Position numbers and translations under genes: made by a program | Assembly (NCBI GenBank): GCA_014360495.1 | Contig: JACIXR010000007.1 | Location: 108,501-172,500 of the forward strand | Direction of reading: 5' to 3' | Origin: a bacterium | Lineage (GTDB): Bacteria > Armatimonadota > JACIXR01 | DNA: 64,000 bases | Notes under the pieces: model-generated | Seen by the model: the letters and a program-made list of their open reading frames with translations, nothing else | Databases searched by the model: none | What the model was told of the DNA's origin: nothing | In this document: positions 1-64,000 of the stretch, one piece after another | Layout: each line of letters opens with the position of its first letter | Position numbering within the stretch: position 1 is the stretch's first letter

Positions 1-996
1 AGTTATTATAAAGAGTATCGCAACGACAAGGGAAACAAGACCAGTTTTTCCTCCTTCCCCTACCCCAGCAGCCGATTCAATATAAGTCGTGACCGAGGAG
101 GCGCTACATAGGGCTCCCCACATCGCTGCGAGGGAATCAACGAGTAATACTCTATTTAGCCGAGGGAGCTTTCCATCTGGTGTGAGAAATCCTCCCTGCC
201 CTCCTACCCCTATCACCGTCCCCATCGTATCAAAGAAATCCGTTATGAGAAAAGCGAAGATTATAGGGATAAGAGCCAAGTTGAGGGCGGAAGCTATGTC
301 CAGCTTGGCGAAAGTCTCAAAACTGGGAATGGAGAAAACCTGCTCGGGGAACCTGGCTAAACCCAAAGGTATCGCCACTATCGTTGATATTATTATCCCC
401 AGTAAAATCGCTCCCCTGATATTTTTGGCCATCAAAAAAGCGGTTAGAAAGAGACCGAAAAGGGAGAGAAGGGTTCCCTTTGACTTTATGGTGCCGAAAG
501 TTACGAGGGTTGCTGGGGAAGAGACTACGAGATGCGCATCCTTCAGCCCTATGAAAGCTATGAGTAATCCTATCCCTACGCTTATAGCCCTCTTTAAAGA
601 GAGGGGAATCGCGTTCATAACCATCTCCCTCACCCTCGTGAGAACGAAGAGCGTTACTATTAACCCCTCAATAAAAATCACTCCCATACCGGTTTGCCAG
701 CTATATCCCATCTTCTTGCAAACTTCAAATGCGAGGAAGGCGTTTAATCCCATCCCAGGGGCGAGGGCAAAGGGATAGTTTGCCCATAGTCCCATAGCCA
801 ATGTGGGGATGGCAGCTGCGAGGGCGGTCATCCCGATAGTCGCGGTGAGGGGTAGCCCGGCGTTCTCAAGGATATGGGGGTTAGCGAAGACGATGTAGGA
901 CATCGTCATAAATGTTGTCAAGCCAGCGATTATTTCTGTACGAAGATTGGAACCTGCCTCTTCAACCTTGAAGAAGGAAAGCAATTTATCCCGCAT
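1..996 (-). CDS. AzgA-type NCS2 purine permease, 3' end cut by window edge
   Basis: This is an integral membrane proton symporter of the NCS2/AzgA family, expected to import adenine, guanine or hypoxanthine. The minus-strand frame is open from the ATG at 996 to base 1 without a stop, giving 332 residues of a family that is usually about 430 long, so the C-terminus lies outside the window. Family hallmarks are visible: an N-terminal EIIAGLTTFMTMSYIVFANP stretch, FALAPGMGLNAFLAF, DFFDTMGTVIGVGGQGG, and the SSVTTYIESAAGV-GEGGKTGL segment that forms the substrate region in this family. Alternating hydrophobic helices fill the rest. An in-frame TAG lies nine bases upstream, so the ATG at 996 is the first possible start. 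The gene begins 11 bp after the recA stop and has no strong own SD, so it is probably read through from recA. Confidence 0.93.
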   Translation of the reverse strand, partial: MRDKLLSFFKVEEAGSNLRTEIIAGLTTFMTMSYIVFANPHILENAGLPLTATIGMTALAAAIPTLAMGLWANYPFALAPGMGLNAFLAFEVCKKMGYSWQTGMGVIFIEGLIVTLFVLTRVREMVMNAIPLSLKRAISVGIGLLIAFIGLKDAHLVVSSPATLVTFGTIKSKGTLLSLFGLFLTAFLMAKNIRGAILLGIIISTIVAIPLGLARFPEQVFSIPSFETFAKLDIASALNLALIPIIFAFLITDFFDTMGTVIGVGGQGGFLTPDGKLPRLNRVLLVDSLAAMWGALCSASSVTTYIESAAGVGEGGKTGLVSLVVAILFIIT

Positions 997-1007
997 AGAT
1001 GGCTATT

Positions 1008-2054
1008 TTATTCGGTTTCCTCTCCAAGGAAGGGCAAGGTACTCTCGCCAATCAACCACTTCGGCTGAAGTCTCCCCTCCGTCAACTCCTTTCTTATCTT
1101 CTGCTCAAGCGATTGGAGAATGTCGGGATGCTCAATGAGATAATTCCTCGCAGATTCCTTTCCCTGTCCAATCCGTTGGTCGCCGAGAGTATACCAGCTC
1201 CCGCTCTTGGTTATGTAGCCGATTGCTACAGCGGTTTCCAAAACATCTCCCACCTTATCTATACCAGACCCGAATAGGATATCAAATTCCGCCGTTCGGA
1301 AGGGGGGAGCAAGCTTGTTCTTAACGACCTTAGCCCTTACCCTTATGCCCACATTTTCCGCTCCTCGTTTTATATTATCAATCTTCCTCATATCAATCCG
1401 AACGGAAGACCAGAACTTCAAAGCTCTTCCTCCTGGAGTGGTCTCGGGGTTGCCGAAGAGAACGCCAATCTTCTCCCTCACCTGATTGATGAACACACAA
1501 GCAGTGCGGGATTTGGAAACGGAACCGCTTATCTTCCTCAAAGCCTGCGACATCAATCTTGCTTGCAAACCCATATGAGCATCCCCCATCTCCCCCTCAA
1601 TCTCAGCCCGCGGAACTAGCGCCGCTACGGAATCCACAACTATCACATCCACCGCCCCGCTTCGCACCAAAACATCCACTATCTCCAAAGCCTGCTCACC
1701 GGTATCCGGCTGAGAGACGAGGAGATTGTCAATATCTATTCCCAGTTTCTTTGCATAGAAGGGGTCTAAGGCATGCTCGGCATCAAGGAAAGCGGCGTTT
1801 CCTCCCAACTTCTGTGCCTCAGCGATGATATGAAGGGCGAGGGTTGTTTTTCCAGAAGCCTCCTGCCCATATATCTCGCTTATCCTCCCTCGGGGAATTC
1901 CACCAATCCCCAACGCTATATCCAAAGCAAGGGAACCTGTGGGGATGACATCAACCGCTAAGCGGGTAGCCTCCCCAAGACGCATAATCGCTCCCTTGCC
2001 GAACTGCTTCTCCACTTGGGATAGCGCCAACTCAAGTGCCTTTTCCTTATCCAT
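1008..2054 (-). CDS. recA: Recombinase RecA
   Basis: RecA forms nucleoprotein filaments on single-stranded DNA, catalyses strand exchange and stimulates LexA-type cleavage. The protein has 348 residues, typical for the family. It shows the N-terminal [13 protein letters not shown] helix, the Walker A box GQEASGKTT at residues 63-71 (the usual second residue is Pro, here Gln), Walker B around [12 protein letters not shown], and the loop sequence [20 protein letters not shown]. The ATG at 2054 is preferred over an in-frame GTG at 2063 because the GTG overlaps the AGGAAG ribosome-binding site, which is 8 bp from the ATG. A near-consensus promoter lies just upstream. No obvious LexA operator was recognised by eye. 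The purine permease gene follows closely downstream. Confidence 0.98.
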
Positions 2055-2087
2055 ATCTCTCACTTCCTTTTCATGATATCAATTAAA

Positions 2088-2116
2088 AATTTAGACCATC
2101 TATATGAACTTGTCAA
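2088..2116 (-). promoter_or_regulatory. Sigma-70-type promoter of recA
   Basis: Reading the minus strand, TTGACA (2116-2111) and TAAATT (2093-2088) are separated by exactly 17 bp, about 34 bp before the recA ATG. The -35 is a perfect consensus and the -10 matches 4 of 6. Confidence 0.8.
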
Positions 2117-2356
2117 CTCATTTGACTGCTTGCGCCTAAAGTAGAACTTGAGAACACTACCTACCTCACAAATAACCACTTTGGCGTTTTTAGTGAGGGG
2201 ACAAACCAGGGAAGACTTTTAGAGTTTAAGTTCTCAAAATTCGCTTCTTCAAGTATCCCTCTTGCTCTCTCCTTAGACAATTATGACGAAGTAATGCTTC
2301 AAAGGCATCGGTGGCAAGCACAAAGCCATCGGTGATATTGAAAATTTATGAGAAAT
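2117..2356. other. Intergenic stretch between thpR and recA; possible short decayed minus-strand ORF
   Basis: Apart from the recA promoter next to it, no complete gene is visible here. On the minus strand a frame is open from about 2349 to the TAA at 2228-2226 and would encode about 40 residues including FVLATDAFEALLRHNCLRR. It has no ATG near its beginning and no ribosome-binding site. It may be the tail of a decayed gene; I do not recognise its family. Confidence 0.3.
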
Positions 2357-2935
2357 TCACCCTCTCTTGAATTCTACCTCATAGATGATTGAGTATTGGG
2401 GTCCTTGTGGGAGGAGGATGCTTCGCATAAGCGTCATCTTCTCCGCCATCATCTCGCCTATGTGAACATCGCCTACCTCGCCCATAAGCTTCGTCAATTG
2501 TCCCAGATTCCTGGGGGAACGCACCCTCCCCAATGTCAGATGAAAGGAGAAGGGCTTCTCAGGAGGTATTCCAATCTCCCTAATTCCTGTCTCCAAATCC
2601 TCCGCTATTTTGGAAAGGGAATCTCCTTCTCCACCAATCCAAATGACCCTTGGACGCTTCAAATCAGGGAACGCACCCACCCCCTTGAAAACAAGCCTTT
2701 GCGGGCTAAACCTCCCCGCCACATCCTCCATCAATCTCTTCACTCTTTCAACCTTAGCCTCTTCTATCTCCCCTAAGAAGCGAAGCGTTATATGAAGGTT
2801 TTCCCTCTCCACCCATTTTACATCAGCATTCGCCTTCCTCAATCTATTCTGAATCTCAACCGCCTTCTCCTTTACCTCCTCGGAAAGGAGAACCGCTATG
2901 AAGCATCTTATCTTTTGGGATGTCTTATCAGCCAT
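2357..2935 (-). CDS. thpR: RNA 2',3'-cyclic phosphodiesterase (ThpR/LigT, 2H family)
   Basis: Members of this 2H phosphoesterase family open 2',3'-cyclic phosphates at RNA ends. The protein has 192 residues and carries both catalytic HxTx motifs: HITLRFLG in the N-terminal half and HLTLGRVR in the C-terminal half, with the FIAV-LLSEEV opening typical of the family. It overlaps the 3' end of cinA by 28 bp and is probably co-translated with it. The sulfatase, cinA and thpR genes read as one minus-strand unit, and thpR is followed by about 300 bp before recA. The cinA-thpR-recA neighbourhood is common in bacteria. Confidence 0.93.
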   Translation of the reverse strand: MADKTSQKIRCFIAVLLSEEVKEKAVEIQNRLRKANADVKWVERENLHITLRFLGEIEEAKVERVKRLMEDVAGRFSPQRLVFKGVGAFPDLKRPRVIWIGGEGDSLSKIAEDLETGIREIGIPPEKPFSFHLTLGRVRSPRNLGQLTKLMGEVGDVHIGEMMAEKMTLMRSILLPQGPQYSIIYEVEFKRG

Positions 2936-4152
2936 CTTCTCACCATATCCAAAGCGGTTTGTGAGGAGCGCCAGCGAACCATCTCTCTATCCCCAGGGAA
3001 TATATTCCTTTGGCAAATCGTCTCCTCGGGAGTTGCCAGCGCTATATAAACCAAGCCAACGGGTTTCTCAGGCGTCCCGCCAGTGGGACCAGCTATCCCA
3101 GTTATTCCCACTCCCAAATCCGCTTTTATCACTCTTCTCGCTCCCTCAGCCATCTGCCTCGCCACTTGCTCGCTCACCGCTCCATATCTCTTCAAATCTT
3201 CCTCATTCACCCCTAAAACATCCCTCTTAACCTCGTTAGCATAAGATATCACCCCCCCGAGAAAATAATCCGAGCTTCCCGATATCTTCGTTATCCTATA
3301 GCCCAAAAGCCCGCCAGTGCAGGACTCAGCAACCGCCAATGTCAACCCCCTTTCCCTCAACATCCTCCCCACTACCTCTTCCAATTCCTCCTCGTCAACC
3401 CCATATATATCCTCCCCAAGCCTCTCCCTCACCTTCCTCTCATACTCCTCCACCATCTTCTTCGCCGATTCCTCATCCCCCTTTGCTGTTATTACGAGAT
3501 GAACCTCTCCCGTTTTCGCAAAAGGAGCGAGGGATGGATGACCTTGAGGAGCCATCAAATCTTGCAATGCCTCCTCAACATAGGATTCCGGTCTCCCCAC
3601 AACCCTCAATGTTTTATGGATTATCACATCGCCGGGATTCTTCTCCCTCAAATATGGTTTCACCACCCCTTCAACCATTGGGATGAGCTCGGAGGGTGGT
3701 CCGGGAAGGGCTATGATTATCTTATCGTCTTTCTCCAAGATGAAGCCGGGGGCGGTGCCTACCTTGTTTTCAATAGGGGCAGCCCCCTCCGGAAGATAAG
3801 CCTGCTTCAAATTTATCTCAGCCATCCTTACTCCCCTTCGCCTGAAGAACTCCCTTATCTTCTCCGCAAGCTCCTCTTTGAAAACCAAGGAAATTCCCAA
3901 GGCTTCGCAAATTGCCTCCCTCGTCAAGTCGTCGCTCGTTGGTCCGAGCCCTCCCACTGTTATCACCACATCACAACGAGAAAGAGCCCCTCTTAACACA
4001 TCCACTATTTCCTCCAAACTATCTACAACCGCTGACTTCCTCAACACTGTTATACCGCATTCCATAAGGATTCTTCCCAAATAGGCAGAGTTCGTATCTA
4101 TTGTCCTTCCAGAGAGTATCTCGCTCCCGATGGAGACTATCTCCGCCTTCAT
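2908..4152 (-). CDS. cinA: CinA family protein: MoaB-like domain plus nicotinamide-nucleotide amidase
   Basis: CinA proteins deamidate nicotinamide mononucleotide through the C-terminal domain and carry an N-terminal COG1058 (MoaB/MogA-like) domain associated with ADP-ribose pyrophosphatase activity. The 414-residue protein begins MKAEIVSIGSEILSGRTIDTN; the N-terminal domain shows VGGLGPTSDDLTREA and ALPGPPSEL, and the amidase domain shows AESCTGGLLGYRITKISGS and GVGITGIAGPTGG. A longer frame starting at 4194 exists. The ATG at 4152 is chosen because AAGGAGG lies 5 bp before it and the family begins there. The ATG shares one base with the sulfatase stop (TGATG), so translation is probably coupled. 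Confidence 0.95.
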   Translation of the reverse strand: MKAEIVSIGSEILSGRTIDTNSAYLGRILMECGITVLRKSAVVDSLEEIVDVLRGALSRCDVVITVGGLGPTSDDLTREAICEALGISLVFKEELAEKIREFFRRRGVRMAEINLKQAYLPEGAAPIENKVGTAPGFILEKDDKIIIALPGPPSELIPMVEGVVKPYLREKNPGDVIIHKTLRVVGRPESYVEEALQDLMAPQGHPSLAPFAKTGEVHLVITAKGDEESAKKMVEEYERKVRERLGEDIYGVDEEELEEVVGRMLRERGLTLAVAESCTGGLLGYRITKISGSSDYFLGGVISYANEVKRDVLGVNEEDLKRYGAVSEQVARQMAEGARRVIKADLGVGITGIAGPTGGTPEKPVGLVYIALATPEETICQRNIFPGDREMVRWRSSQTALDMVRRWLIRHPKR

Positions 4153-5534
4153 CACAACCTCCTTTGCTGAATGTATTCCTCCTTCGTATCCCATTCCCTA
4201 AGATACGCGATATATTTTTCAAAAAGCTCCTCCGCTTTGGCTCTGTAGTCATCTATTACATTTATTTCCTCATTGGGGTCAGAGGGAAGGTGATAGAGCT
4301 CGGGATGCATATCTCCCGCTCCTACGATGAGAGCCCATACGCCATCTGTTATCGTGCTTGGCTTTAGCCTCCAAGCATACTTAGCCCAATTATAGGGATT
4401 GAGGGAGACCCTCTCCTCCGCGGCTGGTCCATGTATTATCGCCCAAGATGAAACAGCGATTTCTCTTCCCTTTTCCTTTCCTTCAATTATCGGGAGAAGC
4501 GATTTTCCCTGAACGGTTTGGGGAATCTCAACTCCGGCGAGCTCCAAGATTGTTGGCATCAAATCGGGAGGCTGAGTCAGGGCGTCTACTTTAAGATGTT
4601 TCCCTTGAGGGAAGCGAATGAACAAGGGAATCTCTCTCACCTCACGATAAAGCTTCGTTATCTTCCCCACCAAATTATGCTCGCCCAGATAGAATCCGTG
4701 GTCGGTTGTAAAGACAATGACCGTATTATCCAAAAGCCCCAAATCCTCAATCTTACCAAGCAACTTCCCTATCCATTTATCAACCATCGTCGCTTCCCCA
4801 GAATATAGGGCACGCATATGCTTCAATTCCTCCTTCGTCAGATAGTCCGCCGGACCATAAACGGGATAGATTACCTCTTCGCCTTTATAATCCGGGTCGT
4901 AGAGGTCTACATACCACTTTGGAGGGTCCCATGGCTCGTGAGGGTCAAAGGTATCAATATAGAGGAAGAATTTCCCATCTCTATAATTCTCCTCAAGCCA
5001 GTGGATGGCTTCAATCATAGTTTGGGCGCAGAAATAATCCTCCTCATATTTCCTATGATGGACATTGCGAAGATATTGGGTCACCGTTCTCGTTGTATCC
5101 CTTAGTTTCTCAGGTGAGCAGGGGAGTTTGACATCCTTTGGGGCAGTGCGATATCTATCGTTCTCCTGCCCTCTTATCCAGGTCCATGCGGAAAATCCCC
5201 TCGCGTAGTTGTAGCCCTGATTCATAAGATGGGGAGTATCTACGATGAACATCGTTGTATAGCCGGCTGACGTAAGCAGTTGGGAGAGGACGATTTCCTC
5301 TTGAGATAAGGGAGCCCAGTCGGTGTAGGTGAAGGTGAATTTGCCGGTGAAAAGGTCCCGTCGGTTGGGGATGGTGGGGAATGAGGCAGTGAAATGTTTC
5401 ATAAATACAACCGATTCCTTAGCGAGCTTATCCAAGTTGGGGGTTTGCGTTTTGAGGGAACGATTTCCATAGAAAGAGAGGTTGTCTCTTCTAAATGTAT
5501 CGGAGACGATAACGATAAAGTTTAAATCCTTCAT
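4152..5534 (-). CDS. Sulfatase-like hydrolase with Thr at the FGly position
   Basis: This is an alkaline-phosphatase-superfamily protein of 460 residues with the sulfatase fold. The metal-site residues near the N-terminus (VIVSDTFRRDNLSFYG, Asp12 and Asp17) and the second metal motif TTDHGFYLGEHNLVGK are present. The position that is Cys or Ser in true FGly sulfatases (C/S-x-P-x-R) is Thr54 in FPTIPNRRDLFTGK, so it cannot form formylglycine in the standard way. It could use Thr directly, as phosphotransferases of this superfamily do. No signal peptide is visible, so a cytoplasmic site is likely. The ATG at 5534 has AAGGAG 9 bp upstream; a TTG at 5540 is too close to that site. The gene is translationally coupled to cinA. 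The substrate is unknown. Confidence 0.85.
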   Translation of the reverse strand: MKDLNFIVIVSDTFRRDNLSFYGNRSLKTQTPNLDKLAKESVVFMKHFTASFPTIPNRRDLFTGKFTFTYTDWAPLSQEEIVLSQLLTSAGYTTMFIVDTPHLMNQGYNYARGFSAWTWIRGQENDRYRTAPKDVKLPCSPEKLRDTTRTVTQYLRNVHHRKYEEDYFCAQTMIEAIHWLEENYRDGKFFLYIDTFDPHEPWDPPKWYVDLYDPDYKGEEVIYPVYGPADYLTKEELKHMRALYSGEATMVDKWIGKLLGKIEDLGLLDNTVIVFTTDHGFYLGEHNLVGKITKLYREVREIPLFIRFPQGKHLKVDALTQPPDLMPTILELAGVEIPQTVQGKSLLPIIEGKEKGREIAVSSWAIIHGPAAEERVSLNPYNWAKYAWRLKPSTITDGVWALIVGAGDMHPELYHLPSDPNEEINVIDDYRAKAEELFEKYIAYLREWDTKEEYIQQRRL

Positions 5535-5637
5535 AACCAATCACTCCTTTATATTGTTTTTAAGATTTTACAACTATTAACTTTTAGAGGGCAAGCTTTT
5601 TAGGTTTTAAGAGTGGTTTGAAAATTAACGGTTTTAT

Positions 5638-5692
5638 TGTCAGCCCGGATAAAAGGGAGTGACAATCTACTCCTCTGTCATTGCTGGCATGG
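5638..5692. repeat. GCAATCTC-type dispersed intergenic repeat, copy 1
   Basis: The text around TTGTCAG...GAGTGACAATCTACTCC...TGTCATTGC resembles the other members of this intergenic family in the window, which carry variants of GCGAGGAGCGAAGCGACGAA followed by GCAATCTC. The alignment is by eye. Confidence 0.5.
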
Positions 5693-5825
5693 GTAAAGGT
5701 TTTTGAAAAATATGGTGGATTTAAAATAACGAAACACAAAATGGCTCATATAAAAATCTATATCCAAAGAAGCGAGTCCGACAAAGGAGGACCTGACAAT
5801 TTCATTCCTTGACCATGATTAAATA

Positions 5826-5860
5826 CGAGATTGCTTCGTCGCTTCGCTCCTCCCAATGAG
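5826..5860. repeat. GCAATCTC-type dispersed intergenic repeat, copy 2
   Basis: This copy reads CGAGATTGCTTCGTCGCTTC and then GCTCCTCCCAATGAG, the clearest copy of the family, partly self-complementary (CGAAGC/GCTTCG-type arms). It lies between recR and the sulfatase. Confidence 0.65.
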
Positions 5861-5919
5861 AAAAAATCCCCCTAACAAGGACAGAAAAGAGTTATATGCT
5901 CTTAAAAAACCTTCCTTTT

Positions 5920-6507
5920 CTAAACTTCCCTTCTTCCTTCCAAAGATTTTATAAGAGTCGCTGGGTCGGCGTAATCAAGCTCGCCTCCAACGGGAATCCC
6001 TGGCGCTATCCTCGTTACCTTCACTCCCAAAGGCTTCAAGAGATTCGCCAAATATAGCGTCGTCGCCTCACCCTCAACTGTGGGATTTAAAGCCAATATC
6101 ACCTCCCTCACCCCCTCCAACCTTCCCAAAAGTTCCCTTATCCGCAACTGCTCCGGTCCTATCCCATCTATAGGAGATAAAACCCCGCCCAAAACATGAT
6201 ACAATCCCTTGTATTCCCTCGTATTCTCAATTGCCATAATATCCTTTGAATCCGACACTACGCAGATTATCCCCTTATCCCTTTGAGGGTCGGAGCATAT
6301 ATCGCAAATTTCCCCATCGGTGTAATTCCCGCAAATCGCACAGGTTTTCACGCTTTCCCTCGCCCTCTTTATCACCTCAGCCAATTCCCTCGCCTCTTCC
6401 AGCGGCATCCTTATGATATAAAGGGCGAGCCGAGTCGCCGTCTTAGGACCAATCCCTGGGAGCTTTGAAAGAGCTCCAATCAGATTGTTTAGACTCTTGC
6501 TCGGCAT
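5920..6507 (-). CDS. recR: Recombination mediator RecR
   Basis: RecR works with RecO (and RecF) to load RecA on gapped DNA. The 195-residue protein has all family parts: an N-terminal helix-hairpin-helix ([17 protein letters not shown], about residues 16-32), a four-cysteine zinc finger with Cys56, Cys59, Cys68 and Cys71, and a Toprim domain beginning [15 protein letters not shown] and ending with the [16 protein letters not shown] segment. The ATG follows the ybaB stop by 2 bp and has no close SD, so it probably relies on coupling to ybaB. The ybaB-recR pair is widespread in bacteria. It is the last gene of the hisG-ilv unit. Confidence 0.96.
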
Positions 6508-6509
6508 TC

Positions 6510-6836
6510 TTAAAAGGGCAATATTCCTCCCGTGAATTGCGAAAGAACTTCAGCCCTTTTCTTCTCCGCTTCCTCCAATGCCTCCCTCACCGCCGCCACA
6601 ACCAAATCTTGCAACATCTCAACATCGTTTGGGTCAACGACCTCTGGAGCTATCTTAATCTCCAAAAGCTCCCCTTTCCCCGAGACAACAGCTTTCACCA
6701 TTCCTCCACCAGCGCTCGCCTCTATCCTCTGTTGCGCTAATTCCTCCTCCACTTTCTGCAATTCCTCCATCATCTTCTTATACTGCTTGGCGAAGGAAGC
6801 TCCTAATGGTCCCAATGATTTGAACATATCCTTCAT
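6510..6836 (-). CDS. YbaB/EbfC family nucleoid-associated protein
   Basis: YbaB/EbfC proteins are small dimeric DNA-binding proteins that coat the nucleoid; they are typically encoded just before recR. This 108-residue protein has the family pattern: an N-terminal helix [20 protein letters not shown], then the beta-rich core [20 protein letters not shown] and [29 protein letters not shown] site lies 6 bp before the ATG. It sits 13 bp after ilvN and 2 bp before recR, linking branched-chain amino acid synthesis genes to recombination genes in one transcript. Confidence 0.93.
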
Positions 6837-6849
6837 TTATTTCACCTCC

Positions 6850-7335
6850 CTAAAGGGATTGTAGACCCCTCGCCATTACTATCTTTCCCGTCCTAACTAT
6901 CTCCTTAATTCCGTAGGGACGAACGAGAGAGATAAAGGCATCCACTTTCTCCACATCACCCGTTATCTCTATCACCATTGAGTTCTCCCCAACATCAACT
7001 ACAGTCGCCCTAAATATATGGGTTAAATCAAGGATTTCCCTCCTCGCCTGGGCTGTCGCTTCAACCTTAACTAAAGCGAGTTCCCTTTCAAGCGTGGGCG
7101 CGAAGGTATAATCTATCACCTTTATCACATCTATCAGCTTGTTGAGCTGCTTGCTTATCTGCTCAATCATCCTTTCCTCTCCATCTACAACGATTGTCAT
7201 TCGGGATATAGTTGGGTCTTGGGTGATGTTTACAGCCAGGCTCTCTATATTGAACCCTCTCCTTTTGAAGAGCCCAGCAACCCTCGCTAAAACTCCCGGT
7301 CTATTTTCAACCAAAACGGACAATGTATGTCTCAT
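6850..7335 (-). CDS. ilvN: Acetolactate synthase small (regulatory) subunit
   Basis: The small subunit activates the catalytic subunit IlvB and confers feedback inhibition by valine. The 161-residue protein starts MRHTLSVLVENRPGVLARVA, the classic ACT domain, with FNIESLAVN and TRMTIVVDG-like strands, followed by the C-terminal ALS_SS domain (LVKVEA...VDVGENSMVIEITGD). GAGGTGAGGTG lies directly before the ATG, within the region just after the ilvB stop (10 bp gap). It is the fourth gene of the hisG-ilvDBN-ybaB-recR unit. Confidence 0.96.
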   Translation of the reverse strand: MRHTLSVLVENRPGVLARVAGLFKRRGFNIESLAVNITQDPTISRMTIVVDGEERMIEQISKQLNKLIDVIKVIDYTFAPTLERELALVKVEATAQARREILDLTHIFRATVVDVGENSMVIEITGDVEKVDAFISLVRPYGIKEIVRTGKIVMARGLQSL

Positions 7336-7345
7336 TCACCTCACC

Positions 7346-9016
7346 TCAATCCACTAACATTTTATCAATTGAACCGCCTGCTGGCACCATTGGTAGAACC
7401 TTCTCCTCAGGTGCGATTATGAAATCAATTATGCAGGGGCGGTCTTTCACCTCAAGAGCTTTTCTTATGGCATCTTCTATCTCGCTTGTTCTTGTGACTC
7501 GTATTCCAACGCAGCCGTAAGCGTCGGCGAGCTTGACGAAATCGGGAGCGGTGATTTGGGTGAAGGAATATCTGCGATTCCAGAAGAGCTCCTGCCATTG
7601 TCTAACCATTCCAAGATAGCCGTTATTTAAGATGGCTATTTTTATGGGAAGCCTCTGCTGAACGGCGGTCGCGAGCTCCTGAATGTTCATCTGGATGCTG
7701 CCGTCTCCAGCTATATCAAAGACGATTGCATCGGGACGCGCTATCTGAACGCCGATGGCGGCAGGTAAGCCGAATCCCATCGTCCCCAAACCACCGGAGG
7801 TTATGAATTGGCGAGGATACTTCGTCTTGTAAAACTGCGCCGCCCACATCTGATTCTGCCCCACCTCCGTCACTATCACCGCCTCACCATTCGTTAATTT
7901 CCAAATCGTCTCCACAACCTTCTGGGGTTTTATCACCTCGCCCTCTTCCTTATATTTGAGAGGATACTTCTGCTTCCAGTCGTTTACCCGCTCCAACCAA
8001 AGTGGGTGGCTCTTCGGCTCGACCTTCTGGACAAGCTGCTGTAGAACTCTCTTCGCATCCCCCACTATCGGAATATTAACCTGCACATTTTTCCCGATCT
8101 CCGCTGGGTCTATATCAATGTGTATCACCTGCGCCATCGTCGCAAATGTAGAGACCTTTCCCGTTGACCTATCGGAGAATCTCGCACCAACCGCTATGAG
8201 CAAGTCGCATTCGGAAACGGCGAGATTGGCTGCCACCGTTCCATGCATCCCCAATAGACCAAGGGAGAGAGGGTGTTCCTCGGGAATCGTTCCCTTGCCC
8301 ATCAGGGAATGAACGACGGGAATCTGGCACTTCTCCGCTAATGCGACGACTTCCTCGGAAGCCCCCGAATTAATACATCCTCCACCCACTAAAAGAACTG
8401 GCTTCTGTGCCTCAGCTATTGCCTGTGCCGCCTTGAGAATCTGCCCCGGGTGCCCCTCATAGGTGGGGCGATAGGAACGGAGGGAAACTTTCTCTATCGG
8501 CTGATAATCTATCTCCGCAGATTGAACATCAACTGGCAAATCTATGAGAACAGGTCCCGGTCTCCCGGTTTTCGCTATATAGAAAGCCTCTTTGACGATA
8601 TAGGGAAGGAGGTCAGGGTCCTTAACGAGATAATTATGCTTCGTTATAGGCATAGTTATCCCTGATATATCCGCCTCTTGGAAGGAATCCTTCCCCAGTA
8701 TATCGCTTCTAACCTGACCAGTTATGGCAACGATGGGAGAGGAATCCATATAGGCGGTAGTTATCCCTGTCACGAGATTAGTGGCTCCAGGACCGGATGT
8801 GGCTATGCAAACGCCGACCTTCCCGGTAGCGCGAGCATAGCCATCGGCTGCGTGAGCTGCCCCCTGCTCGTGGCGAACGAGTATATGCCTTATTTCTTTC
8901 TCCTCATACAGGACATCGTAAAGGGGAAGAACAGCCCCTCCTGGATAGCCAAAAATGACCTCTACTCCTTCCCTCTTCATACATTCAACAAGAGCCTTAG
9001 CTGCTGTCATCCTCAT
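7346..9016 (-). CDS. ilvB: Acetolactate synthase large (catalytic) subunit
   Basis: IlvB is the ThDP-dependent enzyme that condenses pyruvate to 2-acetolactate (valine/leucine) or with 2-oxobutyrate (isoleucine). The 556-residue protein has the N-terminal ThDP-binding motif with the catalytic Glu ([19 protein letters not shown]), [12 protein letters not shown], the central FAD/UbiD-like domain, and the C-terminal ThDP motif [17 protein letters not shown] ending in [15 protein letters not shown]. The ATG at 9016 overlaps the ilvD stop by four bases (ATGA), indicating coupling. It is followed by ilvN after 10 bp. Confidence 0.97.
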
Positions 9017-10671
9017 TCAAGCACCGCTCCTTTCCCAGCAGATTTCACCTTCTCAGCGTATCTCCTCAGATAACCTTCCTTTATCTTCGGCTCGGGTGGA
9101 CGCCAAGCTTCCCTTCTCCTCGCGAATTCTTCCTCGGATATGAGAAGGTCAATCTTCCTTCCAGGTATATCAATTAAAATTCTATCTCCCTCCTGTACCA
9201 AAGCAATCGGTCCTCCCTCCGCGGCCTCGGGTGAGATATGACCAATAGCCGCTCCCCTGGTCGCCCCTGAGAATCGTCCATCGGTGAGAAGGGCAACCTC
9301 CTCATCCAATCCCATTCCCACCAAAGCAGAGGTGGGCATCAACATCTCCCTCATCCCCGGACCTCCCTTCGGTCCCTCATACCTTATCACCACTACATCC
9401 CCACCTACAATCTTCCCGGAGAGAATCGCCTCTACAGCGGATTCCTCGTCATCAAATACCCTCGCCCTCACTTCCCTCTTCATCATCCTTTCCGAAACAG
9501 CCGCATACTTCACCACCGCACCGTCCGGAGCTAAATTCCCATGAAGAATCGCTATCCCTCCCTCCTTATGATAGGGATTCTCCACTGGTCTTATGACCTC
9601 TTCTCCCCTCCGCTCCGCCCTCTCTATTATCCTCCTCAATGGTTCGCCACTGACAGTCATACAATCCTGATTGATTACATCCACCTTTGATAGCTCTTTC
9701 AGAATAGCTGGGATTCCTCCCGCCTCGTTCAAATCCTCAATATGATGGGGACCTATTGGGTCAATTGCGCATAAGTGGGGAACCAGACGGGATATCCTAT
9801 CAAAATCGTCCAGCTCCAGGGGAACCCTTGCCTCCTTGGCTATCGCCATAAGATGGAGAACAGTATTCGTTGAGCCTCCCAAAGCCATGTCAACCGCGAT
9901 TGCGTTTAGGAATGCCTCTTTGGTTAAAATATCGGCGGGAGTTATGCCCAATTTCACGAGATTCATTATTGCCATCCCCGCCTTCTTCGCTAACGCCCTG
10001 CGAGCGGAGGAGGGCGCGGGAATTGTCCCATTTCCCGGCAAACCCATTCCCAAAGCCTCTGTTAAGCAGTTCATGGTATTGGCGGTGAAGGCGCCCGAAC
10101 AGGAACCACAGCCGGGACAGGCAACCATCTCCAGCTCCTCCAATTCCTCCAAGGTCATCTTACCACTCTTCACCATTCCCACTGCCTCAAATACCTTGGA
10201 GAGGGAAACGGCTTGCCCCTTGAATTTTCCCGCAAGCATAGGTCCACCCGAGAGCATAATGCAAGGGATATCAAGCCTTGCAGCCGCCATAAGCATCCCT
10301 GGGACAATCTTGTCACAGCTCGCTATGAGGATAAGTCCATCAAATTGATGCGCCTTCGCCATTATCTCTACTGAATCAGCGATTACTTCCCTTGATGGCA
10401 GAGAATACTTCATCCCGATATGTCCCATCGCTATCCCATCGCATACACCTATCACTCCGAACTCAATGGGTGTTCCTCCCGCCATCCTCACTCCCGCTGC
10501 AGCAGCCTCAGCTATCTCCCGCAGATGGATATGACCGGGGATTATCTGGTTGTAAGAATTCGCTATCCCTATCAGAGGACGCTCCAGCTCCTCCTTTGTA
10601 TAACCCATCGCGTAAAAAAGGCTTCTGTGGGGAGCTCTCTCCAAACCTTTCTTCGCATTATCGCTTTTCAT
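9013..10671 (-). CDS. ilvD: Dihydroxy-acid dehydratase
   Basis: IlvD dehydrates 2,3-dihydroxy-3-methylbutanoate and its isoleucine homologue to the 2-oxo acids. The 552-residue protein carries the Fe-S and magnesium ligands of the IlvD/Edd family: SCDKIVPGM (first cluster Cys) and [17 protein letters not shown] (second), plus [12 protein letters not shown] near the C-terminus. AAGGAGG is 9 bp upstream of the ATG. It lies 30 bp after hisG and overlaps ilvB by four bases. Length and motifs indicate an intact enzyme. Confidence 0.97.
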
Positions 10672-10701
10672 TCGGGAAGACCTCCTTTTCTGGAGATAAC
10701 C

Positions 10702-11574
10702 TTAGAAAACTACCTTGTTAAGCGGATACTCAACTATTCCCTGCGCTCCAGCCCTTGAGAGCTGGGGGATAAGTGAACGAGATTGGTTTTCATCTAAAAC
10801 AACCTCAACAGCCACCCAATCGGGGTCAGTGAGGTTGGAAATAGTGGGATTTTTCAAAGCGGGAAGGAGTGAAATTATTTTCTCAAGATTATCTTTATGA
10901 ACATTCATCTTCAAGCCCACCAATTGGGCACCATTCAAAGCTCCCTGCAGGAGCATAGCGATATCCTCTATTTTCCTCCTCTTCCACTCATCCTCCCAAG
11001 CCTTTGGATTGGCTATGAGACGGGTTGTTGACACCATTATTTCCTCAACAATGCGGAGATTGTGAGCTTTGAGGGATGAGCCCGTCTCGGTAAGCTCCAC
11101 AATTGCGTCTACGAGATGGGGAACCTTCACCTCGGTTGCTCCCCAGGAGAACTCAACATCAGCGGAGACGCCGTGCTTTTCAAGATATCTTTTCGTCAAG
11201 TTGACATATTCAGTAGCTATGCGCTTTCCATCAAGGTCCTTGACGCTCTGAATGGTGGAATCCTGAGCAACAGCAAGGACAATCCTAACGGGACGGAAAC
11301 CCTGTTTTGAGTAGACGAGCTCCGCTACCTCTACTACCTTCGCCGATTGCTCCTCAATCCAATCCTTGCCTGTTATTCCGGCGTCAAGGATACCCTGCTC
11401 CGTGTAGCGGGGAATCTCCTGAGCGCGGATGAGGAGAGGCGAGATTTCCTCATCATCAATGGAGGGTAGGTAAGAGCGGGGGCTCACAGAGATATTGAAC
11501 CCCGCTCTCTTGAAGAGCTCAATAGTAGATTCCTGAAGACTTCCTTTAGGGATACCTAACTTGATCTGCCTCAT
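10702..11574 (-). CDS. hisG: ATP phosphoribosyltransferase, long form
   Basis: HisG starts histidine synthesis by joining ATP and PRPP. At 290 residues this is the long form: catalytic domain [20 protein letters not shown]... with [12 protein letters not shown] and [15 protein letters not shown], followed by a C-terminal ACT-like regulatory domain (about residues 210-290, [18 protein letters not shown]...), so no HisZ partner is required. AAAGGAGGT is 5 bp before the ATG, and a promoter lies about 35 bp upstream. It is the first gene of an operon otherwise devoted to valine/isoleucine synthesis; hisD is about 47 kb away in the window, so histidine genes are dispersed. Confidence 0.96.
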
Positions 11575-11607
11575 CTGACCTCCTTTGTGCTATAAATGTA
11601 ATTTTAA

Positions 11608-11636
11608 ATTATATCAAGATAAAATCAATTCCTCAA
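11608..11636 (-). promoter_or_regulatory. Promoter of the hisG-ilvDBN-ybaB-recR operon
   Basis: On the minus strand TTGAGG (11636-11631) and a perfect TATAAT (11613-11608) are separated by 17 bp, ending 33 bp before the hisG ATG. No attenuator or T-box fits in the short leader. Confidence 0.75.
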
Positions 11637-11642
11637 CAAAAT

Positions 11643-11672
11643 GTATGATTCCATAGCATTTGAGACCCCTTT
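11643..11672 (-). repeat. TCTCAAAT-type dispersed intergenic repeat, copy D
   Basis: Minus strand reads AAGGGGTCTCAAATGCTATG followed by GAATCATAC. It matches the right half of copies at 44317-44372 and 62666-62725 and lies just upstream of the hisG promoter. Confidence 0.65.
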
Positions 11673-11804
11673 TCTTAGCTTTTTCTCACTTAGGTTTTTA
11701 GGTCTTTTTAAGAAAGGTCTTTAATCGTCTCATTCCATCACCTATATATTGCAATATTGTTAAAAATAGCCCGGGTAAAGACCGTCTTTCTTATTTAAAT
11801 TTAT

Positions 11805-11834
11805 TTGACATAACTCTTAACAAGTTTGTAAAAT
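11805..11834 (+). promoter_or_regulatory. Promoter placed for leaderless transcription of the PD-(D/E)XK gene
   Basis: TTGACA (11805-11810), 18 bp spacer, TAAAAT (11829-11834). Only seven bases separate the -10 box from the ATG at 11842, so transcription should start at or next to the ATG. Confidence 0.75.
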
Positions 11835-11841
11835 AGTATTT

Positions 11842-12588
11842 ATGACCAAAAAGGAATTGGTTTATCAAAAAGCGAGAGAGATTCTTAAAGCCCATCCTTC
11901 TTGTTTGAAATACTCTCAGCTGTTTAAAAAACTAACGGAAGCCCTACCCGATATATCCAGGAACACAATTGCTGGCTCTTTGCATAGAATTAGGCTGGAT
12001 ATTCTTGAAGGGAAGATAACCGACATTGAAATTCCCGATAAAGGATTATATTGCTTTAGGGAAGGTAAACCTCCACCTCCACCTCCACCCACACCTCCAC
12101 CTTCGGTAAAGGAAACCGACTTCTATAAGCCATTTGCCGAATATCTGATAAACGAGTTGGAGGAATGCACACGGGCAACACCCCTTGGTGGAAGCATTTT
12201 CGGGGATAAATGGGGAACTCCCGATGTAATAGGCGTGTACAAATTCTCCCCTCTAGACCCCATCCAACCACCGATTGAAGTCATTAGTGCGGAGATAAAG
12301 GTAGATACAAACCAATTGATAACCGCATTTGGGCAAGCATGTGCCTATAAGCTATTCAGCCACAAGGTTTACCTCGTGATTCCCAGAACAGCCGGAGAGG
12401 ACATAAGCAGGATAGAATCGCTTTGTATGCGCTTCGGCATAGGGCTTATCACTTTTGATTTAAATCCCTGCGAACCTAATTTCCAAATCCGCACAAGAGC
12501 TTCAAAAAGCGAGCCCGATTATTTCTATCTAAACAAATATTTGAAAAAATTGAGTGAGAAGGCGATAAAGGAATTATTCGGCGGATGA
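11842..12588 (+). CDS. Orphan winged-helix-like / PD-(D/E)XK nuclease-fold protein
   Basis: I do not recognise a named family. The 248-residue protein has three parts. Residues 1-75 look like a helix-turn-helix or winged-helix module (KYSQLFKKLTEAL...SRNTIAGSLHRIRLD). Next is a proline linker (seven Pro, Thr, three Pro, about 77-88). The C-terminal domain has the spaced residues of a PD-(D/E)XK nuclease: Pro127-Asp128, Glu151-x-Lys153, and Gln165-x3-Tyr169 (the QxxxY element of RecB-like and restriction-type nucleases). No methyltransferase or other defence gene is adjacent. The gene is alone between divergent hisG and the convergent kinase gene, has no SD and looks leaderless. A DNA-binding nuclease of defence or mobile origin is possible, but this is inference. 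Confidence 0.6.
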   Translation: MTKKELVYQKAREILKAHPSCLKYSQLFKKLTEALPDISRNTIAGSLHRIRLDILEGKITDIEIPDKGLYCFREGKPPPPPPPTPPPSVKETDFYKPFAEYLINELEECTRATPLGGSIFGDKWGTPDVIGVYKFSPLDPIQPPIEVISAEIKVDTNQLITAFGQACAYKLFSHKVYLVIPRTAGEDISRIESLCMRFGIGLITFDLNPCEPNFQIRTRASKSEPDYFYLNKYLKKLSEKAIKELFGG

Positions 12589-12715
12589 AAACGATTGAAG
12601 TAATAAAACCAACCTTAACTAATCACAAAGATGGGCATCTTCTCTCAAGAATTTCCTTGCTCACCTTTGAAGATAAAGTATAAAGACGCTCCCTTCTAAA
12701 GTTAAAGCATTGGAT

Positions 12716-14341
12716 TTAGTCCTTTTTCAATGGCAAAGTGAAGGAGAAGATTGAGCCTTCGCCTACCTTGCTTTCCACCCTTACCTTCCCTCCCTGCGCC
12801 TCAACCAAGCTCTTCACTATCGCCAATCCCAATCCCATTCCGCTCCCTTTTACCCTCGCCTTATCCGTCTTGTAAAATCTCTCAAATATATAGGGAAGTT
12901 CCTCAGGCGGTATCCCCTCCCCTTCGTCGCTCACCCTTATCTCCAATTCTCCATCCCTTTCCCTAAAATCAATCGATACCAATCCTCCTTCCCTGTTATA
13001 TTTCACCGCGTTCTCTATCAAGTTCAGCAAAACCCTCTCCGTCATCTCGCTATCCCCTATCACCTGTGGAAATCCCTTCGCTATTCTTATCTTTACCTTC
13101 CTCTCCTCCGCCATAAGAGCTAATCTCTCCCTTATCCTCTTTGCCATCCCCTCAATATCCAGAACTTCCCTCTTAGGCTGAAGCTTTCCCGTCTCTGCCC
13201 TCGTTAATTGAAGAAGATTATCAACGAGATTGGAGAGATATATCGCTTCCTCAAGCGCCCTACCCAAATATTTCCTTTCCTCCTTCTCGTTCACAACCCC
13301 ATCAATTATCGCCTCCAGGTAGCCCCTGATGGCGGAAAGGGGCGTGCGAAGCTCGTGGGATATATCTGTGAGAAAATCCCTCCTCACCCTCTCCAAATGT
13401 CTTATCTCAGTTATATCCTGCACAACTCCCACAGCCCCCTTTCCTTCCTGAAGGGGAGCCGATATGATGAGAAATATCTTCTCCCCTAAATTTATTTCCT
13501 GCCTTCTTTCCCCTTCCCTCCCTCTCTCAACAATGCTAAGAACCTCAGGTGGAATGCCCTCGGGAAAAAGCTCCCGGGCCCTTGGATTTAAAAGGGGTTC
13601 CCTTCCATCCTCCAGGGCTATAACTCCCTCCGGGAGGACAGAGAAGAGGGTGGAAAGCTTGTCCCTTTCCTCCTCAACACTCCTTATGCTTTCCTCCAAT
13701 TTATCCGCCAGCGTGTTGAATGCCTGTCTGAGGCTCTCTATCTCGCCTCCCGCTTTCCTCCTCGCTCTCGCTGAAAGCTCACCCTCCATCCAGCTATGCA
13801 CTACCCTTTCCAAATCGCCAACCGGAGAAGAGATGCTGTGGGAAAGGAAAAGGGCAAGAACGAAGGAAAGGAGGAGAGCTACAATAGCTGAGGCTATCAC
13901 GATATTTTGGAGATACCTTATTATGTCATTTACTTCGCCAACCGAGGCGTGAAGGGCGAGAGTGCCGACTTGTTTCCCCTTCACCCTCACATCCGAGGCG
14001 ACTGAAATCGCCATATAGGGGGGCATACATATCTCCCCCCATCTTATATGACCCTTCTCGAATTCCATACTCACGGGAGTGGGAGATGCGGGAGTGAAGC
14101 AAATGTGATAACCCGTGGATTCGCTCATCTGCTCAAGGAATTTGAGCGCCTCCTCTTCTCCCTCCTTCTCTCTGATGATTGAATAGCGGAGGGCGATTCC
14201 CTCCACCAAGACCTTCAATTCTTTTTCCTTCGTTTTCTTGTAATAATCGCTTAAGAGATATGTCGTTGCGAGGGCGATTGTGAGCGTTGCGAAAAGGACG
14301 ACCAGAAAGAAGGAGAGAAGGAGGCGAGCAAATATGCGCAT
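12716..14341 (-). CDS. Membrane sensor histidine kinase (HAMP-PAS-HisKA-HATPase)
   Basis: This is the sensor of a two-component pair. The 541-residue protein has a first membrane helix (about residues 8-30), an extracytoplasmic sensor region of about 110 residues, a second helix (about 145-167), a HAMP linker (SHSISSPVGDLERVV), a PAS-like segment, the phosphoacceptor H-box DFLTDISHELRTPLSAIRGY, an N-box NLIENAVKYN, and G-boxes DEGEGIPPEELPYIFERFY and GMGLGLAIVKSLVEAQGG. The ATG follows the stop of the response regulator gene with no gap. The architecture matches PhoR/ResE-type kinases, but the signal cannot be read from sequence. Confidence 0.92.
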   Translation of the reverse strand: MRIFARLLLSFFLVVLFATLTIALATTYLLSDYYKKTKEKELKVLVEGIALRYSIIREKEGEEEALKFLEQMSESTGYHICFTPASPTPVSMEFEKGHIRWGEICMPPYMAISVASDVRVKGKQVGTLALHASVGEVNDIIRYLQNIVIASAIVALLLSFVLALFLSHSISSPVGDLERVVHSWMEGELSARARRKAGGEIESLRQAFNTLADKLEESIRSVEEERDKLSTLFSVLPEGVIALEDGREPLLNPRARELFPEGIPPEVLSIVERGREGERRQEINLGEKIFLIISAPLQEGKGAVGVVQDITEIRHLERVRRDFLTDISHELRTPLSAIRGYLEAIIDGVVNEKEERKYLGRALEEAIYLSNLVDNLLQLTRAETGKLQPKREVLDIEGMAKRIRERLALMAEERKVKIRIAKGFPQVIGDSEMTERVLLNLIENAVKYNREGGLVSIDFRERDGELEIRVSDEGEGIPPEELPYIFERFYKTDKARVKGSGMGLGLAIVKSLVEAQGGKVRVESKVGEGSIFSFTLPLKKD

Positions 14342-15013
14342 TTAGATTTCTTCTAACTTATAGCCAACTCCCCTGATTGTTGTGAGGCGCAATCCCGCTT
14401 CCTCAAAATCTATCAAACCCCTTATTCTCTTAATGTGCTGGTCTACAGCCCGCTCATCGGGTGGATAATCCACATCCCGCCAGATTCTATTCATAATCTC
14501 CGTTCTGCTCACCACCCTTCCCCTGTTATCCGCAAGGATATAAAGGATGTCCAATTGCTTTGGGGTTAGGGGTATCTTCTTTTCCCCTATCCTTGCCTCA
14601 TAGGCTGACCTATCAAGAGTCATCTTCCCTATTGTCATCAGCTGTGGTGGTCTTGTCTTTCTTCTTAGAATCGCTTTGACCCGTGCTGTAACTTCCCTTG
14701 GACTGAAGGGCTTGACGACATAATCATCCGCTCCCAATTCCAAGCCCAAGACTCTATCCGCCTCCTCCGCCCTCGCCGTGAGCATGAGGATTGGGACATC
14801 GTAGCATTCCCGTAAAATCTTGCAGACCTCCCAGCCATCCATCTTAGGAAGCATTATATCAAGGATAACGAGGTTGGGCTTCTCTTGATGGAAGAGATTG
14901 AGGGCTTGGATGCCATCATAAGCGGGAACGACCTCGTATCCTTCCCTTTTCAAATAAAGGGATAAAATCTCCACAATATCCTTATCGTCATCTACAATCA
15001 AAATCTTCTCCAT
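14342..15013 (-). CDS. OmpR/PhoB-type response regulator
   Basis: This DNA-binding regulator is phosphorylated by the kinase encoded directly downstream. In 223 residues it has a receiver domain with acidic pocket Asp8-Asp9, phosphoacceptor Asp52, Thr79 and Lys101, and a C-terminal winged helix (LTPKQLDILYILADNRGRVVS...AVDQHIKRIRGLI...TTIRGVGYKL). There is no Shine-Dalgarno sequence; the bases before the ATG are AT-rich and a TAAAAT box ends 8 bp upstream, so the gene may be leaderless. Target genes are unknown; the polysaccharide locus begins divergently 210 bp away. Confidence 0.94.
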   Translation of the reverse strand: MEKILIVDDDKDIVEILSLYLKREGYEVVPAYDGIQALNLFHQEKPNLVILDIMLPKMDGWEVCKILRECYDVPILMLTARAEEADRVLGLELGADDYVVKPFSPREVTARVKAILRRKTRPPQLMTIGKMTLDRSAYEARIGEKKIPLTPKQLDILYILADNRGRVVSRTEIMNRIWRDVDYPPDERAVDQHIKRIRGLIDFEEAGLRLTTIRGVGYKLEEI

Positions 15014-15021
15014 ACAATATA

Positions 15022-15049
15022 ATTTTATATTTCTTGTAGGATTTGAAAA
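15022..15049 (-). promoter_or_regulatory. Candidate promoter of the two-component operon, leaderless placement
   Basis: Minus strand TTTTCA (15049-15044), 16 bp, TAAAAT (15027-15022), then 8 bp to the ATG. The -35 matches 4 of 6, so this is weaker than the other leaderless promoters. Confidence 0.45.
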
Positions 15050-15057
15050 GTCTGCTT

Positions 15058-15087
15058 GTAATTTCCATACTATTTAAGACTCCTAGG
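15058..15087 (-). repeat. TCTCAAAT-type dispersed intergenic repeat, copy E
   Basis: Minus strand reads CCTAGGAGTCTTAAATAGTA then TGGAAATTAC, matching the core of the family. It directly abuts a GCAATCTC-type repeat at 15091-15136. Confidence 0.55.
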
Positions 15088-15090
15088 AAG

Positions 15091-15136
15091 ACGTGGCAAT
15101 CTCAATAGATTACTTCGTCTCTTCGCTTCTCGCATT
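15091..15136. repeat. GCAATCTC-type dispersed intergenic repeat, copy 3
   Basis: The plus strand contains GTGGCAATCTC and then GATTACTTCGTCTCTTCGCT ending TCTCGCATTC, a diverged form of the copy at 5826-5860. Confidence 0.6.
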
Positions 15137-15184
15137 CAAATAATGGGATTTTCTTGCCTTTGGCGACAGACAGATTTCAAAATC

Positions 15185-15212
15185 TTGTCTTCTCCTTTTT
15201 CTATCCTATAAT
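15185..15212 (+). promoter_or_regulatory. Promoter of the murJ-like gene
   Basis: TTGTCT (15185-15190), 16 bp, perfect TATAAT (15207-15212), then 11 bp to the ATG at 15224. A transcript start about 7 bp after the -10 would leave a leader of only about four bases. Confidence 0.65.
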
Positions 15213-15223
15213 TTAAATTCAGT

Positions 15224-16828
15224 ATGGAAACAATAGAGGAAAGCCAAGAACTAAAGCCAAAGTCTAAAATCAAATCTCTTCTCCTTCGGCAGAGCTTCTT
15301 CCAAGCCTCCATTCTGCTTATGTTTTTTAGCTTTTTGAGCAAAGCGCTGGGCTATGTTCGGGAAATGGCTATAGCTGGCTATTTCGGGGCACGATATTTC
15401 ACAGACGCCTTCTTCCTCGCGCAAATTATTCCCCTCCTTGGGGGGACTCTCGTAACCATGGCTTTCCCCTTGGTTTTCATCCCGTTCTACCTTAGCGAGA
15501 GAGAAAAAAGCGAGGAATCCGCACAAAAGTTAGCAAGCTCTATATTTTGGGGAGTTATTCTATATTCTATACTAGCAATTTTCTTAATCATACTTTTCTC
15601 TTGGCCAATATGCAGAGCAATAGCCCCTGGATTCAGTGATGTTCAGCTATCGCTTCTTAGAAGGTTCCTGATCGTACTTTCTCCATTGATTTTCTTTCAA
15701 TCCTTAGCTGGTTTTTTCACTGCCTATCTTCAAGCACGAAAACATTTTCTTTCTCCAGCATTTGCTGGCTTTCTCGTGAACATACCGATTATTTCCTTCT
15801 TATTCCTTTTAGCTCGTCAATTGCCCTTTGAAAGCCTTGCTATCGGCTTTAATTTGGGATACTTTGCCTATTCTTTCGTCTTGTTCCCATTCGCCTTGCT
15901 TTTCGGTTTTAATCCCTTTGCTTCCTTCAATTTCTTCCATCCTCATATAAAGCGCTTCTTCTTACTCCTTTTGCCTATAGTAATAGGAAGCAGTTTGAGT
16001 TATATTGACATGCTCATCGCCAGAGCGCTTGCTTCTAAGGTAGGCGAGGGTGTGGTTTCAGCGCTGAACTATTCTTACCGTTTGATGGGTATTCCTCTGG
16101 GAATAATGGCTGGTTCAATAGGCACAGCAGTATTTCCCTTTATGTCCTCCAAGGCCGCCCTCCTTGATAGTGAAGCCGTCGCAAAAGAGACAACTCGTGG
16201 TTTGTATGCTACCTGGTTGATTTCCCTACCGGTAGGCGTCTTCTTCTTCGTTTTATCTCAACCAGTGATAAGGTTAATGTTTGAGCGAGGAGCATTCACA
16301 GCGGAAGCGACCAAAATCACCGCTGATATGCTTGCTTTCTTCTCCTTAGGCATACCAGCTATGACGGGTTGGGGAATAGCGACAAGGGCTTTCTATTCTT
16401 TACAAGACACCATAACCCCCCTAAAAATAGGTTTCTATCAAATCTTGATAGATTTGGTACTTCTTTTTACCCTCCCCCAAATTATAGGATACAAGGGTCT
16501 TCCCTTAGCCACATCTATCTCCATTAGTGTCGGTTTCTCCATCCTATGGCTTACACTATCCAAGAGGTTACCCCAACTAAGAAAAGAACGGATAGTTGTC
16601 TCCTTTGGGAAAGCGGTAATGATGTGCTTGATACAGGGCTTTTCCCTTTATTATATATGCCTTCATTTTAGAATAACTACAAGGACAGGTTTTGCAAGGG
16701 AACTATCACTTCTCGCTACTCTAGGTATAATTAGTTTCTTAATTTACATCGGGGCAGGAATTATGATGAGGTATCCTGATATTTCAATTGTAACCAGGAA
16801 AATAGATAAAATTTTCCGAAAATCCTGA
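15224..16828 (+). CDS. murJ: MurJ/MviN-type lipid-linked oligosaccharide flippase
   Basis: MurJ-family proteins of the MOP superfamily flip lipid II, or related lipid-linked glycans, across the inner membrane. The 534-residue protein has a basic cytoplasmic start and about 14 hydrophobic helices. Family signatures include LSKALGYVREMAIAGYFGA near the N-terminus, the TDAFFLA segment, the FFTAYLQARKHF loop and the VIRLMFERGAFTAEAT loop. There is no SD before the ATG, in line with leaderless expression. It precedes an O-antigen ligase-like gene and nucleotide-sugar genes, so it might serve the polysaccharide locus rather than peptidoglycan; the sequence alone does not decide this. Confidence 0.9.
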   Translation: METIEESQELKPKSKIKSLLLRQSFFQASILLMFFSFLSKALGYVREMAIAGYFGARYFTDAFFLAQIIPLLGGTLVTMAFPLVFIPFYLSEREKSEESAQKLASSIFWGVILYSILAIFLIILFSWPICRAIAPGFSDVQLSLLRRFLIVLSPLIFFQSLAGFFTAYLQARKHFLSPAFAGFLVNIPIISFLFLLARQLPFESLAIGFNLGYFAYSFVLFPFALLFGFNPFASFNFFHPHIKRFFLLLLPIVIGSSLSYIDMLIARALASKVGEGVVSALNYSYRLMGIPLGIMAGSIGTAVFPFMSSKAALLDSEAVAKETTRGLYATWLISLPVGVFFFVLSQPVIRLMFERGAFTAEATKITADMLAFFSLGIPAMTGWGIATRAFYSLQDTITPLKIGFYQILIDLVLLFTLPQIIGYKGLPLATSISISVGFSILWLTLSKRLPQLRKERIVVSFGKAVMMCLIQGFSLYYICLHFRITTRTGFARELSLLATLGIISFLIYIGAGIMMRYPDISIVTRKIDKIFRKS

Positions 16829-17166
16829 CCACATTAGTGGAAACTTCTCATAATAAGAGAAGGTCTGTGAGGAAATCTTACCTCAACAGTTTGGGTTAGG
16901 CCTCCACATTCCAATAAGCTCCCAGCAAATTCCGAAGTGAAAAAGAGAGAATAAACATCTTCCCCTGGTAACAATCTCCCAGTTAGAACGGAGCAGAAGG
17001 GATTCGCTCACCAATGGGGAAAATTTTTAAAAGGGATTGACTTACACAATAAAATGAATTATAATGAAATTAAAATTATAGAGGAGGAATTGTTTACTTA
17101 AAAAAATATACTTTAAAAAAACAGATGCCACAAAATGAACCCGATTAAAAGGGGCGATAATTTAGG
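16829..17166. other. Leader region of the polysaccharide operon
   Basis: This 338-bp gap holds no protein gene. Directly after murJ are small hairpins, CTTCTC-N7-GAGAAG at 16844-16862 and an imperfect CTGTGAGG/CCTCAACAG just after it, without a following T run. The strong promoter at 17037-17065 follows. Downstream are two oddities: a strong GAGGAGG site followed only by TTG and two sense codons before TAA, and an 11-codon frame starting at the ATG at 17134 whose TGA overlaps the next gene's ATG. Confidence 0.45.
17037..17065 (+). promoter_or_regulatory. Strong promoter of the polysaccharide operon
   Basis: TTGACT (17037-17042), 17 bp spacer, perfect TATAAT (17060-17065). It predicts a leader of about 95 bases ahead of the O-antigen ligase-like gene. 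Confidence 0.85.
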
Positions 17167-18606
17167 ATGAAGTCTATCGTGGCAAATATAGGTTTAAAGA
17201 AGAACAAAATAGCCCTATTTTTGCCTTTAGGCTTTTTAGCTTTGTTATCCGGCTTTCTTTGTGTCTGGCTGGAGCGAACCTGGCCTTTTGTTTTTGCCAT
17301 AATTTACTTATCTTTGTTAATATCAATTGGTTTAGCAAGCGGTTTTTGGCTTGTTGTATTTCTCATATCTCTTCATCCCCTCATCCCTTACTACCCTATT
17401 GAGGCACTACGGGGAGCCGCTTTACAGGATATTTTCTTCGTCTTTAGTATACCCCTACTTTTAATGTCTTTGCCTCTTAAGAATAAAGGGAGAGCATATC
17501 CTCTAATCATCCCTTATATTGTCTTAGCCTCCTGGGCTTTTCTTTCAGCAATTGCCACGCAGGATAATTTCCCAGACTTCCTAGTTGCTCTCGCAAAAGG
17601 CACGGGAAGGCCCTTAATCATAGCCCTTACAGCTTTATTTGTAGCCACTGCTATCAGCGATTTTAAGCGTTCTACCATATTATATAAATTAATGGCTCTA
17701 TCCGCAACTCTACAAGCGGTGATCGGAATTATCGCTTTCGTTTTCAATATCGAAATTGTAGCAGGAAACCTGCATCTTGGAGTCATGAACTTGCCTTACC
17801 AAATGGCCCCGATAGTTAATATAAGTAGAAGGCTTCACGGCACATTTTGCACGGCTAATCTTACAGGAGCATATTTCGTCGCCATTATGCCATTGACGCT
17901 GTCGCTGATTATTAACAGTAAAAAACTACTTGAAAAGATTTTTTGGGTGACGGGCTTTACCCTACAAACAAGCGCCCTAATCCTAACTTTCACCCGTGCC
18001 TCCCTCGTCGCTACAGGTTTCGCCTTAATCCTTTTCTTGATATTGATAAGTAAAAGCGGGCAATTCAAAATAACCCTATCCATTCTCTTTCTTTTATTAT
18101 CTTCATTTGCCATTTTGCAGACGATTATGCCTGAAGGGTTCATAATAGTTAAAAGCCGCTTCATAAGCGCGAGGCCAGAGGTCCGTTTAGCACCCGCCTG
18201 GGCAGGTCTGATGATGTTAAAGGAACATCCTCTATGGGGCGTCGGAGTTGATAACGCAGTCCCCCTTATGGAATCTGACCCACTTTATTCTCGCACTCCC
18301 TTCGGCGAAACCTATGTAAGACCCCATAATTCCTTTATTTTCATAGGTGCAGAACTTGGGCTACTTGCAAGTCTCATTCTCCTTTGGGCGTTTATCTCTA
18401 TAACAAAATTTATTTTAAAAGCCTGGCATTCAAGTAGTAGCGAATCCCTAATGTTAATTTCAGCTGCCGTTCTTAGCGGATGGTTTGGACAGTTTATTCA
18501 TAGTTTCACAAATAATCTCTATCATCACCCTTCCTTGATGGTAACCCAAATAGCTTTAATAGCAGCACTAACCCCTATTATATATGAGGAAACAAAGAAA
18601 ACTTGA
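17167..18606 (+). CDS. O-antigen ligase / Wzy-like polymerase family membrane protein
   Basis: Proteins of the Wzy_C (O-antigen ligase) family join or polymerise lipid-linked glycans on the outer face of the inner membrane. This 479-residue protein is mostly hydrophobic, with about 12 predicted helices and a large periplasmic loop before the last helices. In that loop are the family residues: KEHPLWGVGVDNAVPL and the RPHNSFIFIGAELGLLASLI segment with the conserved His. Ligase and polymerase cannot be told apart by sequence. The start ATG has only a weak upstream GGGG; an 11-codon upstream frame ends on it. It begins the operon that continues to 24805. Confidence 0.83.
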   Translation: MKSIVANIGLKKNKIALFLPLGFLALLSGFLCVWLERTWPFVFAIIYLSLLISIGLASGFWLVVFLISLHPLIPYYPIEALRGAALQDIFFVFSIPLLLMSLPLKNKGRAYPLIIPYIVLASWAFLSAIATQDNFPDFLVALAKGTGRPLIIALTALFVATAISDFKRSTILYKLMALSATLQAVIGIIAFVFNIEIVAGNLHLGVMNLPYQMAPIVNISRRLHGTFCTANLTGAYFVAIMPLTLSLIINSKKLLEKIFWVTGFTLQTSALILTFTRASLVATGFALILFLILISKSGQFKITLSILFLLLSSFAILQTIMPEGFIIVKSRFISARPEVRLAPAWAGLMMLKEHPLWGVGVDNAVPLMESDPLYSRTPFGETYVRPHNSFIFIGAELGLLASLILLWAFISITKFILKAWHSSSSESLMLISAAVLSGWFGQFIHSFTNNLYHHPSLMVTQIALIAALTPIIYEETKKT

Positions 18607-18621
18607 AAGGAGGTATATTCC

Positions 18622-20784
18622 TTGAGACAAGTATTACAAGATATAAAGAGCGGCGAGATAAGAATAGTAGAGGTTCCCGCTCCTCTATTAAAAAGAGGAG
18701 GGGTATTAGTGCAGAATGCTTTTTCCGTTATTAGCGCGGGCACGGAAAGACACAGCGTAAGCTTGGGACAGAAAAGCCTCATCGGCAAGGCGAAAGAGCG
18801 ACCGGAACTCGTTAGGAAAACTATTGATGCGCTTTTAAAAGAAGGACTCAGCACAACGCTCGCCCGTGTAAGAGCACAGTTGGAAGCTTATAGGCCGATG
18901 GGCTACAGCAGCGCGGGCATAGTTATCGGGGTTGGAGAGAACGCTGAGGAATTCCAGATAGGTGATAAAGTAGCCTGTGGCGGAGGGGGCTATGCTATGC
19001 ACGCAGAAATTGTATTCGTGCCCAAAAACCTCTGTGTAAAAGTCCCAGATAATGTAAATCTAGCCCATGCCGCCTTTACCACACTGGGTGCTATTGCCTT
19101 ACATGGAATGCACCAAGCGGAGGTTGGGTTGGGGGACAATGTATTAGTTATTGGTCTTGGACTTATCGGACAATTGCTTGTCCAGTTGCTTAAAGCCGGA
19201 GGCTGTCGGGTGATAGGAATGGATGTGAAGCCACAAGCGGTAGAATTGGCGCTAAAGTGTGGAATGGATCTGGGCATCGTGCGTGGAAGGGATATGATAG
19301 AAAAAACGGTCAGAAACTTCACTAATGGGCGAGGCGTTGACGCAGTGATAATTACCGCTTCTACAACTTCAAACGAACCCATGTGCATTATCCCCGCAGT
19401 TATTAGAGATAGAGGCAGAGTTGTTCTGGTCGGTAGGGTAGGAACAGCATTCCCTTATATGCCATACTCTAATAAAGAGCTGGAAATTAGAATGTCCCGT
19501 TCCTATGGACCAGGAAGATACGACCCAACCTATGAAGAGAAAGGTATAGATTATCCCATAGGTTATGTCCCTTGGCCCGAGCGCAGAAATATGGAGGAAT
19601 TTGTCCGCCTTTTAAGCGAGGGAAAATTAAACCTTGACCCTATAATAACTCATTCCTTCCCCTTTGAGAAAGCTAAAGAAGCCTATGATGTGGTGCTAGG
19701 TAAAACGAAAGAGTATTCGGTTGGTGTTCTTTTACAATATCCTTCCTCTTCCATAAAACCCGAAAGGAAAATCGCCCTCTCAACTGAATCCAAAAAGCCT
19801 ACCACAACAAAGGAGGTCCGAGTTGGCTTTATAGGAGCGGGTAATTTCGCCCAAGCCTTACTTCTCCCTAACCTGAAGAAGATAGAAGGGGTAATATTTA
19901 AGGGCATAGCCACAGGAACAGCTGCTAATGCCCAAAGAGTTGGTGAACGTTTCGGCTTTGAATATTGCACAACCGATTACCATGATATTTTAAACGACCC
20001 CGATATAGACTGTGTTTTCATCGCAACCCGCAATAACCTCCATGCCAGGGCAACAATAGAGGCTCTAAAGGCAGGAAAGGCAGTTTTCGTTGAGAAACCT
20101 TTGGCATTAACTTACGAGGAATTTGAAGAGGTGGTGAAAACGGTTGAAGAAACCGGCGGACGGGTTATGGTGGGTTTCAATAGGCGTTTCTCCCCATTCA
20201 TTCTGTTGCTTTACGAGAAAATAGAAAAGACCGATTTCCCACTCGTTTTCTGCTACCGTGTGAATGCGGGACCTTTACCCCCGGACCATTGGGTGTTGGA
20301 TAAAGAACAAGGAGGAGGGAGAATACAAGCCGAGGTATGCCACTTCGTTGATACTTTACAATTCCTCGCCCGAAGTGAACCCGTAGAAGTTCATGCCATA
20401 TCCGCAGGTGGGAACGGTGTAATACCCAATGATAATCTAACGGTTAATCTGAAATTTAAAAACGAATCCATTGCCTCTATTGTCTACACTGGTCTCGGCG
20501 ACCCAACCTTCCCTAAGGAGAGAATTGAAGTATTCGGGGGCGGAAAGGTTTTTGTGATATCTGATTTCAACGAACTTTTAATGGTTAGCTCCGGTAAAAA
20601 GCGAAGGGTTAAGAAACTGTTCCAGGATAAAGGACACAGCGAAGAGGTAAAAAAGTTCATATCAGCGGTAAAAAGTGGTGGTGAGATGCCTATACCATTC
20701 CGTGAAATTGCTCTGACTACATTGACGACATTAAAAATCGAGGAATCCATCTCTAAAGGAACTCCCTTGAAGATAGAGTTCTGA
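18622..20784 (+). CDS. Two-domain oxidoreductase: zinc-type alcohol dehydrogenase fused to Gfo/Idh/MocA
   Basis: This 720-residue protein fuses two NAD(P)-binding enzymes. Residues 1-370 are a medium-chain dehydrogenase (VISAGTERHSVSLGQKS, GYSSAGIVIGVG, VLVIGLGLIGQLLVQLLKAG). Residues about 395-720 are a Gfo/Idh/MocA dehydrogenase (VRVGFIGAGNFAQALLLP, AGKAVFVEKPLALTYEE, a C-terminal beta-sheet domain). The fusion is a recurrent member of surface-polysaccharide loci, where it is thought to oxidise a sugar or sugar derivative; the substrate is unknown. It begins with TTG, supported by AAAGGAGG 8 bp upstream. It lies 15 bp after the ligase-like gene. Confidence 0.88.
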   Translation: MRQVLQDIKSGEIRIVEVPAPLLKRGGVLVQNAFSVISAGTERHSVSLGQKSLIGKAKERPELVRKTIDALLKEGLSTTLARVRAQLEAYRPMGYSSAGIVIGVGENAEEFQIGDKVACGGGGYAMHAEIVFVPKNLCVKVPDNVNLAHAAFTTLGAIALHGMHQAEVGLGDNVLVIGLGLIGQLLVQLLKAGGCRVIGMDVKPQAVELALKCGMDLGIVRGRDMIEKTVRNFTNGRGVDAVIITASTTSNEPMCIIPAVIRDRGRVVLVGRVGTAFPYMPYSNKELEIRMSRSYGPGRYDPTYEEKGIDYPIGYVPWPERRNMEEFVRLLSEGKLNLDPIITHSFPFEKAKEAYDVVLGKTKEYSVGVLLQYPSSSIKPERKIALSTESKKPTTTKEVRVGFIGAGNFAQALLLPNLKKIEGVIFKGIATGTAANAQRVGERFGFEYCTTDYHDILNDPDIDCVFIATRNNLHARATIEALKAGKAVFVEKPLALTYEEFEEVVKTVEETGGRVMVGFNRRFSPFILLLYEKIEKTDFPLVFCYRVNAGPLPPDHWVLDKEQGGGRIQAEVCHFVDTLQFLARSEPVEVHAISAGGNGVIPNDNLTVNLKFKNESIASIVYTGLGDPTFPKERIEVFGGGKVFVISDFNELLMVSSGKKRRVKKLFQDKGHSEEVKKFISAVKSGGEMPIPFREIALTTLTTLKIEESISKGTPLKIEF

Positions 20785-20850
20785 AAATTGACATGTTTTC
20801 TTTGCTTTTTAAAACACCTCTATTTAATCAAGGGAAGGGAGTGTTATGAG

Positions 20851-22038
20851 TTGAAAAAATCCGAAGAAGTTAATAAGGGGTATCTATCCATTATCCATAA
20901 AATGGAGAAATATAATCTAAAAAATATGTGGCGAGGATATGACCCATATGATGGTTTAAATAGCCGACTCTTCGAGCTAACCCCCTTTAAATACAATCGC
21001 TCTTTTCGCCTTTTATGGAGTTTTGCCATCAGGGCTATTCCCTTTAATGTAAGACCGTTCTTGCTTGTGCATAAAGGCATTAATCCCAAAGCAATCTCCC
21101 TTTTCATATCCTCTTATAGCGAATTGTATTCTCATTTTAGGGATAGAGATTTGCTCATAAAAGCCAAATTTCTTGTGAATGTGTTGAATAAAGAGAAAAT
21201 CAAAAGGTATAAAGGACCTTCTTGGGGTTATAACTTCCCCTGGCAATCAAAAGTCCTTTACGCTCCTTTAGGAATGCCCAATGCAGTATGTACGACTTTC
21301 GCTGCCCAGGCTTTGTTGGATTTCCAAGAAGCAATAGGAAGCAACGAATTCACCGAAATGGCAGTGAGGATCTGCGATTTTCTCCTTAACGACCTCAATA
21401 AAACGATAACCCCCAGGGGCATATGCTTTAGCTATACTCCTATTGACAATCTTTGTGTGCATAATGTGAATCTTTGGATTGCCGCCCTTTTAGCAAGAGT
21501 TTACTTACTTACTAAAAATGAATCCTTATTATCATATGCGGATGAAGCTGTCAAGTTTACTCTATACCATCAAAATCCCGATGGCTCTTGGTTTTATGGA
21601 GTGGGGAACGATAATTTGCTTTATATAGATAACTATCATTCTGGCTTTAACTTAGTTGCATTGAAGCAATACATAGATTACTCAGGAAATTCGGAATATG
21701 AGGAACAATTAATTAGAGGTTATAATTACTATAAAAAAACCTTCTTCTTGCCCTCGGGAGCGCCTCGTTATTATCATAACAAACTTTTCCCCGCAGATAT
21801 CCATTGTTGTGCGCAAGGAATTATCACCCACACAGTTTTTGGTGATTTGGAGGAAGCGGAGAAAATAGCCAATTGGACATTGGAAAATATGTACGACGAA
21901 AAAGAGGGTTTCTTCTATTACAGAAAATATCCTGCTTATACGATAAAAACGCCCTTCATCCGTTGGGGGCAAGCTTGGATGTTTTACGCACTAACTAAAT
22001 TGCTTCTCTCAAAAGCACTTCCTCATAGATTGGGGTGA
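20851..22038 (+). CDS. Six-hairpin (alpha/alpha-toroid) protein of polysaccharide loci
   Basis: This 396-residue protein shows repeated helical hairpins with aromatic and Asp/Asn-rich loops (PSWGYNFPWQS, NVNLWIAALLARVYLLT, QNPDGSWFYG, IDNYHSGFNLVALKQYI) typical of six-hairpin glycosidase-like folds. Similar proteins next to the two-domain dehydrogenase are often misannotated as delta-aminolevulinate dehydratase; no such motif is present. There is no signal peptide, so it may act in the cytoplasm on a precursor or be an inactive scaffold. A TTG at 20851 is chosen because GGGAG is 9 bp upstream; the frame is open further but lacks a better start. Its stop overlaps the next frame. Confidence 0.65.
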   Translation: MKKSEEVNKGYLSIIHKMEKYNLKNMWRGYDPYDGLNSRLFELTPFKYNRSFRLLWSFAIRAIPFNVRPFLLVHKGINPKAISLFISSYSELYSHFRDRDLLIKAKFLVNVLNKEKIKRYKGPSWGYNFPWQSKVLYAPLGMPNAVCTTFAAQALLDFQEAIGSNEFTEMAVRICDFLLNDLNKTITPRGICFSYTPIDNLCVHNVNLWIAALLARVYLLTKNESLLSYADEAVKFTLYHQNPDGSWFYGVGNDNLLYIDNYHSGFNLVALKQYIDYSGNSEYEEQLIRGYNYYKKTFFLPSGAPRYYHNKLFPADIHCCAQGIITHTVFGDLEEAEKIANWTLENMYDEKEGFFYYRKYPAYTIKTPFIRWGQAWMFYALTKLLLSKALPHRLG

Positions 22039-23210
22039 TTAAAAATGGTCAACGAAAGGATATTGACTATTGTGGAAAGGGATATAAAATAATAAATTAC
22101 GTAATTAATCACGTGATAGATAAAAATTGGTTAGAAAATCCTTATATGAGAGTAATCAAGCCAATGCGGATTTGGTTTGATTTAGCCAATTCCGCTCATG
22201 TATTACTTTTTAGAGGGATTATAAAGTCCCTTCGTTCAATGGGACATACTCCCTTCGTAACTGTACGAGATTATGCCCAAACGAAGGATTTAGTTGAACA
22301 AAGTGGGATAAAACATATAGTGGTGGGAAAACACGCCGGTAGAAGCTATTACAAAAAACTCCTCTACCTTTTCTGGCGAAGTGGCAAACTATTAGCACTC
22401 GTCCGGGGTTTAGATATTGATATTGCTGTTAGCCATAATTCCGCCGACCAAGCCATTGTTTCTTTTCTGTTGCGTATTCCATTCTTAACAATTCAGGACA
22501 CCGAAAGACAAATAGCCAACCATTTGGTGTTCAGGCTAGCCGCGAAGGTCCTTGTTCCGGAATCCTTCCCTGATGAAAAATTGCGCCAATATGGAGCCCA
22601 TCCAAAGAAAGTGGTCAAGTTCGGGGGTATAAAGGAACAAATCTATATACCCGATTTTGAACCAATACCCGGATTCCTAGGGAAGATGAACATACCATCT
22701 GATAAGGTCATTTGTGTGCTTCGCCCTCCTGATTTTCTTGCCTTACACGATAGGATAGATAACCCCCTCTTTTATCACCTTGCAAGATATCTTCTATCGC
22801 AACCGAATACGTTTGTTATCATTTTGCCAAGAACTCCCCAACAGCGGGAGAGGTTAAACCAATGGCAAAAACATTATAGTAACCTTTTAATTCCGACAAA
22901 AGCTGTCGATGGATTAAACCTAATGTACTATTCAGATATTGTTATAACTGCCGGGGGAACGATGGCAGCCGAAGCAGCTATGCTGGGAACCCCTGCTTAT
23001 ACACTTCTTAAAAACCTTAGGGCAGTTGATTTATATCTCGCCGAGAAGGGTCTTTTGACTATCATATCCAAACCGGAAGACTTCGCCAAAATCCAATTGA
23101 AGAAAAAAACAAGCACACAATGGTTTAGCTCCCCACACATAAAAGAAACTATTATAAAAGAGATACTGAGTTTAAAAAATGGGCTAAAAGGGTGTTATGC
23201 GCTTGGGTGA
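22035..23210 (+). CDS. DUF354 family protein (glycosyltransferase-B-like fold)
   Basis: DUF354 proteins resemble UDP-GlcNAc 2-epimerases and GT-B transferases and occur in polysaccharide loci; their reaction is not established. Family features are MRIWFDLANSAHVLLFRGI, the VSHNSADQAIVSFLLRIP segment, TIQDTERQIANHL, and a C-terminal YYSDIVITAGGTMAAEAAMLGTPAY nucleotide-binding-like loop. The frame begins with a GTG overlapping the preceding stop, but homologues begin at the motif above, so translation may really start at ATG 22146 or 22164. The extra 37-43 residues look unlike a domain. It overlaps the sugar transferase gene by 14 bp. Confidence 0.75.
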   Translation: MIKNGQRKDIDYCGKGYKIINYVINHVIDKNWLENPYMRVIKPMRIWFDLANSAHVLLFRGIIKSLRSMGHTPFVTVRDYAQTKDLVEQSGIKHIVVGKHAGRSYYKKLLYLFWRSGKLLALVRGLDIDIAVSHNSADQAIVSFLLRIPFLTIQDTERQIANHLVFRLAAKVLVPESFPDEKLRQYGAHPKKVVKFGGIKEQIYIPDFEPIPGFLGKMNIPSDKVICVLRPPDFLALHDRIDNPLFYHLARYLLSQPNTFVIILPRTPQQRERLNQWQKHYSNLLIPTKAVDGLNLMYYSDIVITAGGTMAAEAAMLGTPAYTLLKNLRAVDLYLAEKGLLTIISKPEDFAKIQLKKKTSTQWFSSPHIKETIIKEILSLKNGLKGCYALG

Positions 23211-23844
23211 GTATGATATAAAGAGATTTTATTTAAGAGAAAAAGGTGCAACATTTTTCAACATCCTATTCTCGCTCTTTATTTTGTTTCTCATTGTTCC
23301 TCTGCTAGCCATCATCGCTTTACTCATCGCCTTCGATAGTCCTGGACCAGTTCTATTCAGGCAGAAAAGGTTAGGAAAAAACGGCAAAACATTTTCCATT
23401 TATAAGTTTCGTTCTATGTTTCACAATAGCGACCAATCTATTCACAAAAAATTCGTGGCCCAAGCACTTAAAAATCCAAGTGGTAAGCCCATTGAATATC
23501 GTATAAAGAACGATCCAAGGATTACAAGAGTTGGAAAATGGTTGAGGAAATTGAGTTTAGATGAGCTACCACAGTTTCTCAATGTGCTGAAGGGTGACAT
23601 GAATATCGTAGGACCGCGCCCGCTACTTGTCTATGAAGCCGAATACTTTCAAGATTGGCATTGGCAAAGGCAGGTTGTAAAACCGGGCATAACTGGACTT
23701 TATCAAGTCTCGGCGAGAGGTAATGTCCCTTTTGATGAAATGGTGAAAAAGGACATAGAATATATTCGCCAGCGAACGCTATGGTTTGATTTGAAGCTTA
23801 TACTGCTTACAATAAAAGCAATATTCAAGAGAACAGGAGGCTAA
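23197..23844 (+). CDS. Undecaprenyl-phosphate sugar phosphotransferase (bacterial sugar transferase)
   Basis: This enzyme primes glycan synthesis by moving a sugar-1-phosphate from a UDP-sugar to undecaprenyl phosphate at the inner membrane. The 215-residue protein is of the short PglC/WcaJ-core type: one N-terminal hydrophobic hairpin (ILFSLFILFLIVPLLAIIAL), then the catalytic domain with DSPGPVLFRQKRLGKNGKTF, the KFRSM motif, the LDELPQFLNVLKGDMNIVG and PRP stretch, and KPGITGLYQVSARG. It overlaps the upstream gene and is followed by the epimerase gene after 4 bp. It anchors the interpretation of the whole locus as making a lipid-linked polysaccharide. Confidence 0.95.
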   Translation: MRLGEYDIKRFYLREKGATFFNILFSLFILFLIVPLLAIIALLIAFDSPGPVLFRQKRLGKNGKTFSIYKFRSMFHNSDQSIHKKFVAQALKNPSGKPIEYRIKNDPRITRVGKWLRKLSLDELPQFLNVLKGDMNIVGPRPLLVYEAEYFQDWHWQRQVVKPGITGLYQVSARGNVPFDEMVKKDIEYIRQRTLWFDLKLILLTIKAIFKRTGG

Positions 23845-23848
23845 AGAA

Positions 23849-24805
23849 ATGCGCTTTAAGAATGCACAAGTTTTGGTTACCGGAGGAGCTGGTTTTGTCG
23901 GTTCGAATCTTGTTATAGCTTTAGTTAGGGAAGGTGCAAAGGTAAGGGTTGTGGATAATTTCTTTACAGGGAGTGTGGAAAACATACAAGAGGTTCTAAA
24001 TGAAGTTGAGCTAATACGTGCTTCTGTTAGGTCGCGGGAAGCTATGGAAAAAGCCCTAGAAGGTGTGGACTATGTTTTTCATTTAGCCACTGTGAATATC
24101 CAAGCTGCTGTCAAGTATCCCGAGCTTGAGATGGAAACAAATGTTGGGGGAACGGTTAATCTTTTGAATCTTTGCAAAAACCTTCCAGTAAAAAGATTTG
24201 TGTACACCTCCTCGGTTTCAATTTATGGACAGCAAAAAGACTTCCCCATTAAAGAGGATGCTCCCCCTATTTTGAAGAGCTTTTATCCAGCGGGAAAATA
24301 CGCTGGGGAAGCATACTGTTTCGCTTTTCATCATCATTTCGGATTACCAATAACCATCCTTAGATATTCCAATGTATACGGTCCGAGGCAATCGCCTTCC
24401 AATCCCTACTCAGGGGTTGTGAGTAAATTTCTCAATTCTGCTTTAAGAGGAGAGAAAATAGTAATTCATGGGGACGGTAAGCAAACGAGAGATTTCGTCT
24501 ATATTGAGGACGCAGTGGAAGCTACCCTTAGGTCAGCACTTGAGCCCCAAGCAATAGGCGAGGTTTTCAATATCGCCTCTGGAAAAGAGACATCTATAGA
24601 GGAGTTAGCTGGGCTTATAATCTCTATGGTCAACAATAGCCTTGAGATAGAGTATGTAGAGCCGAGACAAATTGATTATGTGAAGAGGAGAGTATTGGAT
24701 ATCCAAAAGGCTCAACGCTTATTGGGTTGGTCACCAAAGACAGATTTAAGGGAGGGATTGAAGAAGACTTACGAATGGATGCTGGGGAATGGAAAAAGCA
24801 ACTAA
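23849..24805 (+). CDS. NAD-dependent nucleotide-sugar epimerase/dehydratase (extended SDR)
   Basis: An extended short-chain dehydrogenase of 318 residues that probably interconverts nucleotide sugars for the locus. The NAD-binding loop GGAGFVGSNLV is near the N-terminus, the catalytic Ser/Tyr/Lys set is represented by YTSSVSIYG and the YxxxK motif YPAGK, and RYSNVYGPRQSPSNPYSGV plus GDGKQTRDFVYIEDAV are typical of UDP-glucose 4-epimerase relatives. Which sugar it uses cannot be told. GGAGG is 8 bp upstream of the ATG. It is the last gene of the operon and is followed by a terminator. Confidence 0.92.
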   Translation: MRFKNAQVLVTGGAGFVGSNLVIALVREGAKVRVVDNFFTGSVENIQEVLNEVELIRASVRSREAMEKALEGVDYVFHLATVNIQAAVKYPELEMETNVGGTVNLLNLCKNLPVKRFVYTSSVSIYGQQKDFPIKEDAPPILKSFYPAGKYAGEAYCFAFHHHFGLPITILRYSNVYGPRQSPSNPYSGVVSKFLNSALRGEKIVIHGDGKQTRDFVYIEDAVEATLRSALEPQAIGEVFNIASGKETSIEELAGLIISMVNNSLEIEYVEPRQIDYVKRRVLDIQKAQRLLGWSPKTDLREGLKKTYEWMLGNGKSN

Positions 24806-25086
24806 AACATAGAAATGATATGACAATTTTCAAGACTTTTTGTTCATTTTTAGGAAGGGCTCTTGACAGCGCCCTTTTTGATGTTCCCACTGAATAATTA
24901 ATATGAGATATTAAGATATTTGATTAGACATCAAACAAGAGGACTTATAAAGGCGATTAGGGTTTTGGGTTCTTGAAAACAACGATTATTCCATCTCGCC
25001 AATAGCCTCCCCTCCAAATGACCCTTTAAATCGTATAACTCTTTAAATTTGTTAATGCGGTAAATGTTATTGAATTATTCAATGAT
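24806..25086. other. Intergenic spacer between polysaccharide operon and tRNA operon
   Basis: Apart from the terminator at 24853-24879 and the tRNA promoter, this AT-rich stretch holds nothing that I can recognise on either strand. Confidence 0.5.
24853..24879 (+). terminator. Rho-independent terminator of the polysaccharide operon
   Basis: AAGGGC (24855-24860) pairs with GCCCTT (24871-24876) around a 10-base loop and runs into TTTTT. Two G-T pairs may extend the stem. Confidence 0.8.
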
Positions 25087-25115
25087 TTGACGAAAAAAGC
25101 TGTTTTGTATATACT
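25087..25115 (+). promoter_or_regulatory. Promoter of the tRNA operon
   Basis: TTGACG (25087-25092), 17 bp, TATACT (25110-25115). The first tRNA starts at 25122, exactly where transcription should begin, so the tRNA-Lys 5' end may need little or no trimming. Confidence 0.8.
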
Positions 25116-25121
25116 TATATT

Positions 25122-25199
25122 GAGCCGTTAGCTCAGCTGTGGTAGAGCACCGGCCTTTTAAGCCGGGGGCCGCGGGTTCGACTCCTGCACGGCTCACCA
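25122..25199 (+). tRNA. tRNA-Lys (anticodon TTT)
   Basis: Acceptor GAGCCGT pairs with ACGGCTC; anticodon stem CCGGC/GCCGG encloses CTTTTAA, anticodon TTT. The T-arm contains GGTTCGACT. The 3' CCA is encoded. Confidence 0.97.
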
Positions 25200-25206
25200 T
25201 AAAAGT

Positions 25207-25283
25207 GCCCCCATCATCTAGCCCGGTTAGGATACAGGCCTTTCAAGCCTGCGGCAGGGGTTCAAATCCCCTTGGGGGCACCA
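25207..25283 (+). tRNA. tRNA-Glu (anticodon TTC)
   Basis: Acceptor GCCCCCA pairs with TGGGGGC; anticodon stem CAGGC/GCCTG encloses CTTTCAA, anticodon TTC. T-arm GGTTCAAAT. The CCA is encoded. Confidence 0.97.
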
Positions 25284-25288
25284 AAAAT

Positions 25289-25364
25289 GGGCGAATAGCT
25301 CAGGTGGGAGAGCGTCTCCCTTACAAGGAGAAGGTCGTAGGTTCAAGTCCTACTTCGCCCACCA
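25289..25364 (+). tRNA. tRNA-Val (anticodon TAC)
   Basis: Acceptor GGGCGAA pairs with TTCGCCC; anticodon stem TCTCC/GGAGA encloses CTTACAA, anticodon TAC. T-arm GGTTCAAGT. The CCA is encoded. Confidence 0.97.
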
Positions 25365-25371
25365 ATTAGGC

Positions 25372-25449
25372 GGGGTCGTGGCGCAGTCCGGCTAGCGCGC
25401 TTGCCTGTCAAGCAAGAGGCCGCGGGTTCAAGTCCCGTCGACCCCGCCA
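25372..25449 (+). tRNA. tRNA-Asp (anticodon GTC)
   Basis: Acceptor GGGGTCG pairs with CGACCCC; discriminator G followed by encoded CCA, as expected for tRNA-Asp. Anticodon stem CTTGC/GCAAG encloses CTGTCAA, anticodon GTC. Confidence 0.96.
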
Positions 25450-25457
25450 AAAACTGC

Positions 25458-25533
25458 GCCGGGGTAGCTCAGGAGGTAGAGCGCAGGACTGAAAATCCTG
25501 GCGTCCCCAGTTCGACTCTGGGCCCCGGCACCA
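25458..25533 (+). tRNA. tRNA-Phe (anticodon GAA)
   Basis: Acceptor GCCGGGG pairs with CCCCGGC; anticodon stem CAGGA/TCCTG encloses CTGAAAA, anticodon GAA. T-arm GTTCGACT. The CCA is encoded. It is the last of five tandem tRNAs. Confidence 0.97.
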
Positions 25534-25597
25534 ACTCTAAAAGGATATCTCTTCGCCACTTCTTTTTTCAAACATCTGCTTTGCTTAATACCATTCT

Positions 25598-25882
25598 TCA
25601 AGGGGGGTCACCTTCAGATATCGTTACGATTCCAATCATATCTACCATTTTCTCATCTGGACCTCTTGGCTGGAGTTCCATGCGGACAAGCTCCAGTTGC
25701 TCTGGAGGTAGAATGAAAGCCTAGGGAGCGAGTTCACCTCTCTTCTCAGCGATAGCGGGAAGAACAGGACGCTGAACTCCTTTCTGACCGCAGTTTTCAG
25801 TGAACTTTCTCAAATGGGTGGAATTCCCACACTCGGGTTTATATCTTGTTGACTTCTTCTCAATTGGAAGCGGATAGCTAAC
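25598..25882 (-). pseudogene. Decayed minus-strand ORF with an in-frame TAG; family not recognised
   Basis: Within the 538-bp gap between tRNA-Phe and the prepilin gene, one minus-strand frame runs 95 codons from 25882 to a TGA at 25600-25598, interrupted once by TAG at 25723-25721. The translation reads like protein rather than noise: the first part contains YKPECGNSTHLRKF and NCGQKGVQRPVLPAIAEKRG, the second AFILPPEQLELVRMELQPRG and DEKMVDMIGIVTISEGD. There is no start codon with an SD at the upstream end, where a TAA closes the frame. It could be a gene fragment with a nonsense mutation. I do not know its family. Confidence 0.35.
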
Positions 25883-25991
25883 TTAGGCTATCAAGACTCC
25901 GATTTACCCCACCGCAACCTGAACCCAAGGGAACTCCTCCACTTTATAAAGGAACCATAACTTCCTACGCCAACCGGTATCAAATAGAAAA

Positions 25992-26010
25992 GTTTCTCTT
26001 TTTGAGAAAC
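25992..26010 (-). terminator. Second hairpin downstream of the prepilin gene
   Basis: GTTTCTC/GAGAAAC stem of 7 bp with a five-base loop, followed on the minus strand by ACTTTTC. It lies just beyond the larger hairpin and would act as a back-up terminator. Confidence 0.5.
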
Positions 26011-26023
26011 GCTTTGATTTTCA

Positions 26024-26057
26024 AGCTTGGGAGGAGGGCAATCCCTCCTCCCAAGCT
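26024..26057 (-). terminator. Long GC-rich hairpin ending the prepilin transcript
   Basis: A perfect 15-bp stem (AGCTTGGGAGGAGGG and its complement) with a four-base loop sits 15 bp after the prepilin stop. The T run after it is poor in both directions, so it may stabilise the mRNA end as much as terminate. Confidence 0.65.
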
Positions 26058-26071
26058 ATTTTCAACTTTAA

Positions 26072-26827
26072 TTAATCAGCGGGTCCACCGCCCCATTTAG
26101 ACCAGAAAGTTAAATCGTCGTGGTCCCGCATTGGCCAGAAGAGTTTACCGCAGTTATCAGCTATCTTTAGGAAATGCATCCATTTCGTATGCCCGTCTGC
26201 GAATACGATGTTCTCCCCTTCGGAATGCCGCGTGTTTCTTCTCAATCTGTTGGCGGGCGTGCATGCAGCACCGCAGCTATTCGCATATACTGTCCTTGTC
26301 CCACCACAGGTAAAAGCCATCGCTGCATCAGCGAAAACCGCCGTTTCAGATGGGGTCGGCATAGAAGAGAGCTTACAAGCATACATTTTGTCGTTCCAAC
26401 CGATATCCACGCTCGCTCCCAGAAATTCTGGCGGAAATGGCCAACCCCAACCAGAAGGGTCGCCACGAGCACAACCATTCGCCACAACTACGAGCTTATA
26501 CATATCTGCGGAGGGACAGTCGTAAACACCCGTATTCTTCACATAAGGGTAAATCTTCCCTTGTGGTGTGCAAAACGGATTATTCGCATCGGGACCACTT
26601 CCACAGCCAAAACAACCCAGGAATGGGAATGTCTCATCCCAATCCTGCACATACATCATAAGCGCCATCCCTATTTGCTTCATATTTGATAAACACGCAG
26701 TTTGTCTAGCCTTTTCCCGTGCCCTGCTAAAGACGGGGAAAAGGATGGCTGCCAAGATGGCGATAATCGCTATCACCACTAACAGCTCAATCAAGGTAAA
26801 ACCTCTCTTCTCGTTCTTCACGAACAT
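26072..26827 (-). CDS. DUF1559-type prepilin-like secreted protein
   Basis: This is a type IV pilin/pseudopilin-like protein of 251 residues. It has a short basic leader MFVKNEKRG, the prepilin peptidase site G/FTLIE, and a hydrophobic helix [20 protein letters not shown] followed by [19 protein letters not shown], the arrangement seen in the many DUF1559 proteins of Planctomycetes and Armatimonadota. The C-terminal half has the typical [19 protein letters not shown] segment. It is rich in Cys and Gly, which suggests disulfides outside the cell. GAGGAGG is 8 bp before the ATG; a strong promoter gives a leader of about 140 bases. Such proteins are often encoded alone and their assembly is unknown. 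Confidence 0.92.
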
Positions 26828-26973
26828 TCAAAATACCTCCTCTTTGCTTTATTTTTTCTCCCTATCCTGGTTTCCGGTCTGTCCGGCGAGGGAGGAGAGG
26901 AGAAGCCCCTCCCTCCTTTCCTAAACTCTCATGCTACATCACCTTCCTTTAGCTGGAGTTTTAAAGATTGCAT
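26828..26973 (-). promoter_or_regulatory. Long structured 5' leader of the prepilin mRNA
   Basis: The leader carries GGAAGGTG followed at once by ATG-TAG (a start-stop frame, near 26930-26940), and then a purine-rich run with a pyrimidine-rich partner around 26880-26915 able to form an imperfect hairpin just upstream of the real SD. This could tune translation; no known riboswitch was recognised. Confidence 0.35.
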
Positions 26974-27002
26974 AGTGTAAATCATCATCGCCTGTTAGTC
27001 AA
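26974..27002 (-). promoter_or_regulatory. Promoter of the prepilin gene
   Basis: Minus strand TTGACT (27002-26997), 17 bp, TACACT (26979-26974). It lies immediately downstream of repeat copy C. Confidence 0.8.
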
Positions 27003-27009
27003 CTTTATC

Positions 27010-27068
27010 GTATAATTCCATAACATTTGAAGCTCATCAGGAAACTCCCATATCGCTTAACAACAAAC
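27010..27068 (-). repeat. TCTCAAAT-type dispersed intergenic repeat, copy C
   Basis: Minus strand reads GTTTGTTGTTAAGCGATATG, then GGAGTTTCCTGATGAGCTTC, then AAATGTTATGGAATTATAC. It aligns over its whole length with the copies at 44317-44372 and 62666-62725. It sits just upstream of the prepilin promoter. Confidence 0.75.
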
Positions 27069-27124
27069 TCCATAGGAAAAGGTCTCCCAAGGGGATATAT
27101 CCTATTAGGTAATCGCCGTTGCTT

Positions 27125-27176
27125 GGCAGGGAACACAAAGCACATCCGCAGATGTTAATGCAGAGTCTTCCCTGCC
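27125..27176. other. Compact nested inverted-repeat element
   Basis: GGCAGGGAA (27125-27133) is perfectly complementary to TTCCCTGCC (27168-27176). Inside lies a second hairpin, ACATC-CGCA-GATGT (27142-27155). The element is between repeat copy C and the terminator of the six-hairpin gene and contains no ORF. It could be a small RNA, part of a mobile repeat, or an operator. No known family was recognised. Confidence 0.5.
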
Positions 27177-27184
27177 GACTTCAC

Positions 27185-27214
27185 GCTCTTTTAAATTGAG
27201 ACTTTTAAAAGAGC
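27185..27214 (-). terminator. Hairpin at the end of the six-hairpin/acylase operon
   Basis: GCTCTTTTAAA (27185-27195) and TTTAAAAGAGC (27204-27214) form an 11-bp stem with an eight-base loop that includes the stop codon of the gene at 27205. The TTTTAAA arm supplies T bases late in the stem. Confidence 0.55.
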
Positions 27215-28407
27215 AATCTCAGCGTTGGCTCAATTATATGGAGGTTGTTGAGGAGGGGTTCGGTGTATTTTATATCTCCGAACTCCCTTCCGTTGATATG
27301 ATGCTCCCGCCCTACGCTGTTTTGCCAGTCTACTCCCTCGGTGAGAAATCCATATTCCCCATAATGATGCTTGGCACAAGCGAGAAGAATTTCCTCCGCC
27401 TTTCTACGATAAATTGAATTCCCACTATCCTCATATGCCTCTATATAGGCGAGCGCCGCCTCGGCGTTCTCCCATAGATAGCAGGTCGTCCAGGAATCCT
27501 CCATATATAGTAGACCCGCCGTCTCGCACCCGTTTAAATCCTCCCTCAACTCAAATCTCTCAAGCCTCTTTAATAGGGAATAGGCAAAATCCCTTATATC
27601 CGCCCTCCACAATAGCTTCCCCACCCTGAGAAGTGAACGAAATCCAACCGCTATTGAGACATTCTCCTCCTCATCATAAGTATCCTGATTTAAAGAGCCC
27701 AAAAATCCGCCCACCCTCATATAAAGCTCCGCCTTTTCCTCCACCTCCCTACTATAATCCCCTAATCCCCTTAGAGAAAGCTCGGAAAGAAGAAAGAGAA
27801 TATGGGAGCCATCCCCCGATATTTCCCTGATTGGGTCCAGCTCTTCCCCTTCCGCATTGAGGGGATAAAAGCTACCATCAGCCCTGCACCTCCTTGGATA
27901 CCAGCCATTGGGAGCCATCTCAACCTTTTCAACTATCCATTGGGCGCATCTCTTCGCATATTCGCTCAAATCCTTCCCCAAAATATCCTCTATCCAAAGC
28001 ATTTGGAGGGCAATCCTCGCCATAGCTCCGGGAGCAAACCACTCACCGTTCCCCTTGAAATTTAGGCAGAATCTATTCTCCAATAAATGTCTGTAGGGGA
28101 TGATGAAGCCATCCTCTCTTATAAATCCACAATTAAGGGTGTGATTCAGCAAACCAAGGGCGTCCTTCTCAAATTCCCCATTCTTGATATAGCGGGAGAA
28201 TAGGAGGAACTCGTAGGCTCCTCCCAAAGAATTAGCCGCCCAGCCCGGACCCTCCAAGGGACCGAAATCGTGCCAGAGCATCGGCTTACCCTCGTAATCG
28301 ACGAAGGAGGAGATAGCCCTCCTTCCTCCGCATAATGGGCAATCCTCAAGACAATGGCGAGCGAAGTTAGCCGATTTCTCCACTGATTCAAGAAGAATCT
28401 CCTTCAT
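27205..28407 (-). CDS. Six-hairpin glycosidase-like protein of unknown substrate
   Basis: I assign only a fold. The 400-residue protein shows successive helical hairpins and aromatic/acidic loops (GWAANSLGGAYEFLLFSRYI, NGEWFAPGAMARIALQMLW, APNGWYPRRCRADGSFYPL, SWTTCYLWENAEAALAYIEAY, GVDWQNSVGREHH) typical of alpha/alpha-toroid enzymes acting on glycans. An N-terminal CPLCGG motif could bind zinc or be structural. No signal peptide is visible. It overlaps the penicillin-acylase-like gene by 20 bp and is probably translated with it, so the two proteins may act in one pathway. Confidence 0.6.
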   Translation of the reverse strand: MKEILLESVEKSANFARHCLEDCPLCGGRRAISSFVDYEGKPMLWHDFGPLEGPGWAANSLGGAYEFLLFSRYIKNGEFEKDALGLLNHTLNCGFIREDGFIIPYRHLLENRFCLNFKGNGEWFAPGAMARIALQMLWIEDILGKDLSEYAKRCAQWIVEKVEMAPNGWYPRRCRADGSFYPLNAEGEELDPIREISGDGSHILFLLSELSLRGLGDYSREVEEKAELYMRVGGFLGSLNQDTYDEEENVSIAVGFRSLLRVGKLLWRADIRDFAYSLLKRLERFELREDLNGCETAGLLYMEDSWTTCYLWENAEAALAYIEAYEDSGNSIYRRKAEEILLACAKHHYGEYGFLTEGVDWQNSVGREHHINGREFGDIKYTEPLLNNLHIIEPTLRLLF

Positions 28408-30283
28408 AAGCAGGCTTCAACCTCCTTTCAGAGAATAGGGGAGCTTGGTCGGCGAAATGGGGAGATTCAGGGTTTTCGCTGTTGCCGAAGGGAAGGAGAC
28501 TCCAAGAACGAACCCTCTCCCCAAGCTCCACTATCATCAAGAAGGATGTCCCCGATTCCCCTTCCACCTTCCCGTCCTCCCTCAATCTTCCTGTGGCGAG
28601 ATGAAGCGACTCGGTCGTGGAAAAACCCGCGCCAGCGCTGGGATATTCCATATCCCCTCTCTTGATGATGTGAAAATCCCCCCACCTCACATCCAACCTG
28701 CCCAATCTCCTCAACATCTCCTCTCCAGCCGATAAGAGTTCAAGCAGCACCCCCATCTCATCCTTATCCTCCCTTTGCGAGAATTTATCCGCCCATAAGC
28801 CAAAAAGATAGCTTCCCCTGCTTTCCAAATCGTCCTTGTTATCCCATTCCCTCAAGAGATTAATCGCCTGCGCCAATATCTCCCTTCCTTCTCCTATATT
28901 GTGTATAAGGGCATTATATTCGCCTATCAAGCGAGGCTTCCATTCCTCGGCTGTCATATCCAAAACATCAAAGGAATAAGCTATCGCATCCTCCAAGCTT
29001 ATCGCCGAGTTCCCCTCCAAAAGGGCAAGCAATCTCTTGCTCCTTCCCGTGTAGGCGGGTTCCAAGAGAAATGGCGGGAAATCCTCCCATCTGAGATATT
29101 GCTCAACCGTTATATGGGTTGGGTCAACATTGCAATTTTGCAGATAGCCACAGGGAGGGTTCTCTATCTGGGGAAGCTTTTCAAAGGGATAGAAACCCTG
29201 CCATTCCGTCTCCCTCAACCACCCAGGCACTGGCTTTGACCAATCATAATTGGGAGAGCGGATGGGAGCGAGAGCATTACAGAGATAATATATATTCCCC
29301 TCCCTATCCCCATAAAGGACATTGAACATATGGAAACCCGGTCTTTTGAACGCCTCCTTGAATTCGCTTAGATTTCTCGCTTTCGCAACTCTAATCAGGA
29401 AACTAAGTATAGATTCAGCATCAAACAAGCTCAGCCGGACGGAATAAGCCCTCCCATCTTCTTCATAAATTATCGGACCACGATGGGACCTTCTTAATTT
29501 AAATTTTATCTTCTTTATTCCGCCCCTCCCCATTACACTCAACTCAACTTCCTCTTCCTCAATCTCCCGCCAACTATCTTCATAAAAGTACTTGTCTCCC
29601 GCAAGGCTCAACCTCTCCTCGTATACATCTCCCACGTTCACGGGATTGACCGTATAGGACCAAGCTATATCCCTATTATGCCCCATAGTTATCATTGGGA
29701 TGCCGAAAAACGATACACCCCGCACATCAAATCCCACACCACGAAGATGGGCTTCATACCATTGGAAGGGGCGCTGAAAGGGAAGATGGGGAGCTATGGA
29801 GAGAATAGTTGACCCGTCTTTTGTTCGTGTTGGGGATATGGCGAATTGATTTGAGCCGAAGGATGTCCAAATCTTGTTCAGAGTCCTGCCTTCCCCAAAG
29901 GGCAAGAGGCACCAGCGGAGAAAAGCAAGGACATCCCTCTCATCCACTTCCTCCCTTGCCCATTCCGGAAGGCTGTTCTCGTTCTCCCTTATGAATCTAT
30001 TTATTCCTTTCACGAAAGCTCGCAAAATCTTCCTTTCCTCTTCGCTAGCCCATCTTAAATCCCTTTCCGCAAACCTATCCATAGCATATGCCCTGCTTCT
30101 TAAATCCCTCTCAATCCCCTCCTCTCCGAGGACCTCGCTCAGCCTTCCCATCGCCTCTCTGAAATTTAAGAGCATTGGGAGGAGGTGGTCCTCTGCTTGC
30201 GCATAGCCGAAGAGGAAGAAAAGTTCCTCTAAATCGTCAGCCTCAATTAAGGGAACGCCGAACTCATCTCTTTTGATTTTCAT
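28388..30283 (-). CDS. Penicillin-acylase family Ntn hydrolase
   Basis: Members of this family (penicillin G acylase, AHL acylases) hydrolyse amide bonds after self-cleavage that exposes an N-terminal Ser. The 631-residue protein has an alpha-subunit-like region up to about residue 143, then the nucleophile motif GSNQF with Ser144, followed by AISPTRTKDGSTILSIAPHL and the oxyanion-region HNRDIAWSYT. Unlike most members it begins directly at MKIKRDEFGVPLIEADD with no signal peptide, so it may stay in the cytoplasm. There is no SD before the ATG. It is divergent from the sugar ABC permease gene, 38 bp away, and overlaps the six-hairpin gene downstream. Confidence 0.85.
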   Translation of the reverse strand: MKIKRDEFGVPLIEADDLEELFFLFGYAQAEDHLLPMLLNFREAMGRLSEVLGEEGIERDLRSRAYAMDRFAERDLRWASEEERKILRAFVKGINRFIRENENSLPEWAREEVDERDVLAFLRWCLLPFGEGRTLNKIWTSFGSNQFAISPTRTKDGSTILSIAPHLPFQRPFQWYEAHLRGVGFDVRGVSFFGIPMITMGHNRDIAWSYTVNPVNVGDVYEERLSLAGDKYFYEDSWREIEEEEVELSVMGRGGIKKIKFKLRRSHRGPIIYEEDGRAYSVRLSLFDAESILSFLIRVAKARNLSEFKEAFKRPGFHMFNVLYGDREGNIYYLCNALAPIRSPNYDWSKPVPGWLRETEWQGFYPFEKLPQIENPPCGYLQNCNVDPTHITVEQYLRWEDFPPFLLEPAYTGRSKRLLALLEGNSAISLEDAIAYSFDVLDMTAEEWKPRLIGEYNALIHNIGEGREILAQAINLLREWDNKDDLESRGSYLFGLWADKFSQREDKDEMGVLLELLSAGEEMLRRLGRLDVRWGDFHIIKRGDMEYPSAGAGFSTTESLHLATGRLREDGKVEGESGTSFLMIVELGERVRSWSLLPFGNSENPESPHFADQAPLFSERRLKPAYEGDSS

Positions 30284-30285
30284 AA

Positions 30286-30314
30286 TTGATTGTCCGATAG
30301 GAAAATTTTATTAT
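30286..30314 (+). promoter_or_regulatory. Promoter placed for leaderless transcription of the ABC permease
   Basis: TTGATT (30286-30291), 17 bp, TATTAT (30309-30314), then exactly seven bases to the ATG at 30322. It fills almost all of the 38-bp divergent gap. Confidence 0.75.
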
Positions 30315-30321
30315 TTAAGAT

Positions 30322-31302
30322 ATGGGAAATAAAGGAAAAAATGGCTATGCCTTTTTAAAACTCTCCATAGGAAGGGCAAGCACATTTCTTGTTTTCCTCT
30401 TCATCTGCCTCCTATTCTTCACTCTTGAGAGGATTTTCAGCCCAAATCCCCGCTTTCTTACCCTTGATAACATATCTAATATCCTTCGGCAGGTCTCTGT
30501 TTACGCTATATTGGCTGTGGGAGAAACCTTCGTCATACTCACCGCTGGGATAGACCTATCGGTTGGCTCCGTCCTAGCCCTCTGTGGAGCCATATCAGCT
30601 GGCTTATCCCTATCCCATCCCCTTTGGTTGGCGATTTTATCAGGTATATTGCTGGGGGTAGCGATTGGAACTTTTCAGGGGTTGATAATAGCCAAGGGAG
30701 GGGTGCCTCCCTTTGTCGCCACATTGGGAACTATGGCTATCGCTCGTAGCCTCACTTTAGTTTACACAAAGGGAGCCCTCATATCTCCACTGCCCAAAGG
30801 GTTCCAATTTCTGGGAAGCGGATATCTCTTCCATGAGCTTTTCTCCCTTCCCATTATCATAACCTTATTCATCTATATAATCGCTTATGTTGTTCTCTCA
30901 CGCACTGCATTTGGGAGGAGGATTTACGCCATTGGAGGAAATGAGGAAGCGAGCAGGCTTTCGGGGATAAATGTCTCTCTTTACAAGCTCTACATATATG
31001 CGATAAGCGGTATGACTGCGGCGCTGGGAGGGTTAGTTATGACTGCGAGGCTCAACTGCGCCCATCCTCAAGCTGGGCTCGGTTATGAGCTTGACGCTAT
31101 AGCGGCGGTTGTGATAGGCGGGACGAGTCTTATGGGAGGAGAAGGAGGGGTTGGTGGAACGCTGATAGGGGCTCTCATAATGGGAGTGTTGAATAACGGA
31201 CTTAATTTGCTTGAAGTAAATCCGTTTTGGCAGCAAGCGGTTGTGGGTTCCCTAATCATCATCGCCGTCCTTTTAGATAGGTTGAGAAAAAGGAGAGATT
31301 GA
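30322..31302 (+). CDS. Sugar ABC transporter permease (RbsC/BPD_transp_2 type)
   Basis: This is the membrane subunit of a ribose-type (CUT2) sugar importer. The 326-residue protein has about ten hydrophobic helices and the family motifs VGETFVILTAGIDLSVGSVL, GVPPFVATLGTMAIARSL, and GGNEEASRLSGINVSLYKL (the EAA-like loop), ending LDAIAAVVIGGTSLMGGEGG. There is no SD; the promoter places the transcript start at the ATG. The binding-protein gene follows after 214 bp with its own promoter. No ATPase gene of the RbsA type is present anywhere in the window, so that subunit must be encoded elsewhere. Confidence 0.92.
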   Translation: MGNKGKNGYAFLKLSIGRASTFLVFLFICLLFFTLERIFSPNPRFLTLDNISNILRQVSVYAILAVGETFVILTAGIDLSVGSVLALCGAISAGLSLSHPLWLAILSGILLGVAIGTFQGLIIAKGGVPPFVATLGTMAIARSLTLVYTKGALISPLPKGFQFLGSGYLFHELFSLPIIITLFIYIIAYVVLSRTAFGRRIYAIGGNEEASRLSGINVSLYKLYIYAISGMTAALGGLVMTARLNCAHPQAGLGYELDAIAAVVIGGTSLMGGEGGVGGTLIGALIMGVLNNGLNLLEVNPFWQQAVVGSLIIIAVLLDRLRKRRD

Positions 31303-31463
31303 AGTATAAAGAGAGACCGGGACTAGAATTTAGATAGGTTGAGGTGTAAGGATGCTCTCCCCATTATCTGTTCAAAAAACTCTATGAAGGTTAGAGGAGA
31401 AAGTATTAGACCCAGGTGATATTCCGAGAGCATAACGGTTTCCAACATTCATTAACCTCTTAA

Positions 31464-31492
31464 TTGCGACTTCCCCTTAAATTATTTATAAT
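31464..31492 (+). promoter_or_regulatory. Promoter of the sugar-binding lipoprotein gene
   Basis: TTGCGA (31464-31469), 17 bp, perfect TATAAT (31487-31492), about 24 bp before the ATG, leaving a short leader with AAAGGAGG. Confidence 0.8.
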
Positions 31493-31516
31493 ACATCAGG
31501 AAAGGAGGCTGTCGTT

Positions 31517-32446
31517 ATGAAAAGATGGATATTATATCTTATCGCTTGTTCTTTTATTCCCTTGCTCTTCTTTGGGTGTGCCAAGAAAAAGGAAAAGGAA
31601 ATCGTTTTGGGGTATTCAACGCCAGCCCTTAATAACACTTTCTGGATTAGGGTTACCAATGGAATAAAAGAAGAATGCGCCAAAAAGGGAGTTAAGGTCA
31701 TCGTCGCAGATGCACAGGATAATCCATATAAACAGCTAAACGATGTTGACGACCTAATTCAGAAGAAAGTTGATGCCCTCCTCATATCCCCCTACGAAAG
31801 CGACCCCATAGTTCCCGCGGTGCAATCGGCAAATAAGGCAAACATTCCCGTGATTATTGTTGATATAGGAACTAGCGGTGGGGAATATGCCTCCCTCATC
31901 ATCTCGGATAACATAAAGGGAGGAAGACTTGCTGGCGAATATATGGTCAAGGCTCTGAATGGAAAGGGGAAAGTAGCTCATATTCAGTGCCAGCTGGGAG
32001 CAGTTAACGCCCAAAAGAGAGGACAAGGTTTTGAAGAGGCTTTGAAGGGAAGCAATGTGCAAGTGGTGGTAAAGCGTCCCGCTGATTCCCGCAGGGATAA
32101 AGCGTTGCAAGTTATGGAGGATATCCTTCAAAGACATCCTGATTTGGACGGCGTCTTCGCCCAAAACGACGAGATGGCTCTCGGCGCCCTTCAAGCGATA
32201 GAAGCTGCGGGAAAGCTGGGAAAGATAAAAGTTATAGGATTTGACGGAAACAAAGATGCCCTTGAGGCGATAAAGGAAGGAAAGATGCTCGCTACAGTCG
32301 CGCAACAGCCGGAGGAAATGGGCAAAATGGCAGTTGATATAGCCTTGAAGGTCTTGAAAGGCGAAAAGGTGGAGAAAAATATTTATGTCCCAGTAAAGCT
32401 CGTCACGAAGGAAAATGTTGACGAGTTCCTTAGCAAGTTCAAGTGA
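31517..32446 (+). CDS. Ribose-type sugar ABC transporter substrate-binding lipoprotein
   Basis: This is the extracytoplasmic receptor for the importer whose permease is encoded upstream. The 309-residue protein starts with a lipoprotein signal (MKRWILYLIACSFIPLLFFG then Cys20-AKKK), so it should be lipid-anchored. The periplasmic-binding-protein type 1 fold is shown by VLGYSTPALNNTFWIRVTNG, DAQDNPYKQLNDVDDLIQKK, DALLISPYESDPIVPAVQSA and GVFAQNDEMALGALQAIEAA, all typical of RbsB-like ribose/allose/galactofuranose receptors. The exact sugar is unknown. AAAGGAGG is 8 bp upstream of the ATG. Its stop overlaps the start of the decayed GIY-YIG gene. Confidence 0.92.
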   Translation: MKRWILYLIACSFIPLLFFGCAKKKEKEIVLGYSTPALNNTFWIRVTNGIKEECAKKGVKVIVADAQDNPYKQLNDVDDLIQKKVDALLISPYESDPIVPAVQSANKANIPVIIVDIGTSGGEYASLIISDNIKGGRLAGEYMVKALNGKGKVAHIQCQLGAVNAQKRGQGFEEALKGSNVQVVVKRPADSRRDKALQVMEDILQRHPDLDGVFAQNDEMALGALQAIEAAGKLGKIKVIGFDGNKDALEAIKEGKMLATVAQQPEEMGKMAVDIALKVLKGEKVEKNIYVPVKLVTKENVDEFLSKFK

Positions 32447-32654
32447 TAGAAGATATCCCTTCTGAGCCTGGCAGCTACTTCTTCCATATCTTCCTTAAAA
32501 ACGACATCAATCTTAATAGAGGGAGGCTTGGAGAAAACCTCTTCCCCAAAAGGCGATTATTTTTATGTGGGTTCAGCCCGAGGGTCTTTAAAAGAGGATC
32601 TCCCATCATCTTAAAAAGAGCAATTTTAGGCACATAGATTATCTCCTCCGATGA
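32443..32654 (+). pseudogene. Frameshifted and truncated DUF123 / GIY-YIG nuclease-like gene
   Basis: Three adjacent frames together spell one protein. Frame 1 from the GTG at 32443 gives PSEPGSYFFHIFLKND and RGRLGENLFPK. One base later the next frame gives GDYFYVGSARGSLK (32552-32593). The frame from 32595 gives RISHHLKKSNFRHIDYLLR before TGA at 32652. This is the conserved core of DUF123 proteins, a GIY-YIG-related family. Two frameshifts, at an AAAAGG run (32548-32553) and near AAAAGAGG (32591-32597), plus loss of the usual C-terminal third, mark it as dead unless there are sequencing errors. Its start overlaps the binding-protein stop. Confidence 0.75.
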
Positions 32655-32710
32655 GTAAACTTGCTCTAAAATGAGAAGCGACATAGAATTTCAATGGAGG
32701 TGATAAGGTT

Positions 32711-33325
32711 ATGAGGAGGATAGCGGTAGGAATTATTTTGTTTATTCTCACCTTGGTTTGCATTGCGGGGTGGTCAATCACCCATATAGAGAAGCCTAAG
32801 GTGCTCATAGTGATAGCCCAGAGGGATTTCCAGCAGATAGAATATAGCACCTCAAGGGAAGCGTTGGAGAAAAACGGTTTCGCTATTGTAGTTGCGAGCA
32901 ACAGCAAAAAGGAAGCGATTGGAATGGATGGGAAAACAAAGGTTCGCCCTAATATATCAATTAAGGAAGCCAAAGAGAAGGATTATCTTGGGATAGTGAT
33001 AGTGGGAGGAAGCGGGTCACCGAAATATCTATGGAACAACAAGGAGCTTTTGAAATTGGTCAAGGCCATGAATGAGAAAAAGAAGGTTGTCTCCGCTATC
33101 TGCTTATCTCCCGCTGTTCTCGCTAAAGCGGATATATTGAAGGGTAAGGAAGCAACAATCTATCCCTCCCCCGATGCCTTGAAGGTCTTTAAGGAGAAAG
33201 GAGTTAAATATAAGGATAAGCCAGTTATCAGGGCGGATAATATCATCACAGGAAGGGACCCCAAGGCAGCGAAATTCTTCGCTCAGGAAGTAGTGAAAGC
33301 CCTAAAAGAGAAACTACCTCATTAA
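32711..33325 (+). CDS. Membrane-anchored DJ-1/PfpI family protein
   Basis: The DJ-1/PfpI superfamily includes deglycase/chaperone and protease-like proteins of the glutamine-amidotransferase fold. The 204-residue protein has an N-terminal membrane helix (RIAVGIILFILTLVCIAGW), then the domain KVLIVIAQRDFQQIEYSTSR, IVIVGGSGSPKYLW and the nucleophile elbow VSAICLSPAVLAKADIL with Cys. The Glu that normally primes the Cys may be the Glu in FQQIEYS. With the anchor it probably works outside the cytoplasm, which is unusual for the family. GGAGGTG precedes the ATG. It ends 12 bp from the convergent GNAT gene. Confidence 0.85.
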   Translation: MRRIAVGIILFILTLVCIAGWSITHIEKPKVLIVIAQRDFQQIEYSTSREALEKNGFAIVVASNSKKEAIGMDGKTKVRPNISIKEAKEKDYLGIVIVGGSGSPKYLWNNKELLKLVKAMNEKKKVVSAICLSPAVLAKADILKGKEATIYPSPDALKVFKEKGVKYKDKPVIRADNIITGRDPKAAKFFAQEVVKALKEKLPH

Positions 33326-33337
33326 GTTGGGAATCCA

Positions 33338-33805
33338 TTAATCCAGCTCAAGCTTCATAATTAAGGAGGGACCTCTATTATCTACATATTCGGCGACTGG
33401 CTTGAAGCCAGCGCCAAGATAGAGGGAAATCGCTATCTTGTTCTCCTTCATAACCGTCAGCCTCAAACCTCTCTTATTCTGTCGCCTTGCTTCCTCTATT
33501 AGGCGTCCTAATAGAGCTTTCCCTATCCCATTGCCCTGATATTCGTCCCGAACGCAAATGCCGAGAGTTGGCATAGGAGAGGAGTTAGGTTCCCACCAAA
33601 CATAACCCACTATCCGCCCATCAATCGTTGCGATGAAGCAAGTTATATCGTCTCTCTGGGCGAAAAGAAAAGCATGATCGAGAGGAAGGGGGTTGAAGGA
33701 GAAAAGGCGGATGGTGGAGGGAGAAAGGGACGAGAAAAACTCTTTAAGAACCTCCGCATCGTCTTTATTCAATTTTCTTATATCTAATCCTTTTAACAGC
33801 TTCAT
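33338..33805 (-). CDS. GNAT family N-acetyltransferase
   Basis: A 155-residue acetyl-CoA-dependent acetyltransferase of unknown substrate. The acetyl-CoA binding loop is seen in ICVRDEYQGNGIGKALLGRL (Q/R-x-x-G-x-G/A type), followed by RLTVMKENKIAISLYLGAGF, the usual C-terminal motif B. The N-terminal part (DIRKLNKDDAEVLKEFFSSL) matches the start of many GNAT domains. There is no recognisable SD before the ATG. The gene stands alone between the convergent PfpI gene and the DUF2993 gene. Confidence 0.88.
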   Translation of the reverse strand: MKLLKGLDIRKLNKDDAEVLKEFFSSLSPSTIRLFSFNPLPLDHAFLFAQRDDITCFIATIDGRIVGYVWWEPNSSPMPTLGICVRDEYQGNGIGKALLGRLIEEARRQNKRGLRLTVMKENKIAISLYLGAGFKPVAEYVDNRGPSLIMKLELD

Positions 33806-33898
33806 CTTTAAAAATTTCTAAAATTTTACTATAACTCTTTATTATGTGAATCCATTTTTAAAGTTGAAATCCCTGAGTAAATTTTTTATTTACACTCC

Positions 33899-34678
33899 TC
33901 ATTTTCCAAACTTGCTCAAATCTACCTCACAGAAAACGCTTATTTCCCCTTCCTCTACCACAATATCCTCTATCTTCACTGGTATCGTGAAAGGGATTAA
34001 AGTAGAGATGTCAAGGACGGGATTCAATCTATCAACAGCTAATTGAAGAAGGCTTTGAGGAATGGGAAGCAATAGAATCTCTCCGGTTGGCTGGACGAAA
34101 TAGATTTTATCGCCCCTCCCCTCCAATTTCCCATATATCTCTATGGGGATTGCTATTGGAGGATATCCCACATTTAAGCTAACCTTTATTTTATCCTTTA
34201 GAAGCTGAATATTCGCCTTTCCCTTCATAACCTCGTTGATTGCTTCCTCCTCTAAAACGAGACTTACTTTTCCCTTTCCCGCCCCAATGAACTGCATCTT
34301 CCTATGAACAAGGAGCCTAGGAAGATTAAATTTCAAATCGGAAAGGTTAAGGGAAACGCTTTTTATGGGAATATCCTTATACCTTATATCGCTCCCCTCA
34401 AATCTCAGCATGCTTATCTTTCCTGCCATTACTTTCTTGGGCGTGATAGTTATGGGGAGAGTCTCGGTTTTGAATCCCCGCATCTCTACTTCCGCTTTCT
34501 CTATCCTTCCGAGCAAATCGCGGGGGAACGGCGCGAGCTCAACATCAACTTTTATCTCCTCCGCACCTCCAACATAGGATAAGAAGACATCCTTTATCTT
34601 GTTTTCTATTGAAGAGGGACGAAGGAGGGCTTTATCCAACAAAAAAAGAAGGGCAACATAAAGGAGCGTCTCCTTCAT
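33899..34678 (-). CDS. DUF2993 (LmeA-like) family protein
   Basis: DUF2993 proteins include LmeA, a mycobacterial envelope phospholipid-binding protein; most members are secreted or anchored. This 259-residue protein has a weakly hydrophobic N-terminus (METLLYVALLFLLDKALL-like), then alternating beta-strands (IKVDVELAPFPRDLLGRIEK, SVSLNLSDLKFNL, KVSLVLEEEAINEVM, PIEIYGKLEGRGDKIYFV) in the family pattern, ending with PFTIPVKIEDIVVEEG. It follows livF by 3 bp with a GGGGGTTAAGG stretch as SD, so it is probably the last gene of the liv operon. A link between an envelope lipid-binding protein and amino acid import is not known. Confidence 0.75.
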   Translation of the reverse strand: MKETLLYVALLFLLDKALLRPSSIENKIKDVFLSYVGGAEEIKVDVELAPFPRDLLGRIEKAEVEMRGFKTETLPITITPKKVMAGKISMLRFEGSDIRYKDIPIKSVSLNLSDLKFNLPRLLVHRKMQFIGAGKGKVSLVLEEEAINEVMKGKANIQLLKDKIKVSLNVGYPPIAIPIEIYGKLEGRGDKIYFVQPTGEILLLPIPQSLLQLAVDRLNPVLDISTLIPFTIPVKIEDIVVEEGEISVFCEVDLSKFGK

Positions 34679-34681
34679 ACC

Positions 34682-35383
34682 TTAACCCCCAAGATATACG
34701 CTCTTAATCGCATCAATATCCTTCAACTCATCCGCACTTCCCTCAAGAACGATTTCCCCTTGCTGAAGGAGGGCAGCTCTATGGGCTATCTGCAAAGCCA
34801 TATGAGCGTTTTGCTCAACGAGAAGAATCGTTATCCCCCTCTCCTCGTTTATCTCTTTGATATAGCCGAAGATGTTCCTGACAAGAAGGGGAGCAAGCCC
34901 AAGAGATGGCTCATCAAGGAGAAGAAGAGTGGGCTCGCTCATTAAAGCTCTCGCTATTGATAACATCTGTTGCTCTCCACCGCTCAATGTGCCGGCGAGT
35001 TGTTTAAGCCTCTCCTTCAAAATCGGGAAGAGAGAGAAAACCACTTCAAGATTCTTCTTTATCGCCTTTTCCTTGGTATAGCCACCCAAAAGCAGATTCT
35101 CCTCAACGGTCAGCTTTGAGAAGACCCTCCTTCCCTCAGGCACCTGCGATATCCCCCTCCTCACCCTCGCCTCAATTGGTAAATAGGTGATATCCTCGCC
35201 CTTGAAGAATATCCGCCCTGCCTTGGGAATAAGGAGACCGCTGATCGTCCTCAAAGTCGTCGTCTTTCCCGCTCCATTTGCCCCCAAAAGGGCGAAGATT
35301 TCTCCCTCCTTCACCTCAAAGGAGACTCCTCTTAATGCCCTAACAGCATCATAGTAAACATCTATGTTCTCTACCTTCAGCAT
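34682..35383 (-). CDS. livF: Branched-chain amino acid ABC transporter ATPase LivF
   Basis: LivF is one of two ATPases of the high-affinity leucine/isoleucine/valine-type importer. The 233-residue protein has Walker A GANGAGKTT, the LSGGEQQMLSIARALM signature, Walker B LLLLDEPSLGLAP and the switch His (VEQN-H). The length and the sequence LKVENIDVYYDAVRALRGVS are typical. The ATG overlaps the livG stop by one base (TAATG). It is part of the livKHMGF unit and is followed by a DUF2993 gene. Confidence 0.95.
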   Translation of the reverse strand: MLKVENIDVYYDAVRALRGVSFEVKEGEIFALLGANGAGKTTTLRTISGLLIPKAGRIFFKGEDITYLPIEARVRRGISQVPEGRRVFSKLTVEENLLLGGYTKEKAIKKNLEVVFSLFPILKERLKQLAGTLSGGEQQMLSIARALMSEPTLLLLDEPSLGLAPLLVRNIFGYIKEINEERGITILLVEQNAHMALQIAHRAALLQQGEIVLEGSADELKDIDAIKSVYLGG

Positions 35384-36147
35384 TACTCCTGCTCACCTAA
35401 ATACGCCTCTATAACGGCGGGATTGTTTGCTACTTCCTCGGGTGTCCCCTCGGCAATTACCTCCCCATAATTCAAAGCTATTATCCTCTCGCAATAGCCC
35501 ATTATCATTCTCATATTATGTTCAATCAAAATTATTGTCAACTTGAATTCCCCTCTCAATCTCTGGAGTTCCTCCATCAGGGAGACAGCTTCCTGATGGC
35601 TTAGACCAGCAGCTGGCTCATCTAATAGGAGCAATTTGGGCTTCAAGGCAAGCGCCCTCGCTATCTCCAGCTTCTTCCTCTCTCCATAGGGCAAAACTTT
35701 GGCAGGTCTATCCTTATATTGCTTCAATTCCAATTTCTCAAGAAGCTCAAGAGCAATTTTGTTTAGCGTTTCCTCTCCCTTGCGGAAGGAGGGCAGTAGT
35801 AAGGGCGGTGCGATTGCGGGATAGGGAGAACCTACCGGGAGCTTGACATTATCAATGACGGAAAGGTGGGAGAAAAGACGAAGGTTCTGAAATGTTCTTG
35901 CTATGCCGAGACGAGCTCTTTTATGGGGTGGAAGAGAGGTTATGTCTTTCCCCTCAAAAACGATTTTCCCCTCTTGAGGGATAACCGCGCCAGTGATTGC
36001 ATTGAAGAGGGTTGTCTTGCCTGCTCCATTTGGTCCAATAATCCCCAAAACCTCTCCAGGGAAAACGGAGAAAGACACGCCCTTTAGGGCAATCAGCCCG
36101 CCGAATCTAACAGTTAAATTTTCAACTTCCAAAATCGCCTCTTTCAT
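35383..36147 (-). CDS. livG: Branched-chain amino acid ABC transporter ATPase LivG
   Basis: LivG is the second ATPase of the importer. The 254-residue protein has Walker A GPNGAGKTT, the LPYGERKKLEIARALALKPK signature (with the LivG-type substitution of the usual LSGG), Walker B LLLLDEPAAGLSHQE and the switch His in LIEHNMRMIMG. It overlaps livM by four bases (ATGA) upstream and livF by one base downstream. Confidence 0.95.
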   Translation of the reverse strand: MKEAILEVENLTVRFGGLIALKGVSFSVFPGEVLGIIGPNGAGKTTLFNAITGAVIPQEGKIVFEGKDITSLPPHKRARLGIARTFQNLRLFSHLSVIDNVKLPVGSPYPAIAPPLLLPSFRKGEETLNKIALELLEKLELKQYKDRPAKVLPYGERKKLEIARALALKPKLLLLDEPAAGLSHQEAVSLMEELQRLRGEFKLTIILIEHNMRMIMGYCERIIALNYGEVIAEGTPEEVANNPAVIEAYLGEQE

Positions 36148-37070
36148 TCCTTTTTGCCGAAAATCCCTTGGGGTCTCAGAATGATGAATATCATAAGCAG
36201 GGAGGCGAAGAATAACATCCTAATGAACTCCTTATTTTGATATAGGAGGGGATTCTGCTCCAAGAGAAGCCTCAATCCCTCCGGTAGGAGAGTGACAATC
36301 GCTCCGCCGATAGCTGCTCCATAGATTGTTCCCATACCACCTATAACGCCCATCAATATTATCTCAATTGATTTCATAAATGTAAACGAATCGGGATGGA
36401 TGAAGGATGTCCAGTGGGCGTAAAGTGCTCCAGCTATCCCAGCGAGGCAGGCGCTGAAGGCAAAAGCTAGGACCTTGTATCTCACTATATCCACCCCCAT
36501 CATCTGAGAGGCAACCTCATTCTCTCTTATTGACAGAAGTATTCTGCCTTGCTGAGATTTCAGAAGGGAAAGGCATAGCCAGAGGGAAATTGCCAGGAGG
36601 AAATAGACGGAGAAGAAAGAGGAAAGGATAGGAATTCCCTTCATCCCCCTCGCTCCGCCAAGGCTATTCATATTCAATATGGCAACCCTAACTATCTCCC
36701 CGAAGCCTAGAGTGGCTATAGCAAGATAATCCCCTCTTAGGCGAAGCGAGGGTATACCAACGAGGAAACCGGCGAGCAGGGAAAGGAAAGCGGAGAACAA
36801 TATTGCGAAAATAAGCGGTATGTGGTAGTTCAAGGTGAGGAAGGCTGAGGAATAGGCACCTATAGCCATAAATCCTGCATGCCCTATTGAGAACTGCCCG
36901 GTTACGCCAGCGATTAAGTCCCAGCTTATCGCTAATATCGCGTTTATCCCCATAAGCACGATTATCTGGAGGGCATAAGGGCTGAAGAGGGAGGGATTGG
37001 AGAGAAAATAGTTCAGAATGAAGAGAAAAGGTATGGAAAGAAGGAAAATTATAAGCGCCCTTTTGCTCAT
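36144..37070 (-). CDS. livM: Branched-chain amino acid ABC transporter permease LivM
   Basis: LivM is one of the two membrane subunits of the importer. The 308-residue protein has about nine hydrophobic helices and family motifs GVTGQFSIGHAGFMAIGAYS, FLVGIPSLRLRGDYLAIATL with GFGEIVR (the EAA loop that docks on the ATPase), and GVIGGMGTIYGAAIGGAIVT. It overlaps livH and livG by four bases on either side, so the permease pair and ATPases are translationally coupled. Confidence 0.95.
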   Translation of the reverse strand: MSKRALIIFLLSIPFLFILNYFLSNPSLFSPYALQIIVLMGINAILAISWDLIAGVTGQFSIGHAGFMAIGAYSSAFLTLNYHIPLIFAILFSAFLSLLAGFLVGIPSLRLRGDYLAIATLGFGEIVRVAILNMNSLGGARGMKGIPILSSFFSVYFLLAISLWLCLSLLKSQQGRILLSIRENEVASQMMGVDIVRYKVLAFAFSACLAGIAGALYAHWTSFIHPDSFTFMKSIEIILMGVIGGMGTIYGAAIGGAIVTLLPEGLRLLLEQNPLLYQNKEFIRMLFFASLLMIFIILRPQGIFGKKE

Positions 37071-37966
37071 ATCTTCTCCACCACACCCTTGCCAAGAAGT
37101 CCTTGGGGACGGAAAAGGAGAATGAGGATGAGGACGAGGAAAGCGAAGAGGTCTCTATAGCTTGATGAGAGATAGGCTGATACCAGAGTCTCCGCCTCAC
37201 CGAGCACGAAGCCTCCCAACATAGCTCCCGGTATGCTTCCTATTCCCCCCAAAACTGCGGCAACAAAAGCCTTCAACCCCGGCAGAAGTCCCATAAGGGG
37301 ATTGATTTGGGGTGTATATAGGGCTACCATAACGCCAGCTATTCCAGCCAAGGAGGAGCCGAGGGCGAAAGTGAAGGAGAGGATTCTCTCCCGCGGTATC
37401 CCTAAGAGGGCGGACATCTCGCTGTCCTCCGCAACAGCTCGCATAGCCCTTCCCATCTTCGTCCTCATCACTATGATATGGAGAATCCCCATAAGAAAGA
37501 GAGAGGTTAGAATGATGAGTAGCTGGAGATTGGTGAAGAGGATACCGCCGACGGAATAATTTTTCAAAGGGATTATCTGGGGGAAGGAGCGAGGAGCAGC
37601 ACCAAAGATGAAGAGTCCACCGTTTTCCAATAAAAGGGATATTGAGACAGCGACAATCAGGAGGGAAAGGCGTGGAGCCTTCTTCCGCCATAGAGAGCGA
37701 TAGCCAAATCTCTCTATGAGAATACCCAGAAATGTGGAGAAAAGCATCGCTGAGAGGAAAACCAAAACAACACTGGGAAAGGAGGTTTTGTTTGGGAGAA
37801 GATTTGCGACAACTAATCCAGCAAAAGCTCCCGCCATAAATACATCCCCATGGGCGAAATTAATCAACTGCATTACCCCATAAACCATAGTATAGCCGAT
37901 TGAGATTAAAGCATATATACCTCCCCAGGCTAACCCATTTACCAACTGCTGGATAAAGATGTTCAT
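37067..37966 (-). CDS. livH: Branched-chain amino acid ABC transporter permease LivH
   Basis: LivH is the other membrane subunit. The 299-residue protein has the family start QQLVNGLAWGGIYALISIGY, then MVYGVMQLINFAHGDVFMAG, a central RAVAEDSEMSALLGIPRERI EAA-type loop, and VAAVLGGIGSIPGAMLGGFV. It begins directly after the livK stop with no gap and overlaps livM by four bases. Confidence 0.95.
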   Translation of the reverse strand: MNIFIQQLVNGLAWGGIYALISIGYTMVYGVMQLINFAHGDVFMAGAFAGLVVANLLPNKTSFPSVVLVFLSAMLFSTFLGILIERFGYRSLWRKKAPRLSLLIVAVSISLLLENGGLFIFGAAPRSFPQIIPLKNYSVGGILFTNLQLLIILTSLFLMGILHIIVMRTKMGRAMRAVAEDSEMSALLGIPRERILSFTFALGSSLAGIAGVMVALYTPQINPLMGLLPGLKAFVAAVLGGIGSIPGAMLGGFVLGEAETLVSAYLSSSYRDLFAFLVLILILLFRPQGLLGKGVVEKI

Positions 37967-39106
37967 TTAGGGCTTGATGGTCGCGAAATAAATGGGCTTT
38001 TGTTGCTCTATCTTTAAGATGACGATTGGCTTTTGGGCATTCCTGTTTTCATCTATCGTTATATCGCCTGTTACTCCTGGGAAGTTAGTAGTGCTTGCCA
38101 ACTGCTCCTTCACCTTTTCGCTATCTGTCGTTCCCGCCCTCTTAATCGCATCAGCCACAAGGCGAAGGGTATCATAACCTAATGCGGCTAAAGCGTCGGG
38201 CTCCTCGTTGTATTTCTTCTTAAATGCAGAAACGAATTCCTGCACTCGTGGCTCTTTTTCCACAGGGGAGAAATGGGTTCCGTAATATGTTCCCTCCGCA
38301 TTCGCTCCCGCTATCTCTATCAACTTCGGTGAATCCCAGCCATCACCACCCAAAAGCATTGCCTTTATTGAAAGCTCCCTTGCTTGACGAATTATTAAGC
38401 CAACTTCGGTATAATATCCCGGGATAAATATCAAATCGGGATCGCTTGCTTTAATTGAAGTGAGTTGGGTGCGGAAATCCGTATCACCCGCCGTATAGGC
38501 TTGCTCATTGACTATTTCCCCACCCATTTCCTTGAATGTATTTGCGAAAGCAGAGGCGAGCCCCAAGCTGTAATCGCTCTTAACATCCTTCAAAATGGCT
38601 GCTCTTTTGGATTTGAGATTCTCAATGGCAAAGCGAGCGAGGGCAGAGCCCTGAAAATCGTCTATAAAACAAGTGCGGAACACGAAATCGCCTGTCTTGG
38701 TAACATCAACATTCGTTGCGGAAGGTGTGATGAGGGGGATTTTATATCTTTGACAAAGAGGGGCAATAGCGAGAGTGGAGGAGCTTACAACTTCACCTAT
38801 TATGAGGTGAACCTTGTCCTTGGTGATTAGCTTCATAGCAACGGTCTGTGCTTCGTCCGACTTGCTTTCGTCATCTTCAATTATACATTCAACCTGCTTT
38901 CCCAAGATGCCACCCGCTCTATTTATCTCCTCAAGCGCAAGCTCCACACCCTTCCTCACGGATTGACCAAAAGTTGATTGCAGCCCTGTTAGAGGAAGAA
39001 TAACCCCAATCTTAACGGTTGTCTCTTCCTGTTTTTTGCCACAGCTTGAGAGGAAAACAGCGAGAAAGATAGCGGATAGAAGAGGTATCACCAAAGCTCG
39101 CCTCAA
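37967..39106 (-). CDS. livK: Branched-chain amino acid ABC transporter substrate-binding lipoprotein
   Basis: This is the receptor of the importer. The 379-residue protein has a lipoprotein signal (LLSAIFLAVFLSSC, Cys22) and the Peripla_BP_6 domain: IGVILPLTGLQSTFGQSVRK, VHLIIGEVVSSSTLAIAPLC, PLITPSATNVDVT, and YDTLRLVADAIKRAG. The ligand may be any branched-chain amino acid or a related amide. The start codon is TTG at 39106, supported by AGGAGGTG 6 bp upstream; the next in-frame TTG lies within the signal peptide. It heads the liv operon and has an extended -10 promoter. Confidence 0.93.
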   Translation of the reverse strand: MRRALVIPLLSAIFLAVFLSSCGKKQEETTVKIGVILPLTGLQSTFGQSVRKGVELALEEINRAGGILGKQVECIIEDDESKSDEAQTVAMKLITKDKVHLIIGEVVSSSTLAIAPLCQRYKIPLITPSATNVDVTKTGDFVFRTCFIDDFQGSALARFAIENLKSKRAAILKDVKSDYSLGLASAFANTFKEMGGEIVNEQAYTAGDTDFRTQLTSIKASDPDLIFIPGYYTEVGLIIRQARELSIKAMLLGGDGWDSPKLIEIAGANAEGTYYGTHFSPVEKEPRVQEFVSAFKKKYNEEPDALAALGYDTLRLVADAIKRAGTTDSEKVKEQLASTTNFPGVTGDITIDENRNAQKPIVILKIEQQKPIYFATIKP

Positions 39107-39141
39107 ATTTTACACCTCCTTTAAAAGAAATAACATAAAAT

Positions 39142-39150
39142 ATTATAACA
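39142..39150 (-). promoter_or_regulatory. Extended -10 promoter of the liv operon
   Basis: Minus strand TGT-TATAAT (39150-39142) has a perfect -10 with an extended TGN element; the -35 17 bp upstream (TTTTTC) is poor. It lies 36 bp before the TTG start of livK. Confidence 0.6.
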
Positions 39151-39241
39151 GAAAATGGACGAGAGAAAAAGGAAAATGTATAATTCCCTAACATAGTTCT
39201 CCATTATTTGAAAGTGGTGCTGTATTTACCGATGGGTATTA

Positions 39242-39337
39242 TTGGCATTGCGAGGAGCGAAATAAAAAGGCGTCTCGTCTTTGGTTTTTTAAAGAAAGCA
39301 CCCCGCCATCTGCTTCGCAGAAGGCTCGCTATGACAA
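39242..39337. repeat. GCAATCTC-type dispersed intergenic repeat, composite copy 4
   Basis: The plus strand starts GGCATTGCGAGGAGCGAAAT and ends with CTGCTTCGCAGAAGGCTCGC-TATGACA, two diverged or split members of the family between livK and purE. The end part forms a CTGCTTCGCAG-type palindrome. Confidence 0.55.
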
Positions 39338-39348
39338 AGCAGGAAAAA

Positions 39349-39846
39349 CTAACCGCCCTTCTCTACCTCTTCCGCTGATTTCTCAACCGCTTTTCTCATC
39401 TCCTCCTTTAATCTTAGGAGATGCTCTCTCAACTCGGGATATTTGAGGCTGAGGATTCTCAAAGCCAACAGACCAGCGTTTCTCGCCCCGTTTATCCCCA
39501 CAGTTCCAACAGGAACCCCCGGCGGCATTTGAACTGTTGATAGTAAAGCGTCTAATCCCAATAAACTTCCTCCTATTGGCACCCCTATCACGGGAACCAA
39601 TGTATGGGAAGCAACGACGCCAGCTAGATGCGCCGCCCCACCAGCTCCCGCAATCACCAAATCAAATTCTCCCGCCTCGCATCTCTCACAGAGCTCCCTC
39701 ACCCTCTCAGGTGTGCGATGAGCCGAGGCAACAGTGAAAAGAACCTCCACGCCTGCCTCCTCCAATACCTTCTTCGCTTCATTCATCACCTCAAAATCCG
39801 ATTTTGAACCCATCAATATGAGGACTTTGCCCTTCTTTCCCATCAT
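39349..39846 (-). CDS. purE: N5-carboxyaminoimidazole ribonucleotide mutase
   Basis: PurE (class I) rearranges N5-CAIR to CAIR in purine synthesis. The 165-residue protein has the family signature VLILMGSKSDFEVMNEAKKV, the active-site TVASAHRTPERV with catalytic His, GAGGAAHLAGVVA, and VPIGGSLLGLDALLSTVQMP, as in class I bacterial PurE. ATG-ATG at 39846 and 39843 are both possible; GGAGG lies 4 and 7 bp upstream, which favours the second. The start overlaps the CBS gene stop. PurK is not nearby. Confidence 0.96.
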   Translation of the reverse strand: MMGKKGKVLILMGSKSDFEVMNEAKKVLEEAGVEVLFTVASAHRTPERVRELCERCEAGEFDLVIAGAGGAAHLAGVVASHTLVPVIGVPIGGSLLGLDALLSTVQMPPGVPVGTVGINGARNAGLLALRILSLKYPELREHLLRLKEEMRKAVEKSAEEVEKGG

Positions 39847-40277
39847 TCAACCTCCTTTAGCGCTCGCAGAACTCCTCTCCTGCTCACAATTCCCACCAAT
39901 TTCCCTTTATCGTCAACTACAGGCAAGCATTCAACCCTTTTTATGGCCATTAGGGAAAGTACCCTCATAAGGGGCGTTTCCTCCCTAACAACCAGCGGAG
40001 GGGTGCTCATCGCCTCGGCAACTTTCTTGCTCAAAGACAAAGCAGCCCTTTTCTCCTCCACTTCAGATAACAATCCTTCCTCGGCAAGCTCTTCATATGA
40101 TAAGAGAACTGCCCTGATGATATCTCCCTGTGTTATATAGCCTAACACCTTCCCCTCCTCATCAGTCACAACCAATCCATCAACCCCGAATTCGTCCATC
40201 TTTTCCACCGCCTCCAAGAAGCTGTTCTCCTTGCCGATAGTATAAACGGTTCTCTCTATGATATCCTTTACCCTCAT
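39843..40277 (-). CDS. CBS-domain pair protein
   Basis: A 144-residue protein made of one Bateman module: two CBS domains, about residues 1-70 (MRVKDIIERTVYTIGKENSF...VLGYITQGDIIRAVL) and 80-144 (STPPLVVREETPLMRVLSLM...LVGIVSRRGVLRALKEVE). Such stand-alone modules bind adenine nucleotides and often report energy state. A longer frame to 40415 exists, but GGAGG 7 bp before the ATG at 40277 fixes the start. It lies between nfnB and purE, overlapping purE by four bases. Confidence 0.92.
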   Translation of the reverse strand: MRVKDIIERTVYTIGKENSFLEAVEKMDEFGVDGLVVTDEEGKVLGYITQGDIIRAVLLSYEELAEEGLLSEVEEKRAALSLSKKVAEAMSTPPLVVREETPLMRVLSLMAIKRVECLPVVDDKGKLVGIVSRRGVLRALKEVE

Positions 40278-40290
40278 CTTCTCTCCTCCT

Positions 40291-41679
40291 TCATCTTCGG
40301 CTTGAGATGCCGAGATATTTTTTGATTGATTGTGCCGCTTTTTTAGCCATACCCATAGCGAGAATGACAGTCGCAGCTCCCGATGCAATATCTCCTCCCG
40401 CCCATACTCCCTCAAGGGAGGTCCTCATCTCTTCATCAACCAAAATCTCCCCTTCCCTTCCCCTCGCCAATCTAGGCTCAAGGGATGGAATCAATGGATT
40501 CGGTCTCTGCCCAATTGCCACAACTACAACATCCACCAGCAAGCTAATCGTCTCCTCCGTAGGGAAAACCTTTCTCCTTCCACTCTCATCAAGCTCATCT
40601 GATAGCCTCATCTTCCTGCAAATCAATTCCTTCTCCTCATTTCCCCTTATCTCCAAGGGCGATAAGAGATAGAGAAAGCGGATTCCCTCTTCCTTGGCGT
40701 GTTCTATTTCAACCCTCCTCGCCGGCATCTCCTCCTCTGTTCGCCTATAAGCTATGTAAACTTCATCGGCGCCGAGCCTCAAAGCAACCCTCGCGGAATC
40801 CATAGCAACATTCCCACCACCTATTACCGCCACCCTCTTCCCTCTCTTTATCGGAGTGCCATATTGAGGGAAGAGGTCAGCACGCATCAAGTTGACCCTC
40901 GTGAGGAACTCATTCGCTGAATATACCCCCTCTAAATTCTCTCCCTTTATTCCAAGGAGCTGGGGCAATCCTGCACCCGTAGCGATGAACACGGCATCAA
41001 ATCCCTCTTTGGTTCTCAAATCGGAAAAAGGAATCGTCCGTCCAACTAGCACATTACCCTCCATCCGCACCCCCATATCCTTTAACCTTTGAATTTGCCT
41101 ATCTATAACCGCTCTAGGCAGACGAAAGGATGGGATGCCATATCTCAAAACTCCACCGAGTTGATGAAGAGCCTCAAAAACGAAAACCTCTACCCCATCC
41201 CTCGCGAGTTCAGCGGCGCAGGTCAATCCCGCGGGACCGGAACCAATCACCGCAACCCTTTTAGGCTTAGGCGGACCATTGCTTTCCTCTTCTGCTTCCC
41301 CACCATAATCCGATGCAGCTCTTTCAAGCGCCCCTATGCTAATTGGAGCGCCCAATCTTCCCAAAACGCATTTGCTCTCGCATTGATATTCACTTGGGCA
41401 GACCCGCCCGCAGATGGAGGGAAGAAGATTCTTCTCCTTTATCTTCAACAAAGCCCCTTTGAAATCCCCTTCCTTTATCCTCTCTATAAAAGCCGGTATC
41501 TCCACTCCCACGGGGCAACCCTCAACGCAGAGGGGACGACTGCATCCTAGACATCTTTTCGCTTCCTTTATAGCCTCTTCCTTAGAGTAGCCGAGGCTTA
41601 CTTCTTCGAAATCCTTTACTCTTTCCCCAACTGGTCGCTCGGGGATGGGAGTCCTTTTCTCTATATCCTTGCCTTCCAT
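40291..41679 (-). CDS. nfnB: NfnB/GltD-type FAD-dependent oxidoreductase with [4Fe-4S] domain
   Basis: The large subunit of NADH-dependent ferredoxin:NADP oxidoreductase (Nfn) couples NADPH, NADH and ferredoxin by electron bifurcation; the same fold serves as glutamate synthase small subunit. The 462-residue protein has an N-terminal Fe-S region (CLGCSRPLCVEGCPVGVEIP and CGRVCPSEYQCESKCVLG), an FAD loop AVIGSGPAGLTCAAELARDG, and an NADPH loop VAVIGGGNVAMDSARVALRL, ending with GGDIASGAATVILAMGMAKK. It overlaps the partner gene by 19 bp, the usual NfnAB pairing. Confidence 0.88.
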   Translation of the reverse strand: MEGKDIEKRTPIPERPVGERVKDFEEVSLGYSKEEAIKEAKRCLGCSRPLCVEGCPVGVEIPAFIERIKEGDFKGALLKIKEKNLLPSICGRVCPSEYQCESKCVLGRLGAPISIGALERAASDYGGEAEEESNGPPKPKRVAVIGSGPAGLTCAAELARDGVEVFVFEALHQLGGVLRYGIPSFRLPRAVIDRQIQRLKDMGVRMEGNVLVGRTIPFSDLRTKEGFDAVFIATGAGLPQLLGIKGENLEGVYSANEFLTRVNLMRADLFPQYGTPIKRGKRVAVIGGGNVAMDSARVALRLGADEVYIAYRRTEEEMPARRVEIEHAKEEGIRFLYLLSPLEIRGNEEKELICRKMRLSDELDESGRRKVFPTEETISLLVDVVVVAIGQRPNPLIPSLEPRLARGREGEILVDEEMRTSLEGVWAGGDIASGAATVILAMGMAKKAAQSIKKYLGISSRR

Positions 41680-42485
41680 TCCTCCAACGCCCTTCTTTCC
41701 TCTTCTTTATACATAGCGAGACGTCTTTTTAGGTCAGCGAAATCCACCTGATGAGCGTCAAATTTCGGACCATCAACACAGGCGAACTTCGTCTCCCCTC
41801 CCACCTTTACCCTGCAGACACCACACATCCCCGTAGCATCAAGCATCAAGGGATTTAGAGAGACAATCGTCTTTATTCCAAAGGGGCGAGTGAGATTCGC
41901 CACCGCCTCCATCATCGGAACCGGTCCTATGGCTATAACTAAATCAATCCTTTCACTTTTCAACAACCTACTTAAAACACCCGTAACGAATCCCTTCTCT
42001 CCATATGAGCCATCATCCGTGCACACAAGAAACCTATCGCTCACGCTCTTCGTTCTATCCTGAAGGATTAGCAAAGAAGCGGTCCTCGCCCCGATTATTG
42101 AAATCACTTCGTTTCCCGCCTCCCTCAATCCCCTCGCGATGTTGTATATAGGAGGAATCCCCAATCCTCCACCTATGCAAACAACCAGTCCATATCGCTT
42201 GATTTCCAAGGGCTTTCCCAATGGTCCAAGAAGGGCATAGGGTTCCTCCCCCACTTCAAGACTTGCCAGCTCGCTCGTTGTCCTTCCCACCACTTGAAAA
42301 ACTATCTCAATTGTTCCCTTATTCCTATCCCAATTATGCAGGCTGATGGGTATGCGCTCGGAGGTCTCGTAGGGCATCAAGACGACGAACTGCCCTACCT
42401 GTGCGCTCCTCGCTACCCGCTCAGCCTCTATTTCGAGCAGAACCACCCCCTCCGCAAGAGGCTCCTTGCGAATTATCTTGCCCAT
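41661..42485 (-). CDS. nfnA: NfnA/SudB-type FAD/NAD-binding [2Fe-2S] reductase subunit
   Basis: This is the small subunit partner of the gene above and belongs to the PyrK/dihydroorotate-dehydrogenase electron-transfer family. The 274-residue protein has a ferredoxin-reductase-like FAD domain (YETSERIPISLHNWD), an NAD-binding stretch VCIGGGLGIPPIYNIARGLR, and the C-terminal [2Fe-2S] cysteine motif around DATGMCGVCRVKVGGETKFA-C. Its start overlaps the trpB stop by one base (TAATG). The gene order trpB2-nfnA-nfnB suggests a single transcript. Confidence 0.88.
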   Translation of the reverse strand: MGKIIRKEPLAEGVVLLEIEAERVARSAQVGQFVVLMPYETSERIPISLHNWDRNKGTIEIVFQVVGRTTSELASLEVGEEPYALLGPLGKPLEIKRYGLVVCIGGGLGIPPIYNIARGLREAGNEVISIIGARTASLLILQDRTKSVSDRFLVCTDDGSYGEKGFVTGVLSRLLKSERIDLVIAIGPVPMMEAVANLTRPFGIKTIVSLNPLMLDATGMCGVCRVKVGGETKFACVDGPKFDAHQVDFADLKRRLAMYKEEERRALEEWKARI

Positions 42486-43861
42486 TATTCTTCCCTTCCT
42501 ATGCTCTTCAGGAACTCTCTGAGCTGTTTTATCGCCTCCTCTACTTTTTCCTCAGGATAGACGAAATCCTCCAACTTTCCAGACAAATAATCGTCATATG
42601 CGGCCATATCGAAGTGCCCATGCCCTGAACCGTTAAAGAGAATGACCTCCTCTCTTCCCTCCTCCTTACATCTTAAAGCTTCATCTACGACGAATTTTAT
42701 CGCGTGCGCCGTTTCGGGGGCGGGAATATAGCCCTCCGTTTGAGCGAACAAAACTCCAGCCTCAAAAACAGCTTTCTGAGGGTAGGCAACAGCCTCTATA
42801 ATCCCTTCCTTATAAAGCAAGCTTACAAGGGGAGCCATTCCGTGATAACGCAATCCGCCAGCGTGAATTGGGGAAGGAATGAAGTTATGCCCCAAAGTGA
42901 ACATCTTTAAAAGAGGAGTTAAGCCAGCGACATCGCCGAAGTCATAAGTGTAAATTCCCTTTGTCACGCTCGGGCAAGCCGTTGGCTCAACGGCTACAAC
43001 TCTTATATCCCTCTTCCCCTGCAGTTTATCCATAAGGAAGGGGAAGGATAGCCCAGCGAAGTTTGAGCCACCGCCTATGCAGCTGGTCACTACATCAGGC
43101 CACTCCCCAATCATCTCAAACTGCTTCCTCGCCTCCAAGCCGATTATTGTCTGATGGAGGAGGACATGGTTTAAAACAGAGCCAAGGGAGTAATTCGTAT
43201 CTTCGTGCTTAAAGGCATCCTCCACCGCCTCGCTTATTGCTATCCCCAAGCTTCCCGGGCTCTCAGGATTCTCCTCAAGGACTTTCCTTCCCGATTCCGT
43301 CCTATCGCTCGGGCTGGGATAAACATCCGCTCCCCACAATTGCATAAGCACCCTTCTATAAGGCTTCTGATGATAGGATACCTTCACCATATAGACCGTG
43401 CAATCTATCCCCATAAATTTGCAACCCATAGCCAAAGCGGAACCCCACTGCCCCGCTCCAGTCTCCGTCGTCAATCTCTTCACCCCTTCTATCTTGTTAT
43501 AATAAGCTTGGGCGACCGCAGTGTTTGGCTTATGGCTTCCCGCAGGCGAAACCCCCTCCCACTTGTAATATATCCTTGCGGGAGTTTTTAGCGCCTTTTC
43601 CAAATTCCTCGCCCTCATCAAAGGGGTGGGTCGCCATAATCTATAGACTTCTAAGACTTCATCTGGTATATCTATCCAGCGCTCCGTTGACATCTCTTGC
43701 TCAATAAGTGAACGAGGGAATATCTTAAGGAGAACAGAAGGGTCAAGTGGACCTCCCGTGACGGGGTCTAAGGGTGGAGGTGGAGGCGTGGGCAAATCGG
43801 CTACGATATTGTACCACTGTCTGGGCATCTCCTTCTCGCTGAGATTAATCTTCAAATCCAT
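42485..43861 (-). CDS. trpB: TrpB2-type tryptophan synthase beta subunit
   Basis: TrpB makes tryptophan from indole and serine with PLP. At 458 residues and with the [20 protein letters not shown]-like start, it belongs to the long TrpB2 group found in archaea and thermophiles. The PLP Lys is in [20 protein letters not shown], the loop [16 protein letters not shown] follows, and the phosphate cup is [15 protein letters not shown]. No trpA or other trp gene is adjacent, which is usual for TrpB2, where serine or indole salvage has been suggested. GGAGG is 7 bp before the ATG; a strong promoter precedes it. Confidence 0.93.
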
Positions 43862-43896
43862 TAAAAATCCTCCTTTCTTAACATAAACTTTATGAA

Positions 43897-43925
43897 ATTA
43901 TAATGGGCTTTTTAGCCGTTGTCTA
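43897..43925 (-). promoter_or_regulatory. Promoter of trpB2-nfnAB with palindromic spacer
   Basis: Minus strand TAGACA (43925-43920), 17 bp, perfect TATAAT (43902-43897). The spacer contains GGCT-AAAA-AGCC, a small inverted repeat centred between the two boxes that could be an operator. Confidence 0.8.
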
Positions 43926-44382
43926 TTTTAAAGTAAAAATACCCTGTTTTATAATAATAGGGCTTCCTATTGTCATTTCTTCCCCGTGTATATCCCCTTT
44001 CCTTATCGTTCTTTTGTAAAAAAGAGCAGATTCGCCAGATTCCACTCAACTCATCCTCTCCTTACCAATAGCATTTCGGGCTTTCCCTCATCCTGCTGAT
44101 GATAAAAGCTTCTCTACGAGAAATGATAAAGCTTCCCTTGAAAGAAGTTCTTCCACCTCTTTTACACTGGTCGGGGAAACGGATGCACAACTCATATCAT
44201 AAATTTAAAACCGAGCTACTCCAGAAAAAGGTAGCAAAGGAAAGCTTTTGGCGTTTCAAAAAAACATAATTCTCAAGAAGACCTAAAAAATCCGACTAAG
44301 AAAGATTCTTCTTGGGGTTTATAGTGAAGCAATATGGGAAATCTCCTAAGGGGTCTCAAATATTATTGAATTGCCCAAAAAT
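43926..44382. other. Divergent intergenic region, no gene recognised
   Basis: The 579-bp gap between trpB and leuD has both promoters at its ends and one TCTCAAAT-type repeat (copy A). The remainder, 43926-44316, is AT-rich with no frame of coding quality on either strand; I see no known RNA. Confidence 0.5.
44317..44372 (+). repeat. TCTCAAAT-type dispersed intergenic repeat, copy A
   Basis: Plus strand GTTTATAGTGAAGCAATATG, then GGAAATCTCCTAAGGGGTCT, then CAAATATTATTGAATT. It lies just upstream of the leuD promoter and aligns end to end with copy B. Confidence 0.75.
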
Positions 44383-44411
44383 TTGACCATCCCATCCCTT
44401 TCCCTTATACT
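44383..44411 (+). promoter_or_regulatory. Promoter of the leuD-IDH-fumA operon
   Basis: TTGACC (44383-44388), 17 bp, TATACT (44406-44411), giving a leader of about 23 bases with AAGGAGG. Confidence 0.85.
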
Positions 44412-44440
44412 TTTAAATATAAATCTTCAAGGAGGTTTCT

Positions 44441-44950
44441 ATGGTTATCAGAGGATTTGCAAGGAGATTGCCCATAGATGATGATATAAACACTGATTAC
44501 ATCATCTCGGGACGATATAAGTTTCAAACTGAGGACATCTCCCAGATGGCTCGCCATATATTTGAGGATTTGGACCCAAACTTCTTTGAGAAAATCAAAG
44601 AGGGAGATGTCGTAGTTGCGGGCAAAAACTTCGGCTGTGGCTCTTCAAGGGAGCAGGCTCCCCGTGCCCTCAAAGCAGCGGGAATATCCTGCGTTATAGC
44701 CCAATCCTTCGCCCGCATATTCTACCGCAACTCCTTCAATATCGGTCTCCCCTTGATTGAGGCGGAAACCAAGGACATCCCCGATGGCGAACCTCTGGAG
44801 ATAGATTTGGATAAGGGAATAATAAGATTACTCAATTCCCAAAAGGAAATTCCCTTTAAACCCATTCCTCCCTTTATGCAGAGGCTCTTATCCGATGGAG
44901 GACTCGTTCCCCATCTCCTCAAGCATAAGGGCTTCGCTATTGAGGATTGA
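44441..44950 (+). CDS. Aconitase-superfamily small subunit (LeuD-like / homoaconitase-type)
   Basis: Small subunits of this family form the swivelling domain of isopropylmalate isomerase or homoaconitase. The 169-residue protein has the family start LPIDDDINTDYIISGRYKF, the loop KNFGCGSSREQAPRALKAAG, and AQSFARIFYRNSFNIGLPLI. The following gene encodes an isocitrate-dehydrogenase-like enzyme rather than isopropylmalate dehydrogenase, and fumarase genes come next, so its natural substrate may be citrate or a homologue; that is inference. The large subunit is not in the window. AAGGAGG is 6 bp upstream. Confidence 0.8.
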   Translation: MVIRGFARRLPIDDDINTDYIISGRYKFQTEDISQMARHIFEDLDPNFFEKIKEGDVVVAGKNFGCGSSREQAPRALKAAGISCVIAQSFARIFYRNSFNIGLPLIEAETKDIPDGEPLEIDLDKGIIRLLNSQKEIPFKPIPPFMQRLLSDGGLVPHLLKHKGFAIED

Positions 44951-44962
44951 AAAGGAGGTCTG

Positions 44963-46015
44963 ATGATGCACAAGGTAACTTTCATTCCCGGAGACGGAAT
45001 CGGACCGGATGTCGCTTTAGCTGCAAAAAGAGTCGTTGAGGCTACGGGAGTTGAAATAGAATGGGAGGAGAAAATAGCGGGCGAACCGGCAATAGAGAAA
45101 TACAACACGCCTCTTCCCGACGACACACTTGATTCAATTAAAAGAAACAAGGTAGCGTTCAAGGGTCCAATCACCACGCCCATAGGCGGAGGCTACCGCT
45201 CCGTCAATGTTCTCCTTCGCCAGCTACTCAATTTATACGCCTGCGTTCGCCCTGCCCGCTCCATCCCTGGCACAAAAACCTCCTTCCAAAACATAGACCT
45301 CGTCGTGATTAGGGAAAACACAGAGGATGTCTATGCGGGAGTTGAGTTCCCTCCTCACTCTGAGGAAGCGAAGAAGATAATAAGCCTCTGCGATGGGAAG
45401 GTAAGGGAAGATTCCGCCATCACATTGAAGCCGATTTCATTCTATGCCTCCGAGAGAATCGTGAGGTTTGCTTTCCGCTATGCAATTGAACATGATCGGA
45501 GAAAGGTTACCTGTGTTACAAAAGCGAATATTATGAAGTTCACAGATGGTTTATTCTTGGAAGCAGCGAGGAAAGTGTCCGAGGAATTCCCTCAGATAGA
45601 ATTTGAGGAGCGTCTCGTGGATAATATGGCTATGCAGTTGGTCCAAAAACCCCAACTCTACGATGTCCTCGTAACTCCCAATCTCTACGGCGATATACTC
45701 TCCGACCTCTGCGCCGGTCTAATCGGAGGGCTTGGTGTTGCTCCGGGAGCGAATATAGGAGATGAAGCAGCTGTCTTTGAGCCCGTTCACGGAAGCGCCC
45801 CAAAATATAAAGGCATGAACAAGGTCAATCCCACCGCGGCCATCCTCTCCGCCGCTATGATGCTGGATTACCTAGGAGAGAAGGAAGCAAGCCAGAGGAT
45901 TGAGAAAGCGGTCAGGGAAGTGATAGCGGAAGGGAAATGGGTCACTTACGATTTAGGAGGGAACGCCTCAACCACGGAAATGACTGAGGCGATAATTGAC
46001 AAATTGGGTGGATGA
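44963..46015 (+). CDS. NAD(P)-dependent isocitrate/isopropylmalate dehydrogenase family, IDH-like
   Basis: This enzyme family oxidatively decarboxylates 2-hydroxy acids such as isocitrate, isopropylmalate or homoisocitrate. The 350-residue protein has [53 protein letters not shown], and [20 protein letters not shown]. The S-V-N-x2-L-R helix and the ENTED loop follow the isocitrate dehydrogenase pattern and not the PE-x-L-R pattern of LeuB. ATGATG at the start leaves GGAGG 4 or 7 bp upstream. It overlaps fumA by four bases. It may use NAD or NADP; the sequence does not decide. Confidence 0.85.
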
Positions 46016-46887
46016 ACGAATCCAATATAGTTGTTCCCAGCACATTAATCAGGGATATAGTTTATAAACTCACCTCCCAAGCAAGCGTTTCCCTCCATCC
46101 CCGCTACTACGAGGAGCTTTTAAAAAGGCTTCCCGAGGAGGATTCTCCAAATGCCCAGTGGGTTCTTGAGCAGTTGGTAAAAAATGTAGAGGTGGCGAAA
46201 AGAGAGAATCTCCCCCTTTGCCAGGACACGGGCTATGTTCTAGTATTCATAAAAATAGGAGAAGATATCTGTCTTCCGAAGGATATCAAATCGTCTGCCG
46301 ACGAGGGAGTTCGCCTGGCATTTAAAGATTCTCTCCTCAGAGCCTCTATGGTCGCCCATCCTCTCAATAGGGTCAATACTAAGGACAACACACCGGCAAT
46401 CCTCCACATAGAGAAAGAAGACATAGATGGAATGGAAGTTGATGTTATGCTTAAGGGTGCTGGCTCCGAGAACGCATCCGCCTTAAAGATGCTCTCTCCC
46501 AGCGAAGGGATGCGGGGCGTGAGGAGATTCATCCTCCAAACCCTAAAAAAAACCGCTTGGAACGCCTGCCCTCCACTGGTTTTGGGGATAGGGATAGGGG
46601 GAACGATGGAAAAATCTGCTTATTTAGCCAAGAAAGCGATTTTGCATTGGGCGAAGGGAAAGGACTTAAACGAATGGGAAAGGAGCTTGAGGGAGGATGT
46701 GAACAAACTGGGGATAGGACCTGGCGGAGTGGGAGGGAAGCTGACCTGCCTGGGGGTGAGCATAGAGACCGCCCCCTGCCACATAGCTACCCTGCCCGTC
46801 GCCTTGAATGTCCAATGCTACGCTATGCGAATCTCCAGCCTTCGCTTATCCAGAGAAGATATACTCGCCTCACTTGAGTCTGTATAA
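46012..46887 (+). CDS. Fumarate hydratase class I, alpha subunit (or L(+)-tartrate dehydratase alpha)
   Basis: This is the Fe-S subunit of two-subunit class I fumarase, or of the related tartrate dehydratase. The 291-residue protein has the cluster region [39 protein letters not shown] and the C-terminal [20 protein letters not shown], plus [20 protein letters not shown]. Its start overlaps the dehydrogenase stop (ATGA). The beta-subunit gene is not next to it but lies 1.3 kb downstream at 48199, beyond an opposite-strand gene. Its 3' end overlaps that convergent gene by 18 bp. Confidence 0.9.
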
Positions 46888-48072
46888 ATGAACATCGTAG
46901 GGTTTGAAATCATCCTGAAACCTTCCATCCTGAAGGGGAATCTCCCTCTTCTCGCCTAAAACCTCAACCTTCCCTTTCCCCTTCATCCCCTTTATCCGGA
47001 AATCCGCTCTTGTCTGCCCATTTCTCATTCCCACAGCAAATATATAAACCGTTCCTCCGTATCGCTTGACCATTATATGCACCGGCACATCTGGATTGGT
47101 GGATTTCACTTCTACGAGGTCCGAAATCGTGGGGCTATTTAAAACGGGAGCTAACTCCTTTATCTGCTGGTTTATCGCACTGACCTCGGCGAGCATTTCG
47201 GGGTCTTCCAACAAAGCTGCTTCAATGAACTTAGGTTTGAATTGATGGACAAAGTAAATCAACCCCATTGAACCATGTATCAATGACATCCACACCTCAG
47301 CCCTAACCTGGTGAGGACTCGGCTTCTTCTCAAGATTGGATATGCGTGTGCATTCAATGCAATTCCAGACAATCTTCTCACCATCAGTTGATTTATTCCA
47401 ATTCACCCAATTGAATAGTCTCATCACACCCTTTGCCACATACCAGAGAAGATTTTCATTATTCAAACCAGCAACGGGATAGACATCAAAGGAAACGATA
47501 TCGCACCCCTTCACATAGGTGAAGTAATCATCGGGATGTGCACCTGGACCTCTTCCTACCCAAGTGTCGTTTGCTACTCCCTGCCCGAGGTTCAAGAGAA
47601 TCGGCCTATCAGGGTCCTTTTCCCTCATCTTCTTATACCTATTTATTATTTCCTCGGGAGGAACTGGACCACCGTAAACGGGGTTTCCTCTTTCATTCCT
47701 CCCTATTACCTGCGCGTTATCGGGCTCATCCTGATGCATCCACCCCACGATTATGGGGTCATCAAGGTGGCGAAGACCAACCTCGTTCTGGTCACATATC
47801 ACCATCATTTTTGCCTTGCGAAGCTTCTCCAACTGCTCCTCTGTTGGTCCCTTCCACAGACCAATATACATATTGAAGCCAGCCTGTTTATAGCGCTCCG
47901 CATTATCGGGATTCTGAAGCCAGACCGCAATGGGGAAGAAATTTGGGTCCTTGGGAGGTCCTTTCTTCCAGCGAGAATAAGGATTCATGGGGACATCCGC
48001 CCTAGTGTTTATAATCAAAACCTCGCACAAGAGGGCAAAAACAATTAAGACAAGCATTGTTCCGAAACGCAT
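46870..48072 (-). CDS. Secreted TIM-barrel glycosidase-like protein inserted between fumarase subunit genes
   Basis: I recognise only a likely fold. The 400-residue protein has a signal peptide (MRFGTMLVLIVFALLCEVLI) and a region resembling clan A glycosidases: PIAVWLQNPDNAERYKQAGF, IIVGWMHQDEPDNAQVIG with an acidic pair, PILLNLGQGVANDTWVG, GCDIVSFDVYPVAGLNN and WMSLIHGSMGLIYFVHQFKP. A short C-terminal beta domain follows. GGAGG is 9 bp before the ATG. It is transcribed against the fumarase genes on both sides. It belongs in style with the glycosidase block that starts at 49046. Confidence 0.6.
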   Translation of the reverse strand: MRFGTMLVLIVFALLCEVLIINTRADVPMNPYSRWKKGPPKDPNFFPIAVWLQNPDNAERYKQAGFNMYIGLWKGPTEEQLEKLRKAKMMVICDQNEVGLRHLDDPIIVGWMHQDEPDNAQVIGRNERGNPVYGGPVPPEEIINRYKKMREKDPDRPILLNLGQGVANDTWVGRGPGAHPDDYFTYVKGCDIVSFDVYPVAGLNNENLLWYVAKGVMRLFNWVNWNKSTDGEKIVWNCIECTRISNLEKKPSPHQVRAEVWMSLIHGSMGLIYFVHQFKPKFIEAALLEDPEMLAEVSAINQQIKELAPVLNSPTISDLVEVKSTNPDVPVHIMVKRYGGTVYIFAVGMRNGQTRADFRIKGMKGKGKVEVLGEKREIPLQDGRFQDDFKPYDVHLYRLK

Positions 48073-48162
48073 CTCCTTTCGCCTCCTTATTGAAAATCAA
48101 TTCAATTATATAAACTTTGTTGGGGTATAGTGAATAACGAATCTATGGATTTATTACAACCC

Positions 48163-48191
48163 TTGACTTGCATTAAAACTTTTATGAAAAT
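48163..48191 (+). promoter_or_regulatory. Promoter placed for leaderless transcription of the fumarase beta gene
   Basis: TTGACT (48163-48168), 17 bp, GAAAAT (48186-48191), then seven bases to the ATG at 48199. The -35 is near-perfect and the -10 matches 4 of 6. Confidence 0.6.
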
Positions 48192-48198
48192 AAAAACA

Positions 48199-48738
48199 AT
48201 GAAGGATACAAGGATTGAAGTTCCACTTTCCGATGTGGATATTGAGAAGCTGAGGAGCGGGGATAGGGTCCTCATCTCCGGCGTTGTCTATACCTTGCGT
48301 GATTCAGCAAATAAGAGGCTCCTCCAATTCTATAAAGAAGGGAAAGATTTCCCCTTCCCTACAAAAAATTCCGTCATTTATTACGCCGCCCCCACCCCAC
48401 CCAAGCCCGGGCATCCCTTGGGGTCCCTCGGACCAACTACTGCGAGCAGAATGGATGTCTATGTCCCTTTTTTGCTTGAAAAAGGGATAAGGGGAATGAT
48501 TGGGAAGGGGAAAAGAAGCGAGAAAGTGAAGAAATTGATAAGGGAATATAGGGCGATTTACTTCTTAGCAGTTGGCGGGGCAGGAGCTTTCCTCTCCCAA
48601 TTCGTGAGGGAGGCAAAGCCAATAGCTTTCCTGGATTTAGGACCAGAAGCTATTTTTGAGATTCATCTGGAGGATTTCCCCGCCCTCGTCGCCATAGATA
48701 GCTATGGCGAAAGCATTTGGGAAAAGGAAAAGAGGTGA
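48199..48738 (+). CDS. Fumarate hydratase class I, beta subunit (or tartrate dehydratase beta)
   Basis: This subunit completes class I fumarase with the product of the gene at 46012. It has 179 residues and the family motifs KLRSGDRVLISGVVYTLRDS, PTPPKPGHPLGSLGPTTASR, EKGIRGMIGKGKRSEKVKK and FLAVGGAGAFLSQFVREAKP. A longer frame begins at 48130, but homologues begin at the ATG at 48199 and the promoter box sits seven bases before it, so the upstream codons are probably not translated. No SD is present. Its stop overlaps the region of the next gene, whose start follows by 6 bp. Confidence 0.88.
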   Translation: MKDTRIEVPLSDVDIEKLRSGDRVLISGVVYTLRDSANKRLLQFYKEGKDFPFPTKNSVIYYAAPTPPKPGHPLGSLGPTTASRMDVYVPFLLEKGIRGMIGKGKRSEKVKKLIREYRAIYFLAVGGAGAFLSQFVREAKPIAFLDLGPEAIFEIHLEDFPALVAIDSYGESIWEKEKR

Positions 48739-48743
48739 GCACG

Positions 48744-49013
48744 GTGGCAAGAGGAAAACATATCCCGAATAGAAGCTTTCAACCCGCTGAGTACCCTGAG
48801 TGCCCAAACTGCGGCGAGAGGAGAGCCTGGAAAATAATTGAGAACGGGGTGGAGTATTGCGAGAACTGCTATCCCGAGGAGCCTTGCGGAGAACCTCTTT
48901 GGGGCCAACAGGATAGTGATGACATTGATTTAAGCGATTTTTTCGGCGGAGATATCTGGGTTGATGAATCTCTGGATGAAGAAGATTTCCTCGGAGGAAA
49001 CGGTAGGCATTAG
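48744..49013 (+). CDS. Small zinc-ribbon protein
   Basis: Function unknown. With the GTG start at 48744 the protein has 89 residues. The centre is a four-cysteine ribbon (CPNCGERRAWKIIENGVEYC then ENC) and the C-terminal third is very acidic (DSDDIDLSDFF, DESLDEEDF). GAGGTG lies 6 bp before the GTG and overlaps the fumarase stop; earlier starts at TTG 48717 or GTG 48735 would overlap that gene further. The context ties it to fumarase only by position. Confidence 0.6.
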   Translation: MARGKHIPNRSFQPAEYPECPNCGERRAWKIIENGVEYCENCYPEEPCGEPLWGQQDSDDIDLSDFFGGDIWVDESLDEEDFLGGNGRH

Positions 49014-49045
49014 TTGACAAAATTTGTTAACGAGGTGATTTTGAA

Positions 49046-52000
49046 ATGAGAGAATTAGGCAAATTGCTTCTATTTTTGTTGATTTCTTCTTTAGTCTTGG
49101 GACAGGAAGTGGATTATGGCCCAAAGCATATCTCCCCCACGCTTGAAGTCATAACTCCTCATATCAAATGGCTTAAGCCTTATGCGAATGGTCCCCTCAA
49201 TGTTCTTTTCATAACCCACAGAGGGGCAATGAGGGAAATCTCCGAATTAGTGGAAAGAATGGACATTAATTACACGGTCATATCAATCGCTCGCCCCGAT
49301 ACATTCTACGAGAGAGACCCAGCCAATCCCTCCACCCTCTCTCCAGAGTCCATAACAGCCGATGGGGAAAGAAAGCTGGAGGGGAATTACGACCTCATCG
49401 TCTTAGGTAACATCAATTGGACGTGCCTTCCCCTTTCCTGGCGCTACCTCATATTGAAGAAGGTGAAGGAGGGAACAACACTCTTGGGAATCGTCAGGGG
49501 AAGCGATGAATACCTCTCAAGGGCTTTGGAGAAGAAAATAGATGCAGATTTTCCCTTCCTCTATCCCTTCAAGGGGCTTCCCTATTTTGAGAAATACGAG
49601 AGCAAAGATTCCTTTCTAAAAGCCACCCTTGATGCTTACCAGTTCGGAGAGGGGAAAATATTCCTACTTAAAGGATACGATTTGCCCTATAGAATGCAGA
49701 TGCTCACCCCTCCACCAGTGGGAAATCGCTTGGAGGTCAGCTATATTGAATACGATTACTATCTCGCCTACATCTGCCATCTTCTCAGCATCCCCAAACC
49801 ACCCTCCCTTATCCTAAAGGGCAAGGATTACATAGAGACGGATAGGGATAAATTCACAGATATGGTTTTCTCCCTTGAAAGCAAAGAAAAAACGAAGGTT
49901 TCCTGCAAATTTGAGCTGAGGGGCAAGTATAACGGCTTCAGCCATTCCCAAACGAAGGAAGTATCACTTTCGCCCGGAGATAACCAAATTAGCTTTAAAT
50001 TTGAGAAACTGCCAGCGGGCGAATATTTCGCCGATATATGGGTCTTTAAAGAGGGGAAAATCCTGAACTTCGGCTCCTCATTTTTAAAAATCAATTCCCC
50101 TACCCTCATAAAAAGCATAGATATGAAAAAATCCTTCGGAAAGGAGGAAATCGTCTCGGGAAAAATCACCATTGAGAGCGATTCACCCAACTGGAAAGGG
50201 TTAAGGCTCTTCGTTTTTCAAAAAGATGCCTACGGGAGAATAACGAGCGTTAAGGATATAGACCTCTCCTCATTCCCCTCAAAATCACCTCTGGAAGTTA
50301 CTTTCTCCCTTCCCCAAAGCAAGCCCTTAACGGTTCTTCAGAATCTCTGGGCGGTGCTTTTTAAGGGAAGGGAAGCTTTGGATTGCAAAAGCAGACCATT
50401 CTTCATCTCCAATCTCTATCCGAAAGACGATATCAGGTTCATCCTCTGGGTAGGAGGCTTCAACACCTATCTCACTCCACACTTCTACACTTCCCTCTAT
50501 AAAGCGGGATTTGACACTCAATATACCGGCTTCAATGAAGCATTGCTCCTCGCCAATATCTATCATCTTCCCTATGCAACGAGATTCATAGATAGAAAGA
50601 CCGATTGGTATCCCCATCCAGATGTTCCGAATAGAACGAAGGATGACCATATAAGGCTTCCCTGCCTCAACGACCCAGCCTATCTCAATGAGGTTAGAGA
50701 AAGTCTGACGAAGACAGCGGAGCATTTGAAGGACTTCTCCACGAGGGAGTTCTCGATGGGGGATGAATGTCATTTCGTTGGAGGAAGCTATGAGCTATGC
50801 TTCTGTCCATATTGCGTTTCCGGATTCGCCAAATTCTTGGAGAAGGAATATGGAAGCGTTGAAAACCTCAATAAGGAGTATGAATCGGATTATAAATCCT
50901 TTTCCGATGTGAAGCCCGTTACTTTGGAGGAAGTTAGAGGGAACCCAAAGCTCGCCCCCCTATGGGTGGATTATAGAAGATATATGGAGGATGTCTGGGC
51001 GGGAATTTATCGCTTCAGTAAGGAGGTGATAGAGAAGGTTGTTCCCAATGCAAGGGTTGGCTATGAGGGAAGCGATATGTCCATAAACAGCTATATAGCA
51101 GCCGATTTTTACAAGCTTATGCAATCAATGAACCTCAACAATACCTATGACGCTTCCTTTATCCCATATGCGGTTTCCGATTTCAGCCAGCCTGGAACCC
51201 TCTTGGGATTAGGATGGTATGGAGGATATAACCCCTGCAGAAGCGAGATTTACAATAGATACATCGCCTGGCGTCATCTGTTCAGAGGGGCGAATTCCTT
51301 CTGGGTCTGGCATGGAGAGCCGGGCGAGGAGGGCGGAGTTGTAGCGCCAGACCTTTCTTTTTATGATTACTTCAAGGCAAATATTGAAGAAATCAAGGAG
51401 CTGAAGAGGGGAATTGGGAAGCTCTTGATGAACGCCAAACGAATCGGCGATGTCGCCATCCTCTATTCCGCAAGCAGCGTTCATCTCTCAACATTAACGG
51501 AAAGCTTCCCTCCTATTGAGCAGGTCCTTAATAGCCTCGTTGCCCTACTTGAGGATTTGAGATGCCCATTCAGAATTATCTCCTATAAGCAACTTGAGGA
51601 CGGAATCCTAAGAAAGGAAAAGTTCCGTTTCCTCATCCTCCCCTATGCGCAAGCCCTTTCCCCAAAAGAGGTCCAGGAGATAAAGGATTTCGTCAAAAAT
51701 GGAGGAATAGTTATATCCGATTTGCGACCGGGAATCTACGACCAACACGGCAAGCCTTACGAAAATTATCCACTTGAGGAAGTTTTCGGGGTGGAGCTTT
51801 CAGCGAACCCTCAAGCGAAAAAGGGAAGGATTACCCTCAATCTGGGAGCGAATTTCCCCAGTTCTCTTCCCGAAACATTCGCCGACGCCTCCATCAAATT
51901 AACAACCGGCAAGCAATACGGGGAGGTTGAAGGAATTCCCTGCCTCATCGCAAAAACATACGGCAAGGGAAAAGCCTTCCTCTTCAACTTCTCCCTCTCC

Positions 52001-52663
52001 CCTTACTCTTCGCAGGGCGAATCATCGCAACTTTGGCTATCCTTCATGAAATCTTTATTGAATTATGCTGGTTATAAGGAGAGAGTCAGCCTCTCACCCG
52101 ATATCCCAGGGATTAGGACATATTGGTTCCAACAGGGTTCAAATCTTTATCTCGGCATCCTTCAGGAACTGCCCGAGCCCTCAATAAATTACGCGCTCGG
52201 AAAAGCAAAGCCGGTCGCCTCGTTGCCCGTCAAATTTTCACTTCCCCAGAAATATCACATTTACGATGTAAGGGCAGGAAAATATCTCGGCTACGCAAAT
52301 CTAATAAGCACAAAAGTCGAGCCGGGAAGGGCTAAACTTTATGCCCTCCTCCCCTATAAGATAAATAAACTCTCCCTAAATATCCCAAGCAAAACGGTTC
52401 AGGGAGGCGAGTTAACTTATGACCTCAAAATAGAGGGGAAATCTTCCGCCTTGGGACTTCATATCGTTCATCTCTCACTCATCAGCCCAGAAGGAAAAAC
52501 CGTAGATTACTATGAGGATAATCTCCTTGTTAAGGGCGGAAAGATTAAGGGCTCAATTCCCCTTGCCCTAAATGAAGAGCCCGGCAAGTGGCGAATAAGG
52601 GTTAGAGATGTCGCCACGGGAATCTCAAGCGAGAAAAGCTTCGTATTGGAGGGGATAAAATGA
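49046..52663 (+). CDS. Very large secreted GH42-like beta-galactosidase family protein
   Basis: The 1205-residue protein has a signal peptide (MRELGKLLLFLLISSLVLG) and an unusually long N-terminal part (about residues 25-450) with a glutamine-amidotransferase-like domain and beta-sandwich segments. The catalytic GH42/TIM-barrel-like part follows at about 460-830, with acid/base candidate Glu574 in SMGDECHF and the Cys-rich CFCPYC metal loop typical of GH42. The trimerisation (amidotransferase-like) domain is at about 850-1010, and Ig-like strands come last. GAGGTG is 8 bp before the ATG. It overlaps the next gene by four bases. A beta-galactosidase or related exo-glycosidase role is likely; the substrate is not known. 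Confidence 0.72.
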   Translation: MRELGKLLLFLLISSLVLGQEVDYGPKHISPTLEVITPHIKWLKPYANGPLNVLFITHRGAMREISELVERMDINYTVISIARPDTFYERDPANPSTLSPESITADGERKLEGNYDLIVLGNINWTCLPLSWRYLILKKVKEGTTLLGIVRGSDEYLSRALEKKIDADFPFLYPFKGLPYFEKYESKDSFLKATLDAYQFGEGKIFLLKGYDLPYRMQMLTPPPVGNRLEVSYIEYDYYLAYICHLLSIPKPPSLILKGKDYIETDRDKFTDMVFSLESKEKTKVSCKFELRGKYNGFSHSQTKEVSLSPGDNQISFKFEKLPAGEYFADIWVFKEGKILNFGSSFLKINSPTLIKSIDMKKSFGKEEIVSGKITIESDSPNWKGLRLFVFQKDAYGRITSVKDIDLSSFPSKSPLEVTFSLPQSKPLTVLQNLWAVLFKGREALDCKSRPFFISNLYPKDDIRFILWVGGFNTYLTPHFYTSLYKAGFDTQYTGFNEALLLANIYHLPYATRFIDRKTDWYPHPDVPNRTKDDHIRLPCLNDPAYLNEVRESLTKTAEHLKDFSTREFSMGDECHFVGGSYELCFCPYCVSGFAKFLEKEYGSVENLNKEYESDYKSFSDVKPVTLEEVRGNPKLAPLWVDYRRYMEDVWAGIYRFSKEVIEKVVPNARVGYEGSDMSINSYIAADFYKLMQSMNLNNTYDASFIPYAVSDFSQPGTLLGLGWYGGYNPCRSEIYNRYIAWRHLFRGANSFWVWHGEPGEEGGVVAPDLSFYDYFKANIEEIKELKRGIGKLLMNAKRIGDVAILYSASSVHLSTLTESFPPIEQVLNSLVALLEDLRCPFRIISYKQLEDGILRKEKFRFLILPYAQALSPKEVQEIKDFVKNGGIVISDLRPGIYDQHGKPYENYPLEEVFGVELSANPQAKKGRITLNLGANFPSSLPETFADASIKLTTGKQYGEVEGIPCLIAKTYGKGKAFLFNFSLSPYSSQGESSQLWLSFMKSLLNYAGYKERVSLSPDIPGIRTYWFQQGSNLYLGILQELPEPSINYALGKAKPVASLPVKFSLPQKYHIYDVRAGKYLGYANLISTKVEPGRAKLYALLPYKINKLSLNIPSKTVQGGELTYDLKIEGKSSALGLHIVHLSLISPEGKTVDYYEDNLLVKGGKIKGSIPLALNEEPGKWRIRVRDVATGISSEKSFVLEGIK

Positions 52664-53649
52664 AGGGGAAAATCCCGATTTTGCTTATCTTATTGATTCC
52701 CCTTTTTCTCCTCTGCAAGGAAAGGAGGGAATATCCTTGCTACCTTCTTCCTGAGGCTCCCGTTATGGATGGGAGGGAGGAAAAAGCTTGGGAAAGCATT
52801 CCCGAGGCTACTGGCTTCTTCCTCTTAGGTGGGGAGAAATACGCTATGGAGAAGCAGACCTATTTCAAATGCGGATGGACAAAGGAAGGGATATATTTTC
52901 TCATCAAATGCGATGAACCGTCAATAGAGAAGCTTTCCGCAAGATTAAATGATGGTGAGGAGCTTTACAGAGAGGATAGTATTGAACTGTTCTTCTTCCC
53001 AAAGGATGCTCCGAATTATCTTCACTTGGCTGTGAACGCAAGAGGAAGCAGATGGAATCAAATTGACGCTACTGGTCAGCCTGCCACTCCCTGGAATTGG
53101 CAGGCAAAGTCTTTCGTAGGCAAGGATTTTTGGTCCGCTGAAATATTTATCCCCTTTGAGGTGCTGAGAAGAACAGCAAGGGATGGAGAAAGATGGCTGA
53201 TTAACATCGCAAGGAACATCTATACTGGTCCAACCTCTGAGCATTTCACCTGCTGGCCGCCTCTGAGGGCGGGATTCCACGAAGTTCAAAACTTCGCCTT
53301 CCTAACTTTCAAGGAGAGGCAACTATCCCTAGAGGAAAAAGGAAAAATAGAGGAGGAGATAAATAAGCCTTTCTACGCATTCCTCAAAGGGGTAGTTGAG
53401 GGATTATGGAGGGAATTGGAGAAGGAATCGGGGAGGTATCGGGAAGCTATATCCTATGGATTGGGGAAAGAAAAGCTGAAAGAGGAAGCTAATTATTTGA
53501 ATGAGGCTTGGGATGAGCTGGGGAAGTTGATGCAAAGAGAAAAGCCCTCGCTCACCGAGCTCCGTTCTTTCATCATAAATTACCCAAATCTTCCCGCGAG
53601 ATTCAAGGAATTCAACTACAAAGTGCTTTTGGAGAAATTGTTCGAATGA
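52660..53649 (+). CDS. Secreted CBM9-like (DOMON-type) carbohydrate-binding protein
   Basis: The 329-residue protein begins with a hydrophobic signal (KIPILLILLIPLFLLC) that could be a lipoprotein signal, although the box is poor. Residues about 28-220 form a CBM9-like domain: APVMDGREEKAWESIPEATG, CGWTKEGIYFLIKCDEPSIE, EDSIELFFFPKDAPNYLHLA and KDFWSAEIFIPFEVLRRTA. The C-terminal third is helical and possibly coiled. It overlaps the giant GH42-like gene by four bases, so the two products are probably made together, one cutting and one binding the same glycan. It has no catalytic residues of its own that I can recognise. Confidence 0.72.
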   Translation: MKGKIPILLILLIPLFLLCKERREYPCYLLPEAPVMDGREEKAWESIPEATGFFLLGGEKYAMEKQTYFKCGWTKEGIYFLIKCDEPSIEKLSARLNDGEELYREDSIELFFFPKDAPNYLHLAVNARGSRWNQIDATGQPATPWNWQAKSFVGKDFWSAEIFIPFEVLRRTARDGERWLINIARNIYTGPTSEHFTCWPPLRAGFHEVQNFAFLTFKERQLSLEEKGKIEEEINKPFYAFLKGVVEGLWRELEKESGRYREAISYGLGKEKLKEEANYLNEAWDELGKLMQREKPSLTELRSFIINYPNLPARFKEFNYKVLLEKLFE

Positions 53650-53670
53650 AATTATACGCTTTCTCACTGT

Positions 53671-53700
53671 AAGCCCACCCAAGGCGGGCGTGGCAATCTC
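53671..53700. repeat. GCAATCTC-type dispersed intergenic repeat, copy 5
   Basis: The plus strand reads AAGCCCACCCAAGGCGGGCG then TGGCAATCTC. The first part forms a CGCCCGCC-like inverted repeat, as in other bacterial members of this type. Confidence 0.55.
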
Positions 53701-53741
53701 AAAAGGGAATGCGGACTCGGTTCTCTCAATGAACAAACCTC

Positions 53742-53771
53742 TTGCCTTCCCTTTCTAAAATGATGTAAAAT
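53742..53771 (+). promoter_or_regulatory. Promoter placed for leaderless transcription of the GH42-like gene
   Basis: TTGCCT (53742-53747), 18 bp, TAAAAT (53766-53771), then nine bases to the ATG at 53781. No SD lies between. Confidence 0.65.
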
Positions 53772-53780
53772 CCAATCGCT

Positions 53781-55925
53781 ATGAAAGGAATGAACCATTT
53801 GAGCACAGTCCTTTTCTTCCTCGTCTTATCTCAAGCCATCCCCTCTTTCCCCGCCCAGAAGTTCTGGCGAGGATGGGATAAATATCAGGTTATTATGTGG
53901 AGCACAGGTGATGTGCGGAACTTCCCCCTCTGGGTGCAGAGATTGAAGGAATTGGGATTCACCGCCGAGGAATGCTTCCGGGGGAGAGACCCTAAACCCT
54001 TCGTGGAACAGAATTTCGGTTTCTACGCGGAAAACCTCGTCTTTGAACTCTGCTTCCTCCATAGCCGACAGCCCCTTTACGATAACGACTTCAAATCCTA
54101 CACCTCCACTCATAGCAAGGAATTCCTCGTCCGAAAGCCCTGCTTCCACGACCCCTCCTTCTGGGAGAAAGTGGAGAAGGAATTGAAGGACTTCGTCTCC
54201 CTCTATTCCCCCCATAAGCCCCTCCTCTACGACCTCCGTGATGAACCTTCAATAGGCTTTTTCGCCAACCCAATGGACTATTGCTTCTCTTCCTATACCC
54301 TCCAAGCCTTCCGGGAATGGCTGAAGAGGAAATATGGCTCTCTGGACGCTCTAAACAAGGAATGGGATACTAATTTCTCCAGCTGGGATGAAGTTGAGCC
54401 GATGACCACTTATGAGATAAAGGAGAGGGAGAAAAGTGATTTGGAAAGCGGTAGATTGGAGAATTACTCACCCTGGGCTGACCACAGGGCTTTTATGGAT
54501 TTGACCTTCGCCCAAACCCTTGATAGAATGCGCCAGATAATCCATCAGCTCGACCCAGAAACGCCCGTGGGAATTGAGGGAACCCAGATGCCAAGCGCTT
54601 GGGGAGGCTACAATCTCTACCTCCTATCCCAAGCCCTGGATTGGGTTGAGCCCTACGATATCTGCAACAGCAGAGAGATATTCCGCTCCTTCTTCCCCCA
54701 TAATGCCCCAATCATAAGCACGTTCTTCGGCACGGATTACAATCGCATCAAGAGGAGATTATGGTGGCTTCTCCTCCACGGAGACAAGGGATGCCTTGTC
54801 TGGGATGACGAGAATTCAAGATGCATTGAGAAGGAAAAGGATGATATGCCTATTACGGAAAGGGGCAGGGAATTAGCCAAGATAATCGCGGAGATAAAGG
54901 CAACAGCACACCTTTTCTTCCAGCTTCAACCGATAGTCGACCCCATAGCCATTCATTATTCACAAGCGAGCATTCGCGCCCATTGGATGTTTGATTCCCG
55001 CGAGGATGGCAATACCTGGCCACGAAGGTTCTCTTCCTATGAGAGGGTGCATTCCCGCTTCGCTAAGGCAAGGAATGGATTTGTTCGCCTCCTTGAGGAT
55101 ATAGGTCTCCAATACAACTTCATCTCTTCGGAACAAATAGAAAATGGAGAACTTATGAAGAAGGGTTACAAGGTCCTAATCCTCCCCCAATCAGTCGCGA
55201 TGTCAAGGAAGGAATGCGAGGAGATAGAGAAGTTCGTGCGCTCGGGAGGAATCCTCATAGCCGACAATATGATAGCCACTATGGATGGGCATTGTAAGAG
55301 GTTGCCAAAGGGACAGCTTGACGATTTGTTCGGGATAAAGAGAAAATCTGTTGGCTGGCATCCCGATGCTGAAGGTGGAGAAATAAGCATTAATGAGCGA
55401 TATGCACCGCTTCCCATATTTGAAGCCGATGTTGAGACGACAACCGGGAAAGCCCGATTTTCCGCCAAAGCGCCTGCGGTTATAGAAAGGAAAGTGGGAA
55501 GAGGGAAAGCGATATATCTCAATTTGGATGTGAGGGTTTATCCCAAACTACGCCTTTCCCCTCCTCAAGGATACGCCTTCAGGAAATTGTTCGGGGGTTT
55601 GTTAAAGGAAAGCGGTTTAGAAGCGCCAGTTAAAGTCAAGAAAGCGGATGGGGAATTGGCTGATTGTGTTGAGGTATGGAGATACAAGGGAGAGAAAGGA
55701 GAATACATCGCTTTGATTCGCAATCCCGAGTTCGGGGTGGAGGAATTGAAGCAAATCGGCTATCCCGGAAACGATGCGATAGAGAAAGAGGAAGAGTTAG
55801 AGATTATCTTCCCTCGCAAGGCGAAAATCAAGGAGATTCTGAGCGGTAAGGACTTCGGCACTACGAATAAGGTAAAAGCAACTCTCTCCCCCTGGGTTCC
55901 TTTAATATTTGAAATAGTGAGGTGA
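53781..55925 (+). CDS. Secreted GH42-like glycosidase
   Basis: The 714-residue protein has a signal peptide (HLSTVLFFLVLSQAIPSFPA) and a GH42-like barrel: LLYDLRDEPSIGFFANP with acid/base candidate Glu155, EFREWLKRKYGSLDALNKEW-type family sequence (here AFREWLKRKYGSLDALNKEW), and GIEGTQMPSAWGGYNLY with a possible nucleophile. An amidotransferase-like trimerisation domain follows (about residues 460-640, with KVLILPQSVAMSRKECEEIE and RSGGILIADNMIA). It is a shorter paralogue-like version of the protein at 49046. There is no SD and the gene appears leaderless. Its exact substrate is unknown. Confidence 0.75.
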   Translation: MKGMNHLSTVLFFLVLSQAIPSFPAQKFWRGWDKYQVIMWSTGDVRNFPLWVQRLKELGFTAEECFRGRDPKPFVEQNFGFYAENLVFELCFLHSRQPLYDNDFKSYTSTHSKEFLVRKPCFHDPSFWEKVEKELKDFVSLYSPHKPLLYDLRDEPSIGFFANPMDYCFSSYTLQAFREWLKRKYGSLDALNKEWDTNFSSWDEVEPMTTYEIKEREKSDLESGRLENYSPWADHRAFMDLTFAQTLDRMRQIIHQLDPETPVGIEGTQMPSAWGGYNLYLLSQALDWVEPYDICNSREIFRSFFPHNAPIISTFFGTDYNRIKRRLWWLLLHGDKGCLVWDDENSRCIEKEKDDMPITERGRELAKIIAEIKATAHLFFQLQPIVDPIAIHYSQASIRAHWMFDSREDGNTWPRRFSSYERVHSRFAKARNGFVRLLEDIGLQYNFISSEQIENGELMKKGYKVLILPQSVAMSRKECEEIEKFVRSGGILIADNMIATMDGHCKRLPKGQLDDLFGIKRKSVGWHPDAEGGEISINERYAPLPIFEADVETTTGKARFSAKAPAVIERKVGRGKAIYLNLDVRVYPKLRLSPPQGYAFRKLFGGLLKESGLEAPVKVKKADGELADCVEVWRYKGEKGEYIALIRNPEFGVEELKQIGYPGNDAIEKEEELEIIFPRKAKIKEILSGKDFGTTNKVKATLSPWVPLIFEIVR

Positions 55926-55933
55926 TTTAAATT

Positions 55934-58201
55934 ATGAAAAGATTTATCATTTTTCTAACCATTATTTTGGAGGTGTTATTTTTCTCTATGGCGAAGACAA
56001 ACATTGAGAGCAAAGGCGATATATGGATTTTGGATAACGGGCTACTCCGTCTCACGGTTGACGCAAGTAAAGGAACGATAAGTGTTAAGGATTTGAAGAA
56101 GGGAACAACGTGGGAGCAACCGGAAAGGGAGATTATCCCCGAGAGAGCCTTCCGAGAGGTTAAAAAGATTGCCAATGGGATAAGCTTCAAAACATCCCTT
56201 CCCGAGCATAGCGGAAAATTGATAGAGGTTCAATATGAACTAACCCTCAATCCTCAACTCCCCCAAATCTATATAAAGGTCAGCAAGGAGGGAAAGGATG
56301 AGCAATTTTGGGGCTTCTTCTCCCTTGAGCCATTCCTCACCTCCTTCAAAAAGGGGGTCATAGCTATAACTGATTATTGCGATGGGCATCTTTACCCCGT
56401 TGAGGAATTCCCCCATTATGCATTTGAAGCTGCTCGCCTTGATATAAATTTCCTGGGAATTTGCGATTTGGATAGCGGGGCAGGCTATGCGATTATTCTT
56501 GATACCCCCGATGATGCCACGGTATATTTCCCCAAATTCAGATTCAAGGGGAAAGAGCTACCCGCTCCACGCATATACTGGGAACCAAGCAAGGGGAAAT
56601 TCTCCTATCCAAGAGAAATCATCCTACATTTCACGAGCGATGGAAGCTATGTGGCTTTGGCAAAGGCGTATAGGGATTACGCGAAGAACAAGGGTCTTAT
56701 AGTGCCGTTCAGCGAGAAGGTGAAGAAGAATCCCAACATCCGCCGCCTCTTCGGCGCCCCCGATGTATGGTTTGAGTGGGATAGAGGGGATTATCTATCT
56801 TTCGCTTTGGAGGCAAAGACCTACGGAGTTGAAAAGATGCTACTCCACGGGAGGAGCTCGCCGGAAAACCTTCTGAAGGTCAATTCCTTAGGCTACATAA
56901 CAAGCGAATACGATAATTATACCGATATCCTTCCCATTGAAGAAGGGAAAGGGGTGGATTCAACTCATGGGAGAATCCCTGATGATGTTGTGTTGAAGGC
57001 TGACGGGCAGAGGATGACAGCCTGGCTAACCTGGGATAAGAAGACTCAATATATGAAACGCTGTCCTGCCCTCTGGCGTTCAGCAGCGCAAGAGGTCATC
57101 CCCAAGGTCCTTCAACAATATCCCTTCATCGGACGCTTCATAGATGTCACCACTGCCGAAGGATTATACGAATGTTATGACCCAAATCATCCCCTGACTA
57201 AAGCTGGGAAGAGGCAATGTGGGGTTGAACTCCTCTCCTATGTCCGCTCACTGAAGTTGGTCGTGGGAGGAGAACATGGTATATGGTGGGCTGTCCCCTT
57301 CCTTGATTACATTGAGGGAATGATGAGCTGCAATCCCTTCTTCTCCTGGCCAGCCGGTCATCTAATAAGACCGAAATCCAAACATGAGGAGTTCACCGAC
57401 CCTTGGGGGCACAAGCTTCCAAGCTGGGAGACATATGAGAAATGGGGAATCGGGCATAAGTGGAGAGCTCCCCTATGGGAACTCGTCTTCCACGATTGCA
57501 TAGTTCCCACTTGGTATTGGGGGGATTCAACCGATTTCCTGCTTGAAGCGGCACCCGAGATAACCCCTAAGAAGAACGCCTTCAATATACTCTATGGAAC
57601 GATTCCTATGTTCTGGAGCAGAACTTGGAACAGCAATAGGGATTTGTTCCTACAAAGCTATCGTGTGACCTGCAAATTGCACGAAGTTATCGCCGATAAG
57701 GAGATGCTAAAACATGAATTTGTAACTCCCGACCACGATGTGCAAAGAACCCTTTTCAGCGATGGAACGGAGGTCGTAGTCAACTTCGGGGAGAAACCCT
57801 ACAGATTGGAAAGGAATGGCAAGACCTACCTCCTTCCCCAGAATGGCTTTTATGTTAAGGGTCCAAAGATTGAGCAGTATATGGTTTTGAAGGATGGAAA
57901 GGTTATAACGAGAATAAAGGCGCCCGGATATACCTTCAGCGATGAGGAAGGAGTGGAAGTAGAGATGGCGTATGTAGGGACTAGAAGGGCAAGACTTCAC
58001 ATCGGAGCGGGCAAGGAAGTCTTGATAAAACCGAAGGAATTGAACAGCAATTGGAACCTTAACACAACGCGTATATTCCTCCTTGACAACCAAGGGAATA
58101 GGAAAGAAGAAATACAATTGAAGAGAGAGGGAAGCGGTTTTCGCATTGGACCCTTCGCCGAGTTCACCAATTTGGAGATGGTCTGCAGTGCGGGTTCTTA
58201 G
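55934..58201 (+). CDS. Secreted glycosidase-like protein, GH101/DUF5696-like
   Basis: The 755-residue protein has a signal peptide (RFIIFLTIILEVLFFSMA), an N-terminal beta-rich domain (about 25-245), a TIM-barrel-like region (about 250-580) and C-terminal beta domains. Features of the DUF5696/GH101-like group are LAKAYRDYAKNKGLIVPFSE, KKNPNIRRLFGAPDVWFEW, GVEKMLLHGRSSPENLLKVN, and FIDVTTAEGLYECYDPNHPL with acidic candidates, and GEHGIWWAVPFLDYIEGMMS. GAGGTG is 9 bp upstream. The assignment to GH101-like is by pattern memory only and could be wrong at the family level; an enzyme acting on extracellular glycans is likely. Confidence 0.62.
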   Translation: MKRFIIFLTIILEVLFFSMAKTNIESKGDIWILDNGLLRLTVDASKGTISVKDLKKGTTWEQPEREIIPERAFREVKKIANGISFKTSLPEHSGKLIEVQYELTLNPQLPQIYIKVSKEGKDEQFWGFFSLEPFLTSFKKGVIAITDYCDGHLYPVEEFPHYAFEAARLDINFLGICDLDSGAGYAIILDTPDDATVYFPKFRFKGKELPAPRIYWEPSKGKFSYPREIILHFTSDGSYVALAKAYRDYAKNKGLIVPFSEKVKKNPNIRRLFGAPDVWFEWDRGDYLSFALEAKTYGVEKMLLHGRSSPENLLKVNSLGYITSEYDNYTDILPIEEGKGVDSTHGRIPDDVVLKADGQRMTAWLTWDKKTQYMKRCPALWRSAAQEVIPKVLQQYPFIGRFIDVTTAEGLYECYDPNHPLTKAGKRQCGVELLSYVRSLKLVVGGEHGIWWAVPFLDYIEGMMSCNPFFSWPAGHLIRPKSKHEEFTDPWGHKLPSWETYEKWGIGHKWRAPLWELVFHDCIVPTWYWGDSTDFLLEAAPEITPKKNAFNILYGTIPMFWSRTWNSNRDLFLQSYRVTCKLHEVIADKEMLKHEFVTPDHDVQRTLFSDGTEVVVNFGEKPYRLERNGKTYLLPQNGFYVKGPKIEQYMVLKDGKVITRIKAPGYTFSDEEGVEVEMAYVGTRRARLHIGAGKEVLIKPKELNSNWNLNTTRIFLLDNQGNRKEEIQLKREGSGFRIGPFAEFTNLEMVCSAGS

Positions 58202-59483
58202 ATTAGATAGAGATAAGGATGAGATAGTAAAGCTCTTGAATCGCCCTCCTTTTGAGGAATCAGCTCTGAGCTTAGCGAAAGAGATAATTCACAAAGTGAG
58301 GGAGGATGGGGATTCTGCCCTCCTCCAATTCGTGCGGAAATTTGATTCCCCAAATGTAAAGAGCCTGCTCGTCTCGCTCCAGGACTTGGAAAGAGCTCAT
58401 AAGAAGGCGAGCAAAAGCTTTTTATCGGCGATTAGGAGAGCGAGAAGAAATATAGAAAGATTTCATAAGGCTATCTTGAAGAATTTAAGGGAGACTACTT
58501 TGAAACTCCCTAATGGGACTAAATTAGCAAGCCTTATCCGTCCCTTAGAGAGAGTGGGTGTTTACATCCCTGGAGGAAGGGCTCCCTATCCATCCACCCT
58601 GCTTATGACAGCCGTTCCCGCTCAGGTGGCGGGAGTTAAGGAGATAATCGTCTGTTCACCACCTCAAAAAGATGGGGAAATCCATCCCCTCATTTTGGCA
58701 ACGGCAAAGGAGCTCGGGATTGAAAGAGTGATAAGGGCGGGAGGCGCCCACGCCATTTCCGCTATGGCTTTTGGAACGGAGAGCGTGCCCAAGGTGGATA
58801 AAATTGTGGGTCCAGGTGGAGCAATCGTTGCGGGAGCGAAGAAAGAGGTCTTTGGTTATGTGGGAATAGAGAGCATAGCGGGACCGAGCGAAGTCCTCAT
58901 CCTCGCTGATGAGAAAGCAAACCACCATTTCATAGCTTTGGACCTTCTCGCCCAAGCGGAGCACGACCCACTTGCTTGGTCGGTTTTGGTTACAACCTCT
59001 GAAGAGCTCGCCGAGCGAGTTTTGAACGAGATAGAAACGCTCCTTCCGGGAATGGCCAGGAGGGAAATAATTGAGGAGAGCTTGGGAAACAGAGGATACA
59101 TAATAATAGCAAATTCTGTGGAAATGGCGATTGAATTCGTAAACGATTTCGCTCCTGAACATCTCCAGATAATGATGGAAGAGGGAGAGGAAATAGTTCC
59201 TCTTATAGAGAATGCGGGAGCGATTTTCCTGGGGGATTTCTCGCCCACGGCTATAGGGGATTATATCGCTGGTCCGAGCCATACCCTGCCGACGGGAAGG
59301 ACATCTCGCTTCTTTTCACCCCTATCAGTTGAGGATTTCCTCAAACGAAGCTCTTTAATCTCCTATTCCATCCAGCAATTCAAGCGGGATGCGAAATCAG
59401 CGATGAAGATAGCGGAAAAGGAGAAGCTCATCGCCCATCAGCTTTCAATTTTGCGAAGGCTGGAATCGCTTGAGGGTAGTTAG
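58188..59483 (+). CDS. hisD: Histidinol dehydrogenase
   Basis: HisD carries out the last two oxidations of histidine synthesis with NAD and zinc. The 431-residue protein has RPLERVGVYIPGGRAPYPST, the zinc region ALDLLAQAEHDPLAWSVLVT, DFAPEHLQIMMEEGEEIVP with catalytic His, and AGPSHTLPTGRTSRFFSPLS. The GTG at 58188 is chosen because homologues begin at its VRVLRL; GGAG is 10 bp upstream, and a longer frame from 58146 would only add unrelated residues. It overlaps the preceding glycosidase gene by 14 bp. It is separated from hisG by about 47 kb and sits within a glycan-degradation block. Confidence 0.95.
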   Translation: MRVLRLDRDKDEIVKLLNRPPFEESALSLAKEIIHKVREDGDSALLQFVRKFDSPNVKSLLVSLQDLERAHKKASKSFLSAIRRARRNIERFHKAILKNLRETTLKLPNGTKLASLIRPLERVGVYIPGGRAPYPSTLLMTAVPAQVAGVKEIIVCSPPQKDGEIHPLILATAKELGIERVIRAGGAHAISAMAFGTESVPKVDKIVGPGGAIVAGAKKEVFGYVGIESIAGPSEVLILADEKANHHFIALDLLAQAEHDPLAWSVLVTTSEELAERVLNEIETLLPGMARREIIEESLGNRGYIIIANSVEMAIEFVNDFAPEHLQIMMEEGEEIVPLIENAGAIFLGDFSPTAIGDYIAGPSHTLPTGRTSRFFSPLSVEDFLKRSSLISYSIQQFKRDAKSAMKIAEKEKLIAHQLSILRRLESLEGS

Positions 59484-59501
59484 AGAGTTTAATGGACAAG
59501 A

Positions 59502-59593
59502 AATGCGAGCCTGAACGCTTTTGCGTTCAGGCTCGCATTGACAGAGAGTCGCTTCCTCCTCAGGAAGCGGGTCATCTCCCTTCTCGCAATGGA
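59502..59593. repeat. Perfect 17-bp palindrome with TTTT loop and adjacent hairpin
   Basis: AATGCGAGCCTGAACGC (59502-59518) and its exact complement (59523-59539) flank TTTT. A second hairpin, CGCTTCCT/AGGAAGCG with CCTC loop, follows at about 59550-59569, and then TCTCGCAATGG. The whole looks like a structured member of the GCAATCTC-type intergenic family and may stop transcription from hisD, though no T run follows the stem. Confidence 0.65.
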
Positions 59594-59619
59594 AACCGAC
59601 AGTTATTATGCATTTTTAT

Positions 59620-59648
59620 TTGACTTGTTTAGGGTTTTATAAGATAAT
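59620..59648 (+). promoter_or_regulatory. Promoter placed for leaderless transcription of the GH127 gene
   Basis: TTGACT (59620-59625), 17 bp, GATAAT (59643-59648), then nine bases to the ATG at 59658. No SD is present. Confidence 0.75.
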
Positions 59649-59657
59649 ATTCTCACT

Positions 59658-61640
59658 ATGAAAAGAAGGGCTTTTCCCACAATAATGAGGACTGTTATCC
59701 TGCCCTTCCTTCTTTTGGTTTGTTTGTTTTCGGGGAAACCCGCCCACCCACAAGGAGGAGAAAATATGGAGAAGAAATTCCTCAAACCCGTTTCCCTTAA
59801 AGATGTGGAAATCAGCGACCGCTTCTGGGCTCCCCGCCAAGAAACCCTGAGGAAAGTCACCATTCCCCACCTCTTCAAGATGCTGGAAAAAGCGGGGAAT
59901 ATAAATAATTTCAGGTTAGCGCGGGAAAAGGCTCACGAGGGCTATAGCGGACCCTACTGGATGGATTCCGACCTCTATAAAGCAATTGAGGCGACCGCTT
60001 ATGTCCTCGCCAAGCATCCTGACCCTGAACTGGAGAAACAATTAGACGATTTAATCTCCCTCATCGCTTCCGCTCAGCTTCCCGATGGTTATTTGAACAC
60101 CTATTTTGAAGTTGTTGAGCCAGATAAACGCTGGACTAATCTTATGGCTTGCCATGAATTATATTGTGCCGGGCATCTCTTTGAAGCTGCTGTCGCTTAT
60201 TACGAGGCCACTGGTAAGAGAAATCTATTGGATGTAGCCATCCGCTTTGCCGACCATATAGATTCAATATTCGGGGAGGGAAAGCGGCTTGGATATCCCG
60301 GTCATCCCGAGATAGAGCTCGCTTTGGTGAAGCTCTGGAAGGCAACGGGAGAAAAACGCTATTTTGATTTGGCTCGCTTTTTCATCTTGAAGAGAGGAAG
60401 CAAATATTTCGCGCAAGAACACAACACCCCCCTTGACCAATATGACGGGAGCTACTTTCAGGATAATGCGCCAATTAAGGAGCAGAAGGAAATCGTCGGA
60501 CACGCAGTGCGAGCGGGATATTTGATGGCGGGAGCGGTTGATGTGGGAAGGGAAACCAACGATGAGGAGCTCCTGCAAGCGGTTCTGCGGATTTGGAGAA
60601 ATGCGACCGAGAGAAGAATGTTCGTCACCGGTGGGATGGGCAGTGCCTCAGCAAATGAGGGATTCACAACCGATTACGACCTCCCCAATCTGACAGCCTA
60701 TCAGGAGACTTGCGCCACCTGCGCCATGATATTCTGGGCGCATCGTCTCGCCCTCCTCTACGGCGATTCCCAATTCGTGGATGTTATGGAGAGGGCGCTC
60801 TATAACGGAGCCCTTGCCGGCATTTCCTTAAGCGGAGACCGTTTCTTCTATGTCAATCCACTGGAAAGCAAAGGAGGATATAAGCGGGAGGAATGGTTCG
60901 GCTGCGCCTGCTGTCCTCCCAATATCGCTCGCTTGCTAGCCTCCTTGGGCAACTACATTTATGCCCAATCGGATGATGGAATTTGGGTGAATCTATATGT
61001 TCAAGGGAAAGCGAATTTAGAATTGAACGGGAAGAAAGTTGGTTTGGAGGTCATCGGAGATTACCCCTGGGATGGGCATATGATTTTATTCCTTCACCCC
61101 TCGGAATCATTTGAATTCTCCCTCTATTTGAGGGTGCCGGGTTGGTGTAAGGGAGCGGAAGTGAGGGTGAACGGCAAGAAGGAGGAGAATCCGAAGATGG
61201 AGAAAGGTTATATAGTTTTGCGAAGAGCTTGGCGGGAAGGAGACAAGGTCGAGCTGGAGTTGCCTATGAGCGTTGAGAAACTCGTAGCTCATCCTGAGGT
61301 GAAAGAGGATGTGGGGAAGATTGTCTTACAGAGGGGACCATTGGTTTACTGTTTTGAGGAGCAAGACCAAAACGCTCCCCTGGGATATATTTACCTCACT
61401 TTGGATTGTGATTTCAAACCGAGATGGGAGAAGGATTTGTTAGGAGGTATCGTGGTTTTAGACGGAGAGGGAATAGCATGCGAGGGATTGGAATGGAAGG
61501 AACAGCTATATCAAGCTGTAAGTCCCAGGATGAAGAAGGTAAAGGTGCGAGCTATTCCTTATTACGCATGGGATAACAGGGAGCCTAGGGCGATGAAAGT
61601 CTGGATGCCCCTTTATCCCTCCGCTATTTGGGAGAAATGA
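59658..61640 (+). CDS. GH127 (DUF1680) beta-L-arabinofuranosidase family protein
   Basis: GH127 enzymes remove beta-L-arabinofuranose with a zinc-bound cysteine nucleophile. The 660-residue protein has a signal-like N-terminus (TVILPFLLLVCLFSG), the DRFWAPRQETLRKVTIPHLF start of the domain, an alpha/alpha barrel with AYQETCATCAMIFWAHRLAL, and FGCACCPPNIARLLASLGNY. Glu350, Cys352, Cys418 and Cys419 match the zinc ligands and nucleophile described for the Bifidobacterium HypBA1 enzyme. C-terminal beta domains follow. There is no SD; the promoter puts the transcript start at the ATG. It overlaps the next gene by four bases. Confidence 0.92.
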   Translation: MKRRAFPTIMRTVILPFLLLVCLFSGKPAHPQGGENMEKKFLKPVSLKDVEISDRFWAPRQETLRKVTIPHLFKMLEKAGNINNFRLAREKAHEGYSGPYWMDSDLYKAIEATAYVLAKHPDPELEKQLDDLISLIASAQLPDGYLNTYFEVVEPDKRWTNLMACHELYCAGHLFEAAVAYYEATGKRNLLDVAIRFADHIDSIFGEGKRLGYPGHPEIELALVKLWKATGEKRYFDLARFFILKRGSKYFAQEHNTPLDQYDGSYFQDNAPIKEQKEIVGHAVRAGYLMAGAVDVGRETNDEELLQAVLRIWRNATERRMFVTGGMGSASANEGFTTDYDLPNLTAYQETCATCAMIFWAHRLALLYGDSQFVDVMERALYNGALAGISLSGDRFFYVNPLESKGGYKREEWFGCACCPPNIARLLASLGNYIYAQSDDGIWVNLYVQGKANLELNGKKVGLEVIGDYPWDGHMILFLHPSESFEFSLYLRVPGWCKGAEVRVNGKKEENPKMEKGYIVLRRAWREGDKVELELPMSVEKLVAHPEVKEDVGKIVLQRGPLVYCFEEQDQNAPLGYIYLTLDCDFKPRWEKDLLGGIVVLDGEGIACEGLEWKEQLYQAVSPRMKKVKVRAIPYYAWDNREPRAMKVWMPLYPSAIWEK

Positions 61641-62617
61641 GAAGAGTTTTAACTCTATTTTTAACATCCCTCTTCGCTCTTAATCTAAGGGCGACTACAT
61701 TGGGAATAAAAGGGAAAAATTTCGTCGTTGATGGAAAGCCCACATTTCTATTGGGGATAAGCTATTATGGGGCTTTGGGTGCGCCGAGGGGATTCATTCG
61801 GAAGGACCTTGATGATATGAAGAGATTCTCCTTCAATTGGCTTCGGGTATGGGCGACTTGGAGTGCCTTTGGAGAGGATGTATCCGCTGTGGATAGGGAA
61901 GGCAATCCCAGGGAACCTTATTTCAGGAAGCTGGAATGGATAGTTAAAGAGTGCGATAAGCGAGGGTTGATTGTTGATATAACATTGAACAGAGGGGCAT
62001 TTGCCAACCATCAAGCTCATTTGAAGGCTGTAAGGGAAATCGTTTCCGCTCTGAAATCATATAGAAATTGGTATATAGATTTAGCGAACGAACACGATAT
62101 CAGGGATGCGAGATTTGTGAGTTTCTCCGAGTTGAAGGAGTTAAGAGACGCTGTTAAGGCGATAGACCCAAATCGCCTCGTCACAGCCTCGGGAAGACCC
62201 GGCGATGTGGAAACGCTTAAAAAATATCTTTTAGAGGTTGAAGTGGATTTCATAGCTCCCCATCTCGCGAGAAATCCCGAAGCGCCTAAACAAACGGAGG
62301 AGATAACGAAAAGATATTATGAATGGATGGAGAAATTGGGGAAGGTTGTGCCAGTTCACTATCAGGAACCATTTAGGCGAGGGTATACTCCGGGATGGGA
62401 ACCCAAGGCGGAGGATTTCCTCACGGACCTTGAGGGAGCGAAGAAGGGTGGTGCGGCGGGATGGTGTTTTCACAACGGAAGCCAAAGAGACACCCCCGAC
62501 CAGAAACCTCGCAGGTCATTTGATATGAGAGAGAAGCGGCTATTTGAACAGCTGGACGAGGAAGAGCGCAAACTTCTTAATAAACTACGCAATTCCACAG
62601 CATCTGCAACTCCCTAA
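61637..62617 (+). CDS. Secreted GH5-like (clan A) glycosidase
   Basis: The 326-residue protein has a signal peptide (RRVLTLFLTSLFALNLRA) and a small TIM barrel. It has the usual catalytic pair of clan A: Glu152 in WYIDLANEHDIRDARF and Glu244 in VVPVHYQEPFRRGYTP. The N-terminal KGKNFVVDGKPTFLLGISYY and RKDLDDMKRFSFNWLRVWAT are typical of GH5 and related families. The ATG at 61637 overlaps the preceding stop (ATGA) and lies 2 bp from GGGAG. It is part of the same transcript as the GH127 gene, pointing to joint work on an arabinose-containing polysaccharide (inference). Confidence 0.8.
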   Translation: MRRVLTLFLTSLFALNLRATTLGIKGKNFVVDGKPTFLLGISYYGALGAPRGFIRKDLDDMKRFSFNWLRVWATWSAFGEDVSAVDREGNPREPYFRKLEWIVKECDKRGLIVDITLNRGAFANHQAHLKAVREIVSALKSYRNWYIDLANEHDIRDARFVSFSELKELRDAVKAIDPNRLVTASGRPGDVETLKKYLLEVEVDFIAPHLARNPEAPKQTEEITKRYYEWMEKLGKVVPVHYQEPFRRGYTPGWEPKAEDFLTDLEGAKKGGAAGWCFHNGSQRDTPDQKPRRSFDMREKRLFEQLDEEERKLLNKLRNSTASATP

Positions 62618-62665
62618 GATGTTTTCCAAGATGAAGATTTTCTGAGCCGAAGACTCTCCTTTAGA

Positions 62666-62725
62666 GTTTATAGTCAAGCAATATGGGGAATCCCCTAAGG
62701 AATCTTCCAATGCTATAGATCATAC
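62666..62725 (+). repeat. TCTCAAAT-type dispersed intergenic repeat, copy B
   Basis: Plus strand GTTTATAGTCAAGCAATATG, then GGGAATCCCCTAAGGAATCT, then TCCAATGCTATAGATCATAC. It lies just after the GH5-like gene and next to the decayed propeller gene. Confidence 0.7.
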
Positions 62726-63030
62726 ACCCTTACACCATCTTCTCTCCGTATATCGCGGGTCATGTTGGGCAGCTCTATTCGTGCATATTGATTGACACCT
62801 ACTGTCCAACACTTAAGTCATACATATAGATGTCCCAGTAGCCGTTCCTTAGATCTTCCCACACAATCTTATCACCATATATCGCTGGGTTCGCCTGGCG
62901 CCCTGGAGCCTTGCAGAATTGATAAGAACATAAAGCCGATGCACAAAAAGATAAACAATAGAAAGAGCAAGAAAACAACAGTCGCTCTTCCCAATGTCCA
63001 ACGCCTTGCTCTCTTGCCCCTCGTCAGCAT
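62720..63030 (-). pseudogene. Decayed beta-propeller repeat surface protein gene
   Basis: From an ATG at 63030 the minus strand encodes MLTRGKRARRWTLGRATVVF followed by a hydrophobic anchor (LLFLLFIFLCIGFMFL), then stops at a TGA at about 62882. In an adjacent frame the sequence continues NPAIYGDKIVWEDLRNGYWD then IYMYDLSVGQ before TAG, and a further partial repeat PAIYGEKMV follows with another stop. These are the repeats of TolB/PQQ-like propeller proteins of this kind (GDKIVWEDxRNG-type). At least one frameshift and several stops show that the gene is dead. Its promoter remains intact. Confidence 0.65.
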
Positions 63031-63233
63031 ATGCTCTAAACCTTACTCTTTAAAATGATAATTGCTTAATTCTAATCCAGTTTCGCTAATCCTGTCAACA
63101 ACTCGCCTTACTTCTATAGGGTAGGTTTTAGGACATAATCGCTATTTACTTCTCCATCTTTCGCTATACTCTGAAACCCTTACCAACACTTACATAGACG
63201 AGAAAGAATTAATCTGAGCTATTTGCTGGTCTT
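63031..63233. other. Gap between the decayed propeller gene and the kinase gene
   Basis: It holds the promoter at 63069-63098 and otherwise nothing that I recognise. Confidence 0.4.
63069..63098 (-). promoter_or_regulatory. Intact promoter upstream of the decayed propeller gene
   Basis: Minus strand TTGACA (63098-63093), 18 bp, TAGAAT (63074-63069), about 38 bp before the ATG at 63030. Confidence 0.7.
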
Positions 63234-64000
63234 CTATCTCGTCCTTGTCAATATCTCCTCTCGCAACTCTTCTAAAGACACAGTGGCAGTGCCTATCCTC
63301 CCTACAGCTATCCCCGCAGCGATGTTGGCTAACTTGGCGGAATCGTATAAATTCGCTCCCGCGAGTAAAGCGAGCGTCACCGTAGCGGTAACTACATCTC
63401 CCGCCCCAGTCACATCAAATACCTGCCGAGCAACTGTTGGTATATCCATAATCTCGCCCTCTCGGGGAAACACCATCATCCCCTTAGCGCCCCTCGTTAT
63501 TATTACGCCCTTGGAGGAAAGTTTATCTAATAGAATCCTCCCATATCTTCGCACATCCTCGTCCTCCCGCCCCTTCTCACCCACAGCAAGCGCTGCCTCG
63601 TTGTCATTGGGAACAATATAATCTATCCCTTTGAAATAACCTACCCTTTCCCTTGAATCACCAACGGAAAGTGTCCCAGCTTCAGCAACTAACTCTATGA
63701 CCTCCTCTCCCACGACCCCATAAGAGTAATCCGCCAAAACCACCGCCTCAACCTCGTTTATATACCTTTTGATTCTTTCAAGGAGCTCCCTTTTCGTTTT
63801 TTCCTCTACCTCCCCCTGATGATATTCATCTATTAGAGCAAGCTGTTGAGTGGGCGAATGTTCCTTCGTTGCAAGTAGCTTCGTAAATGTCGTCGTAATA
63901 AATGATGGCTCCACTATTATGCCCTCTACATTTATCCTATTTTTACGCATTAGCTCTAAGAGGATTTGCCCATGATAATCGTTTCCCACTATCCCCACTG
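63234..64000 (-). CDS. PfkB family sugar kinase, RfaE1/HldE-like; 5' end outside window
   Basis: Ribokinase-family kinase most like the heptose-7-phosphate kinase RfaE/HldE N-terminal domain. The frame is open to the window edge, so the start is missing. At least 255 residues are visible: VGIVGNDYHGQILLELM, EAVVLADYSYGVVGEEVIE (ADY-YGVVG is typical of RfaE1), DSRERVGYFKGIDYIVPNDN with the NE pair, ITRGAKGMMVFPREG, and the catalytic anion-hole motif DVTGAGDVVTATVTLALLAG with the base Asp. Heptose or a related sugar would fit envelope synthesis, but the adjacent context is unknown. Confidence 0.8.
   Translation of the reverse strand, partial: VGIVGNDYHGQILLELMRKNRINVEGIIVEPSFITTTFTKLLATKEHSPTQQLALIDEYHQGEVEEKTKRELLERIKRYINEVEAVVLADYSYGVVGEEVIELVAEAGTLSVGDSRERVGYFKGIDYIVPNDNEAALAVGEKGREDEDVRRYGRILLDKLSSKGVIITRGAKGMMVFPREGEIMDIPTVARQVFDVTGAGDVVTATVTLALLAGANLYDSAKLANIAAGIAVGRIGTATVSLEELREEILTRTR

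Follow-up and report, generated by a model that had tools for sequence, protein, structure and literature searches.

A sulfatase-fold protein of an Armatimonadota bacterium with a conserved threonine at the formylglycine position

One gene of the window, the 64,000-nucleotide stretch of DNA analysed here, encodes a sulfatase-fold protein in which Thr54 stands where formylglycine (FGly) sulfatases carry Cys or Ser, and in alignments Thr at this nucleophile position is fixed among the nearest relatives. Members of this Thr clade are probably single-metal phosphoesterases or phosphotransferases with a phospho-Thr intermediate. For the window protein itself, analogy with known enzymes makes the most likely class a phosphodiesterase, phosphonate monoesterase or phosphotransferase, at somewhat better than even chances. 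The original prediction had held such a phosphotransferase or phosphodiesterase activity to be conceivable; with Thr fixed in the relatives and the remaining active site kept, it now appears to be the best available reading.

The gene and its active-site residues

The features of the locus are listed here, "rows" being those of the main-tree alignment described in the next section.

4152 to 5534, minus strand: Thr-type sulfatase-fold gene, stop included, 460 aa (open reading frame, profile match and AlphaFold2 model)
5373 to 5375, minus strand: Thr54 codon ACC, predicted nucleophile, FGly position (sequence and conservation)
5499 to 5501, minus strand: Asp12 codon, predicted metal ligand (119/119 Thr rows, 9/9 Cys rows)
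5361 to 5363, minus strand: Arg58 codon, the Arg of T-x-P-x-R (119/119 Thr rows)
4938 to 4940, minus strand: His199 codon, within FDPHEPWD (119/119 Thr rows)
4698 to 4703, minus strand: Asp278-His279 codons, predicted metal ligands, with the His of phosphonate monoester hydrolases (119/119 Thr rows; comparison of EfAS with these hydrolases, PMC12421950)
4662 to 4664, minus strand: Lys291 codon (119/119 Thr rows)
5544 to 5550, minus strand: Shine-Dalgarno-like AAAGGAG upstream of the ATG (sequence)
2908 to 4152, minus strand: cinA with a fused C-terminal PncC (NMN amidase) domain (open reading frame and profiles; order kept in three genomes of the genus)
2357 to 2935, minus strand: thpR, RNA 2',3'-cyclic phosphodiesterase (profile matches and gene order)

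As read from the sequence, the Thr-type frame starts with ATG at 5534, with AAAGGAG in front, and the earliest possible start in the list of open reading frames is a TTG at 5540. Because the frame opens merely two codons before the ATG, a signal peptide does not fit, and its absence, claimed from the outset, is borne out. The same holds for two further claims: Thr does occupy the C/S-x-P-x-R position of FGly sulfatases, Thr54 (ACC) lying in FPTIPNRRD, and the metal-site acids and DHG motif are retained, with Asp12, Asp278, His279 and Lys291 all present.

Eight residues (Asp12, Arg58, His199, Asp278, His279, Lys291, Asp99 and Asp252) are invariant in all 119 Thr rows and all 9 Cys rows. The residue following Asp12 is Thr or Ser in Thr rows and Cys rows alike, while position 247 carries Glu in nearly all Thr rows (117 of 119) and in 2 of 9 Cys rows. 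Loss of the canonical nucleophile would suit a catalytically dead or non-enzymatic paralogue, but this reading is highly improbable, given that the remaining active-site residues are invariant throughout the Thr rows and that Thr is kept via four codons (ACG in 50 rows, ACC in 41, ACA in 17 and ACT in 11). Since all four ACN codons are in use, it is the residue, not the DNA, that is under conservation.

Threonine in the relatives and cysteine in a sister clade

The original prediction called for an alignment of homologues, and two sets of relatives were compared. Within the window's phylum, relatives were gathered by plain protein similarity and the best loci kept, giving 51 aligned rows including the query; Thr is found in 42 of these, Cys in 8 and Ser in 1 (query counted). 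The 40 rows with scores higher than any Cys or Ser row all have Thr, the top Cys scoring no more than 226 bits. The second set comes from GTDB contigs, where of 522 confirmed relatives the best 80 were kept, aligned as 93 rows (the query plus 92 frames of the 80 loci), and all 32 rows scoring above its best Cys row have Thr, no Cys exceeding 301 bits. With the best frame taken per locus, these best 80 of 522 give Thr in 76, Cys in 3 (L085, L111 and L120) and no letter in 1.

It is this score ranking, not the share of Thr, that provides the unbiased statement. The shares in the GTDB-contig rows (Thr 85 of 93, Cys 6, without a letter 2, from the best 80 of 522 relatives) and in the main-tree rows (Thr 119 of 129, Cys 9, Ser 1) are no census, because the scan was biased to Thr: its query alignment consisted entirely of hand-picked Thr rows, and FDPHEPW, one of the two patterns used, ends in a W that 115 of 119 Thr rows have but none of the 9 Cys rows. 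The 20-row query alignment consists of Thr rows by choice and is thus no evidence on Thr conservation. The main-tree rows are those left after removal of seven distant rows (5 Cys, 2 Thr) from a 136-row tree, with 121 Thr, 14 Cys and 1 Ser, in which the window protein falls within a 66-row set (SH-aLRT 95) where every row is Thr. Thr members span Bathyarchaeota, Brockarchaeota, Caldivirga, Thermoproteales, Lokiarchaeota, Calescamantes, Planctomycetota, Zipacnadia, Poribacteria, Chloroflexota and others.

The idea that an ordinary FGly sulfatase with Cys homologues acquired Thr54 recently, by a local substitution, has next to no chance of being correct. No point in its support was found, and within the sets compared it is refuted by the ranking (Thr in all of the top 40 and top 32 rows) and by the trees, in which Cys appears in a sister clade and among distant paralogues.

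The sister clade is best seen in a plasmid collection, where 496 had a match, 30 homologue loci were listed and 8 of these were examined. Seven of the eight have Cys in the motif P-C-M-P-A-R, from rhizobial and related, haloarchaeal and deinococcal hosts, and the remaining one (L160, Martelella) has Thr. All seven Cys proteins are annotated "sulfatase" and keep Asp99, RGQE or RGHE, and FDPHEP or FDVHEP. This Cys-x-P-x-R clade (L161-L167 and L030-L034, for example) shares Asp99, RGQE/RGHE, FDPHEP or FDVHEP, DHG and Lys with the Thr clade, but has Cys in place of Thr at the nucleophile position, and FGly is therefore possible there. Sulfur or maturation genes lie near two of the seven Cys plasmid loci, in the form of an FGE-family gene (L162) or of cysD, cysN and a sulfotransferase, and sugar ABC transporters occur near Cys-type plasmid homologues. 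One signature, at the level of sequence, holds both FGly-capable and Thr forms. It is conceivable, though unlikely, that a widespread lineage has swapped FGly and plain Thr inside a single subfamily, with the substrate pocket unchanged, and acts on the same or similar substrates with and without FGly, its Thr members then including an FGly-independent sulfatase or a dual sulfate/phosphate enzyme.

In a tree of 65 hand-picked rows, from which the Ser row L028 and the near-copy L165 were omitted, 13 sister-clade Cys rows are nested in Thr rows, with SH-aLRT 98 for the fork holding both. Such nesting would mean that Cys was regained or that Thr was gained twice. A single Thr clade is not rejected by the AU test (p 0.498), the tree constrained to it being 0.87 log units higher. 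The 136-row tree, in which long branches meet, requires four nucleophile changes.

Fold, family models and FGly maturation

The window protein matches Pfam PF00884 (Sulfatase) with E 4.5e-42 and 144.8 bits against a cut-off of 25, and its C-terminal part matches SGSH_C (E 1.8e-13). This profile and the matches of the predicted fold make it a member of the alkaline phosphatase superfamily. Narrower models do not claim it: none of six NCBIfam matches attains its curated cut-off, the best being arylsulfatase PRK13759 (167.9 bits versus 481), with PehA (144.8 versus 900), choline-sulfatase (106.6 versus 433.45), Mn arylsulfatase (90.6 versus 850) and LtaS (24.9 versus 970) among the others. At the first place of C/S-x-P-x-R, where FGly (S1) sulfatases have Cys or Ser, the protein has Thr54.

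An AlphaFold2 model built on a 69-sequence alignment (the window protein plus 68 rows from loci of the GTDB scan) has a mean pLDDT of 91 and a pTM of 0.93, residues 371-410 being less certain (block means 54-69). A helix spans residues 54 to 63 in the model, which would place Thr54 at a helix N-terminus. Foldseek ranks the phosphonate monoester hydrolase (PMH) 4uph first (E 2.6e-28), with PMHs and sulfatases intermixed below, and in the 50 entries listed by VIA-align (Z 31.7-36.7) the ten top rows are all sulfatases (34.7-36.7), the best PMH reaching 34.0. The 50 rows listed by Foldseek and by VIA-align include no phosphoethanolamine transferase. Two sequence searches of the PDB each gave the GlcNAc-6-sulfatase 5g2v as top match, PMHs coming second in one and under two further sulfatases in the other. 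Neither the fold nor overall similarity distinguishes sulfatase from PMH chemistry.

FGly can probably be made in the window's cell, because its genome has one FGE-family match (a candidate FGE, at profile level), and on contig 10 two Cys-type sulfatases, one of them immediately followed by an anSME above cut-off. The FGE family (PF03781) was found in 37 of 41 genomes of the phylum and in 27 of the 29 with a relative; the two of these 29 that lack PF03781, G037 and G039, carry an anSME above cut-off, and their Thr proteins are 59 and 54% identical. Eleven further genomes with relatives, mostly archaeal and of completeness not given, were chosen by hand from the best 80 of 522 loci. A profile search of these found PF03781 missing in 10 of 11, and both PF03781 and an above-cut-off anSME missing in 9 of 11, the exceptions being G298 (PF03781 and anSME) and G300 (anSME alone). 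In each of the 11, radical-SAM proteins match the anSME model more weakly, under its cut-off, and several of these genomes carry additional PF00884 proteins with Thr, some with Cys (28 loci examined). The clade occurs partly in genomes where FGly machinery went undetected. It had been argued that the enzyme could not be matured in the usual way, and the alignments agree: FGly is not to be expected where Thr54 is kept in the nearest relatives. If Thr were oxidised, the product would be a ketone rather than FGly (PMC5066984).

The occurrence of Thr in Pfam Sulfatase proteins has been published before: Barbeyron et al. noted it in 30 of 59 seed sequences of PF00884 and pointed to false annotation propagated by the Pfam profile (PMC5066984). 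Other Thr proteins of PF00884 (with T-G-P-G-F or T-Q-P-S-F, for example) share Thr at the nucleophile position but, among the loci examined, are without the Arg of T-x-P-x-R and without the FDPHEPW signature. A description of the T-x-P-x-R Thr clade was not found in the open-access literature searched, and what appears to be new is a clade that keeps the signature Pro and Arg, has a Cys sister of the same signature, and spans bacteria and archaea. Because its closest bacterial and archaeal relatives keep Thr, the label "sulfatase" is probably wrong for the window protein. Other clade proteins may be misnamed as well, the Thr-type protein on the Martelella plasmid (one annotated record) being called "sulfatase", and the numbers of sulfatases counted in archaea, Poribacteria or Chloroflexota may be too high. 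With two nucleophiles in one sequence signature, the Thr clade and its Cys sister lend themselves as a pair to asking what an enzyme gains from formylglycine, and members from genomes without detected FGly machinery offer a direct test of whether the active site works unmodified.

Candidate chemistry and gene neighbourhood

The PMHs (SulfAtlas S1_0; RlPMH 2vqr, BcPMH 2w8s and ArPMH 4uph) resemble the window protein in fold, first Asp, Asp-His pair, Lys and His ligand, and Asp278, His279 and Lys291 align by sequence onto the DHG...GK of 2w8s and 2vqr. Their residue set is present as Asp12, Asp278, His279, His199 and Lys291, with two replacements: the Gln next to the first Asp of 2w8s and 2vqr gives way to Thr or Ser in the Thr clade, and the nucleophile, FGly in PMHs (PMC5066984), is Thr. 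EfAS binds its metal through D20, C61/FGly, D311 and H312; it has in common with PMHs the His next to the second Asp, where classical arylsulfatases have Asn (PMC12421950). MCR-1, EptC, LptA and LtaS use a Thr nucleophile. MCR-1 binds one zinc through phospho-Thr285, Glu246, Asp465 and His466 (PMC5031297), a single Glu-Thr-Asp-His site that resembles the Thr clade by residue order alone. In SPAP, Thr acts on phosphate monoesters with two zincs (PMC3145672). Because the Thr enzymes MCR-1 and SPAP of this superfamily act on phosphorus (PMC5031297, PMC3145672), phosphorus chemistry is favoured for Thr54 as well. The PMH at the head of the Foldseek ranking points the same way, as do the 9 of 11 chosen genomes in which neither PF03781 nor an above-cut-off anSME was found.

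We infer a bound metal, a nucleophilic role for Thr54, phosphoryl chemistry and a cytosolic location. The protein would be a cytosolic member of the alkaline phosphatase superfamily with unmodified Thr54 in place of formylglycine and with one divalent ion (Mn, Zn or similar) bound by Asp12, Asp278, His279 and Thr54. Thr54 would attack phosphorus, the substrate being a phosphodiester, a phosphonate monoester or a small organic ester related to these, with Arg58, His199 and Lys291 serving in holding and protonation, and either water or an alcohol acceptor would then resolve the phospho-Thr intermediate. The FGly route works by hemiacetal breakdown, and with plain Thr this route is closed. The role would then lie in organic-ester catabolism rather than in the cleavage of sulfate esters.

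Transfer to an alcohol acceptor, as in the phosphoethanolamine transferases and LtaS, in place of hydrolysis would claim a small part of the probability assigned to phosphorus chemistry. The known transferases are membrane-anchored and extracytoplasmic, whereas no signal peptide fits the window protein, which also lies far under the cut-offs of both LtaS (24.9 versus 970 bits) and YejM (42 versus 825 bits). Matches of the Thr clade to these family models are weak only. Pointing towards a transferase are matches with E of at most 1e-5, from 14 of 69 members to the LtaS model and from 14 of 69 to the YejM model, and a ligand order that is the same as in MCR-1 (PMC5031297). Two upstream genes are conserved in six Poribacteria loci, and in one of these, L074, the gene adjoining the Thr-type gene is an O-antigen ligase, which would also suit a transferase.

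The main rival to phosphorus chemistry is an FGly-independent sulfatase, in which Thr54 attacks sulfur and water cleaves the sulfo-Thr ester. The nearest PDB sequences, sulfatases mixed with PMHs and a sulfatase on top, fit this reading, as do the Asp99, RGQE/RGHE and FDPHEP/FDVHEP shared with the Cys sister clade and the sulfur genes near one Thr-type and one Cys-type relative. A choline sulfatase with unmodified Cys still turns over sulfate, with a kcat of 0.27 per s (PMC6189696). We nevertheless consider it unlikely: the literature examined yielded no sulfatase acting through unmodified Thr, Barbeyron et al. advise that TXNXE Thr proteins not be taken as functional sulfatases without experiments (PMC5066984), and the Thr nucleophiles of MCR-1 and SPAP act on phosphorus. 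Several observations also weigh against the phosphoester reading, namely the first place of sulfatases in the PDB sequence and VIA-align rankings, the sulfur genes near a few relatives, the turnover by unmodified choline sulfatase, the frequency of FGE in the window's phylum, and the sub-cut-off radical-SAM matches in all 11 chosen genomes.

The gene had been described as translationally coupled to cinA, an NMN amidase gene and thpR. The overlaps are real: the TGA stop and the ATG of cinA share one base (TGATG, A at 4152), this ATG is preceded by AAAGGAGG at 4158-4165, and the end of cinA overlaps the thpR frame by 28 bp. What had been listed as an NMN amidase gene is part of the cinA frame, namely its C-terminal domain (PF02464, TIGR00199 by profile search). 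The order of Thr-type gene, cinA and thpR, with overlapping stops and starts, recurs in the three genomes of the genus that were compared (the window, L135 and L136), and the upstream side varies among them, being recR, chorismate mutase-prephenate dehydratase or an S6-like gene by reading of the sequence. Elsewhere, among 101 clustered loci of uneven length, cinA is found at one further locus, L145, where it is not adjacent; PAPS reductase and APS kinase lie near the Thr-type gene there. With the linkage confined to three congeneric genomes it was dropped as a clue to function, and a nucleotide-related substrate, as once suggested, is left unsupported.

The neighbour scan covered 107 of 136 operon-like neighbours, those omitted being from the window, L135, L136, L145, L150, L075 and L077-L080, together with individual neighbours, short or on the second strand, of L061, L082, L088, L094 and L130. 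No family in the Pfam scan is matched by more than 5 of the 107, and twenty single neighbours scanned separately, some outside the 136, show no common theme. The commonest families among the 107 are GFO/IDH/MocA (5) and epimerases, MFS and ABC permeases, and Uma2 (4 each), a mix that hints at small-molecule catabolism but at nothing more specific.

A residue possibly linked to the nucleophile position

In the alignment that holds both the Thr family, whose members carry T-x-P-x-R at the nucleophile position, and its Cys-type sister clade (Cys-x-P-x-R), Glu247 in the numbering of the 460-residue window protein is present in 117 of the 119 Thr rows, but in only 2 of the 9 Cys rows. From this distribution, residue 247 may be a partner of the nucleophile change. 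One relative, at locus L028, has Ser at the nucleophile position (P-S-V-P-C-R) and sits on a long branch in the tree.

Gene neighbourhoods of Thr-type members

Clustering of loci showed that in six Poribacteria loci (L074, L075, L077-L080) the Thr-type gene and two upstream genes are conserved together, and that a third gene accompanies it in five of the six. At L074, Pfam matches were to an O-antigen ligase (Wzy_C) in one of these three conserved genes and to OmpA in another, while the Pfam scan gave no match for the remaining one.

Tandem arrangements also occur (coordinates here and below are those of each locus). Three consecutive sulfatase-like genes at L118 (1394-5561) have nucleophiles in the order Thr, Cys, Thr, and are followed by a sugar-type ABC transporter. 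In Caldivirga (L057, 7992-10794) two Thr types form a tandem pair, one with T-x-P-x-R and the other with T-H-P-S-F, which lacks the Arg.

Cys-type sisters on plasmids

On a Sinorhizobium medicae plasmid (L167, 1-3578 and 5992-7599) the Cys-type sister gene is accompanied by sugar ABC transporter genes, with cysD, cysN and a sulfotransferase upstream; the group is possibly a sulfate make-and-break cluster. A gene annotated as a formylglycine-generating enzyme family protein lies close to the Cys-type sister on a Chelativorans plasmid (L162, 3963-4979 and 6001-7596), as does a tripartite tricarboxylate transporter. On plasmid 3 of Deinococcus deserti (L166, 4637-5671), the Cys-type sister gene adjoins a plasmid-borne recA.

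Follow-up and report, generated by a model that had tools for sequence, protein, structure and literature searches.

The window, the 64,000-nucleotide stretch of DNA analysed here, carries a gene at 11842..12588 (+ strand, as are all window features given with coordinates below) for a 248-aa protein that joins a Rok-like winged helix to a predicted PD-(D/E)XK nuclease domain. The open reading frame that an earlier note on this DNA had placed there is indeed present, and its translation, relatives and conservation support it as a gene. The protein belongs to a family that is unusually well conserved, spans bacteria and archaea, and has no name in the libraries searched; we file it as a putative variant of the winged-helix/HARE-HTH nuclease type, outside every named family. 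Our working interpretation, held tentatively and at somewhat less than an even chance, is that of a mobile, mostly solitary restriction-type endonuclease that would read DNA in the manner of Rok and cut at or near its bound site, most likely acting on incoming DNA. Taken over all readings, a restriction-type role is in our judgement rather likely; a function in defence is presumed.

The nuclease assignment began with three motifs, all of which lie at the positions first given for them: P127-D128 (12220..12225), E151-x-K153 (12292..12300) and the QxxxY motif Q165-x3-Y169 (12334..12348). The pattern PD...[DE]xK arises in 24% of shuffles of the window protein and on its own is weak evidence of a nuclease; with QxxxY added, the figure falls to 0.16%. 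Across 82 full-length relatives, P127, E151, Q165 and Y169 are present in 82/82, and D128 and K153 each in 81/82. Conservation of D128, E151 and K153 among homologues and a predicted structure holding the nuclease core had been set beforehand as tests of the proposal. The relatives were gathered with two peptide patterns over the catalytic motifs, and the rows that each pattern would miss were checked separately; here PD was kept in 9/9 and the E and K pair in 26/27. Two natural departures from the catalytic residues were found, a tyrosine at D128 (L004) and an isoleucine at K153 (L081).

Structure prediction and fold search agreed with the sequence conservation. AlphaFold2 run on the window protein with the 82 relatives gave a pLDDT of 92.6 and a pTM of 0.65; an alignment of 5 sequences had left the nuclease domain unresolved, and the 82-sequence alignment resolved it. 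Residues 91-246 (12112..12579) form a predicted alpha-beta-beta-beta-alpha-beta core with all three motifs in place: D128 precedes a core strand, E151-x-K153 lies at the end of the next strand, and Q165xxxY169 sits in the helix after beta 3. Given the modest pTM, the placing of the two domains relative to each other is probably uncertain. Foldseek with the nuclease domain matched PD-(D/E)XK proteins, among them MspJI (probability 0.89) and BsaWI (0.38) and, in the viral models of BFVD, several whose annotation reads MmcB-like DNA repair protein (best E 7.6e-7, probability 1.00). Weak matches to sce7726 appeared in 18/82 members, the best at 0.0046. Conservation and model thus bear out the PD-(D/E)XK core, and in our judgement the window protein is very probably an active nuclease, with metal-dependent DNA cleavage as its predicted chemistry. 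The two domains are separated by a proline-rich linker of low pLDDT (residues 74-90, 12061..12111). The run of prolines described earlier is real in the window member, but it is not a family feature: the linker is not conserved in the alignment, and three or more consecutive prolines occur in 8/82 members, the window member included.

The N-terminal module, initially described as DNA-binding-like, is a winged helix, apparently of the Rok type (residues 1-75, 11842..12066), as judged by the predicted structure, profile comparison, Foldseek and Pfam. The model contains helices at residues 3-17, 24-34 and 40-55 and strands at 62-66 and 69-72. Searched against the PDB, the family profile matched Rok (5zuz) with E 0.0012, and with E 0.0026 when the winged helix alone was used; Foldseek with the first domain of the window protein returned 5zuz with a probability of 1.00. 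The Pfam family WH_Rok (PF23159) was found at E<1 in 31/82 members (best 2.1e-6), the window protein itself giving no match, and the Rok match is weak when single sequences are used.

Rok contacts the minor groove with N154, T156 and R174, assisted by lysines including K171, and prefers AACTA, TACTA and TpA-rich DNA (PMC6212790). At or near these contacts, with a helix 3 register that is ambiguous by one residue, the family has N41 in 68/82 members, T42 in 74/82, K64 in 61/82 (arginine in 6 others) and arginine or lysine at position 67 in 81/82. N41-T42 (11962..11967) opens helix 3 and corresponds to N154/T156 of Rok to within that one residue. The wing, I64-P-D-K67-G68 in the window protein (12031..12045) and KPxRG in the family, aligns with the place of Rok K171/R174; the window member has the basic K67 at the R174 place but I64 at the K171 place, and is without the wing lysine. 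We regard it as possible, though short of probable, that this winged helix reads AT-rich DNA as Rok does.

The same winged helix also occurs with a different nuclease. At L192 (1075-1722, - strand; genome G097), it forms an uncharacterised fusion with a C-terminal part that matches the GIY-YIG enzyme T4 endonuclease II (2.5e-7); Pfam alone gave no GIY-YIG domain there at 0.001. Plasmids of Rhizobium, of Ensifer and of a Chloroflexota carry near full-length relatives of this fusion (hits H2-H7), annotated as GIY-YIG nuclease family. Fused to GIY-YIG as well as to PD-(D/E)XK, the winged helix is a swappable module common to two nuclease folds.

Comparison with known systems placed the family close to several of them. 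The HARE-HTH proteins with a PD-(D/E)XK domain (PF05066 type; L007/L177, L184) have the same order of reader followed by nuclease and share the PD, ExK and FGIG features. hhalign aligned the family with them over 206 columns (probability 96.5%, E 7.3e-10), and L184 matches the family profile at 2.7e-11, forming a bridge. By these alignments, the nuclease domain is homologous to that of the HARE-HTH restriction-like proteins. In contrast, the N-terminal domain of the family is Rok-like rather than HARE-HTH, and the SFELK/SNSSW signature is absent from it; PF05066 was not found in the window protein and reached E<1 in only 2/82 members. HARE-HTH membership was dropped on the absence of this domain. 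Bacillus subtilis Rok (PF23159; PDB 5zux, 5zuz) shares its winged-helix fold with the family and, given the ambiguous helix 3 register, seems to share most of the residues around its minor-groove contacts. However, its winged helix is C-terminal in a silencer without a nuclease, whereas that of the window protein is N-terminal and joined to one, and Rok membership was dropped on this difference. DpnI, FcyTI, Psp4BI, Ahi29725I and Apa233I (PMC11037411) resemble the family in combining a winged helix with nucleases of more than one fold and in being mostly stand-alone. The DpnI type, with PD-(D/E)XK before the winged helix, has the reverse of the order in the window protein, and membership in the DpnI family was dropped accordingly. 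The MmcB-like and sce7726-family PD-(D/E)XK proteins share the fold of the catalytic domain, but there is no membership at the sequence level.

The window gene has its own predicted strong promoter, TTGACA-18 nt-TAAAAT (11805..11834), which matches the consensus at 11/12 positions. The predicted transcription start lies at or beside the ATG at 11842, so the mRNA would be leaderless, as the earlier note had proposed. Read by eye from open reading frame translations, hisG and ilvD/ilvB flank the gene to one side, and a histidine kinase and its response regulator flank it to the other, both sets on the opposite strand. The GC content of the gene is 43% (43% at third positions), compared with 47-52% (53-57%) for adjacent core genes; murJ and the gene next to it, nearby, are similar in GC to the window gene. 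No flanking or terminal repeats and no insertion signature were found at the locus. Neither of the congeners G206 and G207 has hisG and the histidine kinase on one contig. Upstream of hisG in G206 (L104 486-2888, contig C100) is an HD-domain gene that reads by eye like type III CRISPR Cas10/Csm1, an indication that the position upstream of hisG varies and receives defence genes.

Searched singly against Pfam, NCBIfam, PADLOC, PHROGs and the PDB, the window protein gave no significant match, and among the PADLOC anti-phage models no family reached E<1. When one genome per species was scanned with a profile, relatives turned up at 147 loci, of which 80 were fetched. Their identity is 44-72%, mostly 44-58% over the full length, and they come from Patescibacteria, Aquificota, Nitrospirota, Bacteroidota, Planctomycetota, Verrucomicrobiota, several archaeal lineages and others. 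Five further relatives came from viral contigs; the plasmid collection gave one match to the family and the phage collection none. Median pairwise identity across phyla is 51%. Within the phylum of the window, matches were found in 8/291 genomes, a few of them partial or to related proteins.

The family moves horizontally and often decays. Its tree requires 34 changes of phylum label against a minimum of 21, together with 5 changes of domain, with archaea and bacteria interleaved. The copies of the window and of congener G207 fall in separate supported clades, which makes two or more acquisitions by the genus most likely; G206 has no copy. At least five copies are broken, with stops in L002, L024, L043 and L055 and a further broken copy at L006.

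Most members are solitary among housekeeping genes, without a defence neighbour, and a minority lie inside type I, IIG, IIS or III restriction-modification (R-M) loci. Restriction-modification genes occur within two genes of family members and are scarcer further off. Among 123 proteins up to two genes away, Pfam found N6_N4_Mtase in 6, ResIII in 6, N6_Mtase in 2, MmeI in 2 and Eco57I in 2, and PADLOC methyltransferase models matched up to 6 of these near proteins. For 140 proteins at least four genes away, PADLOC gave, among the matches listed, no methyltransferase model with more than one protein, and one IIG enzyme; this control is approximate, covering the first 25 families for the far set and applying Pfam to the near set only. 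At L018, L022 and L037, the family member is the second gene after a type III mod-like gene, and at L022 and L037 a large helicase-like gene follows it directly; at L011 and L014 it lies between an upstream mod-like gene and a downstream res-type helicase. The family gene follows two D12 methyltransferases and an AlwI-type restriction endonuclease by 5 bp at L019 and an N6/N4 methyltransferase by 23 bp at L034, and another such methyltransferase adjoins L038. L061 adjoins hsdM, L073 an Eco57I/TaqI-type enzyme and L080 an MmeI-type enzyme. Some of these R-M-linked loci are related, but the R-M types vary across the tree. The check for homologues and co-occurring genes thus found relatives widely, mostly solitary, with R-M genes adjoining a minority. 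The claim that the protein stands alone, with no methyltransferase or defence partner, holds within the window but not for the whole family.

If the family acts as a Rok-like restriction-type enzyme, the N-terminal winged helix would dock on DNA by inserting helix 3 and its wing into the minor groove, preferably at AT-rich, TpA-containing DNA, and would tether the metal-dependent PD-(D/E)XK domain (D128, E151, K153, QxxxY), which would cut at or near the bound site. The target would most likely be incoming DNA, with the protein working alone, as in the window genome, or as an extra nuclease within R-M operons. The "sequence-guided" action suggested in the earlier note is putative for the window protein; of the three functions offered there, the solitary restriction-like protein is best supported and repair is less likely, given the patchy, mobile distribution. 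It is improbable, in our view, that the protein tells foreign DNA from self by silencer-type AT-rich minor-groove reading and destroys rather than silences it, with no methyltransferase, guide or modification. Observed/expected ratios for the Rok-type motifs AACTA and TACTA were 0.90-0.94 in two gene-carrying genomes and 0.94-0.98 in one without the gene; avoidance was not clearly seen, and genomes with and without the gene were not distinguished. However host DNA may be spared, AT content alone is a doubtful basis for telling it from foreign DNA, since these motifs are hardly avoided and the hosts belong to many unrelated phyla. The main rival is a type IV, modification-dependent endonuclease whose winged helix would sense a mark such as N6-methyladenine (6mA) on foreign DNA, only marked DNA being cut. 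We consider this unlikely, though it accounts for solitary life without a partner methyltransferase. Winged-helix fusions with PD-(D/E)XK, HNH, GIY-YIG and PLD nucleases have been shown to be 6mA-dependent type IV enzymes, and stand-alone fusions of this kind, it has been argued, must recognise modified DNA or be toxic (PMC11037411). Here too one winged helix is combined with PD-(D/E)XK and GIY-YIG, the modification-dependent MspJI is among the Foldseek matches, and no D12 (Dam-like) methyltransferase was found in the window genome, G000, or in G207 and G067, which also carry the gene. What strains this rival is that several members, unlike the known winged-helix-fusion type IV enzymes, share an operon with genes for predicted N6-adenine methyltransferases, namely type III mod-like genes or the D12 pair at L019. 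In such hosts a general 6mA reader would cut the host's own DNA. The winged helix is also Rok-like, and DpnI has its two domains in the opposite order.

The other alternatives are less probable. A sequence-specific type II-like enzyme, protected by a methyltransferase that is encoded next to it in some hosts and at another genomic site in others, would fit the N6/N4 methyltransferases beside the members at L034 and L038 and those that G000 and its genus carry away from the gene. Yet the type of neighbouring methyltransferase varies by locus, L019 and the type III loci already hold a full R-M gene set, and most members have no methyltransferase beside them, which makes this quite unlikely. A role in DNA repair, as a structure-specific nuclease like the MmcB family, has an equally small chance: the viral MmcB-like matches speak for it, but similarity at such depth reflects fold rather than function, the distribution is patchy and laterally mixed with broken copies, and no repeated repair-gene neighbours were noticed at the loci inspected. 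Finally, single-gene insertions beside many different housekeeping genes and separate acquisitions within one genus would suit a free-standing homing-type selfish endonuclease spreading between intergenic sites. We think this very improbable, as no common insertion site and no flanking or terminal repeats were seen and the repeated placing in R-M operons fits defence cargo better.

Stand-alone defence-type nucleases are hard to find because they are partnerless and diverge fast. If the family cuts DNA as predicted, its Rok-like winged helix would be a third kind of reader in the winged-helix nuclease toolkit, beside HARE-HTH and the DpnI-type winged helix, and it would become testable whether a silencer-type reader can direct restriction and how a solitary nuclease leaves the DNA of its host intact.

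Several further observations were made around the family and its hosts. A DUF6884 gene (PF21818) adjoins a family member in each of two distant hosts (L109 9161-9583 in G067; L075 7420-7866 in an Archaeoglobaceae bin), and small MNT-type nucleotidyltransferase genes occur within two genes of members at L029, L041, L059, L064 and L068. On a contig from the viral collection, the gene beside a member (L090 10774-11799) reads by eye like the abortive-infection protein AbiH. G000 has few N6/N4 methyltransferases (C3:45842-46267, C2:200079-200611, C15:11188-12405, C2:246976-248394), several of them with broken frames; its congeners G206 and G207 gave 28 and 19 matches. All three congeners, G000, G206 and G207, strongly avoid 4-bp palindromes, with no tie to the gene. 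Observed/expected ratios in G000 are 0.04 for GATC, 0.11 for TCGA, 0.12 for ACGT, 0.13 for GGCC and 0.17 for CTAG, with similar values in the congeners, and this scarcity of four-base palindromes points to heavy past restriction in the genus.
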